Shown in pieces: positions 1-64,000 of a DNA stretch of 64,000 nt. The stretch comes from Arthrobacter cheniae. GTDB taxonomy: Bacteria > Actinomycetota > Actinomycetes > Actinomycetales > Micrococcaceae. The notes beneath the pieces were generated by a model, which was given only the letters and a program-made list of their open reading frames with translations, was not told the DNA's origin and did not search any database. The stretch lies in the NCBI RefSeq assembly GCF_003602275.1, contig NZ_QZVT01000003.1, positions 372,001-436,000 of the forward strand, read 5' to 3'. The translations under genes and the position numbers were made by a program. Numbering within the stretch: the stretch's first letter is position 1; each line of letters begins with the position of its first letter.

Positions 1-654
1 CTGGAGCACGTCCGAGGGAGCGGTGCGGAAGTACAGGCCCTTGTCGTCCCACGTGGTGAACTCCGGGGAGGTGTTGGCGGGCGAGAAATGCACGACGCCG
101 GCGCCGGTGATCTGGTTGATGACGGTCTTCGAGACACCCGAGGACGCGGCACCGACGATGGCGCTGACATTCTGTGACAGCAGGTCTCCGACGGACTGGG
201 TCGCGATGTCGGTGGTCGTATCGCCGGAGTCACGGTGGGTGATCGTGATGTCCTGTCCGAGGACGCCGCCGGCCTCGTTGATTTCCTGGACAGCGAGGTT
301 GACGCCTGCGATTTCTGGCGGGCCGAGGAATGCGAGGGTGCCGGTGGTCGGCAAGATGGAGCCGATCTTGAGGGGTTCCGGGCTGGTTGTCGTGGCGGCC
401 GGGACGGCGGCAGGATCACCCTTCTCGCCCTGCTCCTCGCCGGTGCCGCCTTCGCTCTCGGGGCACGCCAGCGCCGACGTAGCAGCAGCAGCGCTGGTCT
501 CGGTGTCGGCACCGTCGCCTTCGGAACCCGTGGTTCCGCCGCCGCCGCAGCCTGAGGCAAAGAGCGCGATACCCAGGCTCAGGGCAGCGACCTTCGCCGT
601 GCGCGGGGCATTCTCCCCGATGCCGAACCGCGCGGAGTTGCGTGTTGCAATCAT
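1..654 (-). CDS. Branched-chain amino acid type ABC substrate-binding lipoprotein (5' part)
   Basis: This is a periplasmic-binding-protein-like lipoprotein of the LivK/Peripla_BP_6 family, which captures amino acids or similar solutes outside the membrane for an ABC importer. The visible 218 codons show a signal peptide ending in a lipobox (ASGC, followed by a Gly run), a Ser/Ala/Glu-rich linker of about 40 residues, and then the typical domain start KIGSILPTTGTLAFLGPP with INEAGGVLGQDI further on. The C-terminal half lies outside the window, as would any permease genes. The ATG at 654 has an AGGAG eight bases upstream; an in-frame TTG directly upstream is the alternative. The substrate cannot be told from this part. 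A GTTAC/GTAAC palindrome lies about 110 bp upstream of the start. Confidence 0.85.
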   Translation of the reverse strand, partial: MIATRNSARFGIGENAPRTAKVAALSLGIALFASGCGGGGTTGSEGDGADTETSAAAATSALACPESEGGTGEEQGEKGDPAAVPAATTTSPEPLKIGSILPTTGTLAFLGPPEIAGVNLAVQEINEAGGVLGQDITITHRDSGDTTTDIATQSVGDLLSQNVSAIVGAASSGVSKTVINQITGAGVVHFSPANTSPEFTTWDDKGLYFRTAPSDVLQ

Positions 655-763
655 CAATTAGTCTCCTCGACCGAAAGGCTCTTGCTGCCTTTGATGCGAT
701 TGCCAGGTGTTCCTGGCTTGTAGAAAAGCTAATCGAAATTTGTGTCTGAGATAAGGGAATAGG

Positions 764-779
764 GTTACATCCTTGTAAC
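764..779. promoter_or_regulatory. GTTAC-N6-GTAAC palindrome, candidate GlnR-like operator
   Basis: A perfect inverted repeat GTTAC ATCCTT GTAAC lies in the AT-rich region between the tRNA and the amino-acid-binding protein gene. It resembles one a/b half-site pair of the actinobacterial nitrogen regulator GlnR (gTnAC-N6-GnAAC). A second pair at the usual spacing is not seen. Assignment to GlnR is inference. Confidence 0.35.
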
Positions 780-881
780 GCTCATCACAGGCGGCCAAAA
801 GCACTCTTGACAGTGGATGCAGTTCGGGGCATCTTTTCGATCCGTGGATGCGGGATGCAAGCGCGCTCCTGCCGATGAGGG

Positions 882-954
882 TGCCCCAGCAGGGACTCGA
901 ACCCTGACTGAACAGATTTTAAGTCTGGTGCCTCTGCCATTGGGCTACTGGGGC
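882..954 (-). tRNA. tRNA with UAA anticodon (nominal tRNA-Leu), class I shape
   Basis: A complete 73-nt cloverleaf reads on the minus strand. The acceptor stem is GCCCCAG/CTGGGGC, the D stem GCC/GGC, the anticodon stem CCAGA/TCTGT with loop CTTAAAA (anticodon TAA, plus-strand 919-921), and the T arm CAGGG TTCGAGT CCCTG. The discriminator is A and the next bases are CCC, so CCA is not encoded. The variable region is only five nucleotides (TCAGT). Canonical bacterial tRNA-Leu is class II with a long variable arm, so charging with leucine is not certain. The first base pair of the anticodon stem (C27-T43) is mismatched. Confidence 0.85.
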
Positions 955-1064
955 CGGCCGCGGCATCAGCCTACCCCGGACAGGAAGGCGACTCGACGAC
1001 GTGAACGTGGAGGGATGCCGGAGGATCTCCCGGGAAACACGAATCCTCGAACCGGCAGACGCAG

Positions 1065-1099
1065 AACGACGGCGACCCCCGAAGGTGGCCGCCGTCGTT
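1065..1099. terminator. Hairpin downstream of ndh
   Basis: Nine-base-pair arms AACGACGGC / GCCGTCGTT enclose a partly paired GC-rich centre, 26 bp past the ndh stop. There is no T tract, so it may be a weak terminator or an mRNA 3'-end stabiliser. Confidence 0.4.
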
Positions 1100-1124
1100 C
1101 ATGCGCTCGAGTGGAACTGGTGCG

Positions 1125-2564
1125 TCAGGCGGAAGCCTTCGCCGCTGAAGCCTGTCCCGCAGGTGTCGGCGGCTGGCTCTGCAGCGCCGTGTCCTTCCTC
1201 GCCGGAGGGGTGGCCGCCTCGCGGAACTGGCGCCTCGGCTCCTGGAGATCGGAGATCGGCGCGAGGTCGCGACCGAACAGGAAGCTCATGCTCCAGTTGA
1301 TGATGACGCGCGCCTTCCGCTCGTACATGGGCATCGCGAAGCCGTGGTATCCACGATGCGCGAGCCAGGCCGGGAAGCCCTTCATGCCGAAGCCCATGAT
1401 GTTCGCGACACCCTTGAACTGGCCGAAGCCGGCGACGGCGCCCAGGTTGGTATGGCGGTATTCCTTGACCTCACCGATGCCGTGGTTGGAGGCGAGGATA
1501 TTGGCTGCGAGCAGCTTCGCCTGGCGCACGGCGTGCTGGGCGTTGGGCACGCAGAAGCCGCCCACTCCCCCACCGGTCAGGTCGGGAACTGCAGCCACGT
1601 CACCAGCGGTCCAGGCATGGTCGATGGGTCCGTCATCGCCCGTGATGCGCAGTTCGGACGAGGCGCGGACGCGGCCGCGCTCATCGACCGGGAAATCCGT
1701 GGAACGGACCACGGGGTTGGCCTGGACGCCGGCGGTCCAGATGAGGGTGTCAGTGGTGAACTCGTCGGCCGGCGTCTTGTCCGGCATGTTGATGAGCTTG
1801 AGCGTGCCGTCGACGGCGCTGGCCAGCGAGGTGTTGAGCAGGACCTCGATCTGGCGTGACCGGAGGTGTCCGACGACCCACTCGGCCTGCTTGGCCGTGA
1901 CCTCCGGCATGATGCGTCCCATGGCCTCGACGAGGACGAAGCGCAGGTCGGAGCGGCTGAGACGGCCGTTCGCCTTGACGGCTTCGCGGGCAGCGTCCTC
2001 CATCTCGGTGATGGTCTCGATACCTGCGAAACCGCCGCCGACGACGACGAAGGTCAGGGCGCGCTCGCGCTCGGGACCCTCGGGCATGACGGACGCGGTC
2101 TCGATGCGCTCGAACATCCGGTTGCGTAGCGCCACCGCTTCCTCGATGGTCTTCAGCCCGATGCCCTGGTCCTTGAGACCCTCGATCGGGAACGTGCGCG
2201 TGATGGATCCTGCTGCGACGACGACATCGGTGTACGCGAGCTCGAAGGGCTCACCCTCGCCTGTCGGAGCGATGGTTGCGGTGCGGCCGGCGTGGTCGAT
2301 CGACGTGACCTTGCCCGAAATCAGCTCGGTCTTCCGCAGGTGCTTGCGGTGGGACACGATCGCGTGGCGCGCCTCGATGCTTCCGGCGGCGACCTCGGGG
2401 AGGAAGGGCTGGTACGTCATGTAGGGCAGGGGATCGACCAGGGTGACGATGCCACCGTGGTCCTTGATCTGCTTCTGAAGCCTGTGCGCGACGTAGAGGC
2501 CGACGTAACCGCCGCCGACGACGAGGACGCGCGGGCGGTCGGAGAAATGTGGATTCGATGCCAT
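1125..2564 (-). CDS. ndh: Type II NADH dehydrogenase (NDH-2)
   Basis: This membrane-associated flavoprotein transfers electrons from NADH to menaquinone without pumping protons. The 479 residues fit the family. A first dinucleotide-binding motif (VVGGGYVGLYVA) for FAD is at residues 15-26, and a second (VVVGGGFAGIET) for NADH is near residue 175. The FAD-contacting TAGDVAAVPD motif lies in the C-terminal half, followed by the C-terminal membrane-contact region. The start ATG at 2564 is 35 bp from the divergent end of the subtilase region and gives the family's usual short N-terminus. It stands alone, between the tRNA and the subtilase gene, and is not part of a respiratory operon here. Confidence 0.93.
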   Translation of the reverse strand: MASNPHFSDRPRVLVVGGGYVGLYVAHRLQKQIKDHGGIVTLVDPLPYMTYQPFLPEVAAGSIEARHAIVSHRKHLRKTELISGKVTSIDHAGRTATIAPTGEGEPFELAYTDVVVAAGSITRTFPIEGLKDQGIGLKTIEEAVALRNRMFERIETASVMPEGPERERALTFVVVGGGFAGIETITEMEDAAREAVKANGRLSRSDLRFVLVEAMGRIMPEVTAKQAEWVVGHLRSRQIEVLLNTSLASAVDGTLKLINMPDKTPADEFTTDTLIWTAGVQANPVVRSTDFPVDERGRVRASSELRITGDDGPIDHAWTAGDVAAVPDLTGGGVGGFCVPNAQHAVRQAKLLAANILASNHGIGEVKEYRHTNLGAVAGFGQFKGVANIMGFGMKGFPAWLAHRGYHGFAMPMYERKARVIINWSMSFLFGRDLAPISDLQEPRRQFREAATPPARKDTALQSQPPTPAGQASAAKASA

Positions 2565-2598
2565 TCCTCGATGTTACCGGAGTTTGTGAAAATCTTCA

Positions 2599-4077
2599 CT
2601 AACTCGGGGGCGCTCCGGGAACACCTCGTGACGCCTGCTCGCCCGCCGCGTCCGGAACGCGTTCGATGGTGCCGGTATCGTCCTCCGGAACCACTGCCGG
2701 ACGTCCCCGGACCCGCGCAACGTGCAGGGCTCCACCTGCGATGACGGCGAGCATCAGGCCGCCGAATCCGAGCACCACCAGAGCCGGGACGTCATGCACC
2801 GACCGGAGCGGATCCTCGGCCTCGGGTGCCGGCGGCGGAGGAAGGACCTCCACCGGTACCTCGCTCGGAGGGGCGGGCTGCGGCGCCGGGACCTGCCCGC
2901 CACGCCGGTAGACCTGGATCCACTCCTCCATGCTGCCGAGGCGGTTCTCCTGCGGCACCGTGATGTCCTTACCGACGGCGGCAGCCACGTCCAGGACGCC
3001 GAAGCCGTACAGGGTGTCGAATCCCGGCTCGCCGGCGTCCTTCGCCGTGTCGACGATGCGGTTGACGACCTCCGCCGCCGACAGGTCCGGATACCGGGAC
3101 CTGATGAGGGCGGCGACGCCGGACACGAGGGGAGCAGCGCCCGAGGTCCCGGACCAGTCGGCGTAGAAGCCGCCGGGAAGTCCTCCGACGAGGTTCTCCG
3201 ACGGCGCGGCGACAGCGATGCTGATGCCCTCGGAGGACGCTTCGGTACTCGCGCGGCCCGCCCTGTCGAGTCCGGCGACGGCGAGGACGCCGGGAATGGT
3301 GGCGGGCGCTCCGACCTGCGTCAGGCCACCGGCACGGTTGCCCGCGGCGGCGATGATGACGACGTCGTTCTGCTCGGCATACAGGAAGGCCTCGTCCCAG
3401 CTCTCGGGCCATGCGGTGCTGGTGCTGCCGAGCGACATGTTGATGACGTCGGCTCCGTTGTCCACGGCCCAGCGGACGGCGTTCGGCACCTGCTGATCGA
3501 CCGGGATACCGGCGGGATTCGGGCCACTGCTCTGTCCCTCGATCCATACGGAGACCGCGAGGAGATCGGCCTTCGGCGCCACGCCGACGATCCCGTCCGG
3601 ACCGTCGCCGTACTGGCTGAACGGTTCCGGCTTCGGCGTCGGCTTTGCCGGCGGCGTCGCCTTGCCGGTGCCGGCACGGCTGGGTTCGGACGTGGATCCG
3701 GGGCCGGCTCCGGGGGCCTCGGGCTCGTCGCTGTGCCCTCGCCCGGCGAGCAGGGTGCTGACCAGGGTCCCGTGGCCCGGCACCTCGCCGATACCACGCT
3801 GCCCGTCGGGATCGCCCGCGCCCGAGGCATCGGTGCCCCCGACGACGGCGCCCGCGAGGTCGGGATGCGTGCCGTCGACCCCACTGTCGATCACGGCCAC
3901 GGTGACGCCCTCGCCCTGCGTGCTCTTCCATGCTTCGGCAATGCCGTAATCCTCGAGCCAGTACTCCTTGGCCCGCATGTCGTCGGCGGAGGCCGGAACT
4001 GCGCCAGGAAACAGCACGGCCGGGACCACGACGCCGGCCGCTGCCGCCCGGATGGCCAGCCGCGTTCGGGTGCGCAT
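2599..4077 (-). CDS. Mycosin-like S8 subtilisin-family serine protease, membrane-anchored
   Basis: This is a secreted subtilase of 492 residues. A signal peptide (residues 1-31, ending ASA) precedes a catalytic domain with the complete triad: Asp64 in VIDSGVDGTHPDL, His102 in GHGT, and the serine in SGTSGAAPLVSG near residue 315. A Pro/Gly-rich insertion at residues 115-155 splits the domain. A Pro-rich stretch and one transmembrane helix (near residues 430-455) with a basic cytoplasmic tail end the protein, so the protease faces outward. This layout resembles mycosins of type VII secretion systems, but no other type VII gene is nearby. The stop is 5 bp upstream of nothing coding on this strand; the gene follows the exopolyphosphatase gene by 4 bp, so the two are probably co-transcribed. 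Confidence 0.85.
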   Translation of the reverse strand: MRTRTRLAIRAAAAGVVVPAVLFPGAVPASADDMRAKEYWLEDYGIAEAWKSTQGEGVTVAVIDSGVDGTHPDLAGAVVGGTDASGAGDPDGQRGIGEVPGHGTLVSTLLAGRGHSDEPEAPGAGPGSTSEPSRAGTGKATPPAKPTPKPEPFSQYGDGPDGIVGVAPKADLLAVSVWIEGQSSGPNPAGIPVDQQVPNAVRWAVDNGADVINMSLGSTSTAWPESWDEAFLYAEQNDVVIIAAAGNRAGGLTQVGAPATIPGVLAVAGLDRAGRASTEASSEGISIAVAAPSENLVGGLPGGFYADWSGTSGAAPLVSGVAALIRSRYPDLSAAEVVNRIVDTAKDAGEPGFDTLYGFGVLDVAAAVGKDITVPQENRLGSMEEWIQVYRRGGQVPAPQPAPPSEVPVEVLPPPPAPEAEDPLRSVHDVPALVVLGFGGLMLAVIAGGALHVARVRGRPAVVPEDDTGTIERVPDAAGEQASRGVPGAPPS

Positions 4078-4081
4078 CAGC

Positions 4082-5026
4082 TCACCCGTCCCGCTCCGCG
4101 AGGCTCAGCGCTATGCCGTCGAGGATGTCGTGCTCGCTCGCGATGGCGGTGGCGACGCGTCCGGAGGTCACGGCGGTGACGCGCTCGACGATGGACATCC
4201 AGATCAGGGCGCCCGCACCGATCACATCGACGCGTCCGGGGTGCATGTAGGGCAGCGCCGCCCGCGCGTCGCGTGACAGGTGCAGGAGGTCCGACGCCGC
4301 TGCGGAGATGGCGTCGGTGGTCAGCTCGGCCCCGTGGATCCTGTCGGGGTCGTAGCCGGGCAGGTGGAGGGCGTGCGCCGTCACGGTCGTCACACTTCCC
4401 GCGACACCGACAATCTTCGTGATCCGCTCCAGTGGGACCTCGGCTGCGGCCTCGTCCATGAGCCGCCCCACCTCGGCGGTCATGGCCTCGATCTGCGCCG
4501 GGCTCGGCGGGTCGTCCTGAAGGAACCGCTCCGTGTAGCGGACGCAGCCCATGTCGGTGCTCCGGGCGGCGATCAGGCCCTCGGTGGTGCCCGCCACGAA
4601 CTCCGTGCTGCCACCACCGAGGTCGATCACCAGGACGGTCTCGTCATCGGCCGTTGCGAGGACGCTGACCGCTCCATCGAAGGAGAGACGCGCCTCCTCG
4701 TCACCGGAGACCACCTCGGGCTCGACTCCAAGGCGCGCCCGGATACCGTCGACGAAGACCTTGCGGTTCTCGGCGTCGCGCGATGCCGACGTTGCTACGA
4801 AACGGACGGGCGGGGCACCGTGCTGCTCGATGAGCGCTGCGTATTCCTCCGCTGCCGCGAAGGTACGTCCGAGTGCCGCCTCCGACAGGCGCCCGGTCGC
4901 GTCGACGCCTTCGCCGAGGCGCACCACGCGCATGAGTCGCACGACGTCGGTGAGGACACCGTCCTCGATGTCCGCGATCAGGAGGCGGATGGAATTGGTG
5001 CCGCAGTCGATGGCAGCTGTGCGCAT
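4082..5026 (-). CDS. Ppx/GppA family exopolyphosphatase
   Basis: This enzyme releases phosphate from the ends of polyphosphate or hydrolyses pppGpp. It is a 314-residue, short actinobacterial Ppx/GppA protein lacking the C-terminal HD domain. It shows the ASKHA phosphate-1 motif at the N-terminus (IDCGTNSIRLLIAD) and the phosphate-2 motif (VIDLGGGSTEF) near residue 138. Its ATG overlaps the last base of the DUF501 stop, indicating translational coupling. The order enolase - FtsB - DUF501 - Ppx is common in actinobacteria. Which substrate is preferred cannot be read from the sequence. Confidence 0.88.
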   Translation of the reverse strand: MRTAAIDCGTNSIRLLIADIEDGVLTDVVRLMRVVRLGEGVDATGRLSEAALGRTFAAAEEYAALIEQHGAPPVRFVATSASRDAENRKVFVDGIRARLGVEPEVVSGDEEARLSFDGAVSVLATADDETVLVIDLGGGSTEFVAGTTEGLIAARSTDMGCVRYTERFLQDDPPSPAQIEAMTAEVGRLMDEAAAEVPLERITKIVGVAGSVTTVTAHALHLPGYDPDRIHGAELTTDAISAAASDLLHLSRDARAALPYMHPGRVDVIGAGALIWMSIVERVTAVTSGRVATAIASEHDILDGIALSLAERDG

Positions 5027-5787
5027 CAGATCTCCTCGCTTGGTGCGGTGTGAAGGGGTTTCGGAGGGTTCGCAGGCCCGGCATCGGCTGCCGGATCACC
5101 CGCTGCTGCGCCGCGCCTCCTGGCTTCGCGCTTCGCCGCGAGGTCTTCGGAGCTCAGGCCCTGGGTCAGGGTATGCCTGCTGAGGTCGGCATCGGGTGCC
5201 TGGCCCGTGGTGTCCCAGGCGCCGTCGCAATAGCAGCGCTCGAGCGTCCACCACGGCGCTATCCGATCGATTGCCTCGTCGCCCAGCGGGTTGACGCCCG
5301 GTCCGGCTGCCAGGGCATGTCCCACCAGCACGTGGAGGCACTTGACCCGCGTCGGCATGCCGCCGGCGGAGACACCGTCGATTTCCGGAACGTGTCCCGT
5401 CCCTGCCCGTTCTCCGACGGCGTCCCGAGCGGCGAGGTACGCCTCGTGGGCGGCACGGTACGCGGCGGAGAGGTCGGCGTCGGAGGTGAGGCGGTCGCTC
5501 ATTTCGGTCATGACGCCGTCGGCTTCGAGGCGGGACACCGCGGACGTGATGACCGGGTGGCTGAGGTAATACGTGGTCGGGAAGGGAATGCCGTTCGACA
5601 GTCGGGGGGCCGTCGTGGCGACCAGCGGATTTCCGCACACGCATCGCGCGCCGATCTCGACGACGTCGCGGACAGGACGTCCGAGCTGTCTGCTGAGGAC
5701 GTCGAGGTCATGTTCGCTCGGGATCCTGGAAACCTGGGCCTGGCGAAGCCGCCTGCCCCCTTCATCCTGCTGGTCCTGCTCGGTCAC
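5026..5787 (-). CDS. DUF501 domain protein
   Basis: This 253-residue protein belongs to the DUF501 family of unknown function, recognised by the cysteine pair in GARCVCGNPLV, the stretch PFPTTYYLSHP, and its place between ftsB and ppx. The segment VKCLHVLVGHALAAGPGVNP and a WWTLERCYCDG motif carry further conserved His and Cys residues. A variable, Ala/Pro-rich C-terminal tail of about 50 residues follows the domain. The one-base overlap with the downstream phosphatase suggests an operon. No enzymatic role can be claimed. Confidence 0.85.
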   Translation of the reverse strand: MTEQDQQDEGGRRLRQAQVSRIPSEHDLDVLSRQLGRPVRDVVEIGARCVCGNPLVATTAPRLSNGIPFPTTYYLSHPVITSAVSRLEADGVMTEMSDRLTSDADLSAAYRAAHEAYLAARDAVGERAGTGHVPEIDGVSAGGMPTRVKCLHVLVGHALAAGPGVNPLGDEAIDRIAPWWTLERCYCDGAWDTTGQAPDADLSRHTLTQGLSSEDLAAKREARRRGAAAGDPAADAGPANPPKPLHTAPSEEI

Positions 5788-5872
5788 ACTGTTCCTTCCT
5801 GGGATGCCCTGGGAGGGCGTCCGTTTCTCGACAGGCCGTCAGCTCGCTCCGGGAGGGACAGCCGCCTGACGC

Positions 5873-6739
5873 TCAGTCCGTCGCTGCGCGCGCCACCGAG
5901 CTCCACAGGGAGTCCACCCACGGCAAGTCCGCCGGCTCGGCTGCCGATCCCTCGCCGGTGCTCTCCTCGATGCCTGCTCCGCCCTTTACGAGGTAGCGGG
6001 TCTCGCCCGGCATCACCAGGAAGATCCGCTCGCGCGCCTGCTGCTTGACGAACGCGGGGTCATCCCACCGTGCGAGCTCGGACTGGTTGTCCGCCTGCTC
6101 CTGCTGCTGCCGAGCGATATCAGCGCGCAGGGCGTCCAACTCGGACTGCTGTTGCACATAGCGGCTCACAGACGGCGCCAGGAGCACGATCACGGCGATG
6201 AGGACGACGGCGAGGGCGAGCAGGCGTCCGGAGAAGGATTTCGCTGGGATGGGCGTCGCTTCCTCGGCAGGCTGGATCGGTGACTCGGCTCGCCGTGACC
6301 CGAGCCGCCCGCGGCGAATGCTGCCGGCCAGCTGCGACCTCTCGGCCGCCCGTATCTCCGACGCCGAACCCGACGTGGCAGCGGCCCTGGGAGCGCCGGC
6401 GCCGGCCCGCGCCGATGCCGGTGCTCCCGCTGCTCCGGCCTGGCGCGGCCTGGAGGGAGTGCTCCTTCCGGCGTCACGGGGATCCTTCGTCGCAGAGGGA
6501 CCTGCGGCGCGGGGCGTCGCCGGCTTGCGCGCGGTGGATCCGGGGTCGCGCGGCTGGACAGATCGGGAGCCCTGCCCGCGGGCACCTGCCCGTGATGCTG
6601 CTCCGGCATGGGCCGTGGTTCCCGCTCCGAGGGAACCACGGCCAGGGTTCTGGCCCTTGGCCGTCCCCGCGTCCGACCGTTCCTCCGCCGCCGGCGTCGG
6701 ACGGCCGGCTCGCGGCACGTTGGGGCGGCGGGCAGTCAT
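5873..6739 (-). CDS. FtsB/DivIC-type septum formation initiator
   Basis: This is a bitopic division protein that, in the family, bridges FtsL and FtsQ at the septum. The 288 residues comprise a long, low-complexity cytoplasmic region rich in Arg, Ala, Pro and Gly (residues 1-160), a single membrane helix (LLALAVVLIAVIVLLAP), a short coiled coil (YVQQQSELDALRADIARQQ), and the conserved extracellular WDDPAFVKQQARERIFLVMP ending in the GETRYLV segment. The long disordered head is typical of actinobacterial homologues but is longer than in Firmicutes. It lies between eno and the DUF501 gene, as in many actinobacteria. Confidence 0.88.
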   Translation of the reverse strand: MTARRPNVPRAGRPTPAAEERSDAGTAKGQNPGRGSLGAGTTAHAGAASRAGARGQGSRSVQPRDPGSTARKPATPRAAGPSATKDPRDAGRSTPSRPRQAGAAGAPASARAGAGAPRAAATSGSASEIRAAERSQLAGSIRRGRLGSRRAESPIQPAEEATPIPAKSFSGRLLALAVVLIAVIVLLAPSVSRYVQQQSELDALRADIARQQQEQADNQSELARWDDPAFVKQQARERIFLVMPGETRYLVKGGAGIEESTGEGSAAEPADLPWVDSLWSSVARAATD

Positions 6740-6775
6740 GAAGCTCCTCGTTCATTCTTTCGCGTAGATTCGCGT

Positions 6776-6795
6776 CGGACTTCTTGCGAAGTCCG
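6776..6795. terminator. Hairpin between eno and ftsB
   Basis: The perfect 8-bp stem CGGACTTC / GAAGTCCG with loop TTGC lies 42 bp past the enolase stop. It lacks a clear T run, so read-through into ftsB is likely partial. Confidence 0.45.
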
Positions 6796-6836
6796 TACAA
6801 CGAGGGTAACTGCCCTCCTGATCAACTGCGGATCAA

Positions 6837-9111
<2,275 letters not shown>

Positions 9112-9131
9112 TGCGCACCTCCGTGCATCCG

Positions 9132-10289
9132 CTACTCGGACGCCTGGCGCACGGCCCTGTCGAAACTCGACGTGATGTGCTCGGCGAGCGCCTCGCGATC
9201 CTCGAGCGGCAGGAAAGCGGCGTCGACGGCGTTGAGCGTGAGTTCCAGGACGTCCCCGAGGTCGTAGCCGAAGGTGTCCACGAGCAGCTCGAACTCACCG
9301 GTCAGCGTCACGCCGCTCATCAGCCGGTTGTCGGTGTTCACGGTGACCTTGAAGCCCAGCTGGTACAGCAGGTCGAAGGGGTGCGCGTCGATGGTGGTAC
9401 CGAAAGCCTCGATGGCCCCGGTCTGCAGGTTCGACGACGGGCACAGCTCGAGCGGTATCCCGCGGTCGCGGACCCACGAGGCGATGCGCCCGAGGTTCGC
9501 GATGCCGACCTCCTCGCCGTCCGCCGCCTCCTCGTCCTCGGACTCCTCGATCTCGATGTCCTCGGCGATGCGGACACCGTGACCGAGGCGCAGGGCACGG
9601 CCCGCGACGAGCGCATCCTGGATGCTGTCGAGGCCCGCCGCCTCTCCCGCGTGGATGGTCACGGGGAACTGCTCGGAGGCGAGGTAGGTGAAGGCGTCGG
9701 CGAAGCGCGAGGGCAGGAAGCCGTTCTCGGCGCCGGCGATGTCGAAGCCGACCGCACCCGTGTCGCGGTGGCGGACGGCGAGTTCCGCGATCTCCTGGCC
9801 GCGGTCGGCGTGGCGCATCGCGGTGATCAGTTGCCCCACCTGGATGACGCGGCCGGCGGCTATCGCCGCAGCGGCTCCTGCCTCGAGCCCCTCCTGCACA
9901 GCCTCCACGGCCTCGTCCAGGGTCAGGCCCTTCTGGGTGTGCTGCTCCGGAGCCCAGCGGACCTCCCCGTACACGACGCCGTCGAGCGCGAGGTCCTCGA
10001 CGAACTCGCGGGCGACACGGATCAGTCCGTCGCGCGTCTGCATGACGGCGATCGTGTGGTCGAAGGTCTCGAGGTACCGCACGAGCGATCCCGAGTCCGC
10101 CGATTCGCGGAACCAGGCCCCCAGGGACTCAGCGTCCGACGCGGGCAGTTCGTGGCCGATCTCCGCGGCGAGCTCGAGGATCGTGGCCGGCCGCAGCCCG
10201 CCGTCGAGATGGTCGTGCAGGGAGATCTTCGGAAGGGTCTGGATGTCGATGGCAGCGTCGGAGACGGCGTCGTTCTGGGTCTGGGTCAC
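9132..10289 (-). CDS. add: Adenosine deaminase
   Basis: This enzyme deaminates adenosine or deoxyadenosine to inosine in purine salvage. The 385 residues hold the zinc-binding N-terminal SLHDHLDGG, the HAGE motif with catalytic Glu (TIHAGEAAGLDSI), the conserved ELCPSSN and the VTVNTDNRLMSG segment with metal-binding Asp. An acidic insertion (EESEDEEAADGEE) sits in the middle. The start is GTG at 10289. It is the last nucleoside-catabolic gene of the 9.1-18.6 kb cluster; 24 bp separate it from the dedA gene. Confidence 0.93.
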   Translation of the reverse strand: MTQTQNDAVSDAAIDIQTLPKISLHDHLDGGLRPATILELAAEIGHELPASDAESLGAWFRESADSGSLVRYLETFDHTIAVMQTRDGLIRVAREFVEDLALDGVVYGEVRWAPEQHTQKGLTLDEAVEAVQEGLEAGAAAAIAAGRVIQVGQLITAMRHADRGQEIAELAVRHRDTGAVGFDIAGAENGFLPSRFADAFTYLASEQFPVTIHAGEAAGLDSIQDALVAGRALRLGHGVRIAEDIEIEESEDEEAADGEEVGIANLGRIASWVRDRGIPLELCPSSNLQTGAIEAFGTTIDAHPFDLLYQLGFKVTVNTDNRLMSGVTLTGEFELLVDTFGYDLGDVLELTLNAVDAAFLPLEDREALAEHITSSFDRAVRQASE

Positions 10290-10313
10290 GCCTTCCAGCC
10301 TACGCGATGCGCC

Positions 10314-11012
10314 TCAGCGCGGGCTTGACTCGAGGACCGCTTCGGGCTCGTCCCGGGCGTCCGCGAGGAGCTCATCCCGGGACGAGGCCCGCAGAGGGGC
10401 GGCCCCCCTGACGAGGACGATCACGCGGTCCACACCCACACCGATGACGACGGCTACCGCGATGGCAACCGCGACACCGAGCAGGTGGTTGTGCTGGAAC
10501 CAGGTGCCCGCGACTGCGCCGATACCGACGGAGTAGCCGGCCCACACCGTTCCGGACAGTGCGGTGAGTGCGACGAAGCGCCGCTGCGAATATCCGGTCG
10601 CTCCCGCGGTGAGGTTGACGGCCACCCGGCCGATCGGGATGAACCGCGCCACCAGGATCAACGAGGCCGCCCGCCTCGCGAGCTCCCTGCCAGCCCAGGT
10701 GAAGGACCGCTGCATGCGAGGGCGGCGCATCCACCGGAAGCGGGTGGTGCCGATGCCCCGACCGAGACGGAAGGCGATGTTGTCGCCGAGAAATGCTCCG
10801 AGTGCTGCGACAAGGATCAGTAGCCAGGGGTTCGGCACGCCCTGTGTGATGACGAGGGAGGCGAGACCTACGACGACGGATTCGCTGGGGACCGGTGGGA
10901 AGAACCCGTCCAGGACGCAGCAGGCGAGGACGAGCAGGTACACCCAGGGCTGCTCGGCTGCAGCGAGAACGACGTCGCTGATGCCGTTGGCTGCACTGAT
11001 GATCGCGTCCAT
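10314..11012 (-). CDS. DedA family membrane protein
   Basis: This is a polytopic inner-membrane protein of the DedA/SNARE-associated family, whose members take part in lipid flipping and envelope homeostasis. The 232 residues start MDAIISAANGISDVV, preceded by GGAGGAG. They show the family's re-entrant segment FFPPVPSESVVVGLASLV, then FLGDNIAFRLGR and the second re-entrant region ARFIPIGRVAVNLTAG. Four or five hydrophobic helices are visible, followed by a charged C-terminal tail. A longer reading back to 11213 is unlikely because it lacks hydrophobic or conserved sequence. Its place inside the nucleoside cluster may be incidental. Confidence 0.88.
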   Translation of the reverse strand: MDAIISAANGISDVVLAAAEQPWVYLLVLACCVLDGFFPPVPSESVVVGLASLVITQGVPNPWLLILVAALGAFLGDNIAFRLGRGIGTTRFRWMRRPRMQRSFTWAGRELARRAASLILVARFIPIGRVAVNLTAGATGYSQRRFVALTALSGTVWAGYSVGIGAVAGTWFQHNHLLGVAVAIAVAVVIGVGVDRVIVLVRGAAPLRASSRDELLADARDEPEAVLESSPR

Positions 11013-11212
11013 CCGGAGCTCCTCCGCTCGTCCGCCCCCACCGGGGGCGCTCCGGCGGACGGTGCACGGGGCCCTCGGGATGGGACATGACGCCGGTCTC
11101 CGCTGTTCCGGTCGAACCGCGATTCGCTGCCGTGCGTCTGCCTTCGACGCTACCGGCGGGCCTGCCCGCGAGTCATCGGCCTTGCGGGCGACACATGCGA
11201 CAGCCGGACTCA

Positions 11213-11249
11213 CCCCTGGGGATGAGACCGGCCGCGCATCCCCTAGGGG
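11213..11249. promoter_or_regulatory. Inverted repeat between deoA and dedA
   Basis: The arms CCCCTGGGGATG and CATCCCCTAGGGG are near-perfect inverted repeats around a 12-bp GC-rich centre. It lies 35 bp past the deoA stop and about 200 bp upstream of dedA. It could be a deoA terminator without T tract or an operator. Confidence 0.35.
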
Positions 11250-11283
11250 TTCCCCCTACCCGAGGTGCTTCAGGCGACGCGGC

Positions 11284-12570
11284 CTAGGCGATGCGGTCGA
11301 TGATGAGCTGCTGCGCCGGCCGGGAGCCCTCGGGGGCGATGACAACGGCGTCGGCCAGGGCCTCGCGCGCGCGGTCGAACTTGTCCGGAGTATCCGTGAG
11401 CAGCGTCATGAGCGGCTCTCCCGCCCGGACCTGCGCACCGGGCTTCGCATGCAGGCGGACGCCGGCTCCCGCCTGCACCTGGTCCTCCTTGCGGGCACGG
11501 CCGGCGCCGAGACGCCAGGCTGCTACTCCTACGGCAAGGGCATCCAGGCCCACCAGGACGCCGTCGGCCGGCGCGAGGATGACCTCGGACTCCTTTGCGA
11601 CCGGCAGGGTGGCCCGAGGATCGCCACCCTGCGCCTCGATCATCCGGTTCCAGACGTCCATCGCGCGTCCGTCCTTCAATGCGGCCGCGGGATCGGCACC
11701 GTGCACGCCCGCGCAGGCGAGCATCTCCTCGGCGAGGCGCACAGTGAGCTCGACGACGTCGGACGGTCCCCCACCGGCGAGGACCTCCACCGACTCCTCG
11801 ACCTCGATGGCGTTGCCTGCGGTGAGGCCGAGCGGGGTGCTCATGTCGGTCAGCAGTGCCACGGTGTTGACGCCGGCGTCCTTGCCGAGCGCCACCATCG
11901 TCTCGGCGAGCTCGCGCGCCTGGGCGATGTCCTTCATGAACGCTCCACTGCCCACCTTGACGTCGAGGACGAGGGAGCCGGTTCCCTCGGCGATCTTCTT
12001 GCTCATGATGGAGGACGCAATGAGTGGGATCGCCTCGACCGTGCCGGTGACGTCGCGCAGGGCGTACAGCTTCTTGTCGGCGGGAGCGAGCCCGGCGCCG
12101 GCTGCGCAGATGACCGCGCCGACCTCGGCGAGCTGCCGCATCATGTCCTCGTTGCTGAGCTGGGCCCGCCAGCCCGGGATGGACTCGAGCTTGTCGAGCG
12201 TGCCGCCGGTGTGGCCGAGGCCGCGGCCGGAGAGCTGCGGTACGGCGACGCCGAAGACGGCGACGAGCGGGGCCAGCGGCAGCGTGATCTTGTCGCCGAC
12301 TCCGCCGGTCGAGTGCTTGTCGCTCGTCGGGCGGCCCAGCGAGGAGAAGTCCATGCGCTCCCCCGAGGCGATCATCGCCGCCGTCCAGCGGAAGATCTCG
12401 GTGCGATCCATGCCGTTGAGGAGGATCGCCATATTGAGGGCCGACATCTGCTCGTCGGCGATCGCACCGCGCGTGTAGGCGTCGATGGTCCAGTCGATCT
12501 GTTCGAGCGTGAGCGTCCCGCGGTCGCGTTTGATGCGGATGATGTCGACGGCGTCGAAGGCTTCGGTCAT
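11284..12570 (-). CDS. deoA: Thymidine phosphorylase
   Basis: This enzyme splits thymidine or deoxyuridine with phosphate into base and deoxyribose-1-phosphate. The 428 residues begin MTEAFDAVDIIRIKRDRG and carry the phosphate-binding glycine-rich region KHSTGGVGDKITLPLAPLVA and GGTLDKLESIPG. The C-terminal pyrimidine phosphorylase domain (LHAKPGAQVRAGEPL) closes the protein. The ATG at 12570 has AGGA upstream; a reading extended to 12621 is not supported. It lies downstream of cdd in the same orientation, so uridine and thymidine degradation follow import and deamination. Confidence 0.94.
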   Translation of the reverse strand: MTEAFDAVDIIRIKRDRGTLTLEQIDWTIDAYTRGAIADEQMSALNMAILLNGMDRTEIFRWTAAMIASGERMDFSSLGRPTSDKHSTGGVGDKITLPLAPLVAVFGVAVPQLSGRGLGHTGGTLDKLESIPGWRAQLSNEDMMRQLAEVGAVICAAGAGLAPADKKLYALRDVTGTVEAIPLIASSIMSKKIAEGTGSLVLDVKVGSGAFMKDIAQARELAETMVALGKDAGVNTVALLTDMSTPLGLTAGNAIEVEESVEVLAGGGPSDVVELTVRLAEEMLACAGVHGADPAAALKDGRAMDVWNRMIEAQGGDPRATLPVAKESEVILAPADGVLVGLDALAVGVAAWRLGAGRARKEDQVQAGAGVRLHAKPGAQVRAGEPLMTLLTDTPDKFDRAREALADAVVIAPEGSRPAQQLIIDRIA

Positions 12571-12633
12571 GGAGGATCCTCGGGTTGTTCGGACGATCGG
12601 GCTGCTCGTCGGCGCCGTCACGTGGAGGGAAGG

Positions 12634-12663
12634 GTCAGGACAGGGTCAGGACCGTGTCAGGAC
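12634..12663. repeat. Three GTCAGGAC direct repeats upstream of deoA
   Basis: GTCAGGAC starts at 12634, 12645 and 12656, an exact 11-bp period of one helical turn. The cluster is 64-93 bp upstream of the deoA start, in the 154-bp gap after cdd. On the coding strand it reads GTCCTGAC. Cooperative regulator binding is inferred only from spacing and place. Confidence 0.5.
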
Positions 12664-12724
12664 AGTGGGAAGGGGCGAAGGGCCGATACGAGGGGCACGC
12701 AGCAAGCACGCCGGCGTCCCGAGG

Positions 12725-13120
12725 TCATGCGAGGTGCTGTGGACCGAAGGCATCCGGCAGGACCTCGTCCATCGTGCGGATCCCCCCGACGGTCATCAGC
12801 ACCATGTCGGGAGCGCGGAACTCGTACAGCAGTTGCCGGCAGCGGCCGCAGGGCATGAGCGTGTTGCCCTCCCCGTCGACGCAGCTGAAGGCCCGGATGC
12901 GTCCGCCACCGCTCATCGCGAGGGCACTGACGAGGGCGCACTCGGCGCACAGGGTCAACCCGTAGGATGCGTTCTCCACGTTGCAGCCGGAGATGATCCG
13001 ACCGTCGTCGAGCAGTGCGGCTGCTCCGACGGGAAACTTCGAATAAGGGACGTAGGCGCGTTCCATGGCATCCCTCGCCGTGGCGGCGAGGTCGTCCCAG
13101 GGGATCTGCTGATCGGTCAT
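12725..13120 (-). CDS. cdd: Cytidine deaminase
   Basis: This small tetrameric zinc enzyme converts cytidine or deoxycytidine to uridine or deoxyuridine. The 131 residues show YVPYSKFPVGAAALLDDG, the zinc-site CAE motif in TLCAECALVSAL and the second pair PCGRCRQLL. The start ATG at 13120 has AGGAG nine bases upstream. It sits 11 bp after the second nucleoside permease gene, so it is the first catabolic gene of the uptake operon. Confidence 0.95.
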   Translation of the reverse strand: MTDQQIPWDDLAATARDAMERAYVPYSKFPVGAAALLDDGRIISGCNVENASYGLTLCAECALVSALAMSGGGRIRAFSCVDGEGNTLMPCGRCRQLLYEFRAPDMVLMTVGGIRTMDEVLPDAFGPQHLA

Positions 13121-13131
13121 AGTGAAGACTC

Positions 13132-14424
13132 CTAGCCCTTGATGTAGGGGATGCCGCTGGCTCCCGGCGCCCGTGAACGGCCCACGAGGCCGGCGACGGC
13201 GAAGACCGTCACCACGTAGGGCAGCATGCGCAGGAACTGGTCCGGGACCGGGGTTCCGAGCAGGCTGAGGACATTGGACAGGTTGGTGGCGAAGCCGAAC
13301 AGCAGGGCCGCGAAGAAGGCCCCGATCGGATTCCACCGGCCGAAGATGAGTGCTGCCAGGGCGATGTAGCCCTGGCCCGCCGTCATGTCCCGGCCGAAGC
13401 CGGAGACCGCCACGAGGGTGAAGAAGGAGCCTCCGACACCCGCTACGACGCCGGCGAGAAGCACGTTCAGGAAGCGCATGCGGTTGACGTTGACGCCCAG
13501 GGTGTCAGCCGCCTTCGGGTGCTCGCCCACAGCACGTGTGCGCAGGCCCCAGCGGGAGTGGTAGAGCGCCACGTAGACCGCCGCGACGGCGATGTACATC
13601 AGGTAGCCCACGATGGTCTGCTGGAAGAGGATCGGTCCGATCACCGGGATGTCCGCGAGGAGCGGGATCTCGATCACGGGCAGGCGGGGCGGCGAGTTCC
13701 AGCGCTCGGAGTCCTCACTGAGGACGGCCGAGAACAGGAAACCGGTGAGCCCCGAGACGAGGACGTTGAGGACGACGCCGACGATGACCTGGTTGACCAC
13801 GTACCGGATGCTGAAGACAGCCAGGACGAGGGACACGAGGACTCCTGCGACGGCCGCCGCGAGGAGCCCGACGAGGGCGCTACCCGAGAGGGATGCCGCC
13901 ACTGCTGCTGCGAAGGCGCCGAACAGGAGCTGTCCCTCGATGGCGATGTTGACGACGCCGGACCGCTCACAGAGGACGCCCGAGAGCGAACCGAAGATGA
14001 GCGGGACGGCAAGGGTCACCGACCCCGCGAGGAGCCCGTAGAGGGCGACGTTCGGTGTGCGGGCGCTGCCCACCACCCAGGTCAGGAATGCGACGAGGAA
14101 CAGGACGGCGAAGACCGCCAGGACCCACGTCGGGATCTTCCGCTCGGATCTGGTGCGCAGGATCGCGAGGACCGCCAGTGCCGCCATCGCGAGGGCGGCG
14201 ATCCACCCGATCACGGGAGCGGAGACGACGATCGACGGCAGGACTATCGGATCGTTCTCCTCGGAGAGCCTGAAGGTGACCTCGTTGCCCGGCGCTCCGA
14301 GGGCGAACACGAGGAGGGCGAACAGGGCGACGACCGAGAGGATGACGGGAGTCTTCCAGCTCCGCACGGTCGCATCGCCTGCTCCGTTCTTGCGCTCGTC
14401 GCGAGCGGTGGTTGCTGTACTCAT
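13132..14424 (-). CDS. Nucleoside ABC transporter permease, second subunit
   Basis: This is an inner-membrane permease of the BPD_transp_2 family, paired with the upstream permease in a nucleoside importer of the BmpA-NupABC / RnsBACD kind. The 430 residues contain about nine or ten hydrophobic helices, the conserved GVLCERSGVVNIAIEGQLLF segment, and an EHPKAADTLGVNVNRMRFLN cytoplasmic loop that contacts the ATPase. The ATG overlaps the preceding permease stop in an ATGA arrangement, giving tight coupling. A long reading upstream of this start overlaps the first permease and is not real. Confidence 0.92.
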   Translation of the reverse strand: MSTATTARDERKNGAGDATVRSWKTPVILSVVALFALLVFALGAPGNEVTFRLSEENDPIVLPSIVVSAPVIGWIAALAMAALAVLAILRTRSERKIPTWVLAVFAVLFLVAFLTWVVGSARTPNVALYGLLAGSVTLAVPLIFGSLSGVLCERSGVVNIAIEGQLLFGAFAAAVAASLSGSALVGLLAAAVAGVLVSLVLAVFSIRYVVNQVIVGVVLNVLVSGLTGFLFSAVLSEDSERWNSPPRLPVIEIPLLADIPVIGPILFQQTIVGYLMYIAVAAVYVALYHSRWGLRTRAVGEHPKAADTLGVNVNRMRFLNVLLAGVVAGVGGSFFTLVAVSGFGRDMTAGQGYIALAALIFGRWNPIGAFFAALLFGFATNLSNVLSLLGTPVPDQFLRMLPYVVTVFAVAGLVGRSRAPGASGIPYIKG

Positions 14425-15818
14425 GCTGCTGCTCCGGTCGAGGCTGGCGTGGGGGTCGTGGAGCCGCCCTTCCGGGCGCGCCTGGCGCCGGGAGACGGGA
14501 GGCGGAACAACGCGCGGACGAGCGGCGGCGCTGCGATGAAGAGCACGATCAGCGATTGCACCACGAGGACGATGTCGATGCTGGTACCCGTGGATGCCTG
14601 CATCGCCACTCCACCGGCTCGGAAGGCTCCGAAGAGTATGCCGGCGGCGAAGGTCCCCCAGGGTGAGGACCTGCCGAGGAGTGCCACGGTGATCGCGTCG
14701 AAACCGAAACTCGCGGCGACACCCGAGGTCAGCACCTTCTCGGTACCCGAGACCTGGGCGACGCCGGCAAGGCCCGCGAGCGCCCCTGCAATCGCCATCG
14801 CGAGGATGTAGCCCTTGCTGACGTTGACGCCGGCGGTCCGGGCGGCGCTCGCGTTGGCGCCCACGGCGCGGAGTTCGAAACCGATCGTGGACCGTTCGAG
14901 CAGCCACCAGACGAAGATCGTGGCCAGCACGGCGACGACGAAGCCCCAGTGCAGGCGGAAGGCCGGCCCGAGCAGCGGCGGGTACAGCGCCGTCGCGTCC
15001 AGCTGCGGGCTGATCGGATTGGTGGAGCCCGGACGCTGGAACGCGGGGGTGCTGAGGAAGTAGAGCACCAGGTTCGTCGCGATGTAGTTGAACATGATGG
15101 TGAGGATGACCTCGTGGGCCCCGGTGCGGGCCTTGAGGAGCCCCACCAGGCCCGCCCAGACAGCGCCGCCCACCATACCCGCGAGGATCACCAGCAGCAG
15201 GTGGATACCCGCCGGCAGGTGCAGGGTGAAGCCGATCCAGCCCGCGAAGGTCGCACCGATGAGGATCTGCCCCTGCGCGCCGATGTTGAACAGGCCTGCC
15301 CGGAAGGCGAGTGCCACACCGAGGCCGGCGCAGATGAGCGGTGTGGCAACGGTCAGCGTCTGCGTCAGCGGGTAGATCATCCGGACGAACGAGTCACCCT
15401 CGAAGTTGAACACGGAGCCCTGGAAGAGCGCGAGGTAGGCGCTCGAGGCCGCGGTCCAGGCCGCACCGATCATGTCCTGCGGGCGGCTGAAGAAGTACGA
15501 CGACGTCCGCGCCACGTTTTGGTCGGTCACCGCGATGAGCAACCCGCCCAGGATCAGGGACAGGACCACGGACAGGAAGGCAACCAGCGCGTTACCGGTC
15601 ATGATGCGCTGCATCAGCGTCGATTCCGGAGCCGGACCTGCTCCGAGGGCGGCCGCCGTAGCCGGGACGGCGGGCGGCGGTACCGCCCCGCCTGCCGTCT
15701 CGACCGCGTTCTCGAGGCGCGCCTCGTCCTTGCGTGCCGTGTCCTTCGCATCCCGCCGGGTGAGGGGTGCTTCCCCGTCAGTGGGCGATGGGACCGGCTT
15801 GTCATCCTGCGGTGTCAC
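14421..15818 (-). CDS. Nucleoside ABC transporter permease, first subunit
   Basis: This 465-residue permease is the partner of the downstream subunit. A charged N-terminal extension of about 70 residues (rich in Asp, Arg, Lys and Ala) precedes the first helix, which is longer than usual in the family. The membrane domain shows FRAGLFNIGAQGQILIGATF and the loop AVGANASAARTAGVNVSKGY, which resemble the EAA-type coupling region. The start overlaps the ATPase stop by four bases. Operon order is lipoprotein - ATPase - permease - permease - cdd - deoA. Confidence 0.92.
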   Translation of the reverse strand: MTPQDDKPVPSPTDGEAPLTRRDAKDTARKDEARLENAVETAGGAVPPPAVPATAAALGAGPAPESTLMQRIMTGNALVAFLSVVLSLILGGLLIAVTDQNVARTSSYFFSRPQDMIGAAWTAASSAYLALFQGSVFNFEGDSFVRMIYPLTQTLTVATPLICAGLGVALAFRAGLFNIGAQGQILIGATFAGWIGFTLHLPAGIHLLLVILAGMVGGAVWAGLVGLLKARTGAHEVILTIMFNYIATNLVLYFLSTPAFQRPGSTNPISPQLDATALYPPLLGPAFRLHWGFVVAVLATIFVWWLLERSTIGFELRAVGANASAARTAGVNVSKGYILAMAIAGALAGLAGVAQVSGTEKVLTSGVAASFGFDAITVALLGRSSPWGTFAAGILFGAFRAGGVAMQASTGTSIDIVLVVQSLIVLFIAAPPLVRALFRLPSPGARRARKGGSTTPTPASTGAAA

Positions 15819-17359
15819 AGGTTCCCTCCTTGAACGTCGTGTGCCTGCGCCAGCGCCTCGTCGGCGGGCATACCGGCCATCATGAGGCCCAGGACATCGC
15901 GGGAGACAGTTCCCGGCACGATGCCCATCAGGCGCCCGCGGTACAGCACCGCGATACGGTCCGCGAGCTCCAGGACCTCGTCGAGCTCCGTGGAGACGAT
16001 CATGACCGGAGTGCCGGCGTCGCGCTCTGCCACGATGCGGCGGTGCAGGAACTCGATCGACCCGACGTCGACGCCGCGGGTGGGCTGGGAGGCTATGAAC
16101 AATTTGAGTGGCCGTGAGAACTCGCGGGCCATGACGACCTTCTGCTGGTTACCGCCGGACAGCGTGCCGGCCGCAGAGGACGCGGACTGGGTGCGCACGT
16201 CGAATTCGGCGATCTTCTCCTCGGCGTTCTTGTCGATCGCAGCCCGTGACATGGACAGGCCCTTTGCGAAGGGGGCGCCGTCGTACCGGTTGAGGATCAG
16301 GTTCTCGGCGACCGAGAACGTTCCTACGAGGCCCTCGACGCTCCGGTCCTCTGGGACGAAGCCGACGCCCGCGCGGATGACCTCCTTGACCGAGCGGCCC
16401 ACGAGCTCGTTGCCGCCGAGGGTGATGGATCCTGTGACGTGGTCCTGGAGTCCCATGATGGCCTCGGTGAGTTCCGTCTGGCCGTTGCCCTGCACGCCGG
16501 CGATCGCGAGGATCTCCCCCTCGGCCACGTCGAAGCTGAGTCCGTCGACGACATGCTGGCCGTTGGCGGCCTGGACCGTCAGGTCCCGCACCCTGAAGGT
16601 CACCTCGCCGGGTGTCGACGGCTTCTTGTCCAGCGTCAGGCTGACGGACCGGCCGACCATGAGGGAGGCGAGCTCCGTGGTCGGCGCGCTCGGGTCGGCG
16701 GTGCCGACGACCCTGCCGCGTCGCACGACGGTGATCACGTCCGAGACGGCCTTGACCTCGCGCAGCTTGTGGGAGATGAAGACGATGGACTTCCCGTCCG
16801 CCTTGAGCTGGGCGATGATGCCGAGCAGCTCGTCCGTCTCCCGGGGTGTCAGCACGGCGGTCGGCTCATCGAGGATCAGCACCTCGGCATCGCGCACGAG
16901 GGCCTTGATGATCTCGACGCGCTGCTGGACGCCCACCGGCAGGTCCTCGACGACGGCATCGGGATCGACGTCGAACCCGTACTGGTCGGAGATCCGCCGG
17001 ATGCGCGTCCGTGTCTCCTGCAGGTTGAGCATGCCGCCCGCTTTCGTGGACTCGTTACCCAGAGCGACGTTCTCCGCGACCGTGAAGACCGGCACGAGCA
17101 TGAAGTGCTGGTGCACCATGCCGATACCGGCGGCCATGGCATCCCCGGGACCCTTGAAGGTGACGGGCTTGTCATTGACGAGGATCTCGCCCTCGGTGGG
17201 GTCGTACAGTCCGTAGAGCACGTTCATGAGCGTGGACTTACCGGCCCCGTTCTCGCCGAGCAGGCTGTGGACCTGTCCCGGCAGCACGACGAGATCGATG
17301 TGATCATTGGCGACGAGCGATCCGAAGCGCTTCGTGATACCGATCAGTTCGAGTTTCAC
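15815..17359 (-). CDS. Nucleoside ABC transporter ATP-binding protein (double cassette)
   Basis: This fused ATPase of 514 residues energises the two nucleoside permeases. The first cassette has a complete Walker A (GENGAGKST) and Walker B (VLILDEPTA). The second has a degenerate Walker A (GVQGNGQTELT) but a good signature ([15 protein letters not shown]) and an altered Walker B region (LFIASQPTRGVD), as is usual in this family where only one site is fully active. A strong hairpin in the 176 bp upstream separates it from the binding-protein gene. Confidence 0.93.
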   Translation of the reverse strand: MKLELIGITKRFGSLVANDHIDLVVLPGQVHSLLGENGAGKSTLMNVLYGLYDPTEGEILVNDKPVTFKGPGDAMAAGIGMVHQHFMLVPVFTVAENVALGNESTKAGGMLNLQETRTRIRRISDQYGFDVDPDAVVEDLPVGVQQRVEIIKALVRDAEVLILDEPTAVLTPRETDELLGIIAQLKADGKSIVFISHKLREVKAVSDVITVVRRGRVVGTADPSAPTTELASLMVGRSVSLTLDKKPSTPGEVTFRVRDLTVQAANGQHVVDGLSFDVAEGEILAIAGVQGNGQTELTEAIMGLQDHVTGSITLGGNELVGRSVKEVIRAGVGFVPEDRSVEGLVGTFSVAENLILNRYDGAPFAKGLSMSRAAIDKNAEEKIAEFDVRTQSASSAAGTLSGGNQQKVVMAREFSRPLKLFIASQPTRGVDVGSIEFLHRRIVAERDAGTPVMIVSTELDEVLELADRIAVLYRGRLMGIVPGTVSRDVLGLMMAGMPADEALAQAHDVQGGNL

Positions 17360-17463
17360 AACTCAACCAGCCTGTTCTGTTCTGTTGTCTTCGTGTCGGG
17401 ATCGAGCGGAAGTCAGGTGAAGGATACCGGGTCCCGCTCCGGGGTACCCACCCGGGCAAACGC

Positions 17464-17509
17464 GAACCGCCTTCCTCCCGGCGTGGATCCGCGGGGAGGG
17501 AGGCGGTTC
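17464..17509 (-). terminator. Intra-operon hairpin between binding protein and ATPase genes
   Basis: Sixteen-base arms GAACCGCCTTCCTCCC / GGGAGGGAGGCGGTTC pair with a single wobble around a 14-nt loop. It lies 26 bp past the BMP gene stop. There is only a short T run on the minus strand, so it probably gives partial termination or stabilises the upstream message, raising binding protein over transporter. Confidence 0.7.
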
Positions 17510-17535
17510 AGTGGCGTTGCTGTCCTGCGTCGGGA

Positions 17536-18648
17536 CTACTTGGGGCTTGCAGCCGATTCGACGCTGATGTCGCCCGCGATGATCTGTTCCTTCAGGCCGT
17601 CGAGCGTGGTCTGGAGGTCGGCGGGGACGTTTGCTTCCTGGTCGTGGAACGGAGCGAGCGCTACGCCACCGTTCTCCAGGGTGCCGACGTACGGGGCGTT
17701 GTCGAAGTTACCCTCGACGTCGGTGCTGATGACGTCCTCGACGGCGTCACCCATGAGCTTCATGACCGAGGTGAGGATGAACTCCTCGCCCTTGCCCGCG
17801 GTCTCGTAGCCGTCGGAGTCGACCCAGATCGCCTTCACGTCCTTGCCGCCCGCGTTGGCCTCGATGACGGCGTCCAGCGTGCCGGAACCGACAGGACCGG
17901 CGACCGGCATGATGATGTCCGCGCCCTCGTTGATGAAGTTCTGGGTGTTGGTCTTGCCCGCGGCCGCGTCCTCGAAGTTGCCGACGAACGTGCCGTTCTG
18001 GCTCTCCTTGTCCCAGCCGAGGAGCTGCACGTCGCCGCCGGTCTCCTCGTTGAAGTAGGTGACGCCCTCTGCGAAGCCGTCCATGAAGATGGTGACGGTC
18101 GGGATGTTGACGCCGCCGAAGGTCGCCACCTTGCCGGTCTCGCTCGTCGCCGCTGCGGCGTAGCCGGCGAGGAACGCGGCCTGCGCCGTGTCGTAGATGA
18201 TCGGCTTGACGTTCGGCAGGTCGATCGAGTTGTCGTCCACGATCGCGAAGTTGGAATCGACGTTCGCCTCGGCCGCGGCCTTGGTGGTGTCGGCGAGCAG
18301 GAAGCCCACGGTGACGGTGAGGTTGCAGCCGGCCTGGACCATCTGGTCGACGTTCGGGCCGAAGTCGGTCTCGGCCTGCGACTCCGCCTGGTTGATCTGG
18401 ATGCCGAGGTCCGTCTCGGCCTTCTTCAGGCCCTCATAGCTCGACTGGTTGAACGAACGGTCGTCGAACCCGCCGGAGTCGGAGACGATGCAACCGAGGT
18501 AGTCGGTGCCGGCCTCGGCGCTTGCGCCACCTCCGGACGAGTCCTCCGCCGGCGGCGCACCGCAGCCGGAGAGGACGAGGGCCGAGACGCCGAGGACGGC
18601 GGCGGACAGGCCTGTGCCGCGCGAAATTTTGCGCAGTGAATTCTTCAA
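17536..18648 (-). CDS. BMP/PnrA-type nucleoside-binding lipoprotein
   Basis: This is the solute-binding lipoprotein of the nucleoside importer. The start is chosen at TTG 18648, four bases after a perfect GGAGG; it gives a compact signal peptide (LKNSLRKISRGTGLSAAVLG, then LSGC lipobox). An ATG at 18711 would add a non-signal-like head. The mature protein has YLGCIVSDSGGFDDRSFNQS, VTVGFLLADTTKAAAEAN and KAIWVDSDGYETAG, typical of the BMP family that binds purine or pyrimidine nucleosides. It is the first gene of the uptake operon. Confidence 0.92.
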   Translation of the reverse strand: MKNSLRKISRGTGLSAAVLGVSALVLSGCGAPPAEDSSGGGASAEAGTDYLGCIVSDSGGFDDRSFNQSSYEGLKKAETDLGIQINQAESQAETDFGPNVDQMVQAGCNLTVTVGFLLADTTKAAAEANVDSNFAIVDDNSIDLPNVKPIIYDTAQAAFLAGYAAAATSETGKVATFGGVNIPTVTIFMDGFAEGVTYFNEETGGDVQLLGWDKESQNGTFVGNFEDAAAGKTNTQNFINEGADIIMPVAGPVGSGTLDAVIEANAGGKDVKAIWVDSDGYETAGKGEEFILTSVMKLMGDAVEDVISTDVEGNFDNAPYVGTLENGGVALAPFHDQEANVPADLQTTLDGLKEQIIAGDISVESAASPK

Positions 18649-18876
18649 AATGCCTCCAGGAAAGAAATGCGCCACGGGGACGAATACCAGTGAGTGTCCA
18701 TCACGGTTCACGATTGATCCGAGGCTCTGTTTTCACTGAAAGACCGTGGCGCCGCGACACCGTCGGTGCAGCACGTATGCGAATATCCTAAGGGCCAAGT
18801 GATGGGGAACACTACACGGGCCGTAGGCGGGCATCGATCGTTCGGATTTCGTTATGCACAGGCGGCTGCCGAAGCC

Positions 18877-20082
18877 TCAGTGGTCCCTGCCGAGGACAGC
18901 CTGCAGCGCCGCGGCCGCCATCACGCGCACACCGTATTCGATGGCGCGTTCGTCCGGCACGTAGTCACCGCGGTGGAGATCGTACGTCTCGCCCCCGGGA
19001 GTCCGCGTGCCGAGGCGCATCATGGCGCCGGGAACCTCCTGCGTCATCCATGCGAAGTCCTCTCCGCCCATGGACTGCGGGGTGAGCACGACGGCGCTCG
19101 ACCCGAGTTCGGCGCGTGCCGCCGCCTCCAGGAGTCCGGTTTCGTGCTCCTGGTTCACCACGGGTGGTACGCCACGGATATGCTCCAGCTTCACGTCCAC
19201 GCCGAACGGCGCGGCCACCTCGCGCACGGCACGGTCCAGCAGTTCGCCGGACGATTCCCAGGCCTCGCCGTCGAGGCAGCGAAGCGTGCCGGACATGAAG
19301 CCGTGGGCGGGGATCGCGTTCGGGGCCGACCCGGCATGGATCTGTCCCCACACCACGGACACGGCGCTGCGCACATCGATGCGGCGGGACAGGACGGCCG
19401 GGACATTGACGGCTATGGCGGCGAGCGCGAACACGAGGTCCTCGGTGAGGTGCGGGCGCGAGGTGTGGCCTCCTCGTCCGCTCAGCTCGACACGGATGGT
19501 GTCCGACGCCGAGGTGATGGCGCCGATGCGCGTGCCCACCAGACCGACGTCGATCCTCGGATCGCAGTGCAGTGCCAGGATGCGCGGGAGTCCGACGAGA
19601 ACGCCCTGGGCGATGACATCGATCGCGCCGCCCGGCATCATCTCCTCGGCGGGCTGGAAAATGATGCGCACAGTTCCGGGGAGCGGCGTCGAGGCGTCGA
19701 GGTCGGCGAGGACGAGCGCGACGCCGAGCATCACGGTGGTGTGGATGTCGTGTCCGCACGCATGGGTGATGCCCGTGGCTGCCGACTCATACGGGAGGCC
19801 CGTCTCCTCGATGATCGGCAGGGCGTCGATGTCCGCGCGCAGGCCGAGCCGTAGTGGCCCGCTTCCGATGTCCACATACGCTCCGGTGCCCTCGAGCCGT
19901 CGGGGAACGAGCCCTGCCCGCTCGAGCCTCGCGACGATCAGGTCCGTGGTGCGGTGTTCCTTGTAGGACAGCTCCGGGTGACGGTGGATGTCACGGCGGA
20001 TTCCCGTCAACTCTGTGAGCAGCGGCTCGAGGGAGGCACCGACCCGGGAGGTCGGCGGGCTCTGGGTGCTGGACGTTTCCAC
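18877..20082 (-). CDS. M20 family metallopeptidase / amidohydrolase
   Basis: This is a dinuclear zinc hydrolase of the M20D type (N-acyl-amino-acid or hippurate hydrolase relatives), 401 residues. Metal ligands are visible in HACGHDIHTTVMLG and the catalytic pair in FQPAEEMMPGGA. A dimerisation lid domain occupies residues 185-305, and a final His ligand lies in the RGDYVPDE end region. The substrate cannot be predicted. It is on the same strand as, and 228 bp upstream of, the nucleoside operon; the gap suggests independent transcription. Confidence 0.88.
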   Translation of the reverse strand: METSSTQSPPTSRVGASLEPLLTELTGIRRDIHRHPELSYKEHRTTDLIVARLERAGLVPRRLEGTGAYVDIGSGPLRLGLRADIDALPIIEETGLPYESAATGITHACGHDIHTTVMLGVALVLADLDASTPLPGTVRIIFQPAEEMMPGGAIDVIAQGVLVGLPRILALHCDPRIDVGLVGTRIGAITSASDTIRVELSGRGGHTSRPHLTEDLVFALAAIAVNVPAVLSRRIDVRSAVSVVWGQIHAGSAPNAIPAHGFMSGTLRCLDGEAWESSGELLDRAVREVAAPFGVDVKLEHIRGVPPVVNQEHETGLLEAAARAELGSSAVVLTPQSMGGEDFAWMTQEVPGAMMRLGTRTPGGETYDLHRGDYVPDERAIEYGVRVMAAAALQAVLGRDH

Positions 20083-20194
20083 TCCCTCAGCCTACCGACC
20101 GGGGCCGCGGCGTCCGGACGCCCCGGTCGTGGACGCGCCGTAGGGTTCTGTGCAAGCCGCCGGGCAGCCGTTGGCGAGTTGTCGGCTGGGCGTC

Positions 20195-21334
20195 CTAGAG
20201 AACGTCGGTGTCGCCGCTGGCGCGTAGCCGCTCCACGGCTTTCTTGACTTCCTGGGCGTGCTCCTTCGTCGTCACCAGCAGTGCGTCGGGGGTGTCGACG
20301 ATGACGACGTTCTCGATACCGATCAGGGCGATGACCCTCTTGGTGTCGGAGACGACGATCCCGGAAGCGTTCTCGGAGAAGACTCTCGCTCCCTCCCCCA
20401 TGACCCTCAGCTCGCTGTTCTCCTCGGCGGGGTTGAGGCGACCGATGGCAGCGAAATCCCCGACGTCGTCCCAATTGAACTCACCCGGGATCATGGCGAC
20501 GTCACCGGCGACAGCGGCCGGTTCGGCGACCGCGTAGTCGATGGCGATCTTCGGGAGGGTCGGCCAGACCTTGCGGGCCACCTCGACGCGGCGGGGGGTG
20601 TCCCAGGCGTCGGCGATCTCGATCAAGCCCGCGTAGAGCTCGGGCTCGTTGGCGGAGAGGTGCTTGAGCATGAGGTCCACCGGCGCCACGAACATGCCGG
20701 CGTTCCAGGAGTAGTTCCCGCTCTGGATGTAGCCGTCCGCAACCTCCTGGGAGGGCTTCTCGACGAACTCGATGACCGCGTGTGCGCTGGGCGCACCCTC
20801 GATGGACAGGGGCTCGCCCGCCCTGATGTACCCGAATCCTGTGGAGGCGTGCGTCGGCTTGATGCCGATGGTGACGATGTATCCGCGGGCAGCGGTGTGG
20901 ATGGCCTCCCGAACGGCATCCTGGAAGACCTCGACCGGCGAGATCACCTGGTCGGCCGCGAAGGACCCCATGATGATGCTCGGGTCGCGCCGGTGCAGGA
21001 TGGCGGCGGCGAGACCGATGGCTGCGCCCGAATCCTTCGGCTCGGATTCGAGCACCAGGTTCACGTCATCGATCTCGGGAAGCTGCGCGAGGACCGCGCG
21101 CCGGTGGACGATCCCGGTCACGACCATGGTGCGGCCATCACACAGCGGGCGCAGGCGGTCGTAGGTCGCGCGGATCAGCGTACTGCCGGAACCGGTGAGG
21201 TCATGCAGGAACTTCGGCGCCGCGGCGCGCGAGAGCGGCCACAAGCGTGTCCCGGTGCCTCCCGCGGGGATGACGCCGTAGAAGCGCTCCAGCACATTGT
21301 CAGGGGTATGGGCAGACGCCCTCTCGGTACTCAT
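20195..21334 (-). CDS. manC: Mannose-1-phosphate guanylyltransferase
   Basis: This enzyme makes GDP-mannose from mannose-1-phosphate and GTP for mannosylated glycans and lipids. The 379 residues contain the nucleotidyltransferase signature GVIPAGGTGTRLWPLSR, sugar-binding FVEKPS, and a short C-terminal helical region without the cupin isomerase domain of bifunctional forms. The ATG at 21334 is chosen over one at 21382 because the upstream addition is not conserved-looking and lies in the divergent promoter region. It is divergent from the succinate dehydrogenase operon. Confidence 0.9.
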   Translation of the reverse strand: MSTERASAHTPDNVLERFYGVIPAGGTGTRLWPLSRAAAPKFLHDLTGSGSTLIRATYDRLRPLCDGRTMVVTGIVHRRAVLAQLPEIDDVNLVLESEPKDSGAAIGLAAAILHRRDPSIIMGSFAADQVISPVEVFQDAVREAIHTAARGYIVTIGIKPTHASTGFGYIRAGEPLSIEGAPSAHAVIEFVEKPSQEVADGYIQSGNYSWNAGMFVAPVDLMLKHLSANEPELYAGLIEIADAWDTPRRVEVARKVWPTLPKIAIDYAVAEPAAVAGDVAMIPGEFNWDDVGDFAAIGRLNPAEENSELRVMGEGARVFSENASGIVVSDTKRVIALIGIENVVIVDTPDALLVTTKEHAQEVKKAVERLRASGDTDVL

Positions 21335-21423
21335 CCGTTCCACGGTAACCCGAAGCGCGCCGGGCGTGAGCATAACGTCCACTATCGGATGCCATCCCGG
21401 GGGAACGCGGGAACCGCGGCGGG

Positions 21424-21439
21424 TGTTAACAAGGTCACA
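21424..21439 (+). promoter_or_regulatory. CRP/GlxR-like site upstream of sdhCDAB
   Basis: TGTTA-ACAAGG-TCACA matches the CRP/GlxR consensus TGTGA-N6-TCACA at nine of ten positions. Its centre is about 60 bp upstream of the predicted transcription start, a class I activator position. Binding is not shown. Confidence 0.45.
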
Positions 21440-21456
21440 GGTGAGGAACCCCTAAA

Positions 21457-21485
21457 TTGAACCAGGAGTGTCACCGCCCTAGATT
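21457..21485 (+). promoter_or_regulatory. Candidate sigma-70-type promoter of sdhCDAB
   Basis: The -35 TTGAAC (21457-21462) and -10 TAGATT (21480-21485) are separated by exactly 17 bp. Transcription would start near 21491, leaving an 80-nt leader before sdhC. Confidence 0.6.
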
Positions 21486-21570
21486 ATTCTTATCTGAAGA
21501 GTGCTGTCGCACCGGCGTAATCCCTGCGTATAACGCGCTAACGCCCAGGCGATGCAGGGAGGTCATTTCA

Positions 21571-21966
21571 ATGCCGAAGACACTGACGAAGACACTGACG
21601 CCAGCTGGCACCCTCTACCGTGGCCGCGAAGGCCAATGGTCCTGGGTGGCCCACCGCATCACCGGGGTCGTGATTTTCTTCTTCCTCCTGGTCCACGTGC
21701 TGGATACGTCCCTCGTGCGCGTGTCGCCCGAGGCGTACGACGCCGTGATCGCCTCGTACAAGAACCCGATCATGGGTCTGGGTGAGCTCGGCCTGGTCGC
21801 AGCGATAGTGTTCCACGCCTTCAACGGCATCCGCGTGATCCTCGTGGATTTCTGGAAGAAGGGCCCCAAATACCATCGCCAGATGCTCTGGGGCGTCGTA
21901 GGCCTCTGGGCAGTCGTCATGATCGCCTTCTCGATCCGCCATCTCACGCACGTCTTCGGAGGTTAG
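21571..21966 (+). CDS. sdhC: Succinate dehydrogenase cytochrome b subunit
   Basis: This membrane anchor of complex II carries haem b and the menaquinone site. The 131 residues have three hydrophobic helices; HRITGVVIFFFLLVHVLDT and FHAFNGIRVILVDFW provide the likely haem-ligand histidines. The ATG at 21571 has AGGGAGG eight bases upstream. Longer readings upstream run through the promoter. Five bases separate it from sdhD. Confidence 0.92.
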   Translation: MPKTLTKTLTPAGTLYRGREGQWSWVAHRITGVVIFFFLLVHVLDTSLVRVSPEAYDAVIASYKNPIMGLGELGLVAAIVFHAFNGIRVILVDFWKKGPKYHRQMLWGVVGLWAVVMIAFSIRHLTHVFGG

Positions 21967-21971
21967 TACCC

Positions 21972-22439
21972 ATGGCCACCCCAATCATCGAAACGCCCCG
22001 CTCCGGTCGTGTCGCCCCGGGATACTCCCGATCCAGCACCTCACGCGGAAACTTCGAGATGATCGCATGGCTCTTCATGCGCCTCTCGGGCGCCATCCTG
22101 GTGGTGCTGATCTTCGTCCACCTCTACGTCAACCTCGTCGCCGGTGACGGCATCAGCGGGATCGACTTCGGCTTCGTCGCCGGCAAGTGGGCTGACCCGG
22201 TGTGGCAGATCTGGGACCTGACCCTGCTCTGGCTGTCCATGCTGCATGGCACCAACGGCATCCGTGTGATCATCAACGACTACGCCGAGAAGAACAGCAC
22301 CCGCATGATCCTCAAGGGCGTCCTGTACACGGCCACGGTCGTCATCGTGGTGCTCGGCACACTCGTCATCTTCACCTTCGATCCCTGCCCCGTCATCGAC
22401 GGAGTGGCCCACGTAGCGGATTACTGCCCCGCCCCGTAA
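21972..22439 (+). CDS. sdhD: Succinate dehydrogenase hydrophobic membrane anchor subunit
   Basis: This is the second anchor of complex II, 155 residues. A polar head of 35 residues is followed by three helices. The RLSGAILVVLIFVHLYVNLV and SMLHGTNGIRVIINDY segments mirror the haem and quinone region of SdhC. It lies between sdhC and sdhA, with 88 bp to sdhA. Confidence 0.92.
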   Translation: MATPIIETPRSGRVAPGYSRSSTSRGNFEMIAWLFMRLSGAILVVLIFVHLYVNLVAGDGISGIDFGFVAGKWADPVWQIWDLTLLWLSMLHGTNGIRVIINDYAEKNSTRMILKGVLYTATVVIVVLGTLVIFTFDPCPVIDGVAHVADYCPAP

Positions 22440-22527
22440 CCCCTACCGCACGTCTGCAGTTCCCGCATGACAGGCCCACTGGGGGACCTCATGCACCCAC
22501 ACCGTTTCAACAGAAAGAGCGACCAGC

Positions 22528-24306
22528 ATGCAGGTCCACAAGTACGACGTCGTCATCGTCGGCGCGGGCGGCGCCGGAATGCGCGCAGCCATCGAATCAG
22601 GGCAGCGCGCCCGCACCGCCGTCCTGACGAAGCTCTACCCCACCCGCTCGCACACGGGCGCAGCGCAGGGTGGGATGTGCGCAGCACTCGCCAACGTCGA
22701 GGAAGACAACTGGGAGTGGCACACGTTCGACACCGTCAAGGGTGGCGACTACCTGGTGGACCAGGACGCGGCCGAGGTCATGGCGAAGGAAGCCATCGAG
22801 GCGGTCCTCGATCTCGAGAAGATGGGCCTCCCGTTCAACCGCACCCCCGAGGGTCGCATCGACCAGAGGCGCTTCGGTGGTCACACGCGCGACCACGGCA
22901 AGGCACCCGTCCGGCGCTCCTGCTACGCGGCTGACCGCACGGGCCACATGATCCTGCAGACGCTCTACCAGAACTGCGTCAAGCACAACGTCGAGTTCTA
23001 CAACGAGTACTACGTGCTCGACCTGCTCATGGTGGACCAGGAAGTCACCGTCGACGGCGTGACCCGCATCGAGAAGCGCGTCGCCGGGGTCGTCTCCTAC
23101 GACCTTGCGTCCGGCGAACTGCACATCTTCCAGGCGAAATCGATCGTCTTCGCGTCCGGTGGTGTCGGCAAGGTCTACAAGACGACGTCGAACGCCCACA
23201 CGCTGACCGGTGACGGGATGGGCATCGCCTTCCGCCGTGGCATCCCCCTCGAGGACATGGAGTTCTTCCAGTTCCACCCGACCGGCCTGGCCGGCCTCGG
23301 GATCCTCCTGTCCGAAGCAGCACGCGGTGAGGGTGCGATCCTTCGCAACTCGGAGGGTGAGCGCTTCATGGAGCGCTACGCCCCGACCATCAAGGACCTC
23401 GCCCCCCGTGACATCGTCGCCCGCTCCATGGCGAACGAGGTCCGCGAGGGACGCGGCGCCGGACCGAACAAGGACTACGTCCTCCTCGACCTGACGCACC
23501 TCGAGCCTGCCCACATCGACGCGAAGCTCCCCGATATCACCGAGTTCGCCCGCACCTACCTCGGCGTCGAGCCCTACACCGAGCCGGTTCCCGTTTTCCC
23601 GACAGCGCACTACGCGATGGGCGGCATTCCGACCAACATCAAGGCCGAGGTGCTCGCGGACAATGACACCGTGGTCCCCGGGCTGTACGCGGCCGGCGAA
23701 GTCGCCTGCGTCTCCGTCCACGGCTCCAACCGCCTGGGCACCAACTCGCTCCTGGACATCAACGTCTTCGGCAAGCGCGCCGGCATCGCCGCCGCGGAGT
23801 ACGCCCTGACGGCTGATTTCGTGGAGATCCCCGAGAACCCGACCACCGAGACCGAGGAACTCCTCAACCGGGCACGCAGCTCGGAGGGTGGGGAGCGCGT
23901 CGCTCTCATCCGGAAGGAACTGCAGGACATCATGGACGCCAATGTCCAGGTGTTCCGCACGGAGCAGACGCTCCTCGAGGCCCTGCGGGTCATCGATACC
24001 CTTGAAGAGCGGTACACACGCATCACGGTGCAGGACAAGGGCAAGCGGTTCAACCTCGACCTGCTCGAAGCCGTGGAGCTCGGGTTCCTCCTGGACATGG
24101 CGAAGGTCATGACGGCGGCGGCCCTGCACCGCAAGGAGTCCCGCGGCGGTCACTTCCGCGAGGACTACCCGGAGCGCGACGACGAGAATTTCATGACCCA
24201 TTCCATGGCCTACAAGGACCCCAGCGCCACCGAGACCAGCGGCGTACGCCTTGAGACCAAACCGGTAATCTTCACCCGATACCAGCCCATGGAGCGAAAG
24301 TACTGA
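22528..24306 (+). CDS. sdhA: Succinate dehydrogenase flavoprotein subunit
   Basis: This is the catalytic subunit that oxidises succinate to fumarate. The 592 residues hold the FAD-binding VGAGGAGMRAAIE, the histidine for covalent FAD in TRSHTGAAQGGMCAA, substrate-site HPTGLAGLGILLSE and HGSNRLGTNSLLD, and the C-terminal helical domain with the MTHSMAY end. Its stop and the sdhB start overlap by one base (TGATG). The ribosome-binding site is weak, so translation may depend on sdhD coupling. Confidence 0.97.
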   Translation: MQVHKYDVVIVGAGGAGMRAAIESGQRARTAVLTKLYPTRSHTGAAQGGMCAALANVEEDNWEWHTFDTVKGGDYLVDQDAAEVMAKEAIEAVLDLEKMGLPFNRTPEGRIDQRRFGGHTRDHGKAPVRRSCYAADRTGHMILQTLYQNCVKHNVEFYNEYYVLDLLMVDQEVTVDGVTRIEKRVAGVVSYDLASGELHIFQAKSIVFASGGVGKVYKTTSNAHTLTGDGMGIAFRRGIPLEDMEFFQFHPTGLAGLGILLSEAARGEGAILRNSEGERFMERYAPTIKDLAPRDIVARSMANEVREGRGAGPNKDYVLLDLTHLEPAHIDAKLPDITEFARTYLGVEPYTEPVPVFPTAHYAMGGIPTNIKAEVLADNDTVVPGLYAAGEVACVSVHGSNRLGTNSLLDINVFGKRAGIAAAEYALTADFVEIPENPTTETEELLNRARSSEGGERVALIRKELQDIMDANVQVFRTEQTLLEALRVIDTLEERYTRITVQDKGKRFNLDLLEAVELGFLLDMAKVMTAAALHRKESRGGHFREDYPERDDENFMTHSMAYKDPSATETSGVRLETKPVIFTRYQPMERKY

Positions 24307-25091
24307 TGAGCACCGAAACCGTACAGAAAGAGCCGGCCTCGAAGATCGAGATCAGCCCGGACGTCGCCGGCGGCGAGATCCCCACGTTCGACATCACCCT
24401 CAAGGTCCGCCGCTACAACCCGGAGGTCTCGGACGAGGCCCACTGGGACGAGTGGCAACTGACCATGTACGGCACGGACCGCGTGCTGGACGCCCTGCAC
24501 AAGGTGAAGTGGGAGCATGACGGTTCCGTCTCCTTCCGCCGATCCTGCGCCCACGGCGTCTGCGGCTCCGATGCCATGCGCATCAACGGCCGGAACAGGC
24601 TCGCCTGCAAGACCCTGCTGAAGGATCTCGACACGTCCAAGCCCATCCTCGTGGAGCCCATCAAGGGCCTGCCGGTGGAGAAGGACCTCATCGTGGACAT
24701 GGAACCGTTCTTCCAGTCCTACCGGGAGATCATGCCGTTCCTGGTCAGCAAGGGCCACGAGCCGACCAAGGAGCGCCTCCAGTCCGCGGAGGAGCGCGAC
24801 CGCTACGACGACACGACCAAGTGCATCCTGTGCGCCGCCTGCACCTCGTCGTGTCCGGTGTTCTGGACCGACGGCCAGTACTTCGGACCGGCCGCCATCG
24901 TGAACGCGCACCGTTTCATCTTCGATTCGCGTGACGACGCCGGCGACATGCGGCTCGAGATCCTCAATGACAAGGAAGGCGTCTGGCGCTGCCGGACCAC
25001 CTTCAACTGCTCCGAGGCCTGCCCGCGTGGCATCCAGGTGACGAAAGCCATCTCCGAGGTCAAGCAGGCCATCCTGACGCGCAGGGTCTGA
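24306..25091 (+). CDS. sdhB: Succinate dehydrogenase iron-sulfur subunit
   Basis: This subunit carries the 2Fe-2S, 4Fe-4S and 3Fe-4S centres that take electrons from FAD to menaquinone. The 261 residues show the 2Fe-2S site RRSCAHGVCGSDAMRINGRN with a later Cys, the 4Fe-4S motif CILCAACTSSCP, and the C-terminal 3Fe-4S/4Fe-4S cysteines in FNCSEACPRGIQ. It is the last gene of sdhCDAB, and a strong hairpin follows after 51 bp. Confidence 0.97.
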   Translation: MSTETVQKEPASKIEISPDVAGGEIPTFDITLKVRRYNPEVSDEAHWDEWQLTMYGTDRVLDALHKVKWEHDGSVSFRRSCAHGVCGSDAMRINGRNRLACKTLLKDLDTSKPILVEPIKGLPVEKDLIVDMEPFFQSYREIMPFLVSKGHEPTKERLQSAEERDRYDDTTKCILCAACTSSCPVFWTDGQYFGPAAIVNAHRFIFDSRDDAGDMRLEILNDKEGVWRCRTTFNCSEACPRGIQVTKAISEVKQAILTRRV

Positions 25092-25142
25092 TTCGACAGG
25101 GTCTCGGCTCCAACAGCTGTTCCGCAGTCCAGGTCGACGGCA

Positions 25143-25174
25143 AAGGGCGGCCCCTCTCAGGAGGGGCCGCCCTT
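25143..25174. terminator. Bidirectional terminator between sdhB and the YihY gene
   Basis: A perfect 14-bp stem AAGGGCGGCCCCTC / GAGGGGCCGCCCTT with loop TCAG sits between convergent genes. Both strands give A/T ends, which fits termination in both directions. Confidence 0.85.
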
Positions 25175-25191
25175 GTTCGTGGGCGGGCCGA

Positions 25192-26322
25192 TCAGCCGCG
25201 GTTCTTGCGGCGGCTGCGTTGCCTGAGCGTCCCCGCCTTCGCGTGGTGCTGGCGCTCGGCATCGACCTCCGCATCGGCCGAGCCCACCGCGCACCAGGCA
25301 ATCGCCAGCAGGTACACCTGACTGAGCAGGAAGAACCAGATGAAGAGCGCAAGAATCACGGCGAAGGACAACAGGAGCGGATTGTTGCCGAAGCTGCCGA
25401 GGATCTGTGTCGAGAAGGTACGAAGCAGGGTGGTACCGAGCCCTGCGATGAATGCTCCCTGCAGCAGGATCGGCTTGGGCATGTCGATGGCGGACGCCGA
25501 TCGGAACAGCACCACGGCGACGAGGATGTCCAGCAGGACCATCACCAGGAAGCCCGCTCCCTGCGTCAGGACCTGACTCACGGCGTTCAGCTTCAGGATC
25601 GTGAGGAGCGTGCCGAGTGTGTTCGTGGCAACCACCCCCAGTGCCGTGGTCACGACCATGATGACACCCAGCAGCGCGAGGGTTCCGAGGTCCTTCAGCC
25701 ACAGGAGTACCGGATGGACGGCAACCGGTTGGAGGTCGAAGATGCCGCGCATGGCCTGCCGCATCCCGCCGATCCACCCGAGGGCCGTGGCCAGCATCAC
25801 CGCCGCGGAGACGACGATCGTCCAGCCCAGTCCACTCGTCGCCTCGAAGAGCCGCTCAGGAGTGATGATGCCTCCTGCGCCGTCCTCCTCGGCGATCAGT
25901 CCGGGTACCGCCCGACTAAGGGCATCCACGGAGAGGGCACGGAGGGCATCATCACCGGCGATGACTATCCCGAGGGCGGCGAACACGACGACCAGCAGTG
26001 CCGCGATCGCGAAGAACAGTCGATAAGCCAGTCCGGCCGCCATCAGCGGGCCGCGCCGCTCGTTGTAGAGCAGGACCACCCGAACGGGTCGCAGCGTGAA
26101 GAAACGGCAGAGAGCGAGGTCCACCCGCGCGAGCAATACCTCAGGGCCGCCCCTGCCGGAACGCGTCAGGCGACCGAGCCTGACCTGTGCGTCGATGACC
26201 CTGCGACGGAGCTCGGGCAGGCTCGCCGGTGACGGCTGGTCAATAGGAGGTGGTTTGGGGGCGGTCAGCGTCCTCGCCAAAGTGCAGCTCCTCCCGCAGT
26301 TTCCACAGTCCCGAGGGCACAT
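25192..26322 (-). CDS. YihY/BrkB family membrane protein
   Basis: This polytopic membrane protein of unknown function belongs to the YihY/virulence factor BrkB family (once called RNase BN). The 376-residue reading has a conserved helix start MAAGLAYRLFFAIAALLVVV, six hydrophobic helices and the FLLSQVYLLAIAWCAV region. The basic C-terminal tail (RQRSRRKNRG) is cytoplasmic. The true start is uncertain: the ATG at 26322 overlaps the upstream ligase gene by 83 bp and has no clear ribosome-binding site, while the first internal ATG would remove conserved sequence. Confidence 0.82.
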   Translation of the reverse strand: MCPRDCGNCGRSCTLARTLTAPKPPPIDQPSPASLPELRRRVIDAQVRLGRLTRSGRGGPEVLLARVDLALCRFFTLRPVRVVLLYNERRGPLMAAGLAYRLFFAIAALLVVVFAALGIVIAGDDALRALSVDALSRAVPGLIAEEDGAGGIITPERLFEATSGLGWTIVVSAAVMLATALGWIGGMRQAMRGIFDLQPVAVHPVLLWLKDLGTLALLGVIMVVTTALGVVATNTLGTLLTILKLNAVSQVLTQGAGFLVMVLLDILVAVVLFRSASAIDMPKPILLQGAFIAGLGTTLLRTFSTQILGSFGNNPLLLSFAVILALFIWFFLLSQVYLLAIAWCAVGSADAEVDAERQHHAKAGTLRQRSRRKNRG

Positions 26323-26839
26323 GCTCGTACAGTCCCATCGACCCCACGTCGAACGCGGCTTCGAAGCCGTTCAACTCCTCGACGGCGGCGTCCATGCCTG
26401 CGTCGGACACGTCGTGCGCAACCGTCACATGAGGGTGGAAGGGAAATTCGAGATCGCGTTCGAGAGGGCCCTTCTGGAGCCTGGAGTGGAGCTCGACGCA
26501 CTCGTCGAATCCCTGGACCAGCTTCAGGAATACCACGGGCGATGCGGGCCTGAAGGATCCGGTGCTGCGAAGGCGGACCTCGAAAGGCCGTTGTTCCTGG
26601 GCCACTGCGCGGACATGCTCGATGGTCGCAGCCCAGTCGTGGGCCGGCGTCGTCGTGATGAGGGTGATGTGCGGTGGGACGACAGCCGCCATGGGATCAC
26701 CGAACGACGCCCTCCACGCCTTCAGGCTGCTCGCGAGCGGTTCCGGGATGGAAATGGTGATCCCGACGCAGCTGCCGCTCAGTCCCGGCTGCGACAGGGC
26801 TGTCGCCAACCGGCTGGGATGACCCGTGGAGACGCACAT
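26240..26839 (-). CDS. 2H phosphoesterase (2'-5' RNA ligase family)
   Basis: This is a small protein of the 2H phosphoesterase superfamily, whose members hydrolyse or form 2',3'-cyclic or 2'-5' RNA phosphodiester bonds. Both HxT motifs are present in the 199 residues: PPHITLI (near residue 58) and HPHVTVAH (near residue 140), separated by the normal distance. The gene begins 3 bp after the trpS stop, so they are in one transcript. The natural substrate is unknown. Confidence 0.85.
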   Translation of the reverse strand: MCVSTGHPSRLATALSQPGLSGSCVGITISIPEPLASSLKAWRASFGDPMAAVVPPHITLITTTPAHDWAATIEHVRAVAQEQRPFEVRLRSTGSFRPASPVVFLKLVQGFDECVELHSRLQKGPLERDLEFPFHPHVTVAHDVSDAGMDAAVEELNGFEAAFDVGSMGLYEHVPSGLWKLREELHFGEDADRPQTTSY

Positions 26840-26842
26840 GGA

Positions 26843-28739
<1,897 letters not shown>

Positions 28740-28780
28740 CTTACCCCGCAGGGTCTATCGATTCGTTCCGGCGGGGCCGT

Positions 28781-29221
28781 TCAGTCAACGACGGTGCCCT
28801 CGACCGGACCCTCGCTGGAACCCTTCATCATGGACCGCGCGTTGTGGGAGGTGATCTCGATCGTCTCGAGCGCCCGCTCCACCATCTCCGCGTCCTTGCC
28901 GAGGTACTCCCTGACCACGCCGACCTGCACCTGGACGATCTTGAAGCTGTGATCGAGCTTCAGGTCGCGAGCCCGGTCGACGGCGGCGGTGCCTGCCTGG
29001 GGTGCACCGGCACTGCCGAACCCGCCGTGCGCCTGGATCCGGTCTGCGGCCTTCCTCGCCGCGGACCGGAGACTGAGGACCACGTAACTGAAGATCAGGA
29101 GCCAGCCGAGCGAGATGATCGCGACCAGCCAGCCGATGACGTCGTTCTGGTTGGCCGCGAAGACCACTGCTACGAGGAACACGACCAGCATGACTGCCAT
29201 CCCGGCACTGCCCATGCGCAT
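28781..29221 (-). CDS. Small membrane protein of unknown function
   Basis: I do not recognise this family. The 146-residue protein starts MRMGSAGMAVMLVVFLVAVV. Two N-terminal membrane helices are predicted (residues 6-22 and 30-50), followed by a cytoplasmic, charged region with KLDHSFKIVQVQVGVVREYL and a coiled-coil-like segment. In-frame ATG codons further upstream (to 29518) exist, but the added sequence is not hydrophobic or conserved-looking. There is no obvious ribosome-binding site for any start. It follows the divergent promoter region shared with the CHRD gene. Confidence 0.6.
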   Translation of the reverse strand: MRMGSAGMAVMLVVFLVAVVFAANQNDVIGWLVAIISLGWLLIFSYVVLSLRSAARKAADRIQAHGGFGSAGAPQAGTAAVDRARDLKLDHSFKIVQVQVGVVREYLGKDAEMVERALETIEITSHNARSMMKGSSEGPVEGTVVD

Positions 29222-29441
29222 GCTCACACCCCGGCCCGAAGGCCGCCCATTACTCCCTAGTGTCTGCATCATGCCATTCTCGCGCATGGACAACGGCACC
29301 CCTGCTGCTTCCACCGCGGGCGAACTCCCAGGCGTTTCAAAGTTCTTGCACATCCACACCAATCCGTGATGGGTATCACCCCGAAGTACAGTCATGCGCG
29401 CCCCCACGGAGCGCTTCATTCGCACACTGGAGGAATTTCCG

Positions 29442-30224
29442 ATGAACAAGAAGATGCGTTTTCTCGCAGTACCGGCACTCGCCATCAGCGCCGTCGCCCT
29501 CGCCGGCTCCCCCGCCATGGCCGCACACGACGGCTCCTACTCGTCCACCCTGGGCCAGCTGAACGGCACCACCGGTACCGGAACCATCACCCTCGACGTC
29601 GCGGGCGACCAGGCAACGGTCAACCTTCAGGTGTCAGGTCTCGCCGAGACCTTCATGGACGCGCCGTTCCCCCACGTCCAGCACATCCACGGTGGAGCAA
29701 AGGGTGTCTGCCCCACGCCTGCCGATGATGCTAACAGTGACGGGATCATCAACGTCGCCGAAGGCGTCCCGGGCTACGGTGACATCCTCACCACCCTGAC
29801 CACGTCCGGTGCCTCCACGCCTGCTGAGGGCCTGAACCTGGCACTCGGCGGCCAGGGTGGAACCTACTCGGTCGAGCGCACCATCACCATCGATGAGGCC
29901 ACCCAGAAGTCGCTCGCCGCCGGCACCGCCGTCGTCGTCGTCCACGGTCTTGATGCCACGACCGCCGGTGTTCCCGCAGAGGTCTTCGGCAGCCCCTCCG
30001 AGATCGCTCCCGAGCTTCCCCTCGGTGCAACCTCGCCTGCTCTGTGCGGCACGCTCGTGAAGACCCAGATGGGCGAAATGCCCTACGGCGGAGCTGACAC
30101 CGGTGTTGCCACCGAGTCCTCCTCCAACACTGCCGGCATGATCGCCCTCGGTGGCGGCCTTGTCCTCGCAGCAGCAGCCGGTGGCACCTACGCCGTTCGT
30201 CGTCGCGCAGCAGACAACGCCTAA
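29442..30224 (+). CDS. Secreted CHRD-domain protein with C-terminal membrane anchor
   Basis: This is a surface protein of 260 residues. It has a signal peptide ending SPAMA (residue about 27) and a CHRD-like domain with repeated beta segments (YSSTLGQLNGTTGTGTITLD) and the HIHG motif in PHVQHIHGGAKGVC. The C-terminus is one hydrophobic helix followed by RRRAADNA, as in wall-anchored or membrane-anchored actinobacterial proteins. A classical LPxTG is missing; GGADTG lies 11 residues before the helix. RBS GGAGG is eight bases before the ATG. The sortase gene begins 15 bp downstream. Function is unknown. Confidence 0.78.
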   Translation: MNKKMRFLAVPALAISAVALAGSPAMAAHDGSYSSTLGQLNGTTGTGTITLDVAGDQATVNLQVSGLAETFMDAPFPHVQHIHGGAKGVCPTPADDANSDGIINVAEGVPGYGDILTTLTTSGASTPAEGLNLALGGQGGTYSVERTITIDEATQKSLAAGTAVVVVHGLDATTAGVPAEVFGSPSEIAPELPLGATSPALCGTLVKTQMGEMPYGGADTGVATESSSNTAGMIALGGGLVLAAAAGGTYAVRRRAADNA

Positions 30225-30249
30225 TACTGATCCCTCACCGTGATCAGTA
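30225..30249 (+). promoter_or_regulatory. Hairpin around the sortase start codon
   Basis: Perfect 8-bp arms TACTGATC and GATCAGTA enclose a 9-nt loop, CCTCACCGT. The last two loop bases and the first base of the right arm form the GTG start. No Shine-Dalgarno sequence precedes it, so translation probably needs coupling to the upstream gene. Confidence 0.6.
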
Positions 30250-30929
30250 GAGTAAATGGCCACCGCTGGGGCTTCACGGCCCCGGCGGTGGCCGCCCTCT
30301 TCCTCCTTGCCGGATGCGGGTCCGCAGACGGGCCCGCAGCTACACCCGCGACCTCGTCCGCGAGCGCCTCGCTCGAAGCAGCACCATCGGCTCCCCCGCC
30401 CTCCTCAGCCGCACCAGCCCCCTCCTCCCCCGCCGCCGCTCCAGCACCGGCTCCGACGGCCCTGCCCCCCGTGCTCCCCGCCTCTCCGCCGGTCACGCTC
30501 GACATCCCCTCCATCGGGATTCGCACGGACCTGCTCAGCCTGGGTCTTCGTGACAACCAGAGCCTCGAGGTTCCACCGGACGGACCAGGCGCTCCGGCCA
30601 GCTGGTACAACCAGTCCCCGACGCCGGGCGATCGCGGCCCGGCCGTGATGCTCGGCCATGTGAATGCCACCGACGGCGGCAAGGGTGTCTTCGCCGACCT
30701 GCGCACATTGAAGGCCGGGGACCGCATGAATGTCATCCGCGAGGACGGCTCGACGGCGGTCTTCGAGTACCAGCGCGGCGAGGCCTACCAGAAGAACGAT
30801 TTCCCCACCCTGACGGTGTACGGCAACACCCCGGGTTCGGAACTGCGGCTCATCACCTGTGACGGCTACAACCCCGACACCGGCGAGTTCGACGACAACT
30901 ACGTCGTCTACGCGACCCTGGTGCTCTGA
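30240..30929 (+). CDS. Class E/F-like sortase
   Basis: Sortases cleave a C-terminal sorting signal and link proteins to the cell wall. The 229 residues begin with a signal/anchor segment (AVAALFLLAGCGS) that also reads as a lipobox at Cys26. A Pro/Ala/Ser-rich linker to residue 82 follows, then the sortase barrel with DIPSIGI, catalytic His140 (VMLGHVNA) and catalytic Cys207 (LRLITCDGY). No arginine follows Cys207 in the remaining 22 residues, although sortases usually have one there. The neighbouring CHRD protein is a possible substrate; the LATTG protein at 45.9 kb is another. Confidence 0.82.
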   Translation: MISRVNGHRWGFTAPAVAALFLLAGCGSADGPAATPATSSASASLEAAPSAPPPSSAAPAPSSPAAAPAPAPTALPPVLPASPPVTLDIPSIGIRTDLLSLGLRDNQSLEVPPDGPGAPASWYNQSPTPGDRGPAVMLGHVNATDGGKGVFADLRTLKAGDRMNVIREDGSTAVFEYQRGEAYQKNDFPTLTVYGNTPGSELRLITCDGYNPDTGEFDDNYVVYATLVL

Positions 30930-30971
30930 CAGACCCGTCCCGAGCCCGCGTAGTCCTGGGCAGCACCACAA

Positions 30972-31011
30972 AAAAGCGACGGTCGGGCCCTCCAGCCCGG
31001 CCGTCGCTTTT
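30972..31011. terminator. Bidirectional terminator after the sortase gene
   Basis: Seventeen-base arms AAAAGCGACGGTCGGGC / GCCCGGCCGTCGCTTTT pair with one G-T wobble around loop CCTCCA, with T and A runs at the ends. It lies between convergent transcription units. Confidence 0.9.
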
Positions 31012-31035
31012 CCCTGTGGAACACGGGTTGCCGGC

Positions 31036-31869
31036 CTACCGTAGGAACAGCTTCCGCAACCGAAGGGTTGTGAGCAGCATCCCCACGGCAATCATCACCA
31101 GGAAGTAGCTCAGGTGGATGACCGTGGCCGGGGTGAAGGACGCGATGCTGATCTGCCGCAGCAACTCGACCCCGTGCCATAGCGGCAGTGCCTGGATGAA
31201 CCACTGGATACCCTGCGGGTACACGCTGAGGGGGTAGAAGGTGGCCGAGAACAGGAACATCGGCAGCATGACGAAGTTGACCCATTCCATCTGCTGGAAC
31301 GTCTTCATGAAGCTCGTGATGCCCATCCCGAAGGACGCGAAGCCGAAGGCGATCACCACGGACGCAGGGATCATGAGGAGCGCCACCGGGCTGGTGATCA
31401 GCCCCATGAGAGCCATGACGGCGGTGAAGCCTGTCGCGTACATGGCCCCGCGGAGGAGGGCGAGGAAGATCTCCCCGATCGCGACGTCGAGCGGTCCGAG
31501 CGAGGTGTAGAGCATCCCCTGGTACAGCTTGGCGAAGTTCATCTTGAAGAAGACGTTCCACGTGCTGTCGTAGACCGCGCCGTTCATGGCGGAGACCGCC
31601 AGGAGTGCGGGCGCGATGTAGGCGGCGTAGCTGATAGCCCGCCCGTCCGGACCCTCGACGGTACCCACGAGCGCGCCGAGGCCGACGCCCATGGACACGA
31701 GGTAGAGCACTGGCTCGAAGAACCCCGAGACCATCACGAGCCAGTTGCTGCTGCGGGTTGCCAGCAGGCCGCGTGCGATGACGGCACGGGCATTGCGGGA
31801 GTAGAGCGCCGCCAGGGGTCGCTTCGAGCCGTCGAGGGAGTAGTCCTGTGCCGTCAACTGTGCGCTCAC
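31036..31869 (-). CDS. ABC-2 type exporter permease, second subunit
   Basis: This is a six-helix permease of the NodJ/DrrB kind, 277 residues. It starts at GTG 31869, which overlaps the stop of the first permease (GTGA), so the proteins are made in a fixed ratio. Conserved regions include SSNWLVMVSGFFEPVLYLVSM and MLPMFLFSATFYPLS. The substrate is unknown; relatives export drugs, lipo-oligosaccharides or polyketides. Confidence 0.9.
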   Translation of the reverse strand: MSAQLTAQDYSLDGSKRPLAALYSRNARAVIARGLLATRSSNWLVMVSGFFEPVLYLVSMGVGLGALVGTVEGPDGRAISYAAYIAPALLAVSAMNGAVYDSTWNVFFKMNFAKLYQGMLYTSLGPLDVAIGEIFLALLRGAMYATGFTAVMALMGLITSPVALLMIPASVVIAFGFASFGMGITSFMKTFQQMEWVNFVMLPMFLFSATFYPLSVYPQGIQWFIQALPLWHGVELLRQISIASFTPATVIHLSYFLVMIAVGMLLTTLRLRKLFLR

Positions 31870-32744
31870 TTCCCCAGCCTCCTCGCGTAGACGGACCGGG
31901 CAAGTCGCAGACCGATGGCGGCCAGGACGACGAGGAACAGGACGTGCACGACGGCGAGCCAGACCGGGAGGTCGTACCCGTAGGTCAGCGCGCGGCCGAG
32001 TTCGGTGCCGTGCCACAGGGGCGAGATCCATCCGATCCAGCGGAGGAACACTGGGAGCGTATCCAGCGGGAAGAACGTGCCCGAGAAGAGGAAGAGCGGC
32101 GTGACGATGAACCGCATCACCAGGGCGAACTGCCCTTTGTCCTCCTCGACGCTCGCCGAATACGCCATCAGGGGGAGGCCGAAGGCGAGCCCGCTGAGCA
32201 CAGCGACCGGGATCACTGCAGCGCCGGTCAGGGACGGCGAAGCCCCGAAAGCTGCGACGATGAGGAAGTAGATGATGGTGCTGGCCGTCAGACGGGCCGT
32301 GACCGCGATGACGTGGCCGTTGACGATCTGGTCCGTGTTCAGCGGGGACGCGTGCGGGCCGTAGTACACCCGCCTCCACTTGAACCCGTCCATGACGGGA
32401 TAGGTGAACTCGGTGGCCGCAATCATGATCGTCGCCGAGGCCAGCAGCGCCGGGGCGATGAAGGCGAGGTAGCTGACTCCGCCGAAGGCACCGGCCGCGT
32501 TCTGGTCGACGAGGGTGGCCAGGCCGATCCCCATAGCGAAGAGGTACATGACCGGCGTGCCGACGCTGGAGGCGAGCAGCGTCCATTTGTAGCTGTTCAT
32601 GGAGCGGAGGACATGCTCCGCGTAGTACCAGGAACCGAAGGCCCGGGCTCGCCTGGCCGACACCTCCGGCTTGTGGGCGTGAAGCCGGTACGGCTGGTTC
32701 ACGGCGGCGTCCTGGACGGACGCTGCGGGATCGCGGTCAGTCAA
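31866..32744 (-). CDS. ABC-2 type exporter permease, first subunit
   Basis: This 292-residue permease is similar in build to the downstream gene: a polar head, then six helices, with FIVTPLFLFSGTFFPLDTLP matching the same region of its partner. The two are likely products of duplication and form a heterodimer. Its start overlaps the ATPase stop by eight bases. Confidence 0.9.
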   Translation of the reverse strand: MTDRDPAASVQDAAVNQPYRLHAHKPEVSARRARAFGSWYYAEHVLRSMNSYKWTLLASSVGTPVMYLFAMGIGLATLVDQNAAGAFGGVSYLAFIAPALLASATIMIAATEFTYPVMDGFKWRRVYYGPHASPLNTDQIVNGHVIAVTARLTASTIIYFLIVAAFGASPSLTGAAVIPVAVLSGLAFGLPLMAYSASVEEDKGQFALVMRFIVTPLFLFSGTFFPLDTLPVFLRWIGWISPLWHGTELGRALTYGYDLPVWLAVVHVLFLVVLAAIGLRLARSVYARRLGK

Positions 32745-33678
32745 CGAGGCTCCTTCCCGTCAGGCGCAGGAACACGTCCTCCAGGGAGGAGCGGCGGACC
32801 AGCGAGGTGATGGGCCGGAGCCCCCGCGCGGTCACCTCCTCCAACGCGGCCTCGCCGTCGTGCGTGTAGATGAGCACGCGGTCGGGTAGCGGCTCGAGCC
32901 GGTCGCCGATGCCCTGCAGGTCCGCCGCGACGGTGGTATTGCGCTCGGACCCGAAGCGGAGTTCGAGCACTTCCCGCGTGGAGTGGTCCCGGATGAGCTG
33001 GGCCGGCGATCCCTCGGCCATGATCTGGCCCTTGTCGACGACGACGAGGCGATCGCAGAGCTGCTCGGCCTCGTCCATGTAGTGCGTCGTCAGGATGAGC
33101 GTCACGCCGGACTCCTTGAGCCGGAAGAGGCGGTCCCACAGGATGTGGCGTGCCTGCGGATCGAGGCCGGTGGTGGGCTCGTCGAGCAGGAGGATCTTCG
33201 GTTCGTTGATGAGCGACCGGGCGATGGTGAGGCGCCGCTTCATCCCGCCGGAGAGGGCGTCCACCTTCGCGGACGCCTTGTCGGTGAGTTGCGCGAATTC
33301 GAGGAGCTCGTCGGCCTTCGGCTTCAGGTAGCTCATCGGGAGTCCGAAGTAGCGACCGTAGACAAGGAGGTTGTCGCGCACCTTCAGTTCCTCGTCGAGG
33401 TTGTCCTGCTGTGGCACGACACCGAGGTGGGCCCGCACCTCCGGCCCGTGCTCCTCGGGGTCGAGGCCCATGATGGTCAGCTGCCCGGATGTCCGCTGGG
33501 ATACCCCGCCGATCATGCGCATGGTCGTCGACTTGCCGGCACCATTGGGCCCGAGCAGGCCGAACGACTCCCCCGCGGGAACCTCGAAGGAGATGCCGTC
33601 GACGGCCTTGAAGTCGCCGTAGTGCTTGCTGAGCTGCTGGGCAGAGATGACCGGAGGTCCGGCAGGGAGAGTGGGCAC
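32737..33678 (-). CDS. ABC exporter ATP-binding protein (DrrA/NodI type)
   Basis: This ATPase powers the two downstream permeases. The 313 residues hold Walker A (GPNGAGKSTTMRM), the Q-loop region (GVVPQQDNLD), signature (LSGGMKRRLTIAR), Walker B (ILLLDEPTTGLD) and the H-loop (LTTHYMDEAEQL). A C-terminal domain of about 80 residues (RGLRPITSLVRRSSLEDVFL) is typical of DrrA/NodI exporters of hydrophobic substrates. It is the first gene of the three-gene operon and 55 bp from folD on the same strand. Confidence 0.93.
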   Translation of the reverse strand: MPTLPAGPPVISAQQLSKHYGDFKAVDGISFEVPAGESFGLLGPNGAGKSTTMRMIGGVSQRTSGQLTIMGLDPEEHGPEVRAHLGVVPQQDNLDEELKVRDNLLVYGRYFGLPMSYLKPKADELLEFAQLTDKASAKVDALSGGMKRRLTIARSLINEPKILLLDEPTTGLDPQARHILWDRLFRLKESGVTLILTTHYMDEAEQLCDRLVVVDKGQIMAEGSPAQLIRDHSTREVLELRFGSERNTTVAADLQGIGDRLEPLPDRVLIYTHDGEAALEEVTARGLRPITSLVRRSSLEDVFLRLTGRSLVD

Positions 33679-33733
33679 CCGCCCAGCCTAGGCGAGAACT
33701 CCATTGGGACAAGCCAATGGGAGTCCGATTGTT

Positions 33734-34627
33734 CTACGCCAGGTCGGCCCGGCGCTCGGCGGCCTCGACCACGTTCGTCAGGAGCATGGCCCTGGTCATG
33801 GGACCCACTCCTCCGGGGTTGGGCGACAACCAGGCGGCTACGGATGCCGCGGCGGGGTCGACGTCGCCGGTCAGCTTCGCCTTGCCCGTCTCAGGATCCT
33901 CGACGCGGCTCACGCCGACATCGAGCACTATCGCCCCCGGCTTCAACTGCTCCGCACCGATCATGTGCGGGATACCGGCAGCAGCGACGACGACGTCGGC
34001 GCGGCCGAGGTGGTCCGCGAGGTCGACGGTGCCGGTGTGTGCCAGTGTCACGGTCGCGTTGATCTGCTTGCGGGTCAGGAGCAGCCCGAGCGGTCGCCCG
34101 ACGGTCACGCCCCGCCCGACGACGAGCACGTTGAGTCCCTTGAGCGCGATGTCGTGCCGGAGCAGGAGTTCGACGATCCCGTGAGGTGTGCAGGGCAGGG
34201 GCGAATCCATCGGAGCATTGACGTTCAGGACCAGCTTGCCCAGGTTCGTCGGGTGCAGCCCGTCGGCGTCCTTTGCCGGATCGATGCGCCCGAGGATCGC
34301 GTTCGTATCGATGTGCGAGGGAAGCGGAAGCTGCACGATGTAGCCCGTGGTGGCGTCGTCGTCGTTCAGCTCGTCGAGGACCGCCTCGAGTTCCTCCTGC
34401 GTGATGGTGTCCGGCAGGTCCCTCCGGACCGAGGTGATGCCGATCTGCGCGCAATCCCTGTGCTTACCGGCGACGTACGAGTGACTCCCGGGGTCCTCCC
34501 CGACGAGGACCGTGCCGAGGCCGGGCGTGATGCCGCGCTCACGCAGGGCGCTGACGCGCTCGGTCAGTTCCGACTTGATCCGGGCGGCGGTCGCCTTCCC
34601 GTCGAGGATGCGGGCTGTCGTACTCAT
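33734..34627 (-). CDS. folD: Bifunctional methylene-THF dehydrogenase / methenyl-THF cyclohydrolase
   Basis: FolD interconverts 5,10-methylene-THF and 10-formyl-THF, linking glyA to purine synthesis. The 297 residues show [54 protein letters not shown] and the NADP site [16 protein letters not shown]. The ATG at 34627 has AAGGA ten bases upstream, inside the end of the small Cys-rich ORF. glyA, the small ORF and folD form one operon under a ZTP riboswitch. Confidence 0.95.
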
Positions 34628-34628
34628 G

Positions 34629-34787
34629 CTAGGAGTCCTTTTCGACGTGCTGGTCCAGTTGCTCGAGCAGGAATGCCTTGCCGCGGTCGCAGCAGCCGGT
34701 GAAGCAGCATTCCTCGGTGCGGATGTCGAAGTCCGTCGACGCTGCAGCCTTCGAGCTGAGGGCGCCGGGCGGAAAGGGACCTACCAC
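34629..34787 (-). CDS. Small cysteine-rich protein of unknown function between glyA and folD
   Basis: I do not recognise this 52-codon reading, which fills the whole glyA-folD gap. It starts at GTG 34787, overlapping the glyA stop by seven bases, and ends two bases before folD. Codon third positions are mostly G or C over its last 42 codons, as in real genes here. It encodes a CCxxxCC motif in [20 protein letters not shown] and an acidic C-terminal helix ([12 protein letters not shown]). The GTG is too close to its AGGAGG for ideal initiation, so coupling to glyA is likely. Metal or redox binding is a guess from the cysteines. Confidence 0.55.
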
Positions 34788-36088
34788 TCCTCCTGGCCCG
34801 GGTAGAGCGGGAAGTCCGCGGTGAGGGCCGTGACCCGGGCGCGGAGTGCCTCGACGTCGGGCGAGGGCTTGAGCGCGGCAGCGATGATCTCGCCGACCTC
34901 GGCGAATTCGCGTGAGCCGAACCCGCGGGTCGCAAGGGCCGGCGTTCCGATGCGGAGGCCGGAGGTGACCATCGGCGGACGGGGGTCGAACGGGACGGCG
35001 TTACGGTTCACGGTGATGCCCACCGAGTGGAGCACGTCCTCCGCCTGCTGGCCGTCGAGCGACGAATGGCGCAGGTCCACCAGGACGAGGTGGACGTCCG
35101 TGCCGCCCGTCAGGACCGAGACGCCGTGCTCGGCGACATCGCTCGCGGTGAGCCGTTCGGCGATGAGGCGTGCTCCCTCGAGGACGCGCTGCTGGCGTTC
35201 CTTGAACTCCGGCGATCCGGCGATCTTGAACGCCGTGGCCTTGCCTGCGATCACGTGCATGAGGGGCCCGCCCTGCTGTCCGGGGAAGACGTTGGAGTTG
35301 ATCTTCTTCGCCCACTCCTGCTTCGCGAGGATGACGCCGGAACGGGGACCGGCGAGCGTCTTGTGCACGGTGGAAGTGACGACGTCGGAGTACGGGACAG
35401 GGCTCGGGTGCACACCCGCTGCGACGAGGCCGGCGAAGTGCGCCATGTCCGTCCAGAGGAGTGCGCCGACCTCGTCGGCGATGGAGCGGAAGGCAGCGAA
35501 GTCGAGCTGGCGGGGGTAGGCGGACCAGCCCGCGATGATAACCTGGGGCTTCTCGGCGACGGCCTGCTTGCGCACGCGGTCCATGTCGAGGCGGTGCGTG
35601 TTCTCCTCGACACCGTAGGCCGCGACCTCGTAGAGCTTGCCGGAGAAGTTGAGCTTCATGCCATGGGTCAGGTGCCCTCCGTGCGCGAGCGACAGGCCCA
35701 TGATCTTGTCGCCGGGCTTGATCATCGCCGACAGGGCCGCGGCGTTCGCCTGTGCACCGGAATGCGGCTGCACGTTCGCGAACTCAGCGCCGAACAGTGC
35801 CTTCACGCGCTCGATCGCGAGGTTCTCGGCGACGTCGACGTGCTCGCAGCCGCCATAGTACCGACGTCCCGGGTAGCCCTCCGCGTACTTGTTGGTGAGC
35901 ACGCTCCCCTGGGCCTCGAGGACGGCGCGCGGAGCGAAGTTCTCCGAGGCGATCATCTCGAGGGTGTCCCGCTGTCGTGCGAGCTCGTTCCGCAGAACGG
36001 CGGCGATCTCCGGGTCCACCTCGGACAGCGGCGCGTTGGTCACGGAATCTGCGGCGGTTTGGGACGGAGCCATGGGCGACGTGGTCAT
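34781..36088 (-). CDS. glyA: Serine hydroxymethyltransferase
   Basis: This PLP enzyme converts serine and THF to glycine and 5,10-methylene-THF. The 435 residues start [10 protein letters not shown], preceded by AGAAGGA seven bases upstream. Family landmarks: [32 protein letters not shown], the PLP lysine in [16 protein letters not shown] and [17 protein letters not shown] riboswitch lies in the leader, so expression should rise when folate-dependent purine synthesis is limiting. Confidence 0.96.
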
Positions 36089-36180
36089 CGTTTGATCCTT
36101 CTCTGGGTCTCGCAAGAGGTCAGCTTGAGTCGCGGGTGGGTGGCGGATCGATCTCCGCGCCCCGGCCGCTCGTGAAAGGT

Positions 36181-36302
36181 GACCCGCGGCCCAGGCGTGC
36201 GATCCGTGGTCTGCACTAGAACGTCAGGGCCTCCCGGAGGATGAGCCTGGTTCCACGCCGCTCCCTGGTGGTTGCCCACCCTACGCCAGTCGCGACGCTC
36301 CC
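36181..36302 (-). ncRNA. ZTP (pfl) riboswitch upstream of glyA
   Basis: On the minus strand, the leader contains the hallmark pieces of the ZTP/pfl riboswitch in the right order: GCGTCGCGACTGGCG, then a GGTGG...CCACC hairpin followed by GGGAGCG, a variable stretch, and downstream CGCCTGGGC. The class senses the purine intermediate ZTP (or ZMP) and turns on one-carbon and purine genes. It ends about 95 nt before the glyA start. Expression-platform pairing was not worked out. Confidence 0.8.
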
Positions 36303-36437
36303 ATGCTAGCCGTTCGGGAGCCCACCCCGCCACCGGGACCGGCGCCCTCCCGTTGCAGGAATAGGCGTCCTGCCCCGGCCGTTTCGCATCAGGAACGGTT
36401 CTCCGGCGGACGGCGCCGCTTCGGAAAGGTCTGGCAC

Positions 36438-37622
36438 ATGGGCGGGACAGCACGGGAAGAAACGGGCGGTGGTCCGCCGGAACGGGTACGGGTGGTCATC
36501 ATCGGCGCGGGCCAGGCGGGCCTGAGCAGTGCGTACCACCTGCTCCGCCGGGGCCTGCAGGCGTATCGCGACGTCGTCGTGCTGGATGCGAATCGAGCGC
36601 CGGGCGGAGCCTGGCTCCATCGCTGGCCGGCCCTGACCTTCGACGCCGCGCACGCCCTGCACGATCTTCCCGGCTTCCCCCTGGGCGCGCCGGATCCCGA
36701 GGAGCCCGCGTCCGACGTCGTCTCCCGTTACTACGGCGCCTACGAGCGCGAGTTCGACCTCCCTGTCGTCCGCCCGGTCTCGGTGGTGCGGGTGGAGCCG
36801 GAGCACGCACGCGGGCCGGAGGACGGACAGCAGGGTGACGACGGCGGACCTGACGAGAGCGACGACGGTTCCCTGCGGGTCACCACCACCGCCGGGACCT
36901 GGATCGCCGACGTCGTGATCAGCGCGACCGGCACCTGGGACCGCCCGTACTGGCCCTACTACCGGGGACGGGACGTCTTCGCCGGCCGACAGTTGCACAC
37001 GCACGATTACCGCTCGGCAACCGAGTTCGAGGGGCAACGGGTGCTCGTCGTGGGCGGGGGGACGTCCGCCGTGCAGTTCATGCTCCAGCTCCACGAGGCC
37101 GGCGCCCTTCCCCTCTGGTCCACGCGTCGTCCGCCGTCGTTCACGCGCCGCCCGTTCGACCCGGAGTGGGGCCGGGAAGTAGAGGCCGCGGTGAACGCGC
37201 GGACCAGTGCCGGCCTTCCGCCCGCGAGCGTCGTGTCGGCGACGGGCCTGTCGCTGACCGCGCAGTACCAGGCAGGGATCGACGCCGGCATCCTCGTCTC
37301 GCGCGGCGCCCTGGCCGAACTCCGGAAGCACTCGGCGGTCTTCACCGACGGGTCGGAGGAGCCTGTCGACGCCGTCCTCTGGGCCACCGGATTCCGTGCC
37401 GCGCTGGATCACCTCGCGCCCCTGCACCTGCGTGAACCGGGCGGCGGAATCCTCATGGACGGCGTGCACGTGGTGAAGGAGAGCCGGCTCCTGCTGGTCG
37501 GCTACGGTGCCTCCGCCTCGACCCTCGGCGCCTCGAGGGCCGGCCGCGCCGCGGCGGGTGCAGCAGTCCGCACGCTCCGGGGCATCGCGTCACATGACGG
37601 GGTGGCCGGTAATCTGGCGTAG
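36438..37622 (+). CDS. FAD/NAD(P)-dependent oxidoreductase, flavin monooxygenase-like
   Basis: This soluble flavoprotein has 394 residues. Its first Rossmann motif (VVIIGAGQAGLSSAYHLLRR) binds FAD, and the second (VLVVGGGTSAVQFMLQL) binds NAD(P)H. TGTWDRPYWPYYRG and VLWATGFRAALDHL resemble class B flavin monooxygenases and thioredoxin-reductase-like oxidoreductases. An acidic insertion is found at about residue 140. The start ATG at 36438 has AAAGG eight bases upstream. Its stop TAG directly abuts the purU GTG start. Substrate unknown. Confidence 0.82.
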   Translation: MGGTAREETGGGPPERVRVVIIGAGQAGLSSAYHLLRRGLQAYRDVVVLDANRAPGGAWLHRWPALTFDAAHALHDLPGFPLGAPDPEEPASDVVSRYYGAYEREFDLPVVRPVSVVRVEPEHARGPEDGQQGDDGGPDESDDGSLRVTTTAGTWIADVVISATGTWDRPYWPYYRGRDVFAGRQLHTHDYRSATEFEGQRVLVVGGGTSAVQFMLQLHEAGALPLWSTRRPPSFTRRPFDPEWGREVEAAVNARTSAGLPPASVVSATGLSLTAQYQAGIDAGILVSRGALAELRKHSAVFTDGSEEPVDAVLWATGFRAALDHLAPLHLREPGGGILMDGVHVVKESRLLLVGYGASASTLGASRAGRAAAGAAVRTLRGIASHDGVAGNLA

Positions 37623-38483
37623 GTGACCTCCCACGACGCAACCCGCTCCTACTCGCTGACGCTGTCCTGCCCCGACAGGCCCGGAATAGTCCACGGCGTG
37701 TCCGGTGCCCTCGTGGGCCTCGGCGCCAACATCACCGAGTCCCAGCAGTACGGCAGCCCCGAGACCGGCACATTCTTCATGCGCGTGGCCCTCACCACGG
37801 ATGCCTCCGCGGAGGACCTTCGCGCAGCACTGCGCCCCGTGGCCGCCGAATTCGGGATGGACTGGTCGCTCGACGAAGCCGAGCGGCGCACCCGCACGCT
37901 GATCATGGTGTCCAAGGCAGCGCACTGCCTCAATGACCTGCTCTTCCAGCACCGCTCGGGCACACTCGCCATCGACATTCCCGTGATCGTGTCGAACCAT
38001 CGCGACCTCGAAGATCTCGCCGCCTTCTATGGCATCGAGTTCCACCACATTCCGGTGACTCCGGAGACCAAGGACGAGGCCGAGGATGCGCTGCGCGCGC
38101 TGATGGAGCAGCACGGCATCGAACTCGTGGTGCTCGCGCGCTACATGCAGATCCTCAGCGACCGCCTCTGTGAGGACCTCCTGGGCCGGGCGATCAACAT
38201 CCACCACTCGTTCCTGCCGTCCTTCAAGGGGGCCCGCCCGTACCATCAGGCCCACGCGCGGGGCGTGAAGCTCATCGGCGCCACGGCCCACTACGTCACC
38301 GGTGCTCTCGACGAGGGTCCCATCATCGAGCAGGAGGTCATCCGCGTGGACCATGCGCGAACAGCCGAGCAGCTGACGTCGATCGGGAGGGAGCTCGAGG
38401 GCCGTGCCCTCGTCCAGGCCGTGCAGTGGCACGCCGAACGCCGCGTCCTTCTCGACGGACGCAGGACTATCGTCTTCAACTGA
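37623..38483 (+). CDS. purU: Formyltetrahydrofolate deformylase
   Basis: PurU hydrolyses 10-formyl-THF to THF and formate, balancing one-carbon units and supplying formate for purine synthesis. The 286 residues have an N-terminal ACT domain (SLTLSCPDRPGIVHGVSGAL) and a C-terminal formyltransferase domain with HHSFLPSFKGARPYHQA and GATAHYVTGALDEGP, which hold the catalytic Asn/His/Asp. The GTG start immediately follows the upstream TAG; no strong Shine-Dalgarno sequence is seen. It belongs functionally with glyA and folD across the divergent region. Confidence 0.93.
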   Translation: MTSHDATRSYSLTLSCPDRPGIVHGVSGALVGLGANITESQQYGSPETGTFFMRVALTTDASAEDLRAALRPVAAEFGMDWSLDEAERRTRTLIMVSKAAHCLNDLLFQHRSGTLAIDIPVIVSNHRDLEDLAAFYGIEFHHIPVTPETKDEAEDALRALMEQHGIELVVLARYMQILSDRLCEDLLGRAINIHHSFLPSFKGARPYHQAHARGVKLIGATAHYVTGALDEGPIIEQEVIRVDHARTAEQLTSIGRELEGRALVQAVQWHAERRVLLDGRRTIVFN

Positions 38484-38543
38484 TCCGTCGCCGCCCGGAT
38501 TGCACACCTGCCCGCGCGCGACGACGTCGCCTAGGCTGGCGCC

Positions 38544-39062
38544 ATGGCTAACCACACCTTCCGCGGCAGGACTCCGAGGATCGGCGATTCCGCTTTCATC
38601 GCCCCCACCGCCTCGCTCATCGGCGACGTGACCGTCGGCGAACATGCAAGTGTCTTCTTCGGAGCCAGCGTCCGCGCCGACACGTCCTCCATCACCATCG
38701 GCGAGGGCACCAACCTGCAGGACAACGTGGTGGTGCATGCCGACCCCGGCTTCCCTGCGCACATCGGCGATCGGGTCAGTGTGGGACACAGCGCGGTGGT
38801 CCATGGGTGCACCATCGAGGACGACTGCCTCATCGGCATGAGCGCCACCGTCATGAACGGGGCTGTCATCGGTTCCGGCTCCCTCGTTGCCGCCGGCGCC
38901 GTCGTGCTGGAAGCCACCGTCATTCCGCCGCGATCCCTCGTTGCCGGTGTGCCGGCGAAGGTACGCAGGGAGTTGAACGATGACGAGGTCGAGGGCGTCA
39001 AGGACAACGCGGCCCAGTACCGGTTGCTCGCCGAGGAGTATCGTCACGCGTTAACTTCTTGA
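38544..39062 (+). CDS. Gamma carbonic anhydrase family protein
   Basis: This left-handed beta-helix protein of 172 residues has hexapeptide repeats. Metal-ligand histidines appear in VVHADPGFPAHIGDRVSVGH and AVVHGCTIED, as in gamma carbonic anhydrase and YrdA/PaaY-type proteins. A catalytic role as CO2 hydratase is known for some members only. The end overlaps a possible alternative TTG start of the following ROK regulator. Confidence 0.88.
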   Translation: MANHTFRGRTPRIGDSAFIAPTASLIGDVTVGEHASVFFGASVRADTSSITIGEGTNLQDNVVVHADPGFPAHIGDRVSVGHSAVVHGCTIEDDCLIGMSATVMNGAVIGSGSLVAAGAVVLEATVIPPRSLVAGVPAKVRRELNDDEVEGVKDNAAQYRLLAEEYRHALTS

Positions 39063-39094
39063 CTACAAGAGGAGGCTGCGGCACCCTAGAGATC

Positions 39095-40318
39095 ATGCCC
39101 GCAGAATCCCCCTCGACGGCGAGGACCACCTTGAGCGCCGCACCCTCCAGGCCGGGCTCCCAATCCGCGCTCCGCGAACAGAACCAGCAGCGCGTGATCG
39201 CCGCGCTGATGAGCGGCGGGCCGCAGACGCAGGCAGAACTCTCACGACAGACCGGTCTCTCGACGGCCACGGTCTCGAATCTCGTGAAGGTCATGGCCGC
39301 TACCGGGATCGTCAGCACGGCGCCGACCACGAGCTCCGGCCGGCGTGCCCTCTCCGTGATACTGAACGGCAACGGTCAGGTAGCCGCCGGCATCGATATC
39401 GGTCGCCGCCACCTGCGCGTGGTCCTTGCCAGCCCCGACTACCGCGTCCTCCAGGAAGCCTCCGTCGCCCTGCCGCTCGGGCACAGCGCCGTCGACGGCC
39501 TGGCCGCGGCGTCGGACCTCCTTGATGAACTGCTCGAGAACGGCGGCATCCACCGCCGTGCGCTCCTGGGAGCAGGCATAGGGATACCCGGGCCCATCGA
39601 CCGGCGTACCGGCACCGTGGTGCAGGGCGCCATTCTGCCCGAGTGGGTCGGAATCAACATCCACGAGACGTTCAGCGAACGGCTGCAGGTCCCGGTGTTC
39701 ATAGACAACGACGCCAATCTCGGTGCGTTGGCGCAGGTGACCTGGGGTCCGCACAGCGCCGTCGACAATCTCATGTTCATGAAGGTGGGCTCCGGCATCG
39801 GCTCCGGGCTGGTCCTCAACGGCTCGCTGTACTACGGCAATGTCGGCGTCACCGGGGAACTGGGCCACACCACCATCAACGAGCAGGGCGTCATCTGCCG
39901 GTGCGGCAACCGAGGCTGCCTCGAGACGGTCGCCTCGACGTCCACGATGATCGAACTGCTGAGCCGCGGGAGTAGTGAGACGGTGGATACCCAGCGCATC
40001 ATCGACTGGGTCCTGGCCGGGGACACGGCGGCGCTGCGCGTGATCGACGACGCCGGTGCCGCCATCGGCCGGGCACTGGCCCACATGGCCAACCTCATCA
40101 ACCCCGAGACGATCGTCATCGGCGGCCCCCTGACGAGTCTCGGGGAGATCCTGCTGGAGCCCGTCCGCCGCAGCCTGGCCCGTCACGCGGTACCGATCAT
40201 CGGGGACACGACGAGTGTCTGCATGTCCTCCCTCGGCGACCGGGCGGAGGCCCTCGGAGGGGCCGCAGTCGTCCTCGCACAGCCGGGAATCTCCCTCGCA
40301 CTGGCAAGCTCTGCATAA
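39095..40318 (+). CDS. ROK family transcriptional regulator
   Basis: This 407-residue XylR/NagC-type repressor has an N-terminal winged helix-turn-helix (QTQAELSRQTGLSTATVSNL) and a sugar-kinase-like ROK domain. The ROK domain has DIGRRHLRVVL, a GIGIPGPIDR motif and the zinc site CRCGNRGCLE. It probably senses the sugar imported by the adjacent ABC transporter and represses that operon from the palindrome at 40346. The start is ambiguous: ATG 39095 is used here; TTG 39059 is also possible. It reads into the transporter operon with a 126-bp gap. Confidence 0.88.
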   Translation: MPAESPSTARTTLSAAPSRPGSQSALREQNQQRVIAALMSGGPQTQAELSRQTGLSTATVSNLVKVMAATGIVSTAPTTSSGRRALSVILNGNGQVAAGIDIGRRHLRVVLASPDYRVLQEASVALPLGHSAVDGLAAASDLLDELLENGGIHRRALLGAGIGIPGPIDRRTGTVVQGAILPEWVGINIHETFSERLQVPVFIDNDANLGALAQVTWGPHSAVDNLMFMKVGSGIGSGLVLNGSLYYGNVGVTGELGHTTINEQGVICRCGNRGCLETVASTSTMIELLSRGSSETVDTQRIIDWVLAGDTAALRVIDDAGAAIGRALAHMANLINPETIVIGGPLTSLGEILLEPVRRSLARHAVPIIGDTTSVCMSSLGDRAEALGGAAVVLAQPGISLALASSA

Positions 40319-40345
40319 AGATTTGCTCTGTTTTCCCGGTGCTTT

Positions 40346-40363
40346 GCGTTCAACACTTGACGC
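40346..40363. promoter_or_regulatory. Imperfect palindrome, candidate ROK operator
   Basis: GCGTTCAA-CAC-TTGACGC is an imperfect inverted repeat overlapping the -35 box of the sugar ABC operon, where repressor binding would block RNA polymerase. Its link to the upstream ROK protein is inferred from place. Confidence 0.4.
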
Positions 40364-40386
40364 CAAGGCACCAGAGCGTGTTCAAT
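40357..40386 (+). promoter_or_regulatory. Candidate promoter of the sugar ABC operon
   Basis: The -35 TTGACG (40357-40362) and -10 TTCAAT (40381-40386) are 18 bp apart, and 58 bp remain before the ATPase start. Confidence 0.5.
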
Positions 40387-40444
40387 TCTTTTCGGGCCGA
40401 GGTTGGGCCTGCACCACGACAACGCCGTCACCGCGGGAGGCCCC

Positions 40445-41983
40445 ATGAACAACCACACCATCCTTGAGATGCGTTCGATCACCAAGGAATTTCCGGGAGT
40501 CAAGGCCCTGTCCGAGGTTTCGCTCGAGGTCCAGGCCGGCGAGATCCACGCCATCTGCGGTGAGAACGGCGCCGGGAAGTCCACCCTCATGAAGGTGCTC
40601 TCCGGTCTCTATCCCTACGGCGACTACTCCGGTCAGATCTTCTTCCAGGGCGAGGAAGTCCAGTTCAAGGACATCCGGTCGAGCGAGGCCGCGGGCATCG
40701 TGATCATCCATCAGGAACTCGCGTTGATCCCCGAGCTGTCGATCGCGGAGAACATCTTCCTCGGTAACGAGCCCACCCGCTTCGGCGTGATCGACTGGGA
40801 CTACGTCAACCGGACGACCCTGGAACTCATGGCTCGGGTAGGCCTCAGCGAGGACCCGATCACGAAGGTGAAGGACATCGGCGTCGGCAAGCAGCAGCTC
40901 GTCGAGATCGCCAAGGCGCTCAACAAATCGGTGAAGCTGCTCATCCTCGACGAGCCCACCGCGGCCCTCAACGAATCGGACTCGCAGCACCTCCTGGACC
41001 TGATGGCGGGCCTACGCTCCAAGGGCATCTCGTGCATCATGATCTCGCACAAGCTCAACGAGATCGAGCAGATCGCCGACTCGATCACCATCATCCGCGA
41101 CGGCAAGGCGATCGAGACACTGCACATCAAGAACGACGGCGTCGACGAGGACCGCATCATCCGCGGCATGGTCGGCCGCTCACTGGAATCCCGCTTCCCC
41201 GACCACACGCCGAAGATCGGGGAGACCTTCTTCGAGGTTCGCAACTGGACCGTCGCGCACCCCACGGTCTCCGACCGCCTGGTCTGCAAGAATTCCAGTT
41301 TCCACGTCCGTCGCGGCGAGATCGTCGGCTTCGCGGGGCTCATGGGAGCCGGGCGGACGGAGCTCGCGCGCTCCGTGTTCGGCCGGTCCTACGGCACCTT
41401 CAAGTCGGGCCAAATCCTCATCAACGGCAAGGAAGTCACGCTGCGCTCGGTACCGCAGGCGATCAAGGCCGGTCTCGCCTACGTGACCGAGGACCGCAAG
41501 TCACTCGGCCTGAACTTGCTCGATGACATCAAGTCCACCACGGTGTCCGCGGACCTCAAGCGCATCACGCACGGGCTCGTCGTCGACCGGGACGAAGAGT
41601 TCCGTATCGCGGAGGAATATCGGAAGTCCCTGCGCACCAAGACGCCCAGTGTCAACGAGGGCGTCGCGAAGCTCTCCGGTGGGAACCAGCAGAAAGTCGT
41701 CCTCGCGAAGTGGATGTTCACGGACCCCGATCTGCTGATCCTCGACGAGCCCACCCGGGGCATCGACGTCGGGGCGAAGTACGAGATCTACGGCATCATC
41801 CAGAAACTCGCCGACCAGGGCAAGGGCGTCATCGTCATCTCCTCGGAGCTGCCCGAACTGCTCGGCCTCTCGGACCGCGTCTACACCATCTTCGAAGGCG
41901 CGATCACCGGAGAAGTAGCCCGCGAGGACGCGAACCAGGAATCCCTGATGAAACTCATGACCGCCAGCAGGAAATCTGCCTGA
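40445..41983 (+). CDS. Sugar ABC importer ATP-binding protein (GguA/MmsA-like)
   Basis: This 512-residue ATPase has two fused nucleotide-binding cassettes. The first has Walker A ([14 protein letters not shown]) and Walker B ([11 protein letters not shown]). The second has a degenerate Walker A (LMGAGRTEL) with a normal signature ([14 protein letters not shown]) and Walker B ([12 protein letters not shown]). This pattern is usual for pentose/hexose importers of the CUT2 class. The ATG at 40445 is preceded by GGGAGG. It is the first gene of a three-gene importer operon: ATPase, permease and binding protein. Confidence 0.93.
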
Positions 41984-42006
41984 CCGAAGCCCCTAGGAAA
42001 GACACC

Positions 42007-43308
42007 ATGAATTCCCTCAAACAAATCTTCGGCGGAGACACCCGCCAGTTCGGGATGATCTTCGCCCTGGTCGCGCTCGTCGTGTTCTTCCAGTGGCGCA
42101 CGGGCGGCAAGACGCTCACGTCCGTGAACATGATGAACCTCTTCAACGGCAACTCGTACATCCTGATCCTGGCCATCGGCATGGTGCTGGTGATCATCGC
42201 CGGACACATCGACCTCTCGGTCGGTTCGGTCGCGGCGTTCGTCGGCATCGTCGTCGCGATCGCCATGAGGGACTGGGGCATCCCCTGGTACATGGGCGCG
42301 CTGCTGGGCCTCGTCCTCGGTGCGCTCATCGGGGCCTGGCACGGCTTCTGGGTCGCCTATGTCGGCATACCGGCGTTCATCGTGACGTTGGCCGGCATGC
42401 TCCTGTTCCGCGGTGCCAACCAGTCGGTCGGCAACTCCCTCACCGTCCCGGTGCCCGAGGGCTTCCGCTACCTCGGCGCCGGGTACCTCCCCGAGGTCGG
42501 CCCGAACACGGGCTACAACAATCTCACGCTGCTGATCGGCTTCGCCCTGGTGGCGTTCGTGATCTACAACGAGATCCGCGGCCGCCGCAGGCTGGCGAAG
42601 ATCCACGCCGACCTGCCCCCCACGTGGGTGCCGGTCACCAAGGTCGTCCTGCTCTCCGCCGTCATCCTCTACGCGACGTACCTGTTCGCGACGGGCCGTC
42701 CCGGCACCTCCTTCCCGGTTCCCGGGCTGATCCTCGGCGTCCTCGTCATCATCTATGCGTTCATCTCGAACAAGACGATCCTCGGACGCCACGTCTACGC
42801 GGTCGGTGGCAACCGCCACGCAGCGGAGCTCTCCGGCGTGCAGAGCAAGCGCGTGAACTTCATGGTCATGATGAACATGTCCATCCTCGCCGCCCTCGCC
42901 GGCATGATCTTCGTCGGCCGATCCACGGCCTCAGGCCCGTCCGACGGCGTCGGCTGGGAACTCGACGCCATCGCAGCCGTCTTCATCGGTGGCGCAGCCG
43001 TCACCGGTGGCGTCGGCACCGTGGTCGGCTCGATCATCGGAGGCCTCGTCATGGCCGTCCTCAACAACGGCCTCCAGCTGCTCGGCGCCGGTGCTGACGA
43101 CACCCAGATCATCAAGGGCATCGTCCTGCTCGTCGCTGTTGCCTTCGATGTCTACAACAAGAGCCAGGGCAAGCCGTCGATCATCGGCCTGCTCACCAGG
43201 AACTTCGGCGGAGGCAGTGGCGGCGGCAAGTCGTCCGCCCCCACCCCGCAGCCCGCTCCCACGGAGCAGGCCGTCGGAACGAAGGAAGTCATCACCCACG
43301 ATGTCTAG
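42007..43308 (+). CDS. Sugar ABC importer permease (GguB/MmsB-like)
   Basis: This CUT2-class permease of 433 residues has about ten hydrophobic helices. It shows ILAIGMVLVIIAGHIDLSVG and VYAVGGNRHAAELSGVQSKR, the coupling-loop region, and GGAAVTGGVGTVVGSIIGGL. A Gly/Ser/Pro-rich cytoplasmic tail of about 45 residues is unusual for the family. It begins 23 bp after the ATPase gene, and AGGAAAG serves as ribosome-binding site. Confidence 0.93.
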   Translation: MNSLKQIFGGDTRQFGMIFALVALVVFFQWRTGGKTLTSVNMMNLFNGNSYILILAIGMVLVIIAGHIDLSVGSVAAFVGIVVAIAMRDWGIPWYMGALLGLVLGALIGAWHGFWVAYVGIPAFIVTLAGMLLFRGANQSVGNSLTVPVPEGFRYLGAGYLPEVGPNTGYNNLTLLIGFALVAFVIYNEIRGRRRLAKIHADLPPTWVPVTKVVLLSAVILYATYLFATGRPGTSFPVPGLILGVLVIIYAFISNKTILGRHVYAVGGNRHAAELSGVQSKRVNFMVMMNMSILAALAGMIFVGRSTASGPSDGVGWELDAIAAVFIGGAAVTGGVGTVVGSIIGGLVMAVLNNGLQLLGAGADDTQIIKGIVLLVAVAFDVYNKSQGKPSIIGLLTRNFGGGSGGGKSSAPTPQPAPTEQAVGTKEVITHDV

Positions 43309-43385
43309 GCATCCGTTACTTCCGGACACCCGGACACCATGCTCCAACCCGTCCACCACAGCAAGAGCAAGAGAAAGAGAATGCA

Positions 43386-44483
43386 ATGCGTAAGTTCGCA
43401 AAGTCCTTCGCAGCGATCGCTGCGATATCAGCACTGGCGCTGACCGGTTGCGGTCGTGAAGAAGCGGCCCCGGCCACCGAGGGCGGCGACGCCGCAGCCT
43501 CCGGCTTCGAAGCAGGATCGGCCATCGGCGTGGCACTGCCGCAGAAGACCTCGGAGAACTGGGTTCTTGCCGAGACCCTGTTCAACGACGGTCTGACCGA
43601 AGCCGGTTATGAGCCGGATGTCCAGTTCGCCAACGGCGGCGTGTCTGAGCAGCAGAACCAGATCAGCTCCATGATCACCAACGGCGTGAAGGTGCTCGTC
43701 GTCGGAGCCATCGACAGCGCTCAGCTCGGCACCCAGCTGCAGCAGGCGAAGGACGCCGGCATCACGATCCTCGCCTACGACCGCCTCCTGACCAACACGG
43801 AGAACGTCGACTACTACGTGGCATACGACAACTTCCAGGTCGGCGAGCTCCAGGGCCAGGCCCTCCTCGACGGAATGAAAGCTGCCAAGCCTGAAGGCCC
43901 GTACAACATCGAGCTCTTCGCCGGATCACCCGATGACGCCAACGCGAAGGTCTTCTTCGACGGCGCCATGAGCATCCTCCAGCCCGAGATCGACAACGGG
44001 AACCTGGTCGTGGTTTCCGGCCAGGAGACCTTCGACCAGGCCGTCACCCAGGGATGGAAGGCCGAGAACGCCCAGAAGCGCATGGACACGCTGCTGTCCG
44101 GCAACTACAGCTCCACCGAACTCGACGGCGTCCTCTCCCCCAACGACACGCTCGCCCGCGCCATCCTGACCTCGGTCGAGGGTGCAGGCAAGGCACTGCC
44201 CGTCGTCACCGGTCAGGATTCCGAGGTCGAGTCCGTCAAGCTCATCATGGAAGGCAAGCAGTACTCGACCATCAACAAGGACACGACTGCCCTCGTCGAG
44301 CACGTCATCGAGATGGTTGACAACCTGCAGGCCGGCGAAGAGGTCGAGATCAATGATCCCGATTCCTACGAGAACGGCGTCAAGACCGTTCCCGCCTACC
44401 TCCTCGAGCCACAGATCGTGACCAAGGAGAACGCTGCGGAGGCGTATGCCAACAATCCCACGCTCTCAGCACTCACGAAGTAG
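43386..44483 (+). CDS. Sugar-binding lipoprotein (ChvE/XylF-like)
   Basis: This is the CUT2 importer's solute receptor, 365 residues. The lipobox is LTGC at Cys22, in the signal peptide FAKSFAAIAAISALALTGC. Peripla_BP_4 features are GVALPQKTSENWVLAETLF, VGAIDSAQLG, YDRLLTNTENVDYYVAYDN and VVTGQDSEVESVKLIMEG. Close resemblance to multiple-sugar-binding ChvE suggests xylose, arabinose, galactose or glucose as ligand. A strong hairpin ends the operon 38 bp downstream. Confidence 0.93.
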   Translation: MRKFAKSFAAIAAISALALTGCGREEAAPATEGGDAAASGFEAGSAIGVALPQKTSENWVLAETLFNDGLTEAGYEPDVQFANGGVSEQQNQISSMITNGVKVLVVGAIDSAQLGTQLQQAKDAGITILAYDRLLTNTENVDYYVAYDNFQVGELQGQALLDGMKAAKPEGPYNIELFAGSPDDANAKVFFDGAMSILQPEIDNGNLVVVSGQETFDQAVTQGWKAENAQKRMDTLLSGNYSSTELDGVLSPNDTLARAILTSVEGAGKALPVVTGQDSEVESVKLIMEGKQYSTINKDTTALVEHVIEMVDNLQAGEEVEINDPDSYENGVKTVPAYLLEPQIVTKENAAEAYANNPTLSALTK

Positions 44484-44520
44484 CACCCATTTACCCGGAC
44501 TCGTCCGGCAGTAGTACCAG

Positions 44521-44550
44521 GAAGTGCCCCGGCTACGGTCGGGGCACTTC
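44521..44550 (+). terminator. Terminator of the sugar ABC operon
   Basis: An 11-bp stem GAAGTGCCCCG / CGGGGCACTTC with loop GCTACGGT is followed by TTTCTTTCT. Confidence 0.92.
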
Positions 44551-44751
44551 TTTCTTTCTCGGCTTCGTGATGTCGGTTCCTGTCCAACGTCAGGATCCCG
44601 TCCTCCTGGCAGCCCTCGTCGGCGCCCTGAAACGACCGCGGCTTGTCCGGGACCGTGCTCAACTGTCCGTGGAATGCCATCCCGCTGGCCCGAGCCGTGA
44701 ACGCGAGCGTGACCGATGGACGCGGAACCAGCCAGCGGCAAGGATGGGTCC

Positions 44752-45831
44752 ATGAACCCTCAGACCAGAATCGCCGTTCCTCCCTGCGCGGAAGCAGGAG
44801 CTCCTAGCCCCCTCGCCCCGACAGGCCGTCCCCTGAAGTGGGGTGTTATCGCGACCGGAGGTATCGCCTCGAAGGTCACCGCGGACATCGCCCTGCTCGA
44901 GGACGCTGTGCTCCACGCGGTCAGCTCCCGCAGCGCGGACAGCGCCGCGGCCTTCGCGGAGCGCTTCGGTTTCGCTACCAGCTACGGGAATGACGACGGG
45001 GTGACGGGCTACCAGCGGCTCGTGAACGACCCCGAGGTCGACGTCGTCTACATCACCACTCCGCACGGCCAGCACTACGACGTGGGGAAGGCCGCGCTCA
45101 CAGGCGGCAAGCACGTCCTGTGCGAGAAGCCGTTCACCATCAACGCAGCAGAAGCGGAGGAGTTGGCTGCACTTGCTGCAGATCGCGGACTGTTCCTCAT
45201 GGAAGCCGTCTGGACCCGCTTCCTGCCGAGCGTCAACCGTGCCTGGGAAATCATCCACTCCGGGGAGCTCGGCGACATCCGTTGGGTCCAGGGCGACCTC
45301 GGCTTCACCGCCCCCGATGACCCTACGAGTCGCCTGTGGGATCCGAAGGCAGGCGGTGGCGCCCTGCTCGACCTCACGGTCTACCCGCTGACCTGGGCCC
45401 TGGGGTCACTCGGATTCCCTGACTCCGTATCTGCTGTCGGAACGCTGAACAACGACGGCGTCGACCTGCAGAACGCGGTGACGCTGAGCTATGAGGGTGG
45501 AGCGTATGCCCAGCTGTCGTCGTCGTTCATCGCCTCCTGTCCAGGACAGGCAACGGTCTGCGGGTCGAAGGGCTGGCTCAAGACCGGCGGTGGCAATCTC
45601 CACAATCCCAAGGAGCTCACCGTAAAGGTTGGCCAGGGCGAAGCCCGCGTAGAGCAGTTCGAGCAGGTCGGCGCCGGGTATACCTACGAGCTACGCGAGG
45701 TGACTCGCTGCATCCAGGAAGGCCTCACCCAGAGCCCCACGATGCCCGTCAGTGACACGGTGAAAACCATGCGCCTGCTGGACGGCATCCGTGCGCAGAT
45801 CGGTCTGAGCTACGCGAACGACGCAGCCTGA
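44752..45831 (+). CDS. Gfo/Idh/MocA family oxidoreductase
   Basis: This NAD(P)-dependent dehydrogenase of sugars, polyols or cyclitols has 359 residues. It starts at ATG 44752 (AAGGA seven bases upstream), preferred over ATG 44716. A Rossmann fold with KWGVIATGGIASKV and the lysine motif HVLCEKPFTINAAEAEE precede the substrate domain (MEAVWTRFLPSVNRAWEIIH). Its position after the sugar importer suggests the imported sugar or its derivative as substrate, but an own promoter is likely because a terminator separates them. Confidence 0.88.
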   Translation: MNPQTRIAVPPCAEAGAPSPLAPTGRPLKWGVIATGGIASKVTADIALLEDAVLHAVSSRSADSAAAFAERFGFATSYGNDDGVTGYQRLVNDPEVDVVYITTPHGQHYDVGKAALTGGKHVLCEKPFTINAAEAEELAALAADRGLFLMEAVWTRFLPSVNRAWEIIHSGELGDIRWVQGDLGFTAPDDPTSRLWDPKAGGGALLDLTVYPLTWALGSLGFPDSVSAVGTLNNDGVDLQNAVTLSYEGGAYAQLSSSFIASCPGQATVCGSKGWLKTGGGNLHNPKELTVKVGQGEARVEQFEQVGAGYTYELREVTRCIQEGLTQSPTMPVSDTVKTMRLLDGIRAQIGLSYANDAA

Positions 45832-45848
45832 TCGTCGATCCCACGCCG

Positions 45849-45891
45849 AAGGACGGGCCCCCGCAGCACTCGCTGCAGGGGACCCGTCCTT
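45849..45891. terminator. Bidirectional hairpin between oxidoreductase and chaplin-like gene
   Basis: Outer arms AAGGACGGG / CCCGTCCTT and inner CCCC-GCAG / CTGC-A-GGGG segments form a long imperfect stem, with TTTCC after it on the plus strand. Confidence 0.75.
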
Positions 45892-45916
45892 TCCTGTAGT
45901 CAGGGGCTGGTTTCGC

Positions 45917-48900
45917 CTAGACGCCTGACTTCGAGCGGCGTGCGGCTATCAGGCCGCCTACGCCGCTGAGCAGGAGGAGCGAACCGAACAGCAGGATCTG
46001 CTGCTCGTCGAAGCCCGTCGTAGCGAGGGTCTTCGGCGTACCGGGTGTCGACGCTGCCGGAGCCGCCGCGGGGGTGGAAACCCTCACCGAGCTGCTCGCT
46101 ACGGAGACCGTACCTGTCGAAACGCCGGTGGTACTGAGGGGAACCGAACGTGGGACCGTAATTCCTGCAGGAAGCCCAGAACCCGATGTGCTGCTGTCAT
46201 CCGTGTCCCCGTTACCGCCCGTTGTGGGATCGGCCGGAGTGGGCGTTGCCGGGGTTACCGGCGTCGTAGGCGTCGTCGGGGTTACCGGCGTCGTCGGGGT
46301 TACCGGCGTTACCGGGGTTACCGGCGTCGTCGGCGTCGTCGGGGTTACCGGGGTTACCGGCGTCGTCGGCGTTACCGGCGTAGTCGGCGTTACCGGCGTA
46401 GTCGGCGTTACCGGCGTAGTCGGCGTTACTGGGGTTGTCGGGCCACCGGCATCCGCACCGCACTCCGAAGCGCTGTCACCGATCAGGGTGACACCGTTGC
46501 AACTCACATTGACCGGCGCCGTGACGACGGGCGAGATGACATTCCCGTCCGCGATGCCGCCCTCGACAAGACCACCATCGGCCGAGCCACCGGTGCTGCC
46601 GCCGGTCGAGCCACCGGTGCTGCCGCCGGTCGAACCGGGCGTGCACTCCGAAGCGCTGTCACCGATCAGGGTGACACCGTTGCAACTCACATTGACCGGC
46701 GCCGTGACGACGGGCGAGATGACATTCCCGTCCGCGATGCCGCCCTCGACAAGACCACCATCGGCCGAGCCACCGGTGCTGCCGCCGGTCGAGCCACCGG
46801 TGCTGCCGCCGGTCGAACCGGGCGTGCACTCCGAAGCGCTGTCACCGATCAGGGTGACACCGTTGCAACTCACATTGACCGGCGCCGTGACGACGGGCGA
46901 GATGACATTCCCGTCCGCGATGCCGCCCTCGACAAGACCACCATCGGCCGAGCCACCGGTGCTGCCGCCGGTCGAGCCACCGGTGCTGCCGCCGGTCGAA
47001 CCGGGCGTGCACTCCGAAGCGCTGTCACCGATCAGGGTGACACCGTTGCAACTCACATTGACCGGCGCCGTGACGACGGGCGAGATGACATTCCCGTCCG
47101 CGATGCCGCCCTCGACAAGACCACCATCGGCCGAGCCACCGGTGCTGCCACCAGCCGAACCGCCGGTGCTGCCGCCGGTCGAACCGCCGGTGCTGCCGCC
47201 GGTCGAACCGCCGGTGCAATCCGAAGCGCTGTCACCGATCAGGGTGACACCGTTGCAGCTCACATTGACCGGCGCTGTGACCACGGGCGAGATGACGTTC
47301 CCGTTCGCGATGCCGCCCTCGACAAGACCACCATCGGTCGAACCACCGGCGTTCTCACCAGCCGAACCACCAGCCGAACCGCCGGTGCTGCCGCCGGTTG
47401 AACCGGGCGTGCACTCCGAAGCCCTGTCACTGATCAGGGTGACACCGTTGCAGCTCACATTGACCGGCGCCGTGACCACGGGCGAGATGACGTTCCCGTT
47501 CGCGATGCCGCCCTCGACAAGACCACCATCGGTCGAACCACCAGTGTTCCCACCAGCCGAACCACCGGTGCTGCCGCCGGTCGAACCGCCGGTGCAATCC
47601 GAAGCGCTGTCACCGATCAGGGTGACACCGTTGCAGCTCACATTGATCGGCGCCGTGACGACGGGCGAGATGACATTTCCGTCCGCGATGCCGCCATCAA
47701 CAAGACCGCCATCGGCCGAACCGCCAGTGTTCCCACCAGCCGAACCGCCGGTGTTCCCTCCGGTCGAGCCACCGGTGCTGCCGCCGGTTGAACCGGGCGT
47801 GCAATCCGAAGCGCTGTCACCGATCAGGGTGACATCGTTGCAGCTCACATTGACGGGCGCCGTGATGACGGGCGAGATGACGTTCCCGTTCGCGATGCCG
47901 CCCTCGACAAGACCACCATCGGCCGAGCCACCGGTGCTGCCACCAGCCGAACCGCCGGTGCTGCCGCCGGTCGAACCGGTGGACCCTGAAGTGCCCGTCG
48001 ACGACGAGTCGCCGATCACGGACACCAAATTACCGGACACGTTCACCGGAGCCACGACCTCCGGAGAAACCACGTTCCCATTCAGCAGGCCCCCGTCGAG
48101 CAGGGCGCCGTCACCAGGAACCGAGACGGGAACCGGAGCAGTACCACCGGTCGAACCGGTGGACCCCGGGGTGCCCGTCGACGAGGAGTCGCCGATCACG
48201 GACACCGAATTACCGGACACATTCACCGGAGCCACGACCTCCGGAGAAACCACGTTCCCACTCAGCAGGCCCCCGTCGAGCAGGGCGCCGTCACCAGGAA
48301 CCGAGACAGGAACCGGAGCAGTACCACCGGTCAGACCGGTGGACCCCGGAGTGCCCGTCGACGAGGAGTCGCCGATCACGGACACCGAATTACCGGACAC
48401 ATTCACCGGAGCCACGACCTCCGGAGAGACCACATTCCCATTCAGCAGACCCCCATCGAGCAGGGCGCCGTCACCAGGAACCGAGACAGGAACCGGAGCA
48501 GGAACCGAGACAGGAACCGGAGCAGGAACCGAGACAGGAACCGGAGCAGGAACCGGAGCAGTACCACCGGTCGAACCGGTGGACCCTGAAGTGCCCGTCG
48601 ACGAGGAGTCGCCGATCACGGACACCGAATTACCGGACACATTCACCGGAGCCACGACCTCCGGAGAAACCACAGTCCCATTCAGTAGGCCCCCTTCGAG
48701 CAATGAACCGGCCGCCGATCCCCCGAGCAGACCACCGTCGCCGTTGCCTGGATCGACGTCCAGGCCTGCACCGAGATTGATGGAGACGTTGAGGGAACCA
48801 GCTGTTGCTTCGATGATCGAACCGCTGGTCGTGCCCAACTGAAGCGGTGTTGTGATGATGACGCCGAGGTCGGTTTCGGCCCCCGCAGTGGAGGGTGTAG

Positions 48901-48994
48901 GCAGGTCCGCAGCTGTCGCCGCTCCTGCTCCGAGGACGACGACGCCTCCGGCTAGAAGGACTCCGAAGAGCCCTCGCTGCACGCATGTACGCAT
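45917..48994 (-). CDS. Secreted, wall-anchored protein with twelve chaplin-like repeats
   Basis: This 1025-residue surface protein starts at ATG 48994 (CAGGAG six bases upstream). It has a signal peptide (ending ATAAD), an N-terminal region of about 70 residues, and then twelve chaplin-like repeats. Four type-A units read (N/S)G(N/T)[15 protein letters not shown]; eight type-B units read [18 protein letters not shown] and later a second Cys (SA-S-D/E-C). They are joined by STGG/SAGG or Pro-Val linkers. A (TPTTPVTP)n stalk and a sorting signal follow: LATTG, a hydrophobic helix and RRSKSGV. The type-B unit resembles the chaplin core SGNVVQVPVHVPVNVCGN. Function is unknown; chaplins are amyloid-forming surface proteins of Streptomyces. 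Confidence 0.85.
46461..47149 (-). repeat. 183-bp tandem repeats in the chaplin-like gene
   Basis: Identical 183-bp units start at 46461, 46644 and 46827. A fourth unit starts at 47010 and stays identical for 140 bp. Each encodes 61 residues, one type-B repeat plus linker. No synonymous difference is visible between the first three copies, which shows recent duplication or conversion. Confidence 0.95.
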
Positions 48995-49051
48995 GGTGTT
49001 CTCCTGTAGATCAAAGTGGTGTGGAGGTGCATTCAGCACCGATAGCCGTCA

Positions 49052-49071
49052 GCCGCGCACGAAGGCGCGGC
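49052..49071. terminator. Small hairpin between the two secreted-protein genes
   Basis: A 7-bp GC stem GCCGCGC / GCGCGGC with loop ACGAAG lies 10 bp past the stop of the upstream secreted-protein gene. It may attenuate read-through. Confidence 0.4.
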
Positions 49072-49081
49072 GAGGCCACCA

Positions 49082-50140
49082 CTAATCAGGAGATGAGCCC
49101 GGATCGAAGCTGGGGCTGGTGGGAAGGCCTGCCGTCGCAGCGCGACGGCCACGATCCGCGAACAGAACAACGACGAGAAGAGCCGATGCGCCAATAGCCG
49201 CGATCGGTGCTGAAGAACCGCCGCCGGTCATCGATGCGGCGACACCGGCGAATGAGGCGAGTGCTCCGGACAGGGGCGCTGGCCCAGTATCCGACGACGC
49301 TACGAGGTGCGTCAGGACGGGAAGATTCGCGTCGTCGAAAGACCTGAGCACCAACGACGTCTGAACTCCGAACGCCACCGCCCCGGTTACGGAGTCATCG
49401 GCGACGGCTCGGGCACTCATGAAGGCGGGGGCAATCACGGCACCGCTCAGCCGGACATCATCCATGGCGGGCGAGGTAGCCGAGTCAGGAGTCGACACGA
49501 CGATCGGCGCGGCGGGCTCGACTGCTGGCTGAGGAGCCTCCGGCACAGCAACGGCGTCGGCCACCGAGCCTACGACCTCCGGTACCACGACGTCCGTGAC
49601 GGGAACGACCTCAACGACCTCCGTGATGGGGGCGGTGATGGGAGCGAGGACATCGAGCACCGGCTCGGTGACGCCACCCACAACTCCGTCCACGGCCTCC
49701 ATCACTGGAGCGGTTACCTCGGTAACCGTTCCGGCCGGGACGTGCTGCTGCACGATCGGCACGTGCGCGACCAATTGATCGACCGCCGTCGTCACAGGAG
49801 ACAGGACCGTCGCGGCGGGCTGGGAAAGAAGCTGAGGCACCTGAACAGTGACATCGGGGATGGCTGGGATATCGGCCAGGACAGATGGGACGGCGGAGGG
49901 AGACGGCGCAACGGGGGTGGCTTCGGCAAGCGATGCTGTGATGGCCGACAGATGAGAACCGGTGGGGGCGATCGTTGCGACCACGACGCTCGTTGTCGAC
50001 TCGACGAGACCGGCTCCGGCGGGATCCTGTGCGGCGGATGCGCCTGAGGTGCCGAATGCCATCCAGCCGAGTGCACCTGCTCCTGCAAGGAGTGACAGGC
50101 GCACAGTGGAAGGGAGAGACCGACGCTTTTGCATCTTCAC
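49082..50140 (-). CDS. Secreted Val/Ala/Pro-rich protein with C-terminal helix
   Basis: I do not recognise this 352-residue protein. It has a signal peptide (LSLLAGAGALGWMAFGTSGA). The mature part is strikingly rich in Val, Ala, Pro and Thr (ITAPITEVVEVVPVTDVVVP) with almost no basic residues. No cysteine is seen in the mature part. A hydrophobic C-terminal helix (PIAAIGASALLVVVLFA) is followed by RGRR and then an unusual further 20-residue polar tail, so it is not a classic sorting signal. GTG 50140 has AAGG four bases upstream; ATG 50134 is an alternative. It precedes the chaplin-like gene on the same strand. Confidence 0.7.
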   Translation of the reverse strand: MKMQKRRSLPSTVRLSLLAGAGALGWMAFGTSGASAAQDPAGAGLVESTTSVVVATIAPTGSHLSAITASLAEATPVAPSPSAVPSVLADIPAIPDVTVQVPQLLSQPAATVLSPVTTAVDQLVAHVPIVQQHVPAGTVTEVTAPVMEAVDGVVGGVTEPVLDVLAPITAPITEVVEVVPVTDVVVPEVVGSVADAVAVPEAPQPAVEPAAPIVVSTPDSATSPAMDDVRLSGAVIAPAFMSARAVADDSVTGAVAFGVQTSLVLRSFDDANLPVLTHLVASSDTGPAPLSGALASFAGVAASMTGGGSSAPIAAIGASALLVVVLFADRGRRAATAGLPTSPSFDPGSSPD

Positions 50141-50224
50141 TGCACCTTCACCCCCAGGCTGAGACCGTGGAGCAACCATAGACCGGAACCACAGGCACTG
50201 TAAATGAAAACGTCCAAACAAAAT

Positions 50225-50258
50225 CAGCCGCTGCACCGCGCAAGCGGTACAGCGGCTG
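50225..50258 (-). terminator. Terminator of icd
   Basis: Stem CAGCCGCTG-ACCGC / GCGGT-CAGCGGCTG with one mismatch and loop GCAA. On the minus strand it is followed by ATTTTGTTTGG, a T-rich tail. Confidence 0.88.
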
Positions 50259-50277
50259 TTCGTGGTGCGTGTGGAAT

Positions 50278-52500
50278 CTACCGGGCGAGGATCGCGAGAA
50301 CCTCGGACAGCTTCGCAGAGGGACGCATGACCTGGGTGACCTTCGCGACGTCGGGGTGAAAGTATCCTCCGATGTCGGCAGGCTGACCCTGCACGGCGAG
50401 CAACTCGGACACGATGGTCTCCTCGTTACCCGTCAAGGCCTCCGCTACGCGCGCGAAACTCTCGGCCAGGTCGGCGTCCTGATCCTGCCTGGCCAACTCC
50501 TCGGCCCAGTATCGGGCGAGGAAGTAGTGGCTGCCGCGGTTGTCGAGCTCACCGACACGGCGACTGGGCGACTTGTTCTCCAGGAGGAAGGTCCCGGTTG
50601 CACGATCCAGGGTATCGGCGAGGATCTGCGCGCGGGCGTTGCCCGTCGTCGTCGCCAGGTGCTCGAAGCTGACGGCCAGGGCGAGGAATTCGCCGAGGCT
50701 GTCCCAACGAAGGTGGTTCTCCCTCACGAGCTGCTGCACGTGCTTCGGAGCAGATCCGCCGGCACCGGTCTCGAAGAGCCCGCCGCCGTTCATGAGCGGC
50801 ACGACCGAGAGCATCTTGGCGCTGGTGCCGAGTTCGAGGATCGGGAAGAGATCGGTCAGGTAGTCGCGGAGGACGTTGCCGGTCACCGAGATGGTGTCGG
50901 CGCCCCGCCGAATGCGCTCGAGGGTGAAGGCCGTCGCATCGACGGGCGTCATGATCTCGAGGGTGACGTCGTCGGTGTCGTGTGCGGTCAGGTACTCGTT
51001 GACCTTCGAAATCAGGTTCGCGTCGTGCGCGCGTCCCTCGTCGAGCCAGAAGACGGCCGGCGTCGCGGAGGCGCGGGCACGGGTGACGGCGAGCTTCACC
51101 CAGTCGAGGATGGCCGCATCCTTCGTCTGGCACGCGCGCCAGATGTCGCCCGGTGCGACGTCGTGCTCGATGAGGACGGCGCCCTCGGCGTCGAGGACCT
51201 GCACTTTGCCCGGTGCCGTGATCTCGAACGTCTTGTCGTGGCTGCCGTACTCCTCGGCGGCCTGCGCCATGAGGCCCACGTTCGGAACGGTGCCCATGGT
51301 GGTCGGGTCAAAAGCGCCGTTGGCGCGGCAGTCGTCGAGCACGACCTGGTAGATCCCGGCGTAGCTGCTGTCGGGAATGACGGCGAGCGTGTCCGCTTCC
51401 TGGCCGTCGGGGCCCCACATGTGCCCGGAGCTGCGGATCATCGCCGGCATGGACGCGTCGACGATCACATCACTCGGGACGTGCAGGTTGGTGATGCCCT
51501 TGTCGGAATCGACCATCGCGATTGCCGGGCCGTCCTCCATACCCTTCGCGATGGCCTGCTGGACGCCCTCGCGGACCTCCTCGGGGAGCTTGTCGAGTCC
51601 ACTGAGGATGGAGGCCAGACCGTTGTTCGGGCTGAGGCCTGCCTTGCTGAGCTGCTCGCCGTAGCTCGCGAAGAGCTCGGGCAGGAAGGCGCGGACCACG
51701 TGGCCGAAGATGATCGGGTCCGAGACCTTCATCATCGTGGCCTTCAGGTGGGCCGAGAACAACACGCCCTCGTCCTTCGCCCTGGCAACCTGCGCCTCGA
51801 GGAAACTGTTCAGCGCAGCGGCCCGCATGACCGTTCCGTCGACGACCTCGCCCGCGAGAACGGGGAAGGAGCCCTTGAGCGTGGTGACAGTTCCGTCCGC
51901 GCCGACGTGCTGGATGCTCACGGTGCCGTCGGCCGGTATGACGACGGACTGCTCGTTCGAGCGGAAGTCGTCGCTCGTCATGTGCGCGACGTTCGTCTTC
52001 GACTCGGGCGTCCACGCTCCCATGCTGTGCGGATTCTGGCGTGCGTAGTTCTTCACGGACGCAGGAGCACGGCGATCGGAATTGCCCTCACGGAGGACGG
52101 GGTTCACGGCACTGCCCTTGACCTTGTCGTAACGGGCTCGGACGTCCTTCTCCTCGTCGGTGGAGGGGTGGTCGGGATAGTCCGGCAGCGCGTAGCCCTG
52201 GCTCTGCAGCTCAGCGATGGCCGCCTTCAACTGCGGGATCGAGGCACTGATGTTCGGCAGCTTGATGATGTTGGCGTCCGGCGTCTTCGCCAGTGCGCCG
52301 AGTTCGGCGAGCGCATCCGCCATCTGCTGGTCCTCGGTGAGGCGATCGTTGAACAGCGAGATGATGCGTCCCGACAGGGAGATGTCCCTGGTCTCCACCT
52401 CGACGCCCGCCGTGGAGGCGAACGCCTCGATGATCGGGAGGAACGAGTAGGTAGCCAGCATCGGCGCTTCGTCGGTGTGGGTGTAGATGATCTTGGCCAT
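50278..52500 (-). CDS. icd: Isocitrate dehydrogenase [NADP], monomeric type
   Basis: This TCA-cycle enzyme converts isocitrate to 2-oxoglutarate and CO2, making NADPH. At 740 residues it is the monomeric, about 80-kDa class common in Actinobacteria, not the dimeric 45-kDa form. It starts [19 protein letters not shown]. Landmarks: [55 protein letters not shown] and [11 protein letters not shown]. The ATG at 52500 follows GGGAGA. The opposite strand is also open over most of the gene, a codon-bias artefact. Confidence 0.96.
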
Positions 52501-52633
52501 GGGTGGCGTCTCCCTGGTGCTCGTGCGTTGTGCGGTTGGTTGGGGGTTGCCCATCGGCTCTAACCTACCGAGATCCTTCAGGCTTCGCCTAACGGCGCGG
52601 GCCCCGGAACCACGGCGTTGACGGGCGGTGTGG

Positions 52634-52670
52634 GCAGGTAGCCGGGCCGCATGGCCGCCCGGCTACCTGC
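52634..52670. terminator. Hairpin downstream of purH
   Basis: A perfect 14-bp stem GCAGGTAGCCGGGC / GCCCGGCTACCTGC with a 9-nt loop sits 9 bp past the purH stop. There is no T tract on the minus strand. Confidence 0.6.
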
Positions 52671-52678
52671 TCGATACA

Positions 52679-54283
52679 TCAGTGGAAGAAGTGGCGCGCG
52701 CCTGTCAGGTACAGCGTGACTCCGGCGGCGTTCGCCGCGTCGATGACCTCCTGGTCCCGGACGGAGCCACCGGGCTGGACGACGGCGCGGACACCGGCAT
52801 CGAGCAGGATCTGGAGTCCGTCCGCGAACGGGAAGAAGGCGTCGGACGCCGCGACGGAGCCACGTGCCCTCTCGGTGTCGGCGAGCGAGTTGGCCCGCTC
52901 GACGGCGAGGCGGCACGAGTCCACGCGGTTGACCTGGCCCATACCCACCCCGACCGAGGCACCGTCTGCGGCGAGCAGGATGGCGTTCGACTTGGCGGCC
53001 CGACAGGCCTTCCAGGCGAAGCTGAGGTCGGCAAGGGTCTTGTCGTCCGCGGCATCACCGGCGGCGAGGGTCCAGCCCGCGGGGTCGTCCCCGTCGGCGT
53101 CGAGCGTATCCGCGACCTGCATCAGGACTCCCCCTGATACCTGGCGGAACTCGACCGGATTCCGGCCGTAGCCCTCCGGCAGCGTCAGGAGCCGGATGTT
53201 CTTCTTCTGCGAGAGGATCTCCACCGCTTCCTCCGCGAACGACGGCGCGATCACCACCTCCGTGAAGATGTCCTTCACTGCGCGGGCCATGCCTGCCGTG
53301 ACCTCGCGGTTCGCGGCGATCACGCCGCCGAATGCCGACACCGGATCGCACGCGTGGGCTTTGGCGTGTGCATCGGCGATCGGGTCCTCGGAGTCCGCCG
53401 AGCCGACGGCGACGCCGCACGGGTTGGCGTGCTTGATGATCGCGACGGCGGGCTCGTCGAAGTCGAAGGCGGCGCGGAGTGCAGCATCGGCGTCGACGAA
53501 ATTGTTGTAGCTCATGGCCTTGCCGTGGAGCTGGTCCGCCTGGGCAATACCCGGCGTGGCGCCCTTCTCGACGTAGAGCGCGGCCTGCTGGTGCGGGTTC
53601 TCGCCGTACCGCAGCACCTCGGACCGCTCGAGGGCGAGGCCCGCGTAGCCGGGCCAGGTGAAGCCGTCGTCGTCGGTGTCGAACTGCTCGGCGGTCCAGG
53701 AGGCGACGGCCGTGTCGTACGCCGCCGTGTGCGCGAAGGCGAGGGCCGCGAGCCGGCGTCGTGCCTGGAGGTCGAAGCCGCCCTCCTCTGCAGCGGCGAC
53801 GACGTCACCGTACAGGGCGGGATCGACGACGACCGCGACCGAGGGGTGGTTCTTCGCTGCGGACCGGACCATGGCCGGCCCGCCGATATCGATCTGCTCG
53901 ACGACGGCATCGGGTTCAGCACCCGAGCGCACCGTCTGCACGAAGGGGTACAGGTTCACCACCACGAGGTCGAACGCCTCGATATCGAGCTCGGCCAACT
54001 GGTCGATGTGCTCCTGGCGACGCCGGTCGGCGAGGATGCCTGCGTGCACCTTGGGATGCAGCGTCTTCACGCGCCCGTCGAGGGTCTCCTGGAATCCGGT
54101 CAGCTCGGACACCTCGGTCACCGGGACGCCCGCGGCCGCGATGCGCTGCGCCGTCGAACCGGTGGACACGATGGAGACACCCGCGCGGTGCAGGCCCTCC
54201 GCCAATTCCTCCAGACCGGTCTTGTCGAACACCGAGATCAATGCTCGGCGGATAGGGACACGGTCAAGGTGGATCAGGCTCAC
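52679..54283 (-). CDS. purH: Bifunctional AICAR transformylase / IMP cyclohydrolase
   Basis: PurH performs the last two steps of IMP synthesis, using 10-formyl-THF and the substrate AICAR (ZMP). The 534 residues have an N-terminal MGS-like IMP cyclohydrolase domain ([33 protein letters not shown]) and a C-terminal transformylase domain ([31 protein letters not shown]). The start is GTG 54283 with GGAG six bases upstream; an open reading far upstream overlaps the divergent MFS gene. purN lies 3.5 kb away on the same strand. Confidence 0.95.
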
Positions 54284-54437
54284 GCAGATCTCCGTCAGTA
54301 GAGCGTCGCTGGGGGTCGCCCACAAGTCTATAGGCCGGCTCCCGATGATCCGCGTGGTGGCGGGTGGACGGGCAGCGGGTGCCCCGATGCTTGGCGGTAC
54401 AGTTCTCGCAGTACCCGGCCCCCTCCACGAAGGCATC

Positions 54438-55790
54438 ATGAGCATCAATACGCAGCTCCCCACCGGCGACCAGGTGGTCCAGGACCTCCCCTGGCGCTGG
54501 AAGGTCCAGGGGAAGATCTTCCTCATCGGCGGCCTCGGCTTCATGTTCGATGCCTGGGACGTCACCCTCAACGCCTACCTCATCCCGCTCCTGATCGGCG
54601 ACTGGGGCCTGACCTCGGGCCAGTCCGCGTGGATCGCCACGTCGAACCTGATCGGCATGGCGGTCGGCGCCTTCGCCTGGGGGTCCGTGGCAGACCTCAT
54701 CGGACGCAAGCGCGCCTTCACCCTGACGCTGCTCGTCTTCTCGGTCTTCACCGTGCTCGGCGCTTTCTCGCCCGACATCGTCTGGTTCTGCATCTTCCGG
54801 TTCCTGGCAGGTTTCGGCCTCGGCGGATGCATCCCGGTGGACTACGCGCTCGTCGGCGAGTTCACCCCGCGGCGCCAGCGCGGCCGCGTCCTTACCGCGA
54901 TGGACGCATGGTGGCCCGTGGGCGCGTTCCTCTGCGGAGCCGTCACGACGGCGATCGTGGCACAGACCGGCGAGTGGCGCTACGCGATGCTCGTCATGGT
55001 GCTCCCCGCCCTGCTCGTCTTCTGGGTGCGGCGCGGAGTCCCCGAGTCCCCGCTCTACCTGGTGCAGCGCGGGCGGCGCGAGGAAGCCCGGGCGGTCATC
55101 GACGACCTCGTGGCACGGACCGGCGGCGAACAGCGTGAGTGGCGCCTCCCCGATCCCGAAGAAACGCCGAAGCTGTCCATCGGCAGCATCTCCGGGCAGC
55201 TCACCGGGCTCTGGCGCTACAACTGGCGCATCACGTTGACGGCGTGGAGCCTCTTCCTGACGATCCTGCTCGTGTACTACGGCGCGCTGACCTGGATGCC
55301 GCGCATCCTCATCGCCTCGGGTTACGCGCAGTCCGTCGCGTTCATCACAACCACGTTCATGACGGGCGTCGGATTCCTCGGCGTCATCGCCGCAGCCCTG
55401 CTCGTGGAGCGCGTAGGCCGCAAGTGGCTCCTTGCGATCACGGGGCCGGGATCGGCGGCGCTCCTCGTGGTCTTCGCCCTGACGCTCGACCTTCCCGCGG
55501 TCGCGACGGCCTGGCTGCTGGCCTTCGGCTTCGTGGTGCAGGTAGCGATTCCCGTCCTCTACACCTACGTCTCCGAGCTGTACCCGACGGAACTGCGCGG
55601 CAGCGGATTCGGGTGGGCATCGACCATCTCACGCATCGGGGCGGGCCTCGTGCCGCTGATCTTCGGCAGCCTCCTCTGGCCCTACCTCGGCCTTCCGCTC
55701 ACGTTCGCGCTGACGGGTGGACTCGTACTCCTTGCCGTCGTGTTCATGGCCTTCAACGCCCCCGAGACGCGGAGCGCCAAGCTGCGCTGA
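54438..55790 (+). CDS. Major facilitator superfamily transporter
   Basis: This twelve-helix secondary transporter has 450 residues. It shows the MFS loop motif [13 protein letters not shown] between helices 2 and 3, the sugar-porter-like [20 protein letters not shown] and its counterpart [10 protein letters not shown]. Relation to metabolite:H+ symporters (AAHS/sugar porter) is likely, with unknown substrate. The ATG at 54438 has AAGG upstream and is divergent from purH with 154 bp between. It stands between purH and purN, on the opposite strand. Confidence 0.9.
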
Positions 55791-55817
55791 AGCTCGTCAG
55801 GGACCTGCAGGACGCGA

Positions 55818-55852
55818 AGGAGGGGTGCCGCCGTGACGGCGGCACCCCTCCT
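55818..55852. terminator. Bidirectional terminator after the MFS gene
   Basis: A 16-bp perfect stem AGGAGGGGTGCCGCCG / CGGCGGCACCCCTCCT with loop TGA, then CTTCCTTTTCC, lies between convergent genes. Confidence 0.9.
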
Positions 55853-55871
55853 CTTCCTTTTCCGGGTGTCG

Positions 55872-56471
55872 CTACTCGGGCAGTTCCGCGTCCGGCGTCT
55901 CCTCTAGCGATGTGACCTTCCAGGCGCCATCGGTGTAGCGGATGCCGGCGGTGTAGATGGTTCCCTCCGGCGAGAACGGGCGCTGCTCGCTGACGGAGCC
56001 GTCCTCGGCGAACTCGGTATAGGCATCGGGGTTCACGGGGATCAGCGCGGTGACATCTGCACCTTCAACGACCTCCTCCTCCGGCGTGGTCAGGAGCACG
56101 TTCTCCACCTTCGGCTGACCGCCGAGCACCCAACCGCCGTCGTCGTACACGCCCTGGAGTCTCTCCGCCTCGGCCTGCTCGCTCGCGGCGCCGTCCACGA
56201 GCTCGACCATCGCGGCGGCATCACCGGTCTGGAGCACGTAGGCCTTCAAATCGAAGTAGTAGTAGAGGAAGGCGCGGGCACCCTCGGGGGTCGCCTCGCC
56301 GACGAGGTCATTGGTGGCGGGCCGCTGGATATTCGCAGCAGCCGCCGTCGAACTGGCGGGTGCGAATTTCGTCTCGGCCGAGGTCGCCGGCGTGGACTCG
56401 GAGGCGCCGGCACAACCGGTCAGTGCCAGCAGGGTGACGGCGGCTGTTGCAGCGATACGGGAGAGGTTCAT
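55872..56471 (-). CDS. Lipoprotein of unknown function (DUF6318-like)
   Basis: This 199-residue lipoprotein has a lipobox LTGC at Cys20 (VTLLALTGCAG), a Thr/Ala/Ser-rich linker, and a globular domain with EGARAFLYYYFDLKAYVLQ and GAASEQAEAERLQGVYDDGG. The last part YTAGIRYTDGAWKVTSLEE resembles DUF6318 proteins of actinobacteria; this match is from memory and not certain. The start ATG 56471 has GGGA upstream. Its function is unknown; it stands convergent to the MFS gene. Confidence 0.7.
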   Translation of the reverse strand: MNLSRIAATAAVTLLALTGCAGASESTPATSAETKFAPASSTAAAANIQRPATNDLVGEATPEGARAFLYYYFDLKAYVLQTGDAAAMVELVDGAASEQAEAERLQGVYDDGGWVLGGQPKVENVLLTTPEEEVVEGADVTALIPVNPDAYTEFAEDGSVSEQRPFSPEGTIYTAGIRYTDGAWKVTSLEETPDAELPE

Positions 56472-56681
56472 GGTGGTCCCAACAATGCTCGGAGAACGGA
56501 CGTGGCCTAGGGCCTTCCTCACCTTACCGGTGCCCAAGGCAACTTCCCTCCCTCCGGGCCGTCGTCCGATCGACTCTTCCTGTGACATGCGACACTGTGC
56601 TGGCAGTCGGTGCTCGACTTCCCGTTCCAGGCCGCAGCCCGGGGCTACGCCTCACAGCGCATCGGCGTCCGGCCGGGCCTG

Positions 56682-56721
56682 GTGGTCCCGGCCGTCGTCG
56701 CGTGGTCCCGGCCGTCGTCGC
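56682..56721. repeat. 20-bp tandem duplication upstream of the lipoprotein gene
   Basis: GTGGTCCCGGCCGTCGTCGC occurs twice head-to-tail (56682-56701 and 56702-56721), in the 276-bp gap between corA and the lipoprotein gene. Nothing else was recognised in this gap. Confidence 0.8.
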
Positions 56722-56747
56722 GCGCCAAGGCCCGGGAGGGCTGAGTC

Positions 56748-57773
56748 CTAGAGCCAGTCCCTGCGCTTGAACGCCCAGTACAGGCCGGCCCCCATGCCCA
56801 CCATGAGCAGGAGCGCGAACGGATAGCCGAGAGTCCAGTGCAGCTCGGGCATGAGGTCGAAGTTCATACCGTAGATCGACGCGATCAGGGTGGGTGCGAA
56901 GAGGATGGCGGCCCAGGAGGAGATGCGCTTGACCTCCTCACCCTGCGTCAGCGATGTCTCCGTGAGCCGCGTCATCTCCTCGTTCTGACGCTGCGCCACC
57001 AGCGTGGAGTGGACCGTCAGCGCGTTCTGGAGCAGGGTGCGGAACGTATTGACACGCTCGACGACGCGGATCACGTGGTCCTGTACGTCGCGGAGGTTGC
57101 GGCTGAGCTCGGGATCCATCTGGTACTTCTCGGATCCGCGCAGCAGTGCTTCCATCATGGACTGCAACGGCTGGGTGGCGCGCTGGAAGAGGATGACCTC
57201 GCGGTGCAGCTCGTAGATCCTGCGCGACACGTCGGGCGCGCCCCCGAACAGTTCGTTCTCTATCTCGTCGATGTCGTTCTCGAGGCCCAGCACCACGGGC
57301 TCGTACTCGTCGACGACCTGGTCGAGCAGCGCGTAGAGCACGGCCTGAGGTCCGGTACCGAGGAGGACGGGATCCGCCTCCAGCCTCCGCCGCACGATGC
57401 CGAGATCCGGTGACTCCGCGTGCCGGATGGTCACCACGAAATCGGGGCCGATGAAGATATGCAGCTCGCCGAACTCGACCTTCTCCTCGGCGTCGAGATA
57501 GCGTGCGGGCCGCAGGACCACGAAGAGGGTGTCCTCGTAGCGTTCGAGCTTGGCGCGCTGGTGCCCGTTGGTCGCGTCCTCGACGGCGAGGGTGTGCAGC
57601 CCGAACTCCTGCGCCACTGCGCTGATCTCCTCGCGCTCGGGCCGGTACAGTCCGATCCAGCCCATGCCCCGGCTGTCGCGCATCAGTTCGAACGTCTGGT
57701 CGAGTGTCTCCGGATTGATGCGCTTCTTTCCGTCGACATAGACGGCGTTGGCGACCAGGGGCATCTCAGGCAC
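56748..57773 (-). CDS. corA: CorA family magnesium/cobalt transporter
   Basis: CorA is a pentameric Mg2+ channel of the inner membrane. The 341 residues have a large cytoplasmic domain (LGLENDIDEIENELFGGAPD) and two C-terminal helices; the selectivity motif GMNF is in IASIYGMNFDLMPELHW. The basic end KRRDWL is typical. The start overlaps the purN stop by eight bases on the same strand, so purN and corA are probably co-transcribed. Confidence 0.95.
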   Translation of the reverse strand: MPEMPLVANAVYVDGKKRINPETLDQTFELMRDSRGMGWIGLYRPEREEISAVAQEFGLHTLAVEDATNGHQRAKLERYEDTLFVVLRPARYLDAEEKVEFGELHIFIGPDFVVTIRHAESPDLGIVRRRLEADPVLLGTGPQAVLYALLDQVVDEYEPVVLGLENDIDEIENELFGGAPDVSRRIYELHREVILFQRATQPLQSMMEALLRGSEKYQMDPELSRNLRDVQDHVIRVVERVNTFRTLLQNALTVHSTLVAQRQNEEMTRLTETSLTQGEEVKRISSWAAILFAPTLIASIYGMNFDLMPELHWTLGYPFALLLMVGMGAGLYWAFKRRDWL

Positions 57774-58377
57774 CCCTCACGTCGTCGGTCCGGGAGGCCC
57801 GCACGAAGAGATCATCCCCGCCGGCAAGATTCCGGAGCGTCTCGATCAGGAGCCGGCGCTCCTCGACCTTGATGCGCTGGTGCAGGGTGTCCTCCGTGTC
57901 ATCGGGCAGCACGGCGACGGCTGTCTGGGCGAGGATGGGGCCGGTGTCGACCCCGGCGTCGGCGATCATCACAGTGCAGCCTGTCACCTTGACGCCGTAG
58001 GCGAGGGCGTCGCGGACGCCATGTGCGCCCGGGAAACTCGGCAGCAGCGCCGGATGCGTGTTGAGGTAGCGGCTCGGGAACCGGTCGAGGAAGTGCTGGT
58101 CGACGATCCGCATGAAGCCCGAAGAGACGACGTAGTCCGGCTCGTGGGCGGCGACGGCCTCCGTGAGGGCCTGGTTCCAGTCCGTCCGCTCCGGATACTC
58201 ACGGAAGTCCACCTCGAAGGTGGGAATGCCGGCGTCAGCAGCCCGCTGCACGCCCCCCGTGCCGGGGCGGTCCGCGCCGACCGCCGCGATGGTCACGGGA
58301 AGGGTGCCATCAGCGACGGCGTCGATCACGGCCTGGAGGTTCGATCCGGTTCCGGAGACGAGGACTACGATGCGCAT
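57766..58377 (-). CDS. purN: Phosphoribosylglycinamide formyltransferase
   Basis: PurN transfers a formyl group from 10-formyl-THF to GAR in purine synthesis. The 203 residues start MRIVVLVSGTGSNLQAVIDA and hold the catalytic region RYLNTHPALLPSFPGAHGVR and ADAGVDTGPILAQTAV. It is upstream of corA with an eight-base overlap. In many relatives purN directly precedes purH; here they are 3.5 kb apart with an opposite-strand transporter between. Confidence 0.95.
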   Translation of the reverse strand: MRIVVLVSGTGSNLQAVIDAVADGTLPVTIAAVGADRPGTGGVQRAADAGIPTFEVDFREYPERTDWNQALTEAVAAHEPDYVVSSGFMRIVDQHFLDRFPSRYLNTHPALLPSFPGAHGVRDALAYGVKVTGCTVMIADAGVDTGPILAQTAVAVLPDDTEDTLHQRIKVEERRLLIETLRNLAGGDDLFVRASRTDDVRGA

Positions 58378-58433
58378 GGCTCAACCTTATGGTCTCTCCT
58401 CGCCTAGGGTTGAACCATGCAGAGGGAGCAACG

Positions 58434-58874
58434 ATGACGCGGCAGGGCAACGGACAGGGCCGGCATAGTTCGGTAGGAAGCGGACGTGCAGGGCACGACG
58501 ACGACGCGGAAGTCCGCGCCACGGCGTCCGCGCGGACGTGGCTCCGACTGTTCCTGCTGGCGCTGCTCTGCGGGGTGCTGACGAGCAGTCTCATGCTGCC
58601 GTGGAAGGTGCTCGCCCTCGTCTTCTCCCTCTTCGCCCTGGCGTCCGGCGTGGTCGCGCTCGTCAAGGCGATCAGGCTCAAACTGCCGCGGCTCGTAGTG
58701 CTCTCGACCTCGCTCGGCCTCGCAGCCGCCCTCTTCCTCGCGGCGGGTACGGCGGCGTCGGTGCTCCTGTGGCCCGTGACACAGACCTACGAGGACTGCA
58801 TGTCGCGCGCCCTGACCCTGCAGGCTGAGAGTGAGTGCCAGGACGGCCTGCAGCGACTCGACGGCCTGGGCTAG
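58434..58874 (+). CDS. Small membrane protein of unknown function
   Basis: I do not recognise this 146-residue protein. A polar head of about 35 residues is followed by three predicted helices (LRLFLLALLCGVLTSSLMLP, VLALVFSLFALASGVVALV and LVVLSTSLGLAAALFLAAG), then a short extracytoplasmic or cytoplasmic tail with two cysteines (EDCMSRALTLQAESECQDGL) that could form a disulfide. The ATG at 58434 has GGGAG five bases upstream. It is divergent from purN. Confidence 0.7.
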   Translation: MTRQGNGQGRHSSVGSGRAGHDDDAEVRATASARTWLRLFLLALLCGVLTSSLMLPWKVLALVFSLFALASGVVALVKAIRLKLPRLVVLSTSLGLAAALFLAAGTAASVLLWPVTQTYEDCMSRALTLQAESECQDGLQRLDGLG

Positions 58875-58982
58875 TCGCCGGCACGCTCGTTGCACGCAGC
58901 CGGCGGTAATCTCACGTCTACCGTGCGGCAGGCACGCCGACCCGGCTCCCGATGCGCCGGCGTGAGCGGCGGCTCGCCACCG

Positions 58983-60272
58983 TCAGCGGCGGCGCGGCTC
59001 ACGCTCCAGCAAGGGCCCGACGGCGTGACCGAGGAGGGCGCCCACGGCCACTTCGAGGCCGAGCCACAGACCGACGGCCAGCGGATCGGGGCCGAGCTCG
59101 GTGAAGCGCCCGAGTCCGAGCGAGGCACGGGACACCAGTGCCACGAAGGCGCCGCCCAGGCCGGCGGCGATCCCGATGAGGACGGCGAGCGCCAGGGTGG
59201 ACGCCGTCGAGGTCAGCCACCGCTGGGGACTGCGCAGGACGAGCCATTCGTCGAAGTGGTTCTCCCCTTCGCGGAAGAACCACCATCCGGCCAGGAGTCC
59301 TGCGAGGACGGGGATGGCGAGGGCGGCATAGCCGTAGTCGAGGGCGCCTGCCGGCAGCGCGCCGAGGATGGGCAGGGCGGGCAGGGGCCCGACTGTGCTG
59401 CCCAGAGGGGTGAGCGAACTGCCCGTACCGAGCGCGAACCCGGCGCCCGTGGACCAGGACATGGTCCAGACCGCGAGATTGGGCAGGAGCCCGAGCTGGA
59501 AGAGGGTCACCACGGAGGCGCCGGCGCTACCGCCGTCGAGCCGTTCGTAGATTGCCGCGATCCCTGCCCAGCTCAGACCGATAGCCACAGCGAGCAGGGC
59601 CGCGGAGAGGGACAGCGCGACCATCACGGCGAGGAAACCCGAGCGGAGGATGGACCACACGTAGGAGCCTGCCCAGCGTGAATGCTGGCTGGTGCGGCCG
59701 ACCCAGGCTGCGGCATCCACCCCGACGAGACGGCTCCAGGCGCCTGCCTCGCGGTAGGCGCCGGTGATGAGCCCGATGCCGGCGGCGACCGGCGGAACGA
59801 GGGCGCCCGCGATGAGCGGTGCGGAAGCATCGGGGGTGATGGACAGGTAGGCGACGCCGGCGCCGATCAGGGCGTAGGTGACGAGGGCTCCAAGCACGGC
59901 CTGCCACAGCTGGTCCGTGTACGAGGCCCGCGCGAGGCGCCGTCCTGCGCGCCAGGCGAGCATCAGCGGCACGAGTACCAGGCCGAGCGGGACCACGTGC
60001 ATCAGGCCGGTCGCGGCCTCGTTCCCCGCGATGCCCGCCGGGAACTGCAGCACCAGCGGCACCCCATGCATCACGAGCCACCCCTGGCCCGCGAGCCGCG
60101 CCGCGGACTCCGGCCCACGGTCCGCGAAACCCCCGGTGAGCCAGACTGCGGCGACCGGGAGCGCGACGAGCAGGGCCGAGATCACGGCGGCCTGCCCGAG
60201 TTCGAACGCTCCCTGCAGCCACAGGGGCATGGGAAGGGCACGGGGTTTGGTGGGGAGTTTCATCACCTCCAT
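58983..60272 (-). CDS. DUF6350 polytopic membrane protein
   Basis: This 429-residue membrane protein has about ten hydrophobic helices. The pattern AAVISALLVALPVAAVWLTG at the N-terminus, LPALPILGALPAGALDYGYA and its position near purN suit the DUF6350 family of actinobacteria, whose role is unknown (some workers link it to cell division). ATG 60272 is used; ATG 60263, just after GGAGGTG, is an alternative. The C-terminal basic end EREPRRR is cytoplasmic. Confidence 0.8.
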   Translation of the reverse strand: MEVMKLPTKPRALPMPLWLQGAFELGQAAVISALLVALPVAAVWLTGGFADRGPESAARLAGQGWLVMHGVPLVLQFPAGIAGNEAATGLMHVVPLGLVLVPLMLAWRAGRRLARASYTDQLWQAVLGALVTYALIGAGVAYLSITPDASAPLIAGALVPPVAAGIGLITGAYREAGAWSRLVGVDAAAWVGRTSQHSRWAGSYVWSILRSGFLAVMVALSLSAALLAVAIGLSWAGIAAIYERLDGGSAGASVVTLFQLGLLPNLAVWTMSWSTGAGFALGTGSSLTPLGSTVGPLPALPILGALPAGALDYGYAALAIPVLAGLLAGWWFFREGENHFDEWLVLRSPQRWLTSTASTLALAVLIGIAAGLGGAFVALVSRASLGLGRFTELGPDPLAVGLWLGLEVAVGALLGHAVGPLLEREPRRR

Positions 60273-60373
60273 GGTGCCACCGGCACCCGCCGCGGTGGAC
60301 GAACGACTCGGGCACCATCCACTCGCGGTCGCTGCCTGCGGGATTTACGGGTGCGTCGTCCTCACGCCCCGGT

Positions 60374-61126
60374 TCAGCCGAACAGGTCGATCAGACCCTT
60401 GATGACGGCGAGCCCTGCGCCGACGAAGGCGACGACGATGACGAACAGCCGCGCCTGGTCATCCCGGACGAAGCGCCCGAGTTTTTCGCCCGCGAAGATC
60501 CCCGCGACGATGGCCGCTCCGATCGCGCCCCACATCCACGGCGCCAGGACCGGCGCCTGCGACGGATCGATGAGCAGCTTGGTGATCAGCGTCACGAGTC
60601 CGATGCACACGAAGAAGGGTTGGAGCGTCGCGGCGAACGGCCGCTGTGGCCATCGGGAGAGGAGCGCGTAGGCGCTCACAGCGGGACCGCCGACGCCTGC
60701 CATCGAGTTCGTCACTCCCGCCGTGAACCCTGCAACGGCCTTCGGCAGATTCCCGCGCACCACGACGTCGGAGCGCTGCAGCACGAGGGAGATCGTGAGC
60801 GCCACGAGCACCACTGCTCCGACGGTGACGGACAACGGCGCCGAAGGCACGGCGACCGCGAGGATGGAGCCGGGGACGGAGCCGAAGATCGAGGGCACGA
60901 CGAGCCAGCGGAACATGCTCCAGTCGATCTCCTTCCACACCCGGCCGACGATGATGGCCGAGGAGACGACCCCACAGATGTTGACGAGGAGGACGCCGGC
61001 GTGCGGTCCGAGGATGATCACGAGGAACGGCGCGATCAGCAGGGCGAACCCGAGGCCGGCGATGCGCTGCGCCACCGCCCCCACAAGGATGGAGAAGAGC
61101 ACGATGCAGAAGATCCCGAGAGTCAC
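60374..61126 (-). CDS. TauE/SafE family membrane exporter
   Basis: This eight-helix permease family moves sulfite, sulfoacetate or other small anions. The protein shows IAGLGFALLIAPFLVIILGP and GFTAGVTNSMAGVGGPAVSAY, the duplicated family motif, with a likely 250 residues. I place the start at GTG 61126; an ATG at 61201 would overlap the divergent DUF1684 gene and add a basic non-membrane segment. No substrate can be inferred from the neighbours. Confidence 0.85.
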   Translation of the reverse strand: MTLGIFCIVLFSILVGAVAQRIAGLGFALLIAPFLVIILGPHAGVLLVNICGVVSSAIIVGRVWKEIDWSMFRWLVVPSIFGSVPGSILAVAVPSAPLSVTVGAVVLVALTISLVLQRSDVVVRGNLPKAVAGFTAGVTNSMAGVGGPAVSAYALLSRWPQRPFAATLQPFFVCIGLVTLITKLLIDPSQAPVLAPWMWGAIGAAIVAGIFAGEKLGRFVRDDQARLFVIVVAFVGAGLAVIKGLIDLFG

Positions 61127-61199
61127 CCGAGCTACAGTACGCCGGGGCAACCAACCCACGTGCGGCCAAGGACCGCACCACCGGCGGTAGCCTGACACC

Positions 61200-61835
61200 A
61201 TGACGGCTCTTACCAGCGCACTGGCGACGGCGGATTGGCGCCGGCGCGTCTTCGGCCTCTACGACGACGTCCGCGAGCGCGCTGCGTCCGACTCCCCCGA
61301 GTCGGCTCACGCCCTGTGGCGGTCGGGGCGCGACGAGCTGTTCCGCGCACATCCGGCGTCGGCGCTGCAGGCCAGTGCGAAGGCGGCCTTCGCCGGGCTG
61401 GAGATCGCGCCCTACGATCCGGCGTTCCGCTTCGAGGCGCTCGTGGACAGTGACGGCGCGGGTGAGGTGATGGACGTGGCGACCGGGACGGACGGCGTCG
61501 TGCCCTTCCACCGACTCGGGACCCTGGTGCTGCCGGGGCTCGGGAAGCTGGCCCTGTGGAAGCTGGCCTCCTACGGCGGCGGACTCTTCCTCCCCCTACG
61601 CGACGCGACGGCCGGCAAGCCCGGGGGCACTTACGGCGGTGGGCGCTACGTCCTCGACACGATCAAGGGGGCGCACCTCGGCGAGGGACGAGTTCCCGGC
61701 AGTCTGGTCGTCGACCTCAACTTCGCGTACAACCCCTCCTGCGCCTACGACGAGGAGTGGGCCTGCCCACTGCCGGGCCCGGACAACCGCCTCGCGGACG
61801 ACGTTCCGGTCGGAGAGCTGTACCGGTCCTACTGA
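61200..61835 (+). CDS. DUF1684 protein
   Basis: This 211-residue cytosolic protein belongs to the DUF1684 family. The diagnostic C-terminal half is complete: TYGGGRYVLDTIKGAHLGEG, then VDLNFAYNPSCAYDEEWACP and LPGPDNRL. Two conserved cysteines are present in that region. Biochemical function is not known. The ATG overlaps the possible far-upstream start of the divergent TauE gene. Confidence 0.88.
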   Translation: MTALTSALATADWRRRVFGLYDDVRERAASDSPESAHALWRSGRDELFRAHPASALQASAKAAFAGLEIAPYDPAFRFEALVDSDGAGEVMDVATGTDGVVPFHRLGTLVLPGLGKLALWKLASYGGGLFLPLRDATAGKPGGTYGGGRYVLDTIKGAHLGEGRVPGSLVVDLNFAYNPSCAYDEEWACPLPGPDNRLADDVPVGELYRSY

Positions 61836-61937
61836 CCAAAAGCGGCTCCACGCCCCGTCGATAGTACGTAGGCTTACCATGCCGGCACCGAGGCTGGCGG
61901 CAGCCCACCGAGGAGTGCGAACGATGAGCAGAACCAC

Positions 61938-62744
61938 ATGAAGCAGAAGCCGGTGGATCAGCAACGAAAAAAGCAGATGCGGTTGCATCGCACCTCCATC
62001 GACCCGACGCTCTGGCGTCGCCGCTTCGAGGTTCCGCTCATCATCGGGGCGGTCCTCTACCTCGTGGCCTACTCGATCCAGGTCACGAGCCATCCCGGCC
62101 CAGCAGCGAGCCGGTTCCTCGAGGGCATCGTCTGGGGAGTCTGGTGCCTCTTCCTCGTGGACTACCTGGTGAGTCTCCTCTCGGCGCCGTCGCGGGGTCG
62201 CTGGTTCATCCGGCACCTGCACGAACTCGTCATCCTCCTGCTTCCCATGCTGAGGCCACTCCGGCTGCTCCGGCTCATCCCCCTGCTGCGCGTCCTCAAC
62301 CGATCGGGCGGGGACGCCCTGCGCGGGCATATCGTGCTCTACGTCATCTCCGCCATGACGGTGCTCGGATACGCGGGTGCTCTGGCGGTGCTCGACGTCG
62401 AACAGGACGCTCCGGGCGCGACCATCGTCACCCTCCCCGACGCCCTCTGGTGGGCGCTGACCACCGTGACGTCCGTCGGTTACGGCGACTACTACCCCGT
62501 GACAGGTGCCGGCCGCCTCGTGGCGGCCGGCCTCATGATCGGGGGAATCGGGGTGCTGAGCGCGGTCACCGCGGCGTTCGCCTCCTGGCTCGTGGAGAAC
62601 GTCGGAACGGCACGGGCCGAGGCGGAGGCCACCGCCTCCGACACCCGAATGCAGGACCAGCTGACGAGCGTGAGCCTGCAGATCGACACCCTCACACGTC
62701 AGCTCGCCCACGGCTCCCACCCACGGCACGACTCGGAAGACTGA
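61938..62744 (+). CDS. Voltage-gated-like potassium channel
   Basis: This 268-residue ion channel has an N-terminal voltage-sensor-like domain (helices at residues 30-140). An Arg-rich S4-like stretch (MLRPLRLLRLIPLLRVLNR) precedes the pore domain with selectivity filter TVTSVGYGDYYP. The cytoplasmic C-terminus is a short coiled coil (TRAEAEATASDTRMQDQ is part of the region). It resembles KvAP-like bacterial channels. No strong ribosome-binding site is seen before the ATG. Confidence 0.88.
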   Translation: MKQKPVDQQRKKQMRLHRTSIDPTLWRRRFEVPLIIGAVLYLVAYSIQVTSHPGPAASRFLEGIVWGVWCLFLVDYLVSLLSAPSRGRWFIRHLHELVILLLPMLRPLRLLRLIPLLRVLNRSGGDALRGHIVLYVISAMTVLGYAGALAVLDVEQDAPGATIVTLPDALWWALTTVTSVGYGDYYPVTGAGRLVAAGLMIGGIGVLSAVTAAFASWLVENVGTARAEAEATASDTRMQDQLTSVSLQIDTLTRQLAHGSHPRHDSED

Positions 62745-62843
62745 CCGGGCGCAGTGGTCGGAAGTCGACGGCCCGACTACCCCTCTTCGACGCAACCCTG
62801 AACCCGATGGCCGGGACGCTGGACTGCATCATCCCGACGGGGT

Positions 62844-64000
62844 ATGGTGCCCGTTCGCATCGTCCCGGCCGCCGTAGGCCCTATCATTAGGAGCGTCACC
62901 CACCCACTTCCGGAGGTTCCGATTACAGACACGGCCGCGCAACACGACGTTTATTTCGGTGCACCCGAACCGGAGAATGAAGCCGAAATCCTCGAATCGG
63001 CGTCGCGCGCGGCGGTGGCCCGGTTCGAGGGCCGCTCGGACATCACGACCATCAAGCGGCGCTTCACGCTGATCAACCAGGACCGCACGCCGCACCAGGC
63101 CATGGTCGAGGACCTGCTGCTCATCCGCGCGGCCCTCGACAAGGCCGGTATCGGCTTCCTCCTGGTGCGCGGCAACGACCAGCGCCCCGTCATCGCCGTC
63201 GACCTGGCCGATCGGGAGAGGCTCCGCGCCGCGCTGGTGGAGGCGTGCCGCGATGAACCGTTCTACTCACGCACGGTCGACACCAAACGCCGGACCACCC
63301 TGCTCGTGAGCGACGGCGAACTCTCCAAGAGCGGGAAGGCGCGGATCTTCCGCCTGTTCCGCCCCCGCATAGAACCCCTCGGCGGACTGGCCTACGGGCC
63401 CTCCGCCGGCGTGCAGATCGAGCTGTGGACGCTCGACGCCACGTCGATCGAGCTACCCGTCGAGAACTCCTTGACGCGCCGCACCCTTCCCGCCGCCGAA
63501 GTGGTGCGCGGCGAGGTGGAACGCCACGGCCTTACGTGGCCCACGATCGACAACATGTTCGCCGACCATGCCACGGACATAGATTTCGACATTGATCTGG
63601 TGTTCTCCTGGGTGGACGGCAGCAGCCCCGAGTACCTGGCGGCGCGGGCGGCGCGCATGCAGGGCGTGGTGGTGGGAGAGGGCGACGACCACGAGGCCCG
63701 CTACCGCCAGATCGACGAGCTCAAGTACGCGCTCCGATCCGTCTACATGTTCGCGCCGTGGGTTCGCCGCGTCTTCATCGCCACCGATTCCGACCGGCCG
63801 GCCTGGCTGGCGGAGCACCCGTCCGTCACGTTCGTGCGCTCCGAGGAGCACTTCAAGGACCCGTCCGTCCTTCCCACGCACAACTCCCAGGCCGTGGAGG
63901 CGCAGCTCCAGCACATCCCCGGTCTGTCGGAGTACTTCCTCTACTCGAACGACGACATGTTCTTCGGGCGGCCCGTGGCACCGGACATGTTCTTCTCCCC
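62844..64000 (+). CDS. Stealth-family hexose-1-phosphate transferase (5' part)
   Basis: Stealth proteins transfer sugar phosphates in capsule and cell-surface glycan synthesis. The open frame has a 200-residue N-terminal region, then conserved region 1 (IDLVFSWVDGSSPEYLAARA) and region 2 (YRQIDELKYALRSVYMFAPW, VFIATDSDRPAWL), and FLYSNDDMFFGRPV (region 3); the gene runs off the window. The start is uncertain. ATG 62844 lacks a good ribosome-binding site, while a perfect GGAGG at 62913-62918 sits just before an in-frame ATT at 62922. Confidence 0.88.
   Translation, partial: MVPVRIVPAAVGPIIRSVTHPLPEVPITDTAAQHDVYFGAPEPENEAEILESASRAAVARFEGRSDITTIKRRFTLINQDRTPHQAMVEDLLLIRAALDKAGIGFLLVRGNDQRPVIAVDLADRERLRAALVEACRDEPFYSRTVDTKRRTTLLVSDGELSKSGKARIFRLFRPRIEPLGGLAYGPSAGVQIELWTLDATSIELPVENSLTRRTLPAAEVVRGEVERHGLTWPTIDNMFADHATDIDFDIDLVFSWVDGSSPEYLAARAARMQGVVVGEGDDHEARYRQIDELKYALRSVYMFAPWVRRVFIATDSDRPAWLAEHPSVTFVRSEEHFKDPSVLPTHNSQAVEAQLQHIPGLSEYFLYSNDDMFFGRPVAPDMFFS

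Follow-up and report, generated by a model that had tools for sequence, protein, structure and literature searches.

The analysed window, a stretch of 64,000 nucleotides from a contig of Arthrobacter cheniae, contains a tRNA gene that in all likelihood encodes a bona fide leucine tRNA without the long variable arm, charged by the single LeuRS of the genome and reading UUA as leucine. A long variable arm counts as one of the features by which bacterial tRNA-Leu is defined. This class I form with the UAA anticodon is standard in the order and is not an isolated oddity, so there is nothing unusual about the gene in this group, and the point worth revisiting is that bacterial leucine tRNA has two architectures. 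We consider it probable that much of Actinomycetota uses class I molecules as UUR isoacceptors (anticodons UAA and CAA), that the absence of the arm goes along with a different, diagnostic D-stem (C13, mostly GCC/GGC), that the two classes have repeatedly replaced each other one for one, and that the same compact form occurs in phages and tRNA arrays.

Structure and surroundings of the gene

ARAGORN identified one tRNA gene in the window, tRNA-Leu(taa) on the minus strand, and Rfam RF00005 gave a hit at the same place whose 60 bits exceed the gathering score of 29 (Table 1). The first-pass annotation had described a class I tRNA of 73 nt with a TAA anticodon and a five-nucleotide variable loop at 882-954, and its coordinates proved exact in ARAGORN, RF00005 and the reading of the layout. 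Class II is defined by a variable arm of at least 10 nt; with 5 nt, this tRNA is class I by definition. The cloverleaf is complete, with an acceptor stem of 7 bp, a D-stem of 3 bp and a T-stem of 5 bp, and U48 (907) would pair with A15 (940). The single anticodon-stem mismatch reported earlier is C27-U43, and the CCC at the 3' end, where CCA could be encoded, was also confirmed. The missing CCA is ordinary here, because only three of the 45 distinct tRNA genes of the genome (Arg-CCG, Arg-ACG, and Ser-GCU) encode it; it is absent as well from 19 of 24 copies of the gene in the genus. The 3' CCA must be added post-transcriptionally, as in most tRNAs of the genome.

Table 1. Features of the tRNA gene and neighbouring genes in the window.
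Feature	Position	Strand	Basis or remark
Class I tRNA-Leu(UAA), 73 nt	882..954	-	ARAGORN, Rfam RF00005, family covariation; G1 = 954, A73 discriminator = 882
Anticodon UAA (positions 34-36)	919..921	-	ARAGORN and layout reading
Variable loop UCAGU, 5 nt (44-48)	907..911	-	Layout reading
D-arm, 3-bp stem GCC/GGC, leucine-type loop CAAUGGCAGA (A14, A15, G18, G19, A20a)	930..945	-	
U43 of the unpaired C27-U43	912 (partner C27 = 928)	-	
TAGGCT (TAnnCT hexamer), candidate -10 element	968..973	-	19 nt upstream of the UAA tRNA
Gene like branched-chain-amino-acid ABC substrate-binding proteins	1-657, runs off the window	-	Below curated cut-off
Gene like pyridine-nucleotide-disulfide oxidoreductases	1125-2564	-	Below curated cut-off

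The minimum-energy fold of the unmodified single strand is not a cloverleaf; the structure was assessed by covariation instead. Among 43 diverse class I homologues, 99.0% of the pair cells are standard and 16 of the 20 pairs show two-sided change, a level that was reached in none of 500 shuffled controls. The 27-43 pair is non-standard in five of the 43 homologues, and several members of the genus have G27-U43.

A hexamer of the TAnnCT type lies within 60 nt upstream of the gene in all 24 genus copies examined, at a distance of 18-23 nt in 21 of them and of 30 or 56 nt in the other three. A sigma-70 consensus scan and a terminator scan found nothing. The gene is located between the substrate-binding-like and the oxidoreductase-like genes, whose names are kept broad because the matches fall below curated cut-offs. 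Farther along the same strand (2599-4077), a serine protease resembling the type VII secretion mycosin can be noted, with a score slightly under the family cut-off.

Leucine tRNAs of the genome

The genome contains 47 tRNA matches, 45 of them distinct, and the anticodons of all were read by ARAGORN. Only one of the 47 has the UAA anticodon. The remaining leucine tRNAs (CAA, CAG, UAG, and GAG) belong to class II, with variable regions of 13-15 nt versus 5 nt in the UAA tRNA, and the Ser (16-19 nt) and Tyr (13 nt) tRNAs are class II as usual. A second, class II UAA tRNA was not found in the genome by ARAGORN on all 47 matches, by pattern or by the class II leucine model. One full-length bacterial-type LeuRS gene (952.7 bits) is the sole match above the cut-off in the genome.

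The first-pass annotation rightly stressed that this tRNA departs from the textbook leucine tRNA and that its identity and use are the questions to ask. It had also considered that the tRNA might turn out to be the sole UUA decoder, normally charged with leucine and of a form standard throughout the order. This is largely the picture obtained: the UAA tRNA is the only one of its anticodon, class I UAA tRNAs occur in at least 161 of the 198 genomes of the order (144 by pattern and 17 more by model), and the identity elements, the class II leucine model and the aligned codons described below point to leucine.

Leucine identity elements

In E. coli, leucine identity is determined by A73, the A15-U48 pair, G18G19, A20a and contacts between the D- and T-loops; the long arm is dispensable, and tRNA-Leu variants without it stay active (available text of PMC9976931). 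The UAA tRNA of A. cheniae carries A73, A15-U48, G18G19, and A20a. A set of 144 distinct class I UAA/CAA tRNAs was compiled, 124 from pattern-fetched loci and 20 by similarity. A73 is present in all 144, U48 and A14A15 in 143 each, G18G19 with A20a in 142, all of these together in 141, and a 3-bp D-stem in 143; the conservation of the D-arm is partly due to construction of the set, because the pattern fixed part of this arm, with A73 and U48 left free. None of 121 non-leucine tRNAs combines the D-motif and the 3-bp D-stem with A73 and U48. Six of them match in everything except the 3-bp stem, and four of these six are tRNA-Lys, including Lys(CUU) of this genome.

A covariance model built from class II leucine tRNAs only, applied to this genome at E <= 1e-10, found the four class II leucine tRNAs, then the UAA tRNA (61.4 bits), and nothing else. 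The same model in six other genomes returned class II leucine tRNAs followed by the class I tRNA or tRNAs, and no other tRNA. Five hits were obtained in 32 of 34 genus genomes, four in G014 and three in G026, with part of the class I tRNAs among the matches listed. The margin is modest, as 61.4 bits for the UAA tRNA compare with 58.0 bits for a Thr tRNA of G099, a genome that has no class I leucine tRNA.

The gene is presumably expressed, and LeuRS would charge its product via A73, A15-U48, G18G19, A20a and the elbow formed by the D-loop and T-loop, none of which lies in the arm. The charged tRNA would then read UUA, and possibly UUG, as leucine.

Distribution in the genus, order, and phylum

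In a DNA search, each of the 35 genus genomes, A. cheniae included, gave a single match, and 16 of the 22 genomes from elsewhere in the order also gave matches. The UAA anticodon was confirmed in all 24 genus copies checked. Sixteen places read outside the genus correspond to ten class I UAA tRNAs, three class I CAA tRNAs, and three tRNA-Lys(CUU).

The class I family pattern, which spans the region from the D-arm to the anticodon, was found in 173 of 198 genomes of the order, with the CAA anticodon in 63 of these. A covariance model of 43 class I members was run on 39 genomes, comprising all 25 pattern-negative ones and 14 of the 23 in which class I CAA was the only type detected; among the matches listed, class I leucine tRNAs scored at least 75 bits and all others at most 69.3 bits. 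By this model, with anticodons read, 21 of the 25 pattern-negative genomes possess a class I UAA or CAA tRNA. Pattern and model together give a class I tRNA with one of these anticodons in 194 of the 198 genomes. The exceptions are G099, which is complete, G195 (88% complete), G200 (77%), and G226 (69%).

Of 246 genomes across the phylum, 51 contain the strict pattern: all six from the order, six of the 15 from elsewhere in the class, and 39 of the 225 from other classes. This is a lower bound because the strict pattern misses members. The class I form thus occurs more widely in the phylum, though perhaps not generally. A scan of public genomes gave at least 119 matching stretches. Among the 80 stretches listed are those of Mycobacterium, Nocardia, Gordonia, Rhodococcus, Corynebacterium, Bifidobacterium, Micromonospora, Nocardioides, Streptosporangium, and Acidimicrobiales or Acidimicrobiaceae, as well as a few assembled genomes labelled Planctomycetota, Rokuibacteriota, Deltaproteobacteria, Chloroflexaceae, and Acidobacteria. 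Misbinned contigs may be among the matches with non-actinobacterial labels.

One-for-one replacement of class I and class II

The 198 genomes of the order were compared by pattern for class I UAA, class I CAA, class II UAA, and class II CAA tRNAs. By pattern, the same anticodon occurs in both classes in none of the 198, with three class II CAA hits dropped. These hits, in the class I CAA genomes G066, G166, and G073, were the only apparent overlaps; they were dropped by eye before tabulation, and ARAGORN afterwards found no tRNA there. Class I UAA is combined with class II CAA in 81 genomes and with class I CAA in 34, and class I CAA is combined with class II UAA in six. A single type was detected in 68 genomes (29 class I UAA, 23 class I CAA, and 16 class II CAA), and none in nine. 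Since patterns miss divergent genes, the class II leucine model was applied to eight genomes as well. Seven of them contain UAA, CAA, UAG, CAG, and GAG once each, and class I is found only for UAA and/or CAA. The replacement is thus one for one, by pattern in the 198 genomes and by model in the eight, and the class I UAA/CAA family would take the place of the class II form with the same anticodon across the order.

In the complete genome G099 (family f17), two covariance models found no UAA tRNA of either class; its leucine tRNAs are CAA, CAG, UAG, and GAG only, and the UUA decoder may have been lost. In families f3, f7, f8, and f13, class I CAA is present in some genomes and class II CAA in others, which suggests that the classes have switched repeatedly.

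The D-stem of class I members is GCC/GGC in 127 of 144 cases and UCC/GGA in 13, with C13 in 143. In 12 of 13 class II leucine tRNAs, it is GCG/CGC or GUG/CAC, and all 13 have G13; some further class II leucine tRNAs deviate from this pattern. The arm was therefore not simply cut off, as the D-stem differs along with it. The variable loop of class I members is mostly NCAGU.

Two minor observations concern unusual gene sets. The G104 genome, from the same family as A. cheniae, has by pattern two tRNA-Leu(CAA) genes (L406 and L407) beside class I UAA. In G195, a pair of neighbouring class I tRNA-Leu genes (L373, G195:C313:6526-6674) carries the anticodons GAG and CAG, which do not belong to the UUR set.

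Meaning of the UUA and UUG codons

The UUG codon was examined in four genomes of another family that have class I CAA and class I UAA tRNAs; class II counterparts were absent by model in G041 and by exact patterns, which miss divergent genes, in the other three. Genes were aligned between species with TTA and TTG masked. Of the 332 residues aligned with UUG, the codon of class I CAA, 296 are leucine. In the same masked run, leucine was found at 332 of 379 residues for CUU and at 49 of 62 for CUA, and Phe at 36 of 43 for UUU.

For UUA, six genomes of the Arthrobacter genus were compared after masking TTA and leaving out the first 30 codons; with 53 informative positions of 84 codons, this is a weak test. 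Leucine prevails among the residues facing UUA (111 of 165), followed by Phe (13) and Val (11), and it leads at 30 of the 53 positions, with Phe leading at nine. In an unmasked run, the leucine share was 134 of 204 for UUA, 632 of 832 for CUA, and 2284 of 2894 for UUG. UUA thus fits leucine less cleanly than other leucine codons do. The noise may come from the rarity of the codon and from over-extended ORF starts.

The frequency of UUA is 0.12-0.69 per thousand codons. The codon had earlier been called rare and often regulatory: its rarity is borne out by 10 occurrences in 53,864 codons of 200 kb here, and the codon counts give no sign of a regulatory role. Several of the 10 codons fall in over-extended ORF starts. 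TTA triplets at an ORF start near 21,457 of the window were likewise rejected as UUA codons, as the ORF looks over-extended. The triplets at about 21,457-21,500 (plus strand) are kept in five species upstream of an apparent gene for a succinate dehydrogenase subunit, perhaps sdhC, and are probably promoter or leader sequence rather than codons.

Alternative explanations

It is very improbable that a different synthetase charges the UAA tRNA with another amino acid, making UUA reassigned or ambiguous in the genus. The class I shape is indeed unlike the textbook LeuRS substrate, tRNA-Lys(CUU) is found among the weaker BLAST hits in other families, and the genome's own Lys(CUU) shares A73 and A15-U48; however, the D-stem of the latter has 4 bp, versus the 3-bp leucine type of the UAA tRNA. 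The incomplete share of leucine at UUA also fits such a reading, but leucine is far ahead of Phe, the next residue, and UUG, read by the same class I family, faces leucine at the large majority of aligned residues. In the available main text of a large screen of genetic codes (PMC8629427), the words Actinobacteria and UUA do not occur, and rare codons may have escaped that screen. Nor does the molecule resemble an allo-tRNA, in which the acceptor and T stems are of the 8/4 or 9/3 type (available text of PMC7609411); those of the UAA tRNA are 7/5.

The C27-U43 mismatch, the lack of an encoded CCA and the rare cognate codon could be taken as marks of a decayed gene, or of one that acts outside translation as a regulatory RNA or an amino acid donor to another pathway. 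We regard this as highly unlikely: the match in every genus genome and the strong family covariation point to a constraint on the cloverleaf, on which grounds a tRNA pseudogene was rejected, CCA absence is the rule in the genome, the mismatch is limited to a few members, and without this gene the genome would have no tRNA with a UAA anticodon. Decoding of UUA by a functional leucine tRNA is the preferred reading.

Comparison with known leucine tRNAs

The Streptomyces bldA tRNA-Leu(UAA) is a class II molecule. Both it and the Arthrobacter tRNA read UUA, a rare codon in a high-GC actinobacterium; however, the latter is class I, and the codon counts show no sign of developmental UUA control. Nearly all of the 144 class I tRNAs share with bacterial class II tRNA-Leu (UAA, CAA, CAG, GAG, and UAG) the residues A73, U48, A14A15, G18G19, and A20a, the 3-bp D-stem, and a D-loop of 10 or 11 nt. 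The first pair of class I members is G1-C72 in 116 of 144 and G1-U72 in 24. The differences lie in the variable loop, which has 5-6 nt in class I versus 13-17 nt in class II, and in the D-stem, mostly GCC/GGC with C13 in the former, with G13 in the latter.

Animal mitochondrial tRNA-Leu(UUR), whose identity depends on A73 and A14 (available text of PMC9976931), is also a leucine tRNA without the long arm, but the Arthrobacter tRNA is bacterial, has a complete cloverleaf and is accompanied by one ordinary bacterial-type LeuRS. A tRNA-Leu(TAG) with a short variable loop has been described in a tRNA gene cluster of the Mycobacterium mucogenicum clade (available text of PMC6582537). It likewise combines a short loop and a leucine anticodon in an actinobacterium; however, it is an extra gene of the cluster, with the normal isoacceptor elsewhere, whereas the Arthrobacter gene is the sole UAA gene and is kept across the genus.

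According to the portion of a 2023 review that was available, tRNA-Leu has a long arm everywhere except in animal mitochondria, and class I tRNA-Leu in these bacteria runs contrary to this statement. The available texts of PMC7609411, PMC8450103, PMC8629427, PMC11541572, and PMC4524478 do not mention class I UUR tRNA-Leu in actinobacteria, and searches of openly licensed literature found no report of it in the titles and abstract beginnings listed. If a natural and widespread armless tRNA-Leu is confirmed, LeuRS needs no arm in living cells, as E. coli variants suggested. This would also be a natural experiment on how the D-stem and the elbow compensate for the missing arm. UUA-dependent control, tRNA-targeting toxins, and isotype software that assumes a class II tRNA-Leu may need re-examination in actinobacteria.

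Phages, tRNA arrays, and the origin of the class I form

Sixty phage records match the UAA tRNA query; among the 30 listed are phages of E. coli, Pseudomonas, cyanobacteria, Myxococcus, Rhodococcus, and Streptomyces. All six records read in detail contain class I tRNA-Leu, with seven genes in total. Class I tRNA-Leu(UAA) is encoded by Pseudomonas phage 16Q, cyanophage P-RSM6, Rhodococcus phage Trina, and Myxococcus phage Mx1, class I tRNA-Leu(CAA) by Streptomyces phage Comrade, and class I tRNA-Leu with UAG and CAA anticodons by the tRNA cluster of Escherichia phage mistaenkt (L334:1494-1570, 2073-2150). The D-arm signature and the short loop are the same in all seven genes; a difference is that the UAG anticodon also occurs in phages. 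There were three matches on plasmids, and none in E. coli genomes at the search sensitivity used.

These findings allow for the possibility that the class I form came from phages, mobile tRNA arrays or another tRNA, and not by loss of the arm from a local class II tRNA; we consider this rather unlikely, and it is compatible with leucine charging. Class I leucine genes do occur in tRNA-dense or paired loci (L158 and G195), and in a crude tree class I leucine tRNAs stand beside Cys, Ser, and Tyr tRNAs. In this FastTree phylogeny of 126 tRNAs, the best leucine grouping comprises 87 of 88 leucine tRNAs of both classes with four Ser, one Tyr, one Cys, and one Gln tRNA, and within it 50 of the 52 class I leucine tRNAs do not nest among the class II ones but cluster with Ser, Tyr, and Cys; however, tRNA trees of 70 columns are too noisy to decide the origin. 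The regular single match per genome throughout the genus also speaks against a phage source, and phages may equally have acquired the gene from their hosts.

Locus L158, on a contig labelled Chloroflexaceae, is an array of more than 20 tRNA genes in which class I Leu CAA and UAA lie beside class II Leu GAG and CAG. In an assembled genome labelled Acidobacteria (L181:6053-6208), neighbouring class I tRNA-Leu genes have CAA and CAG anticodons.
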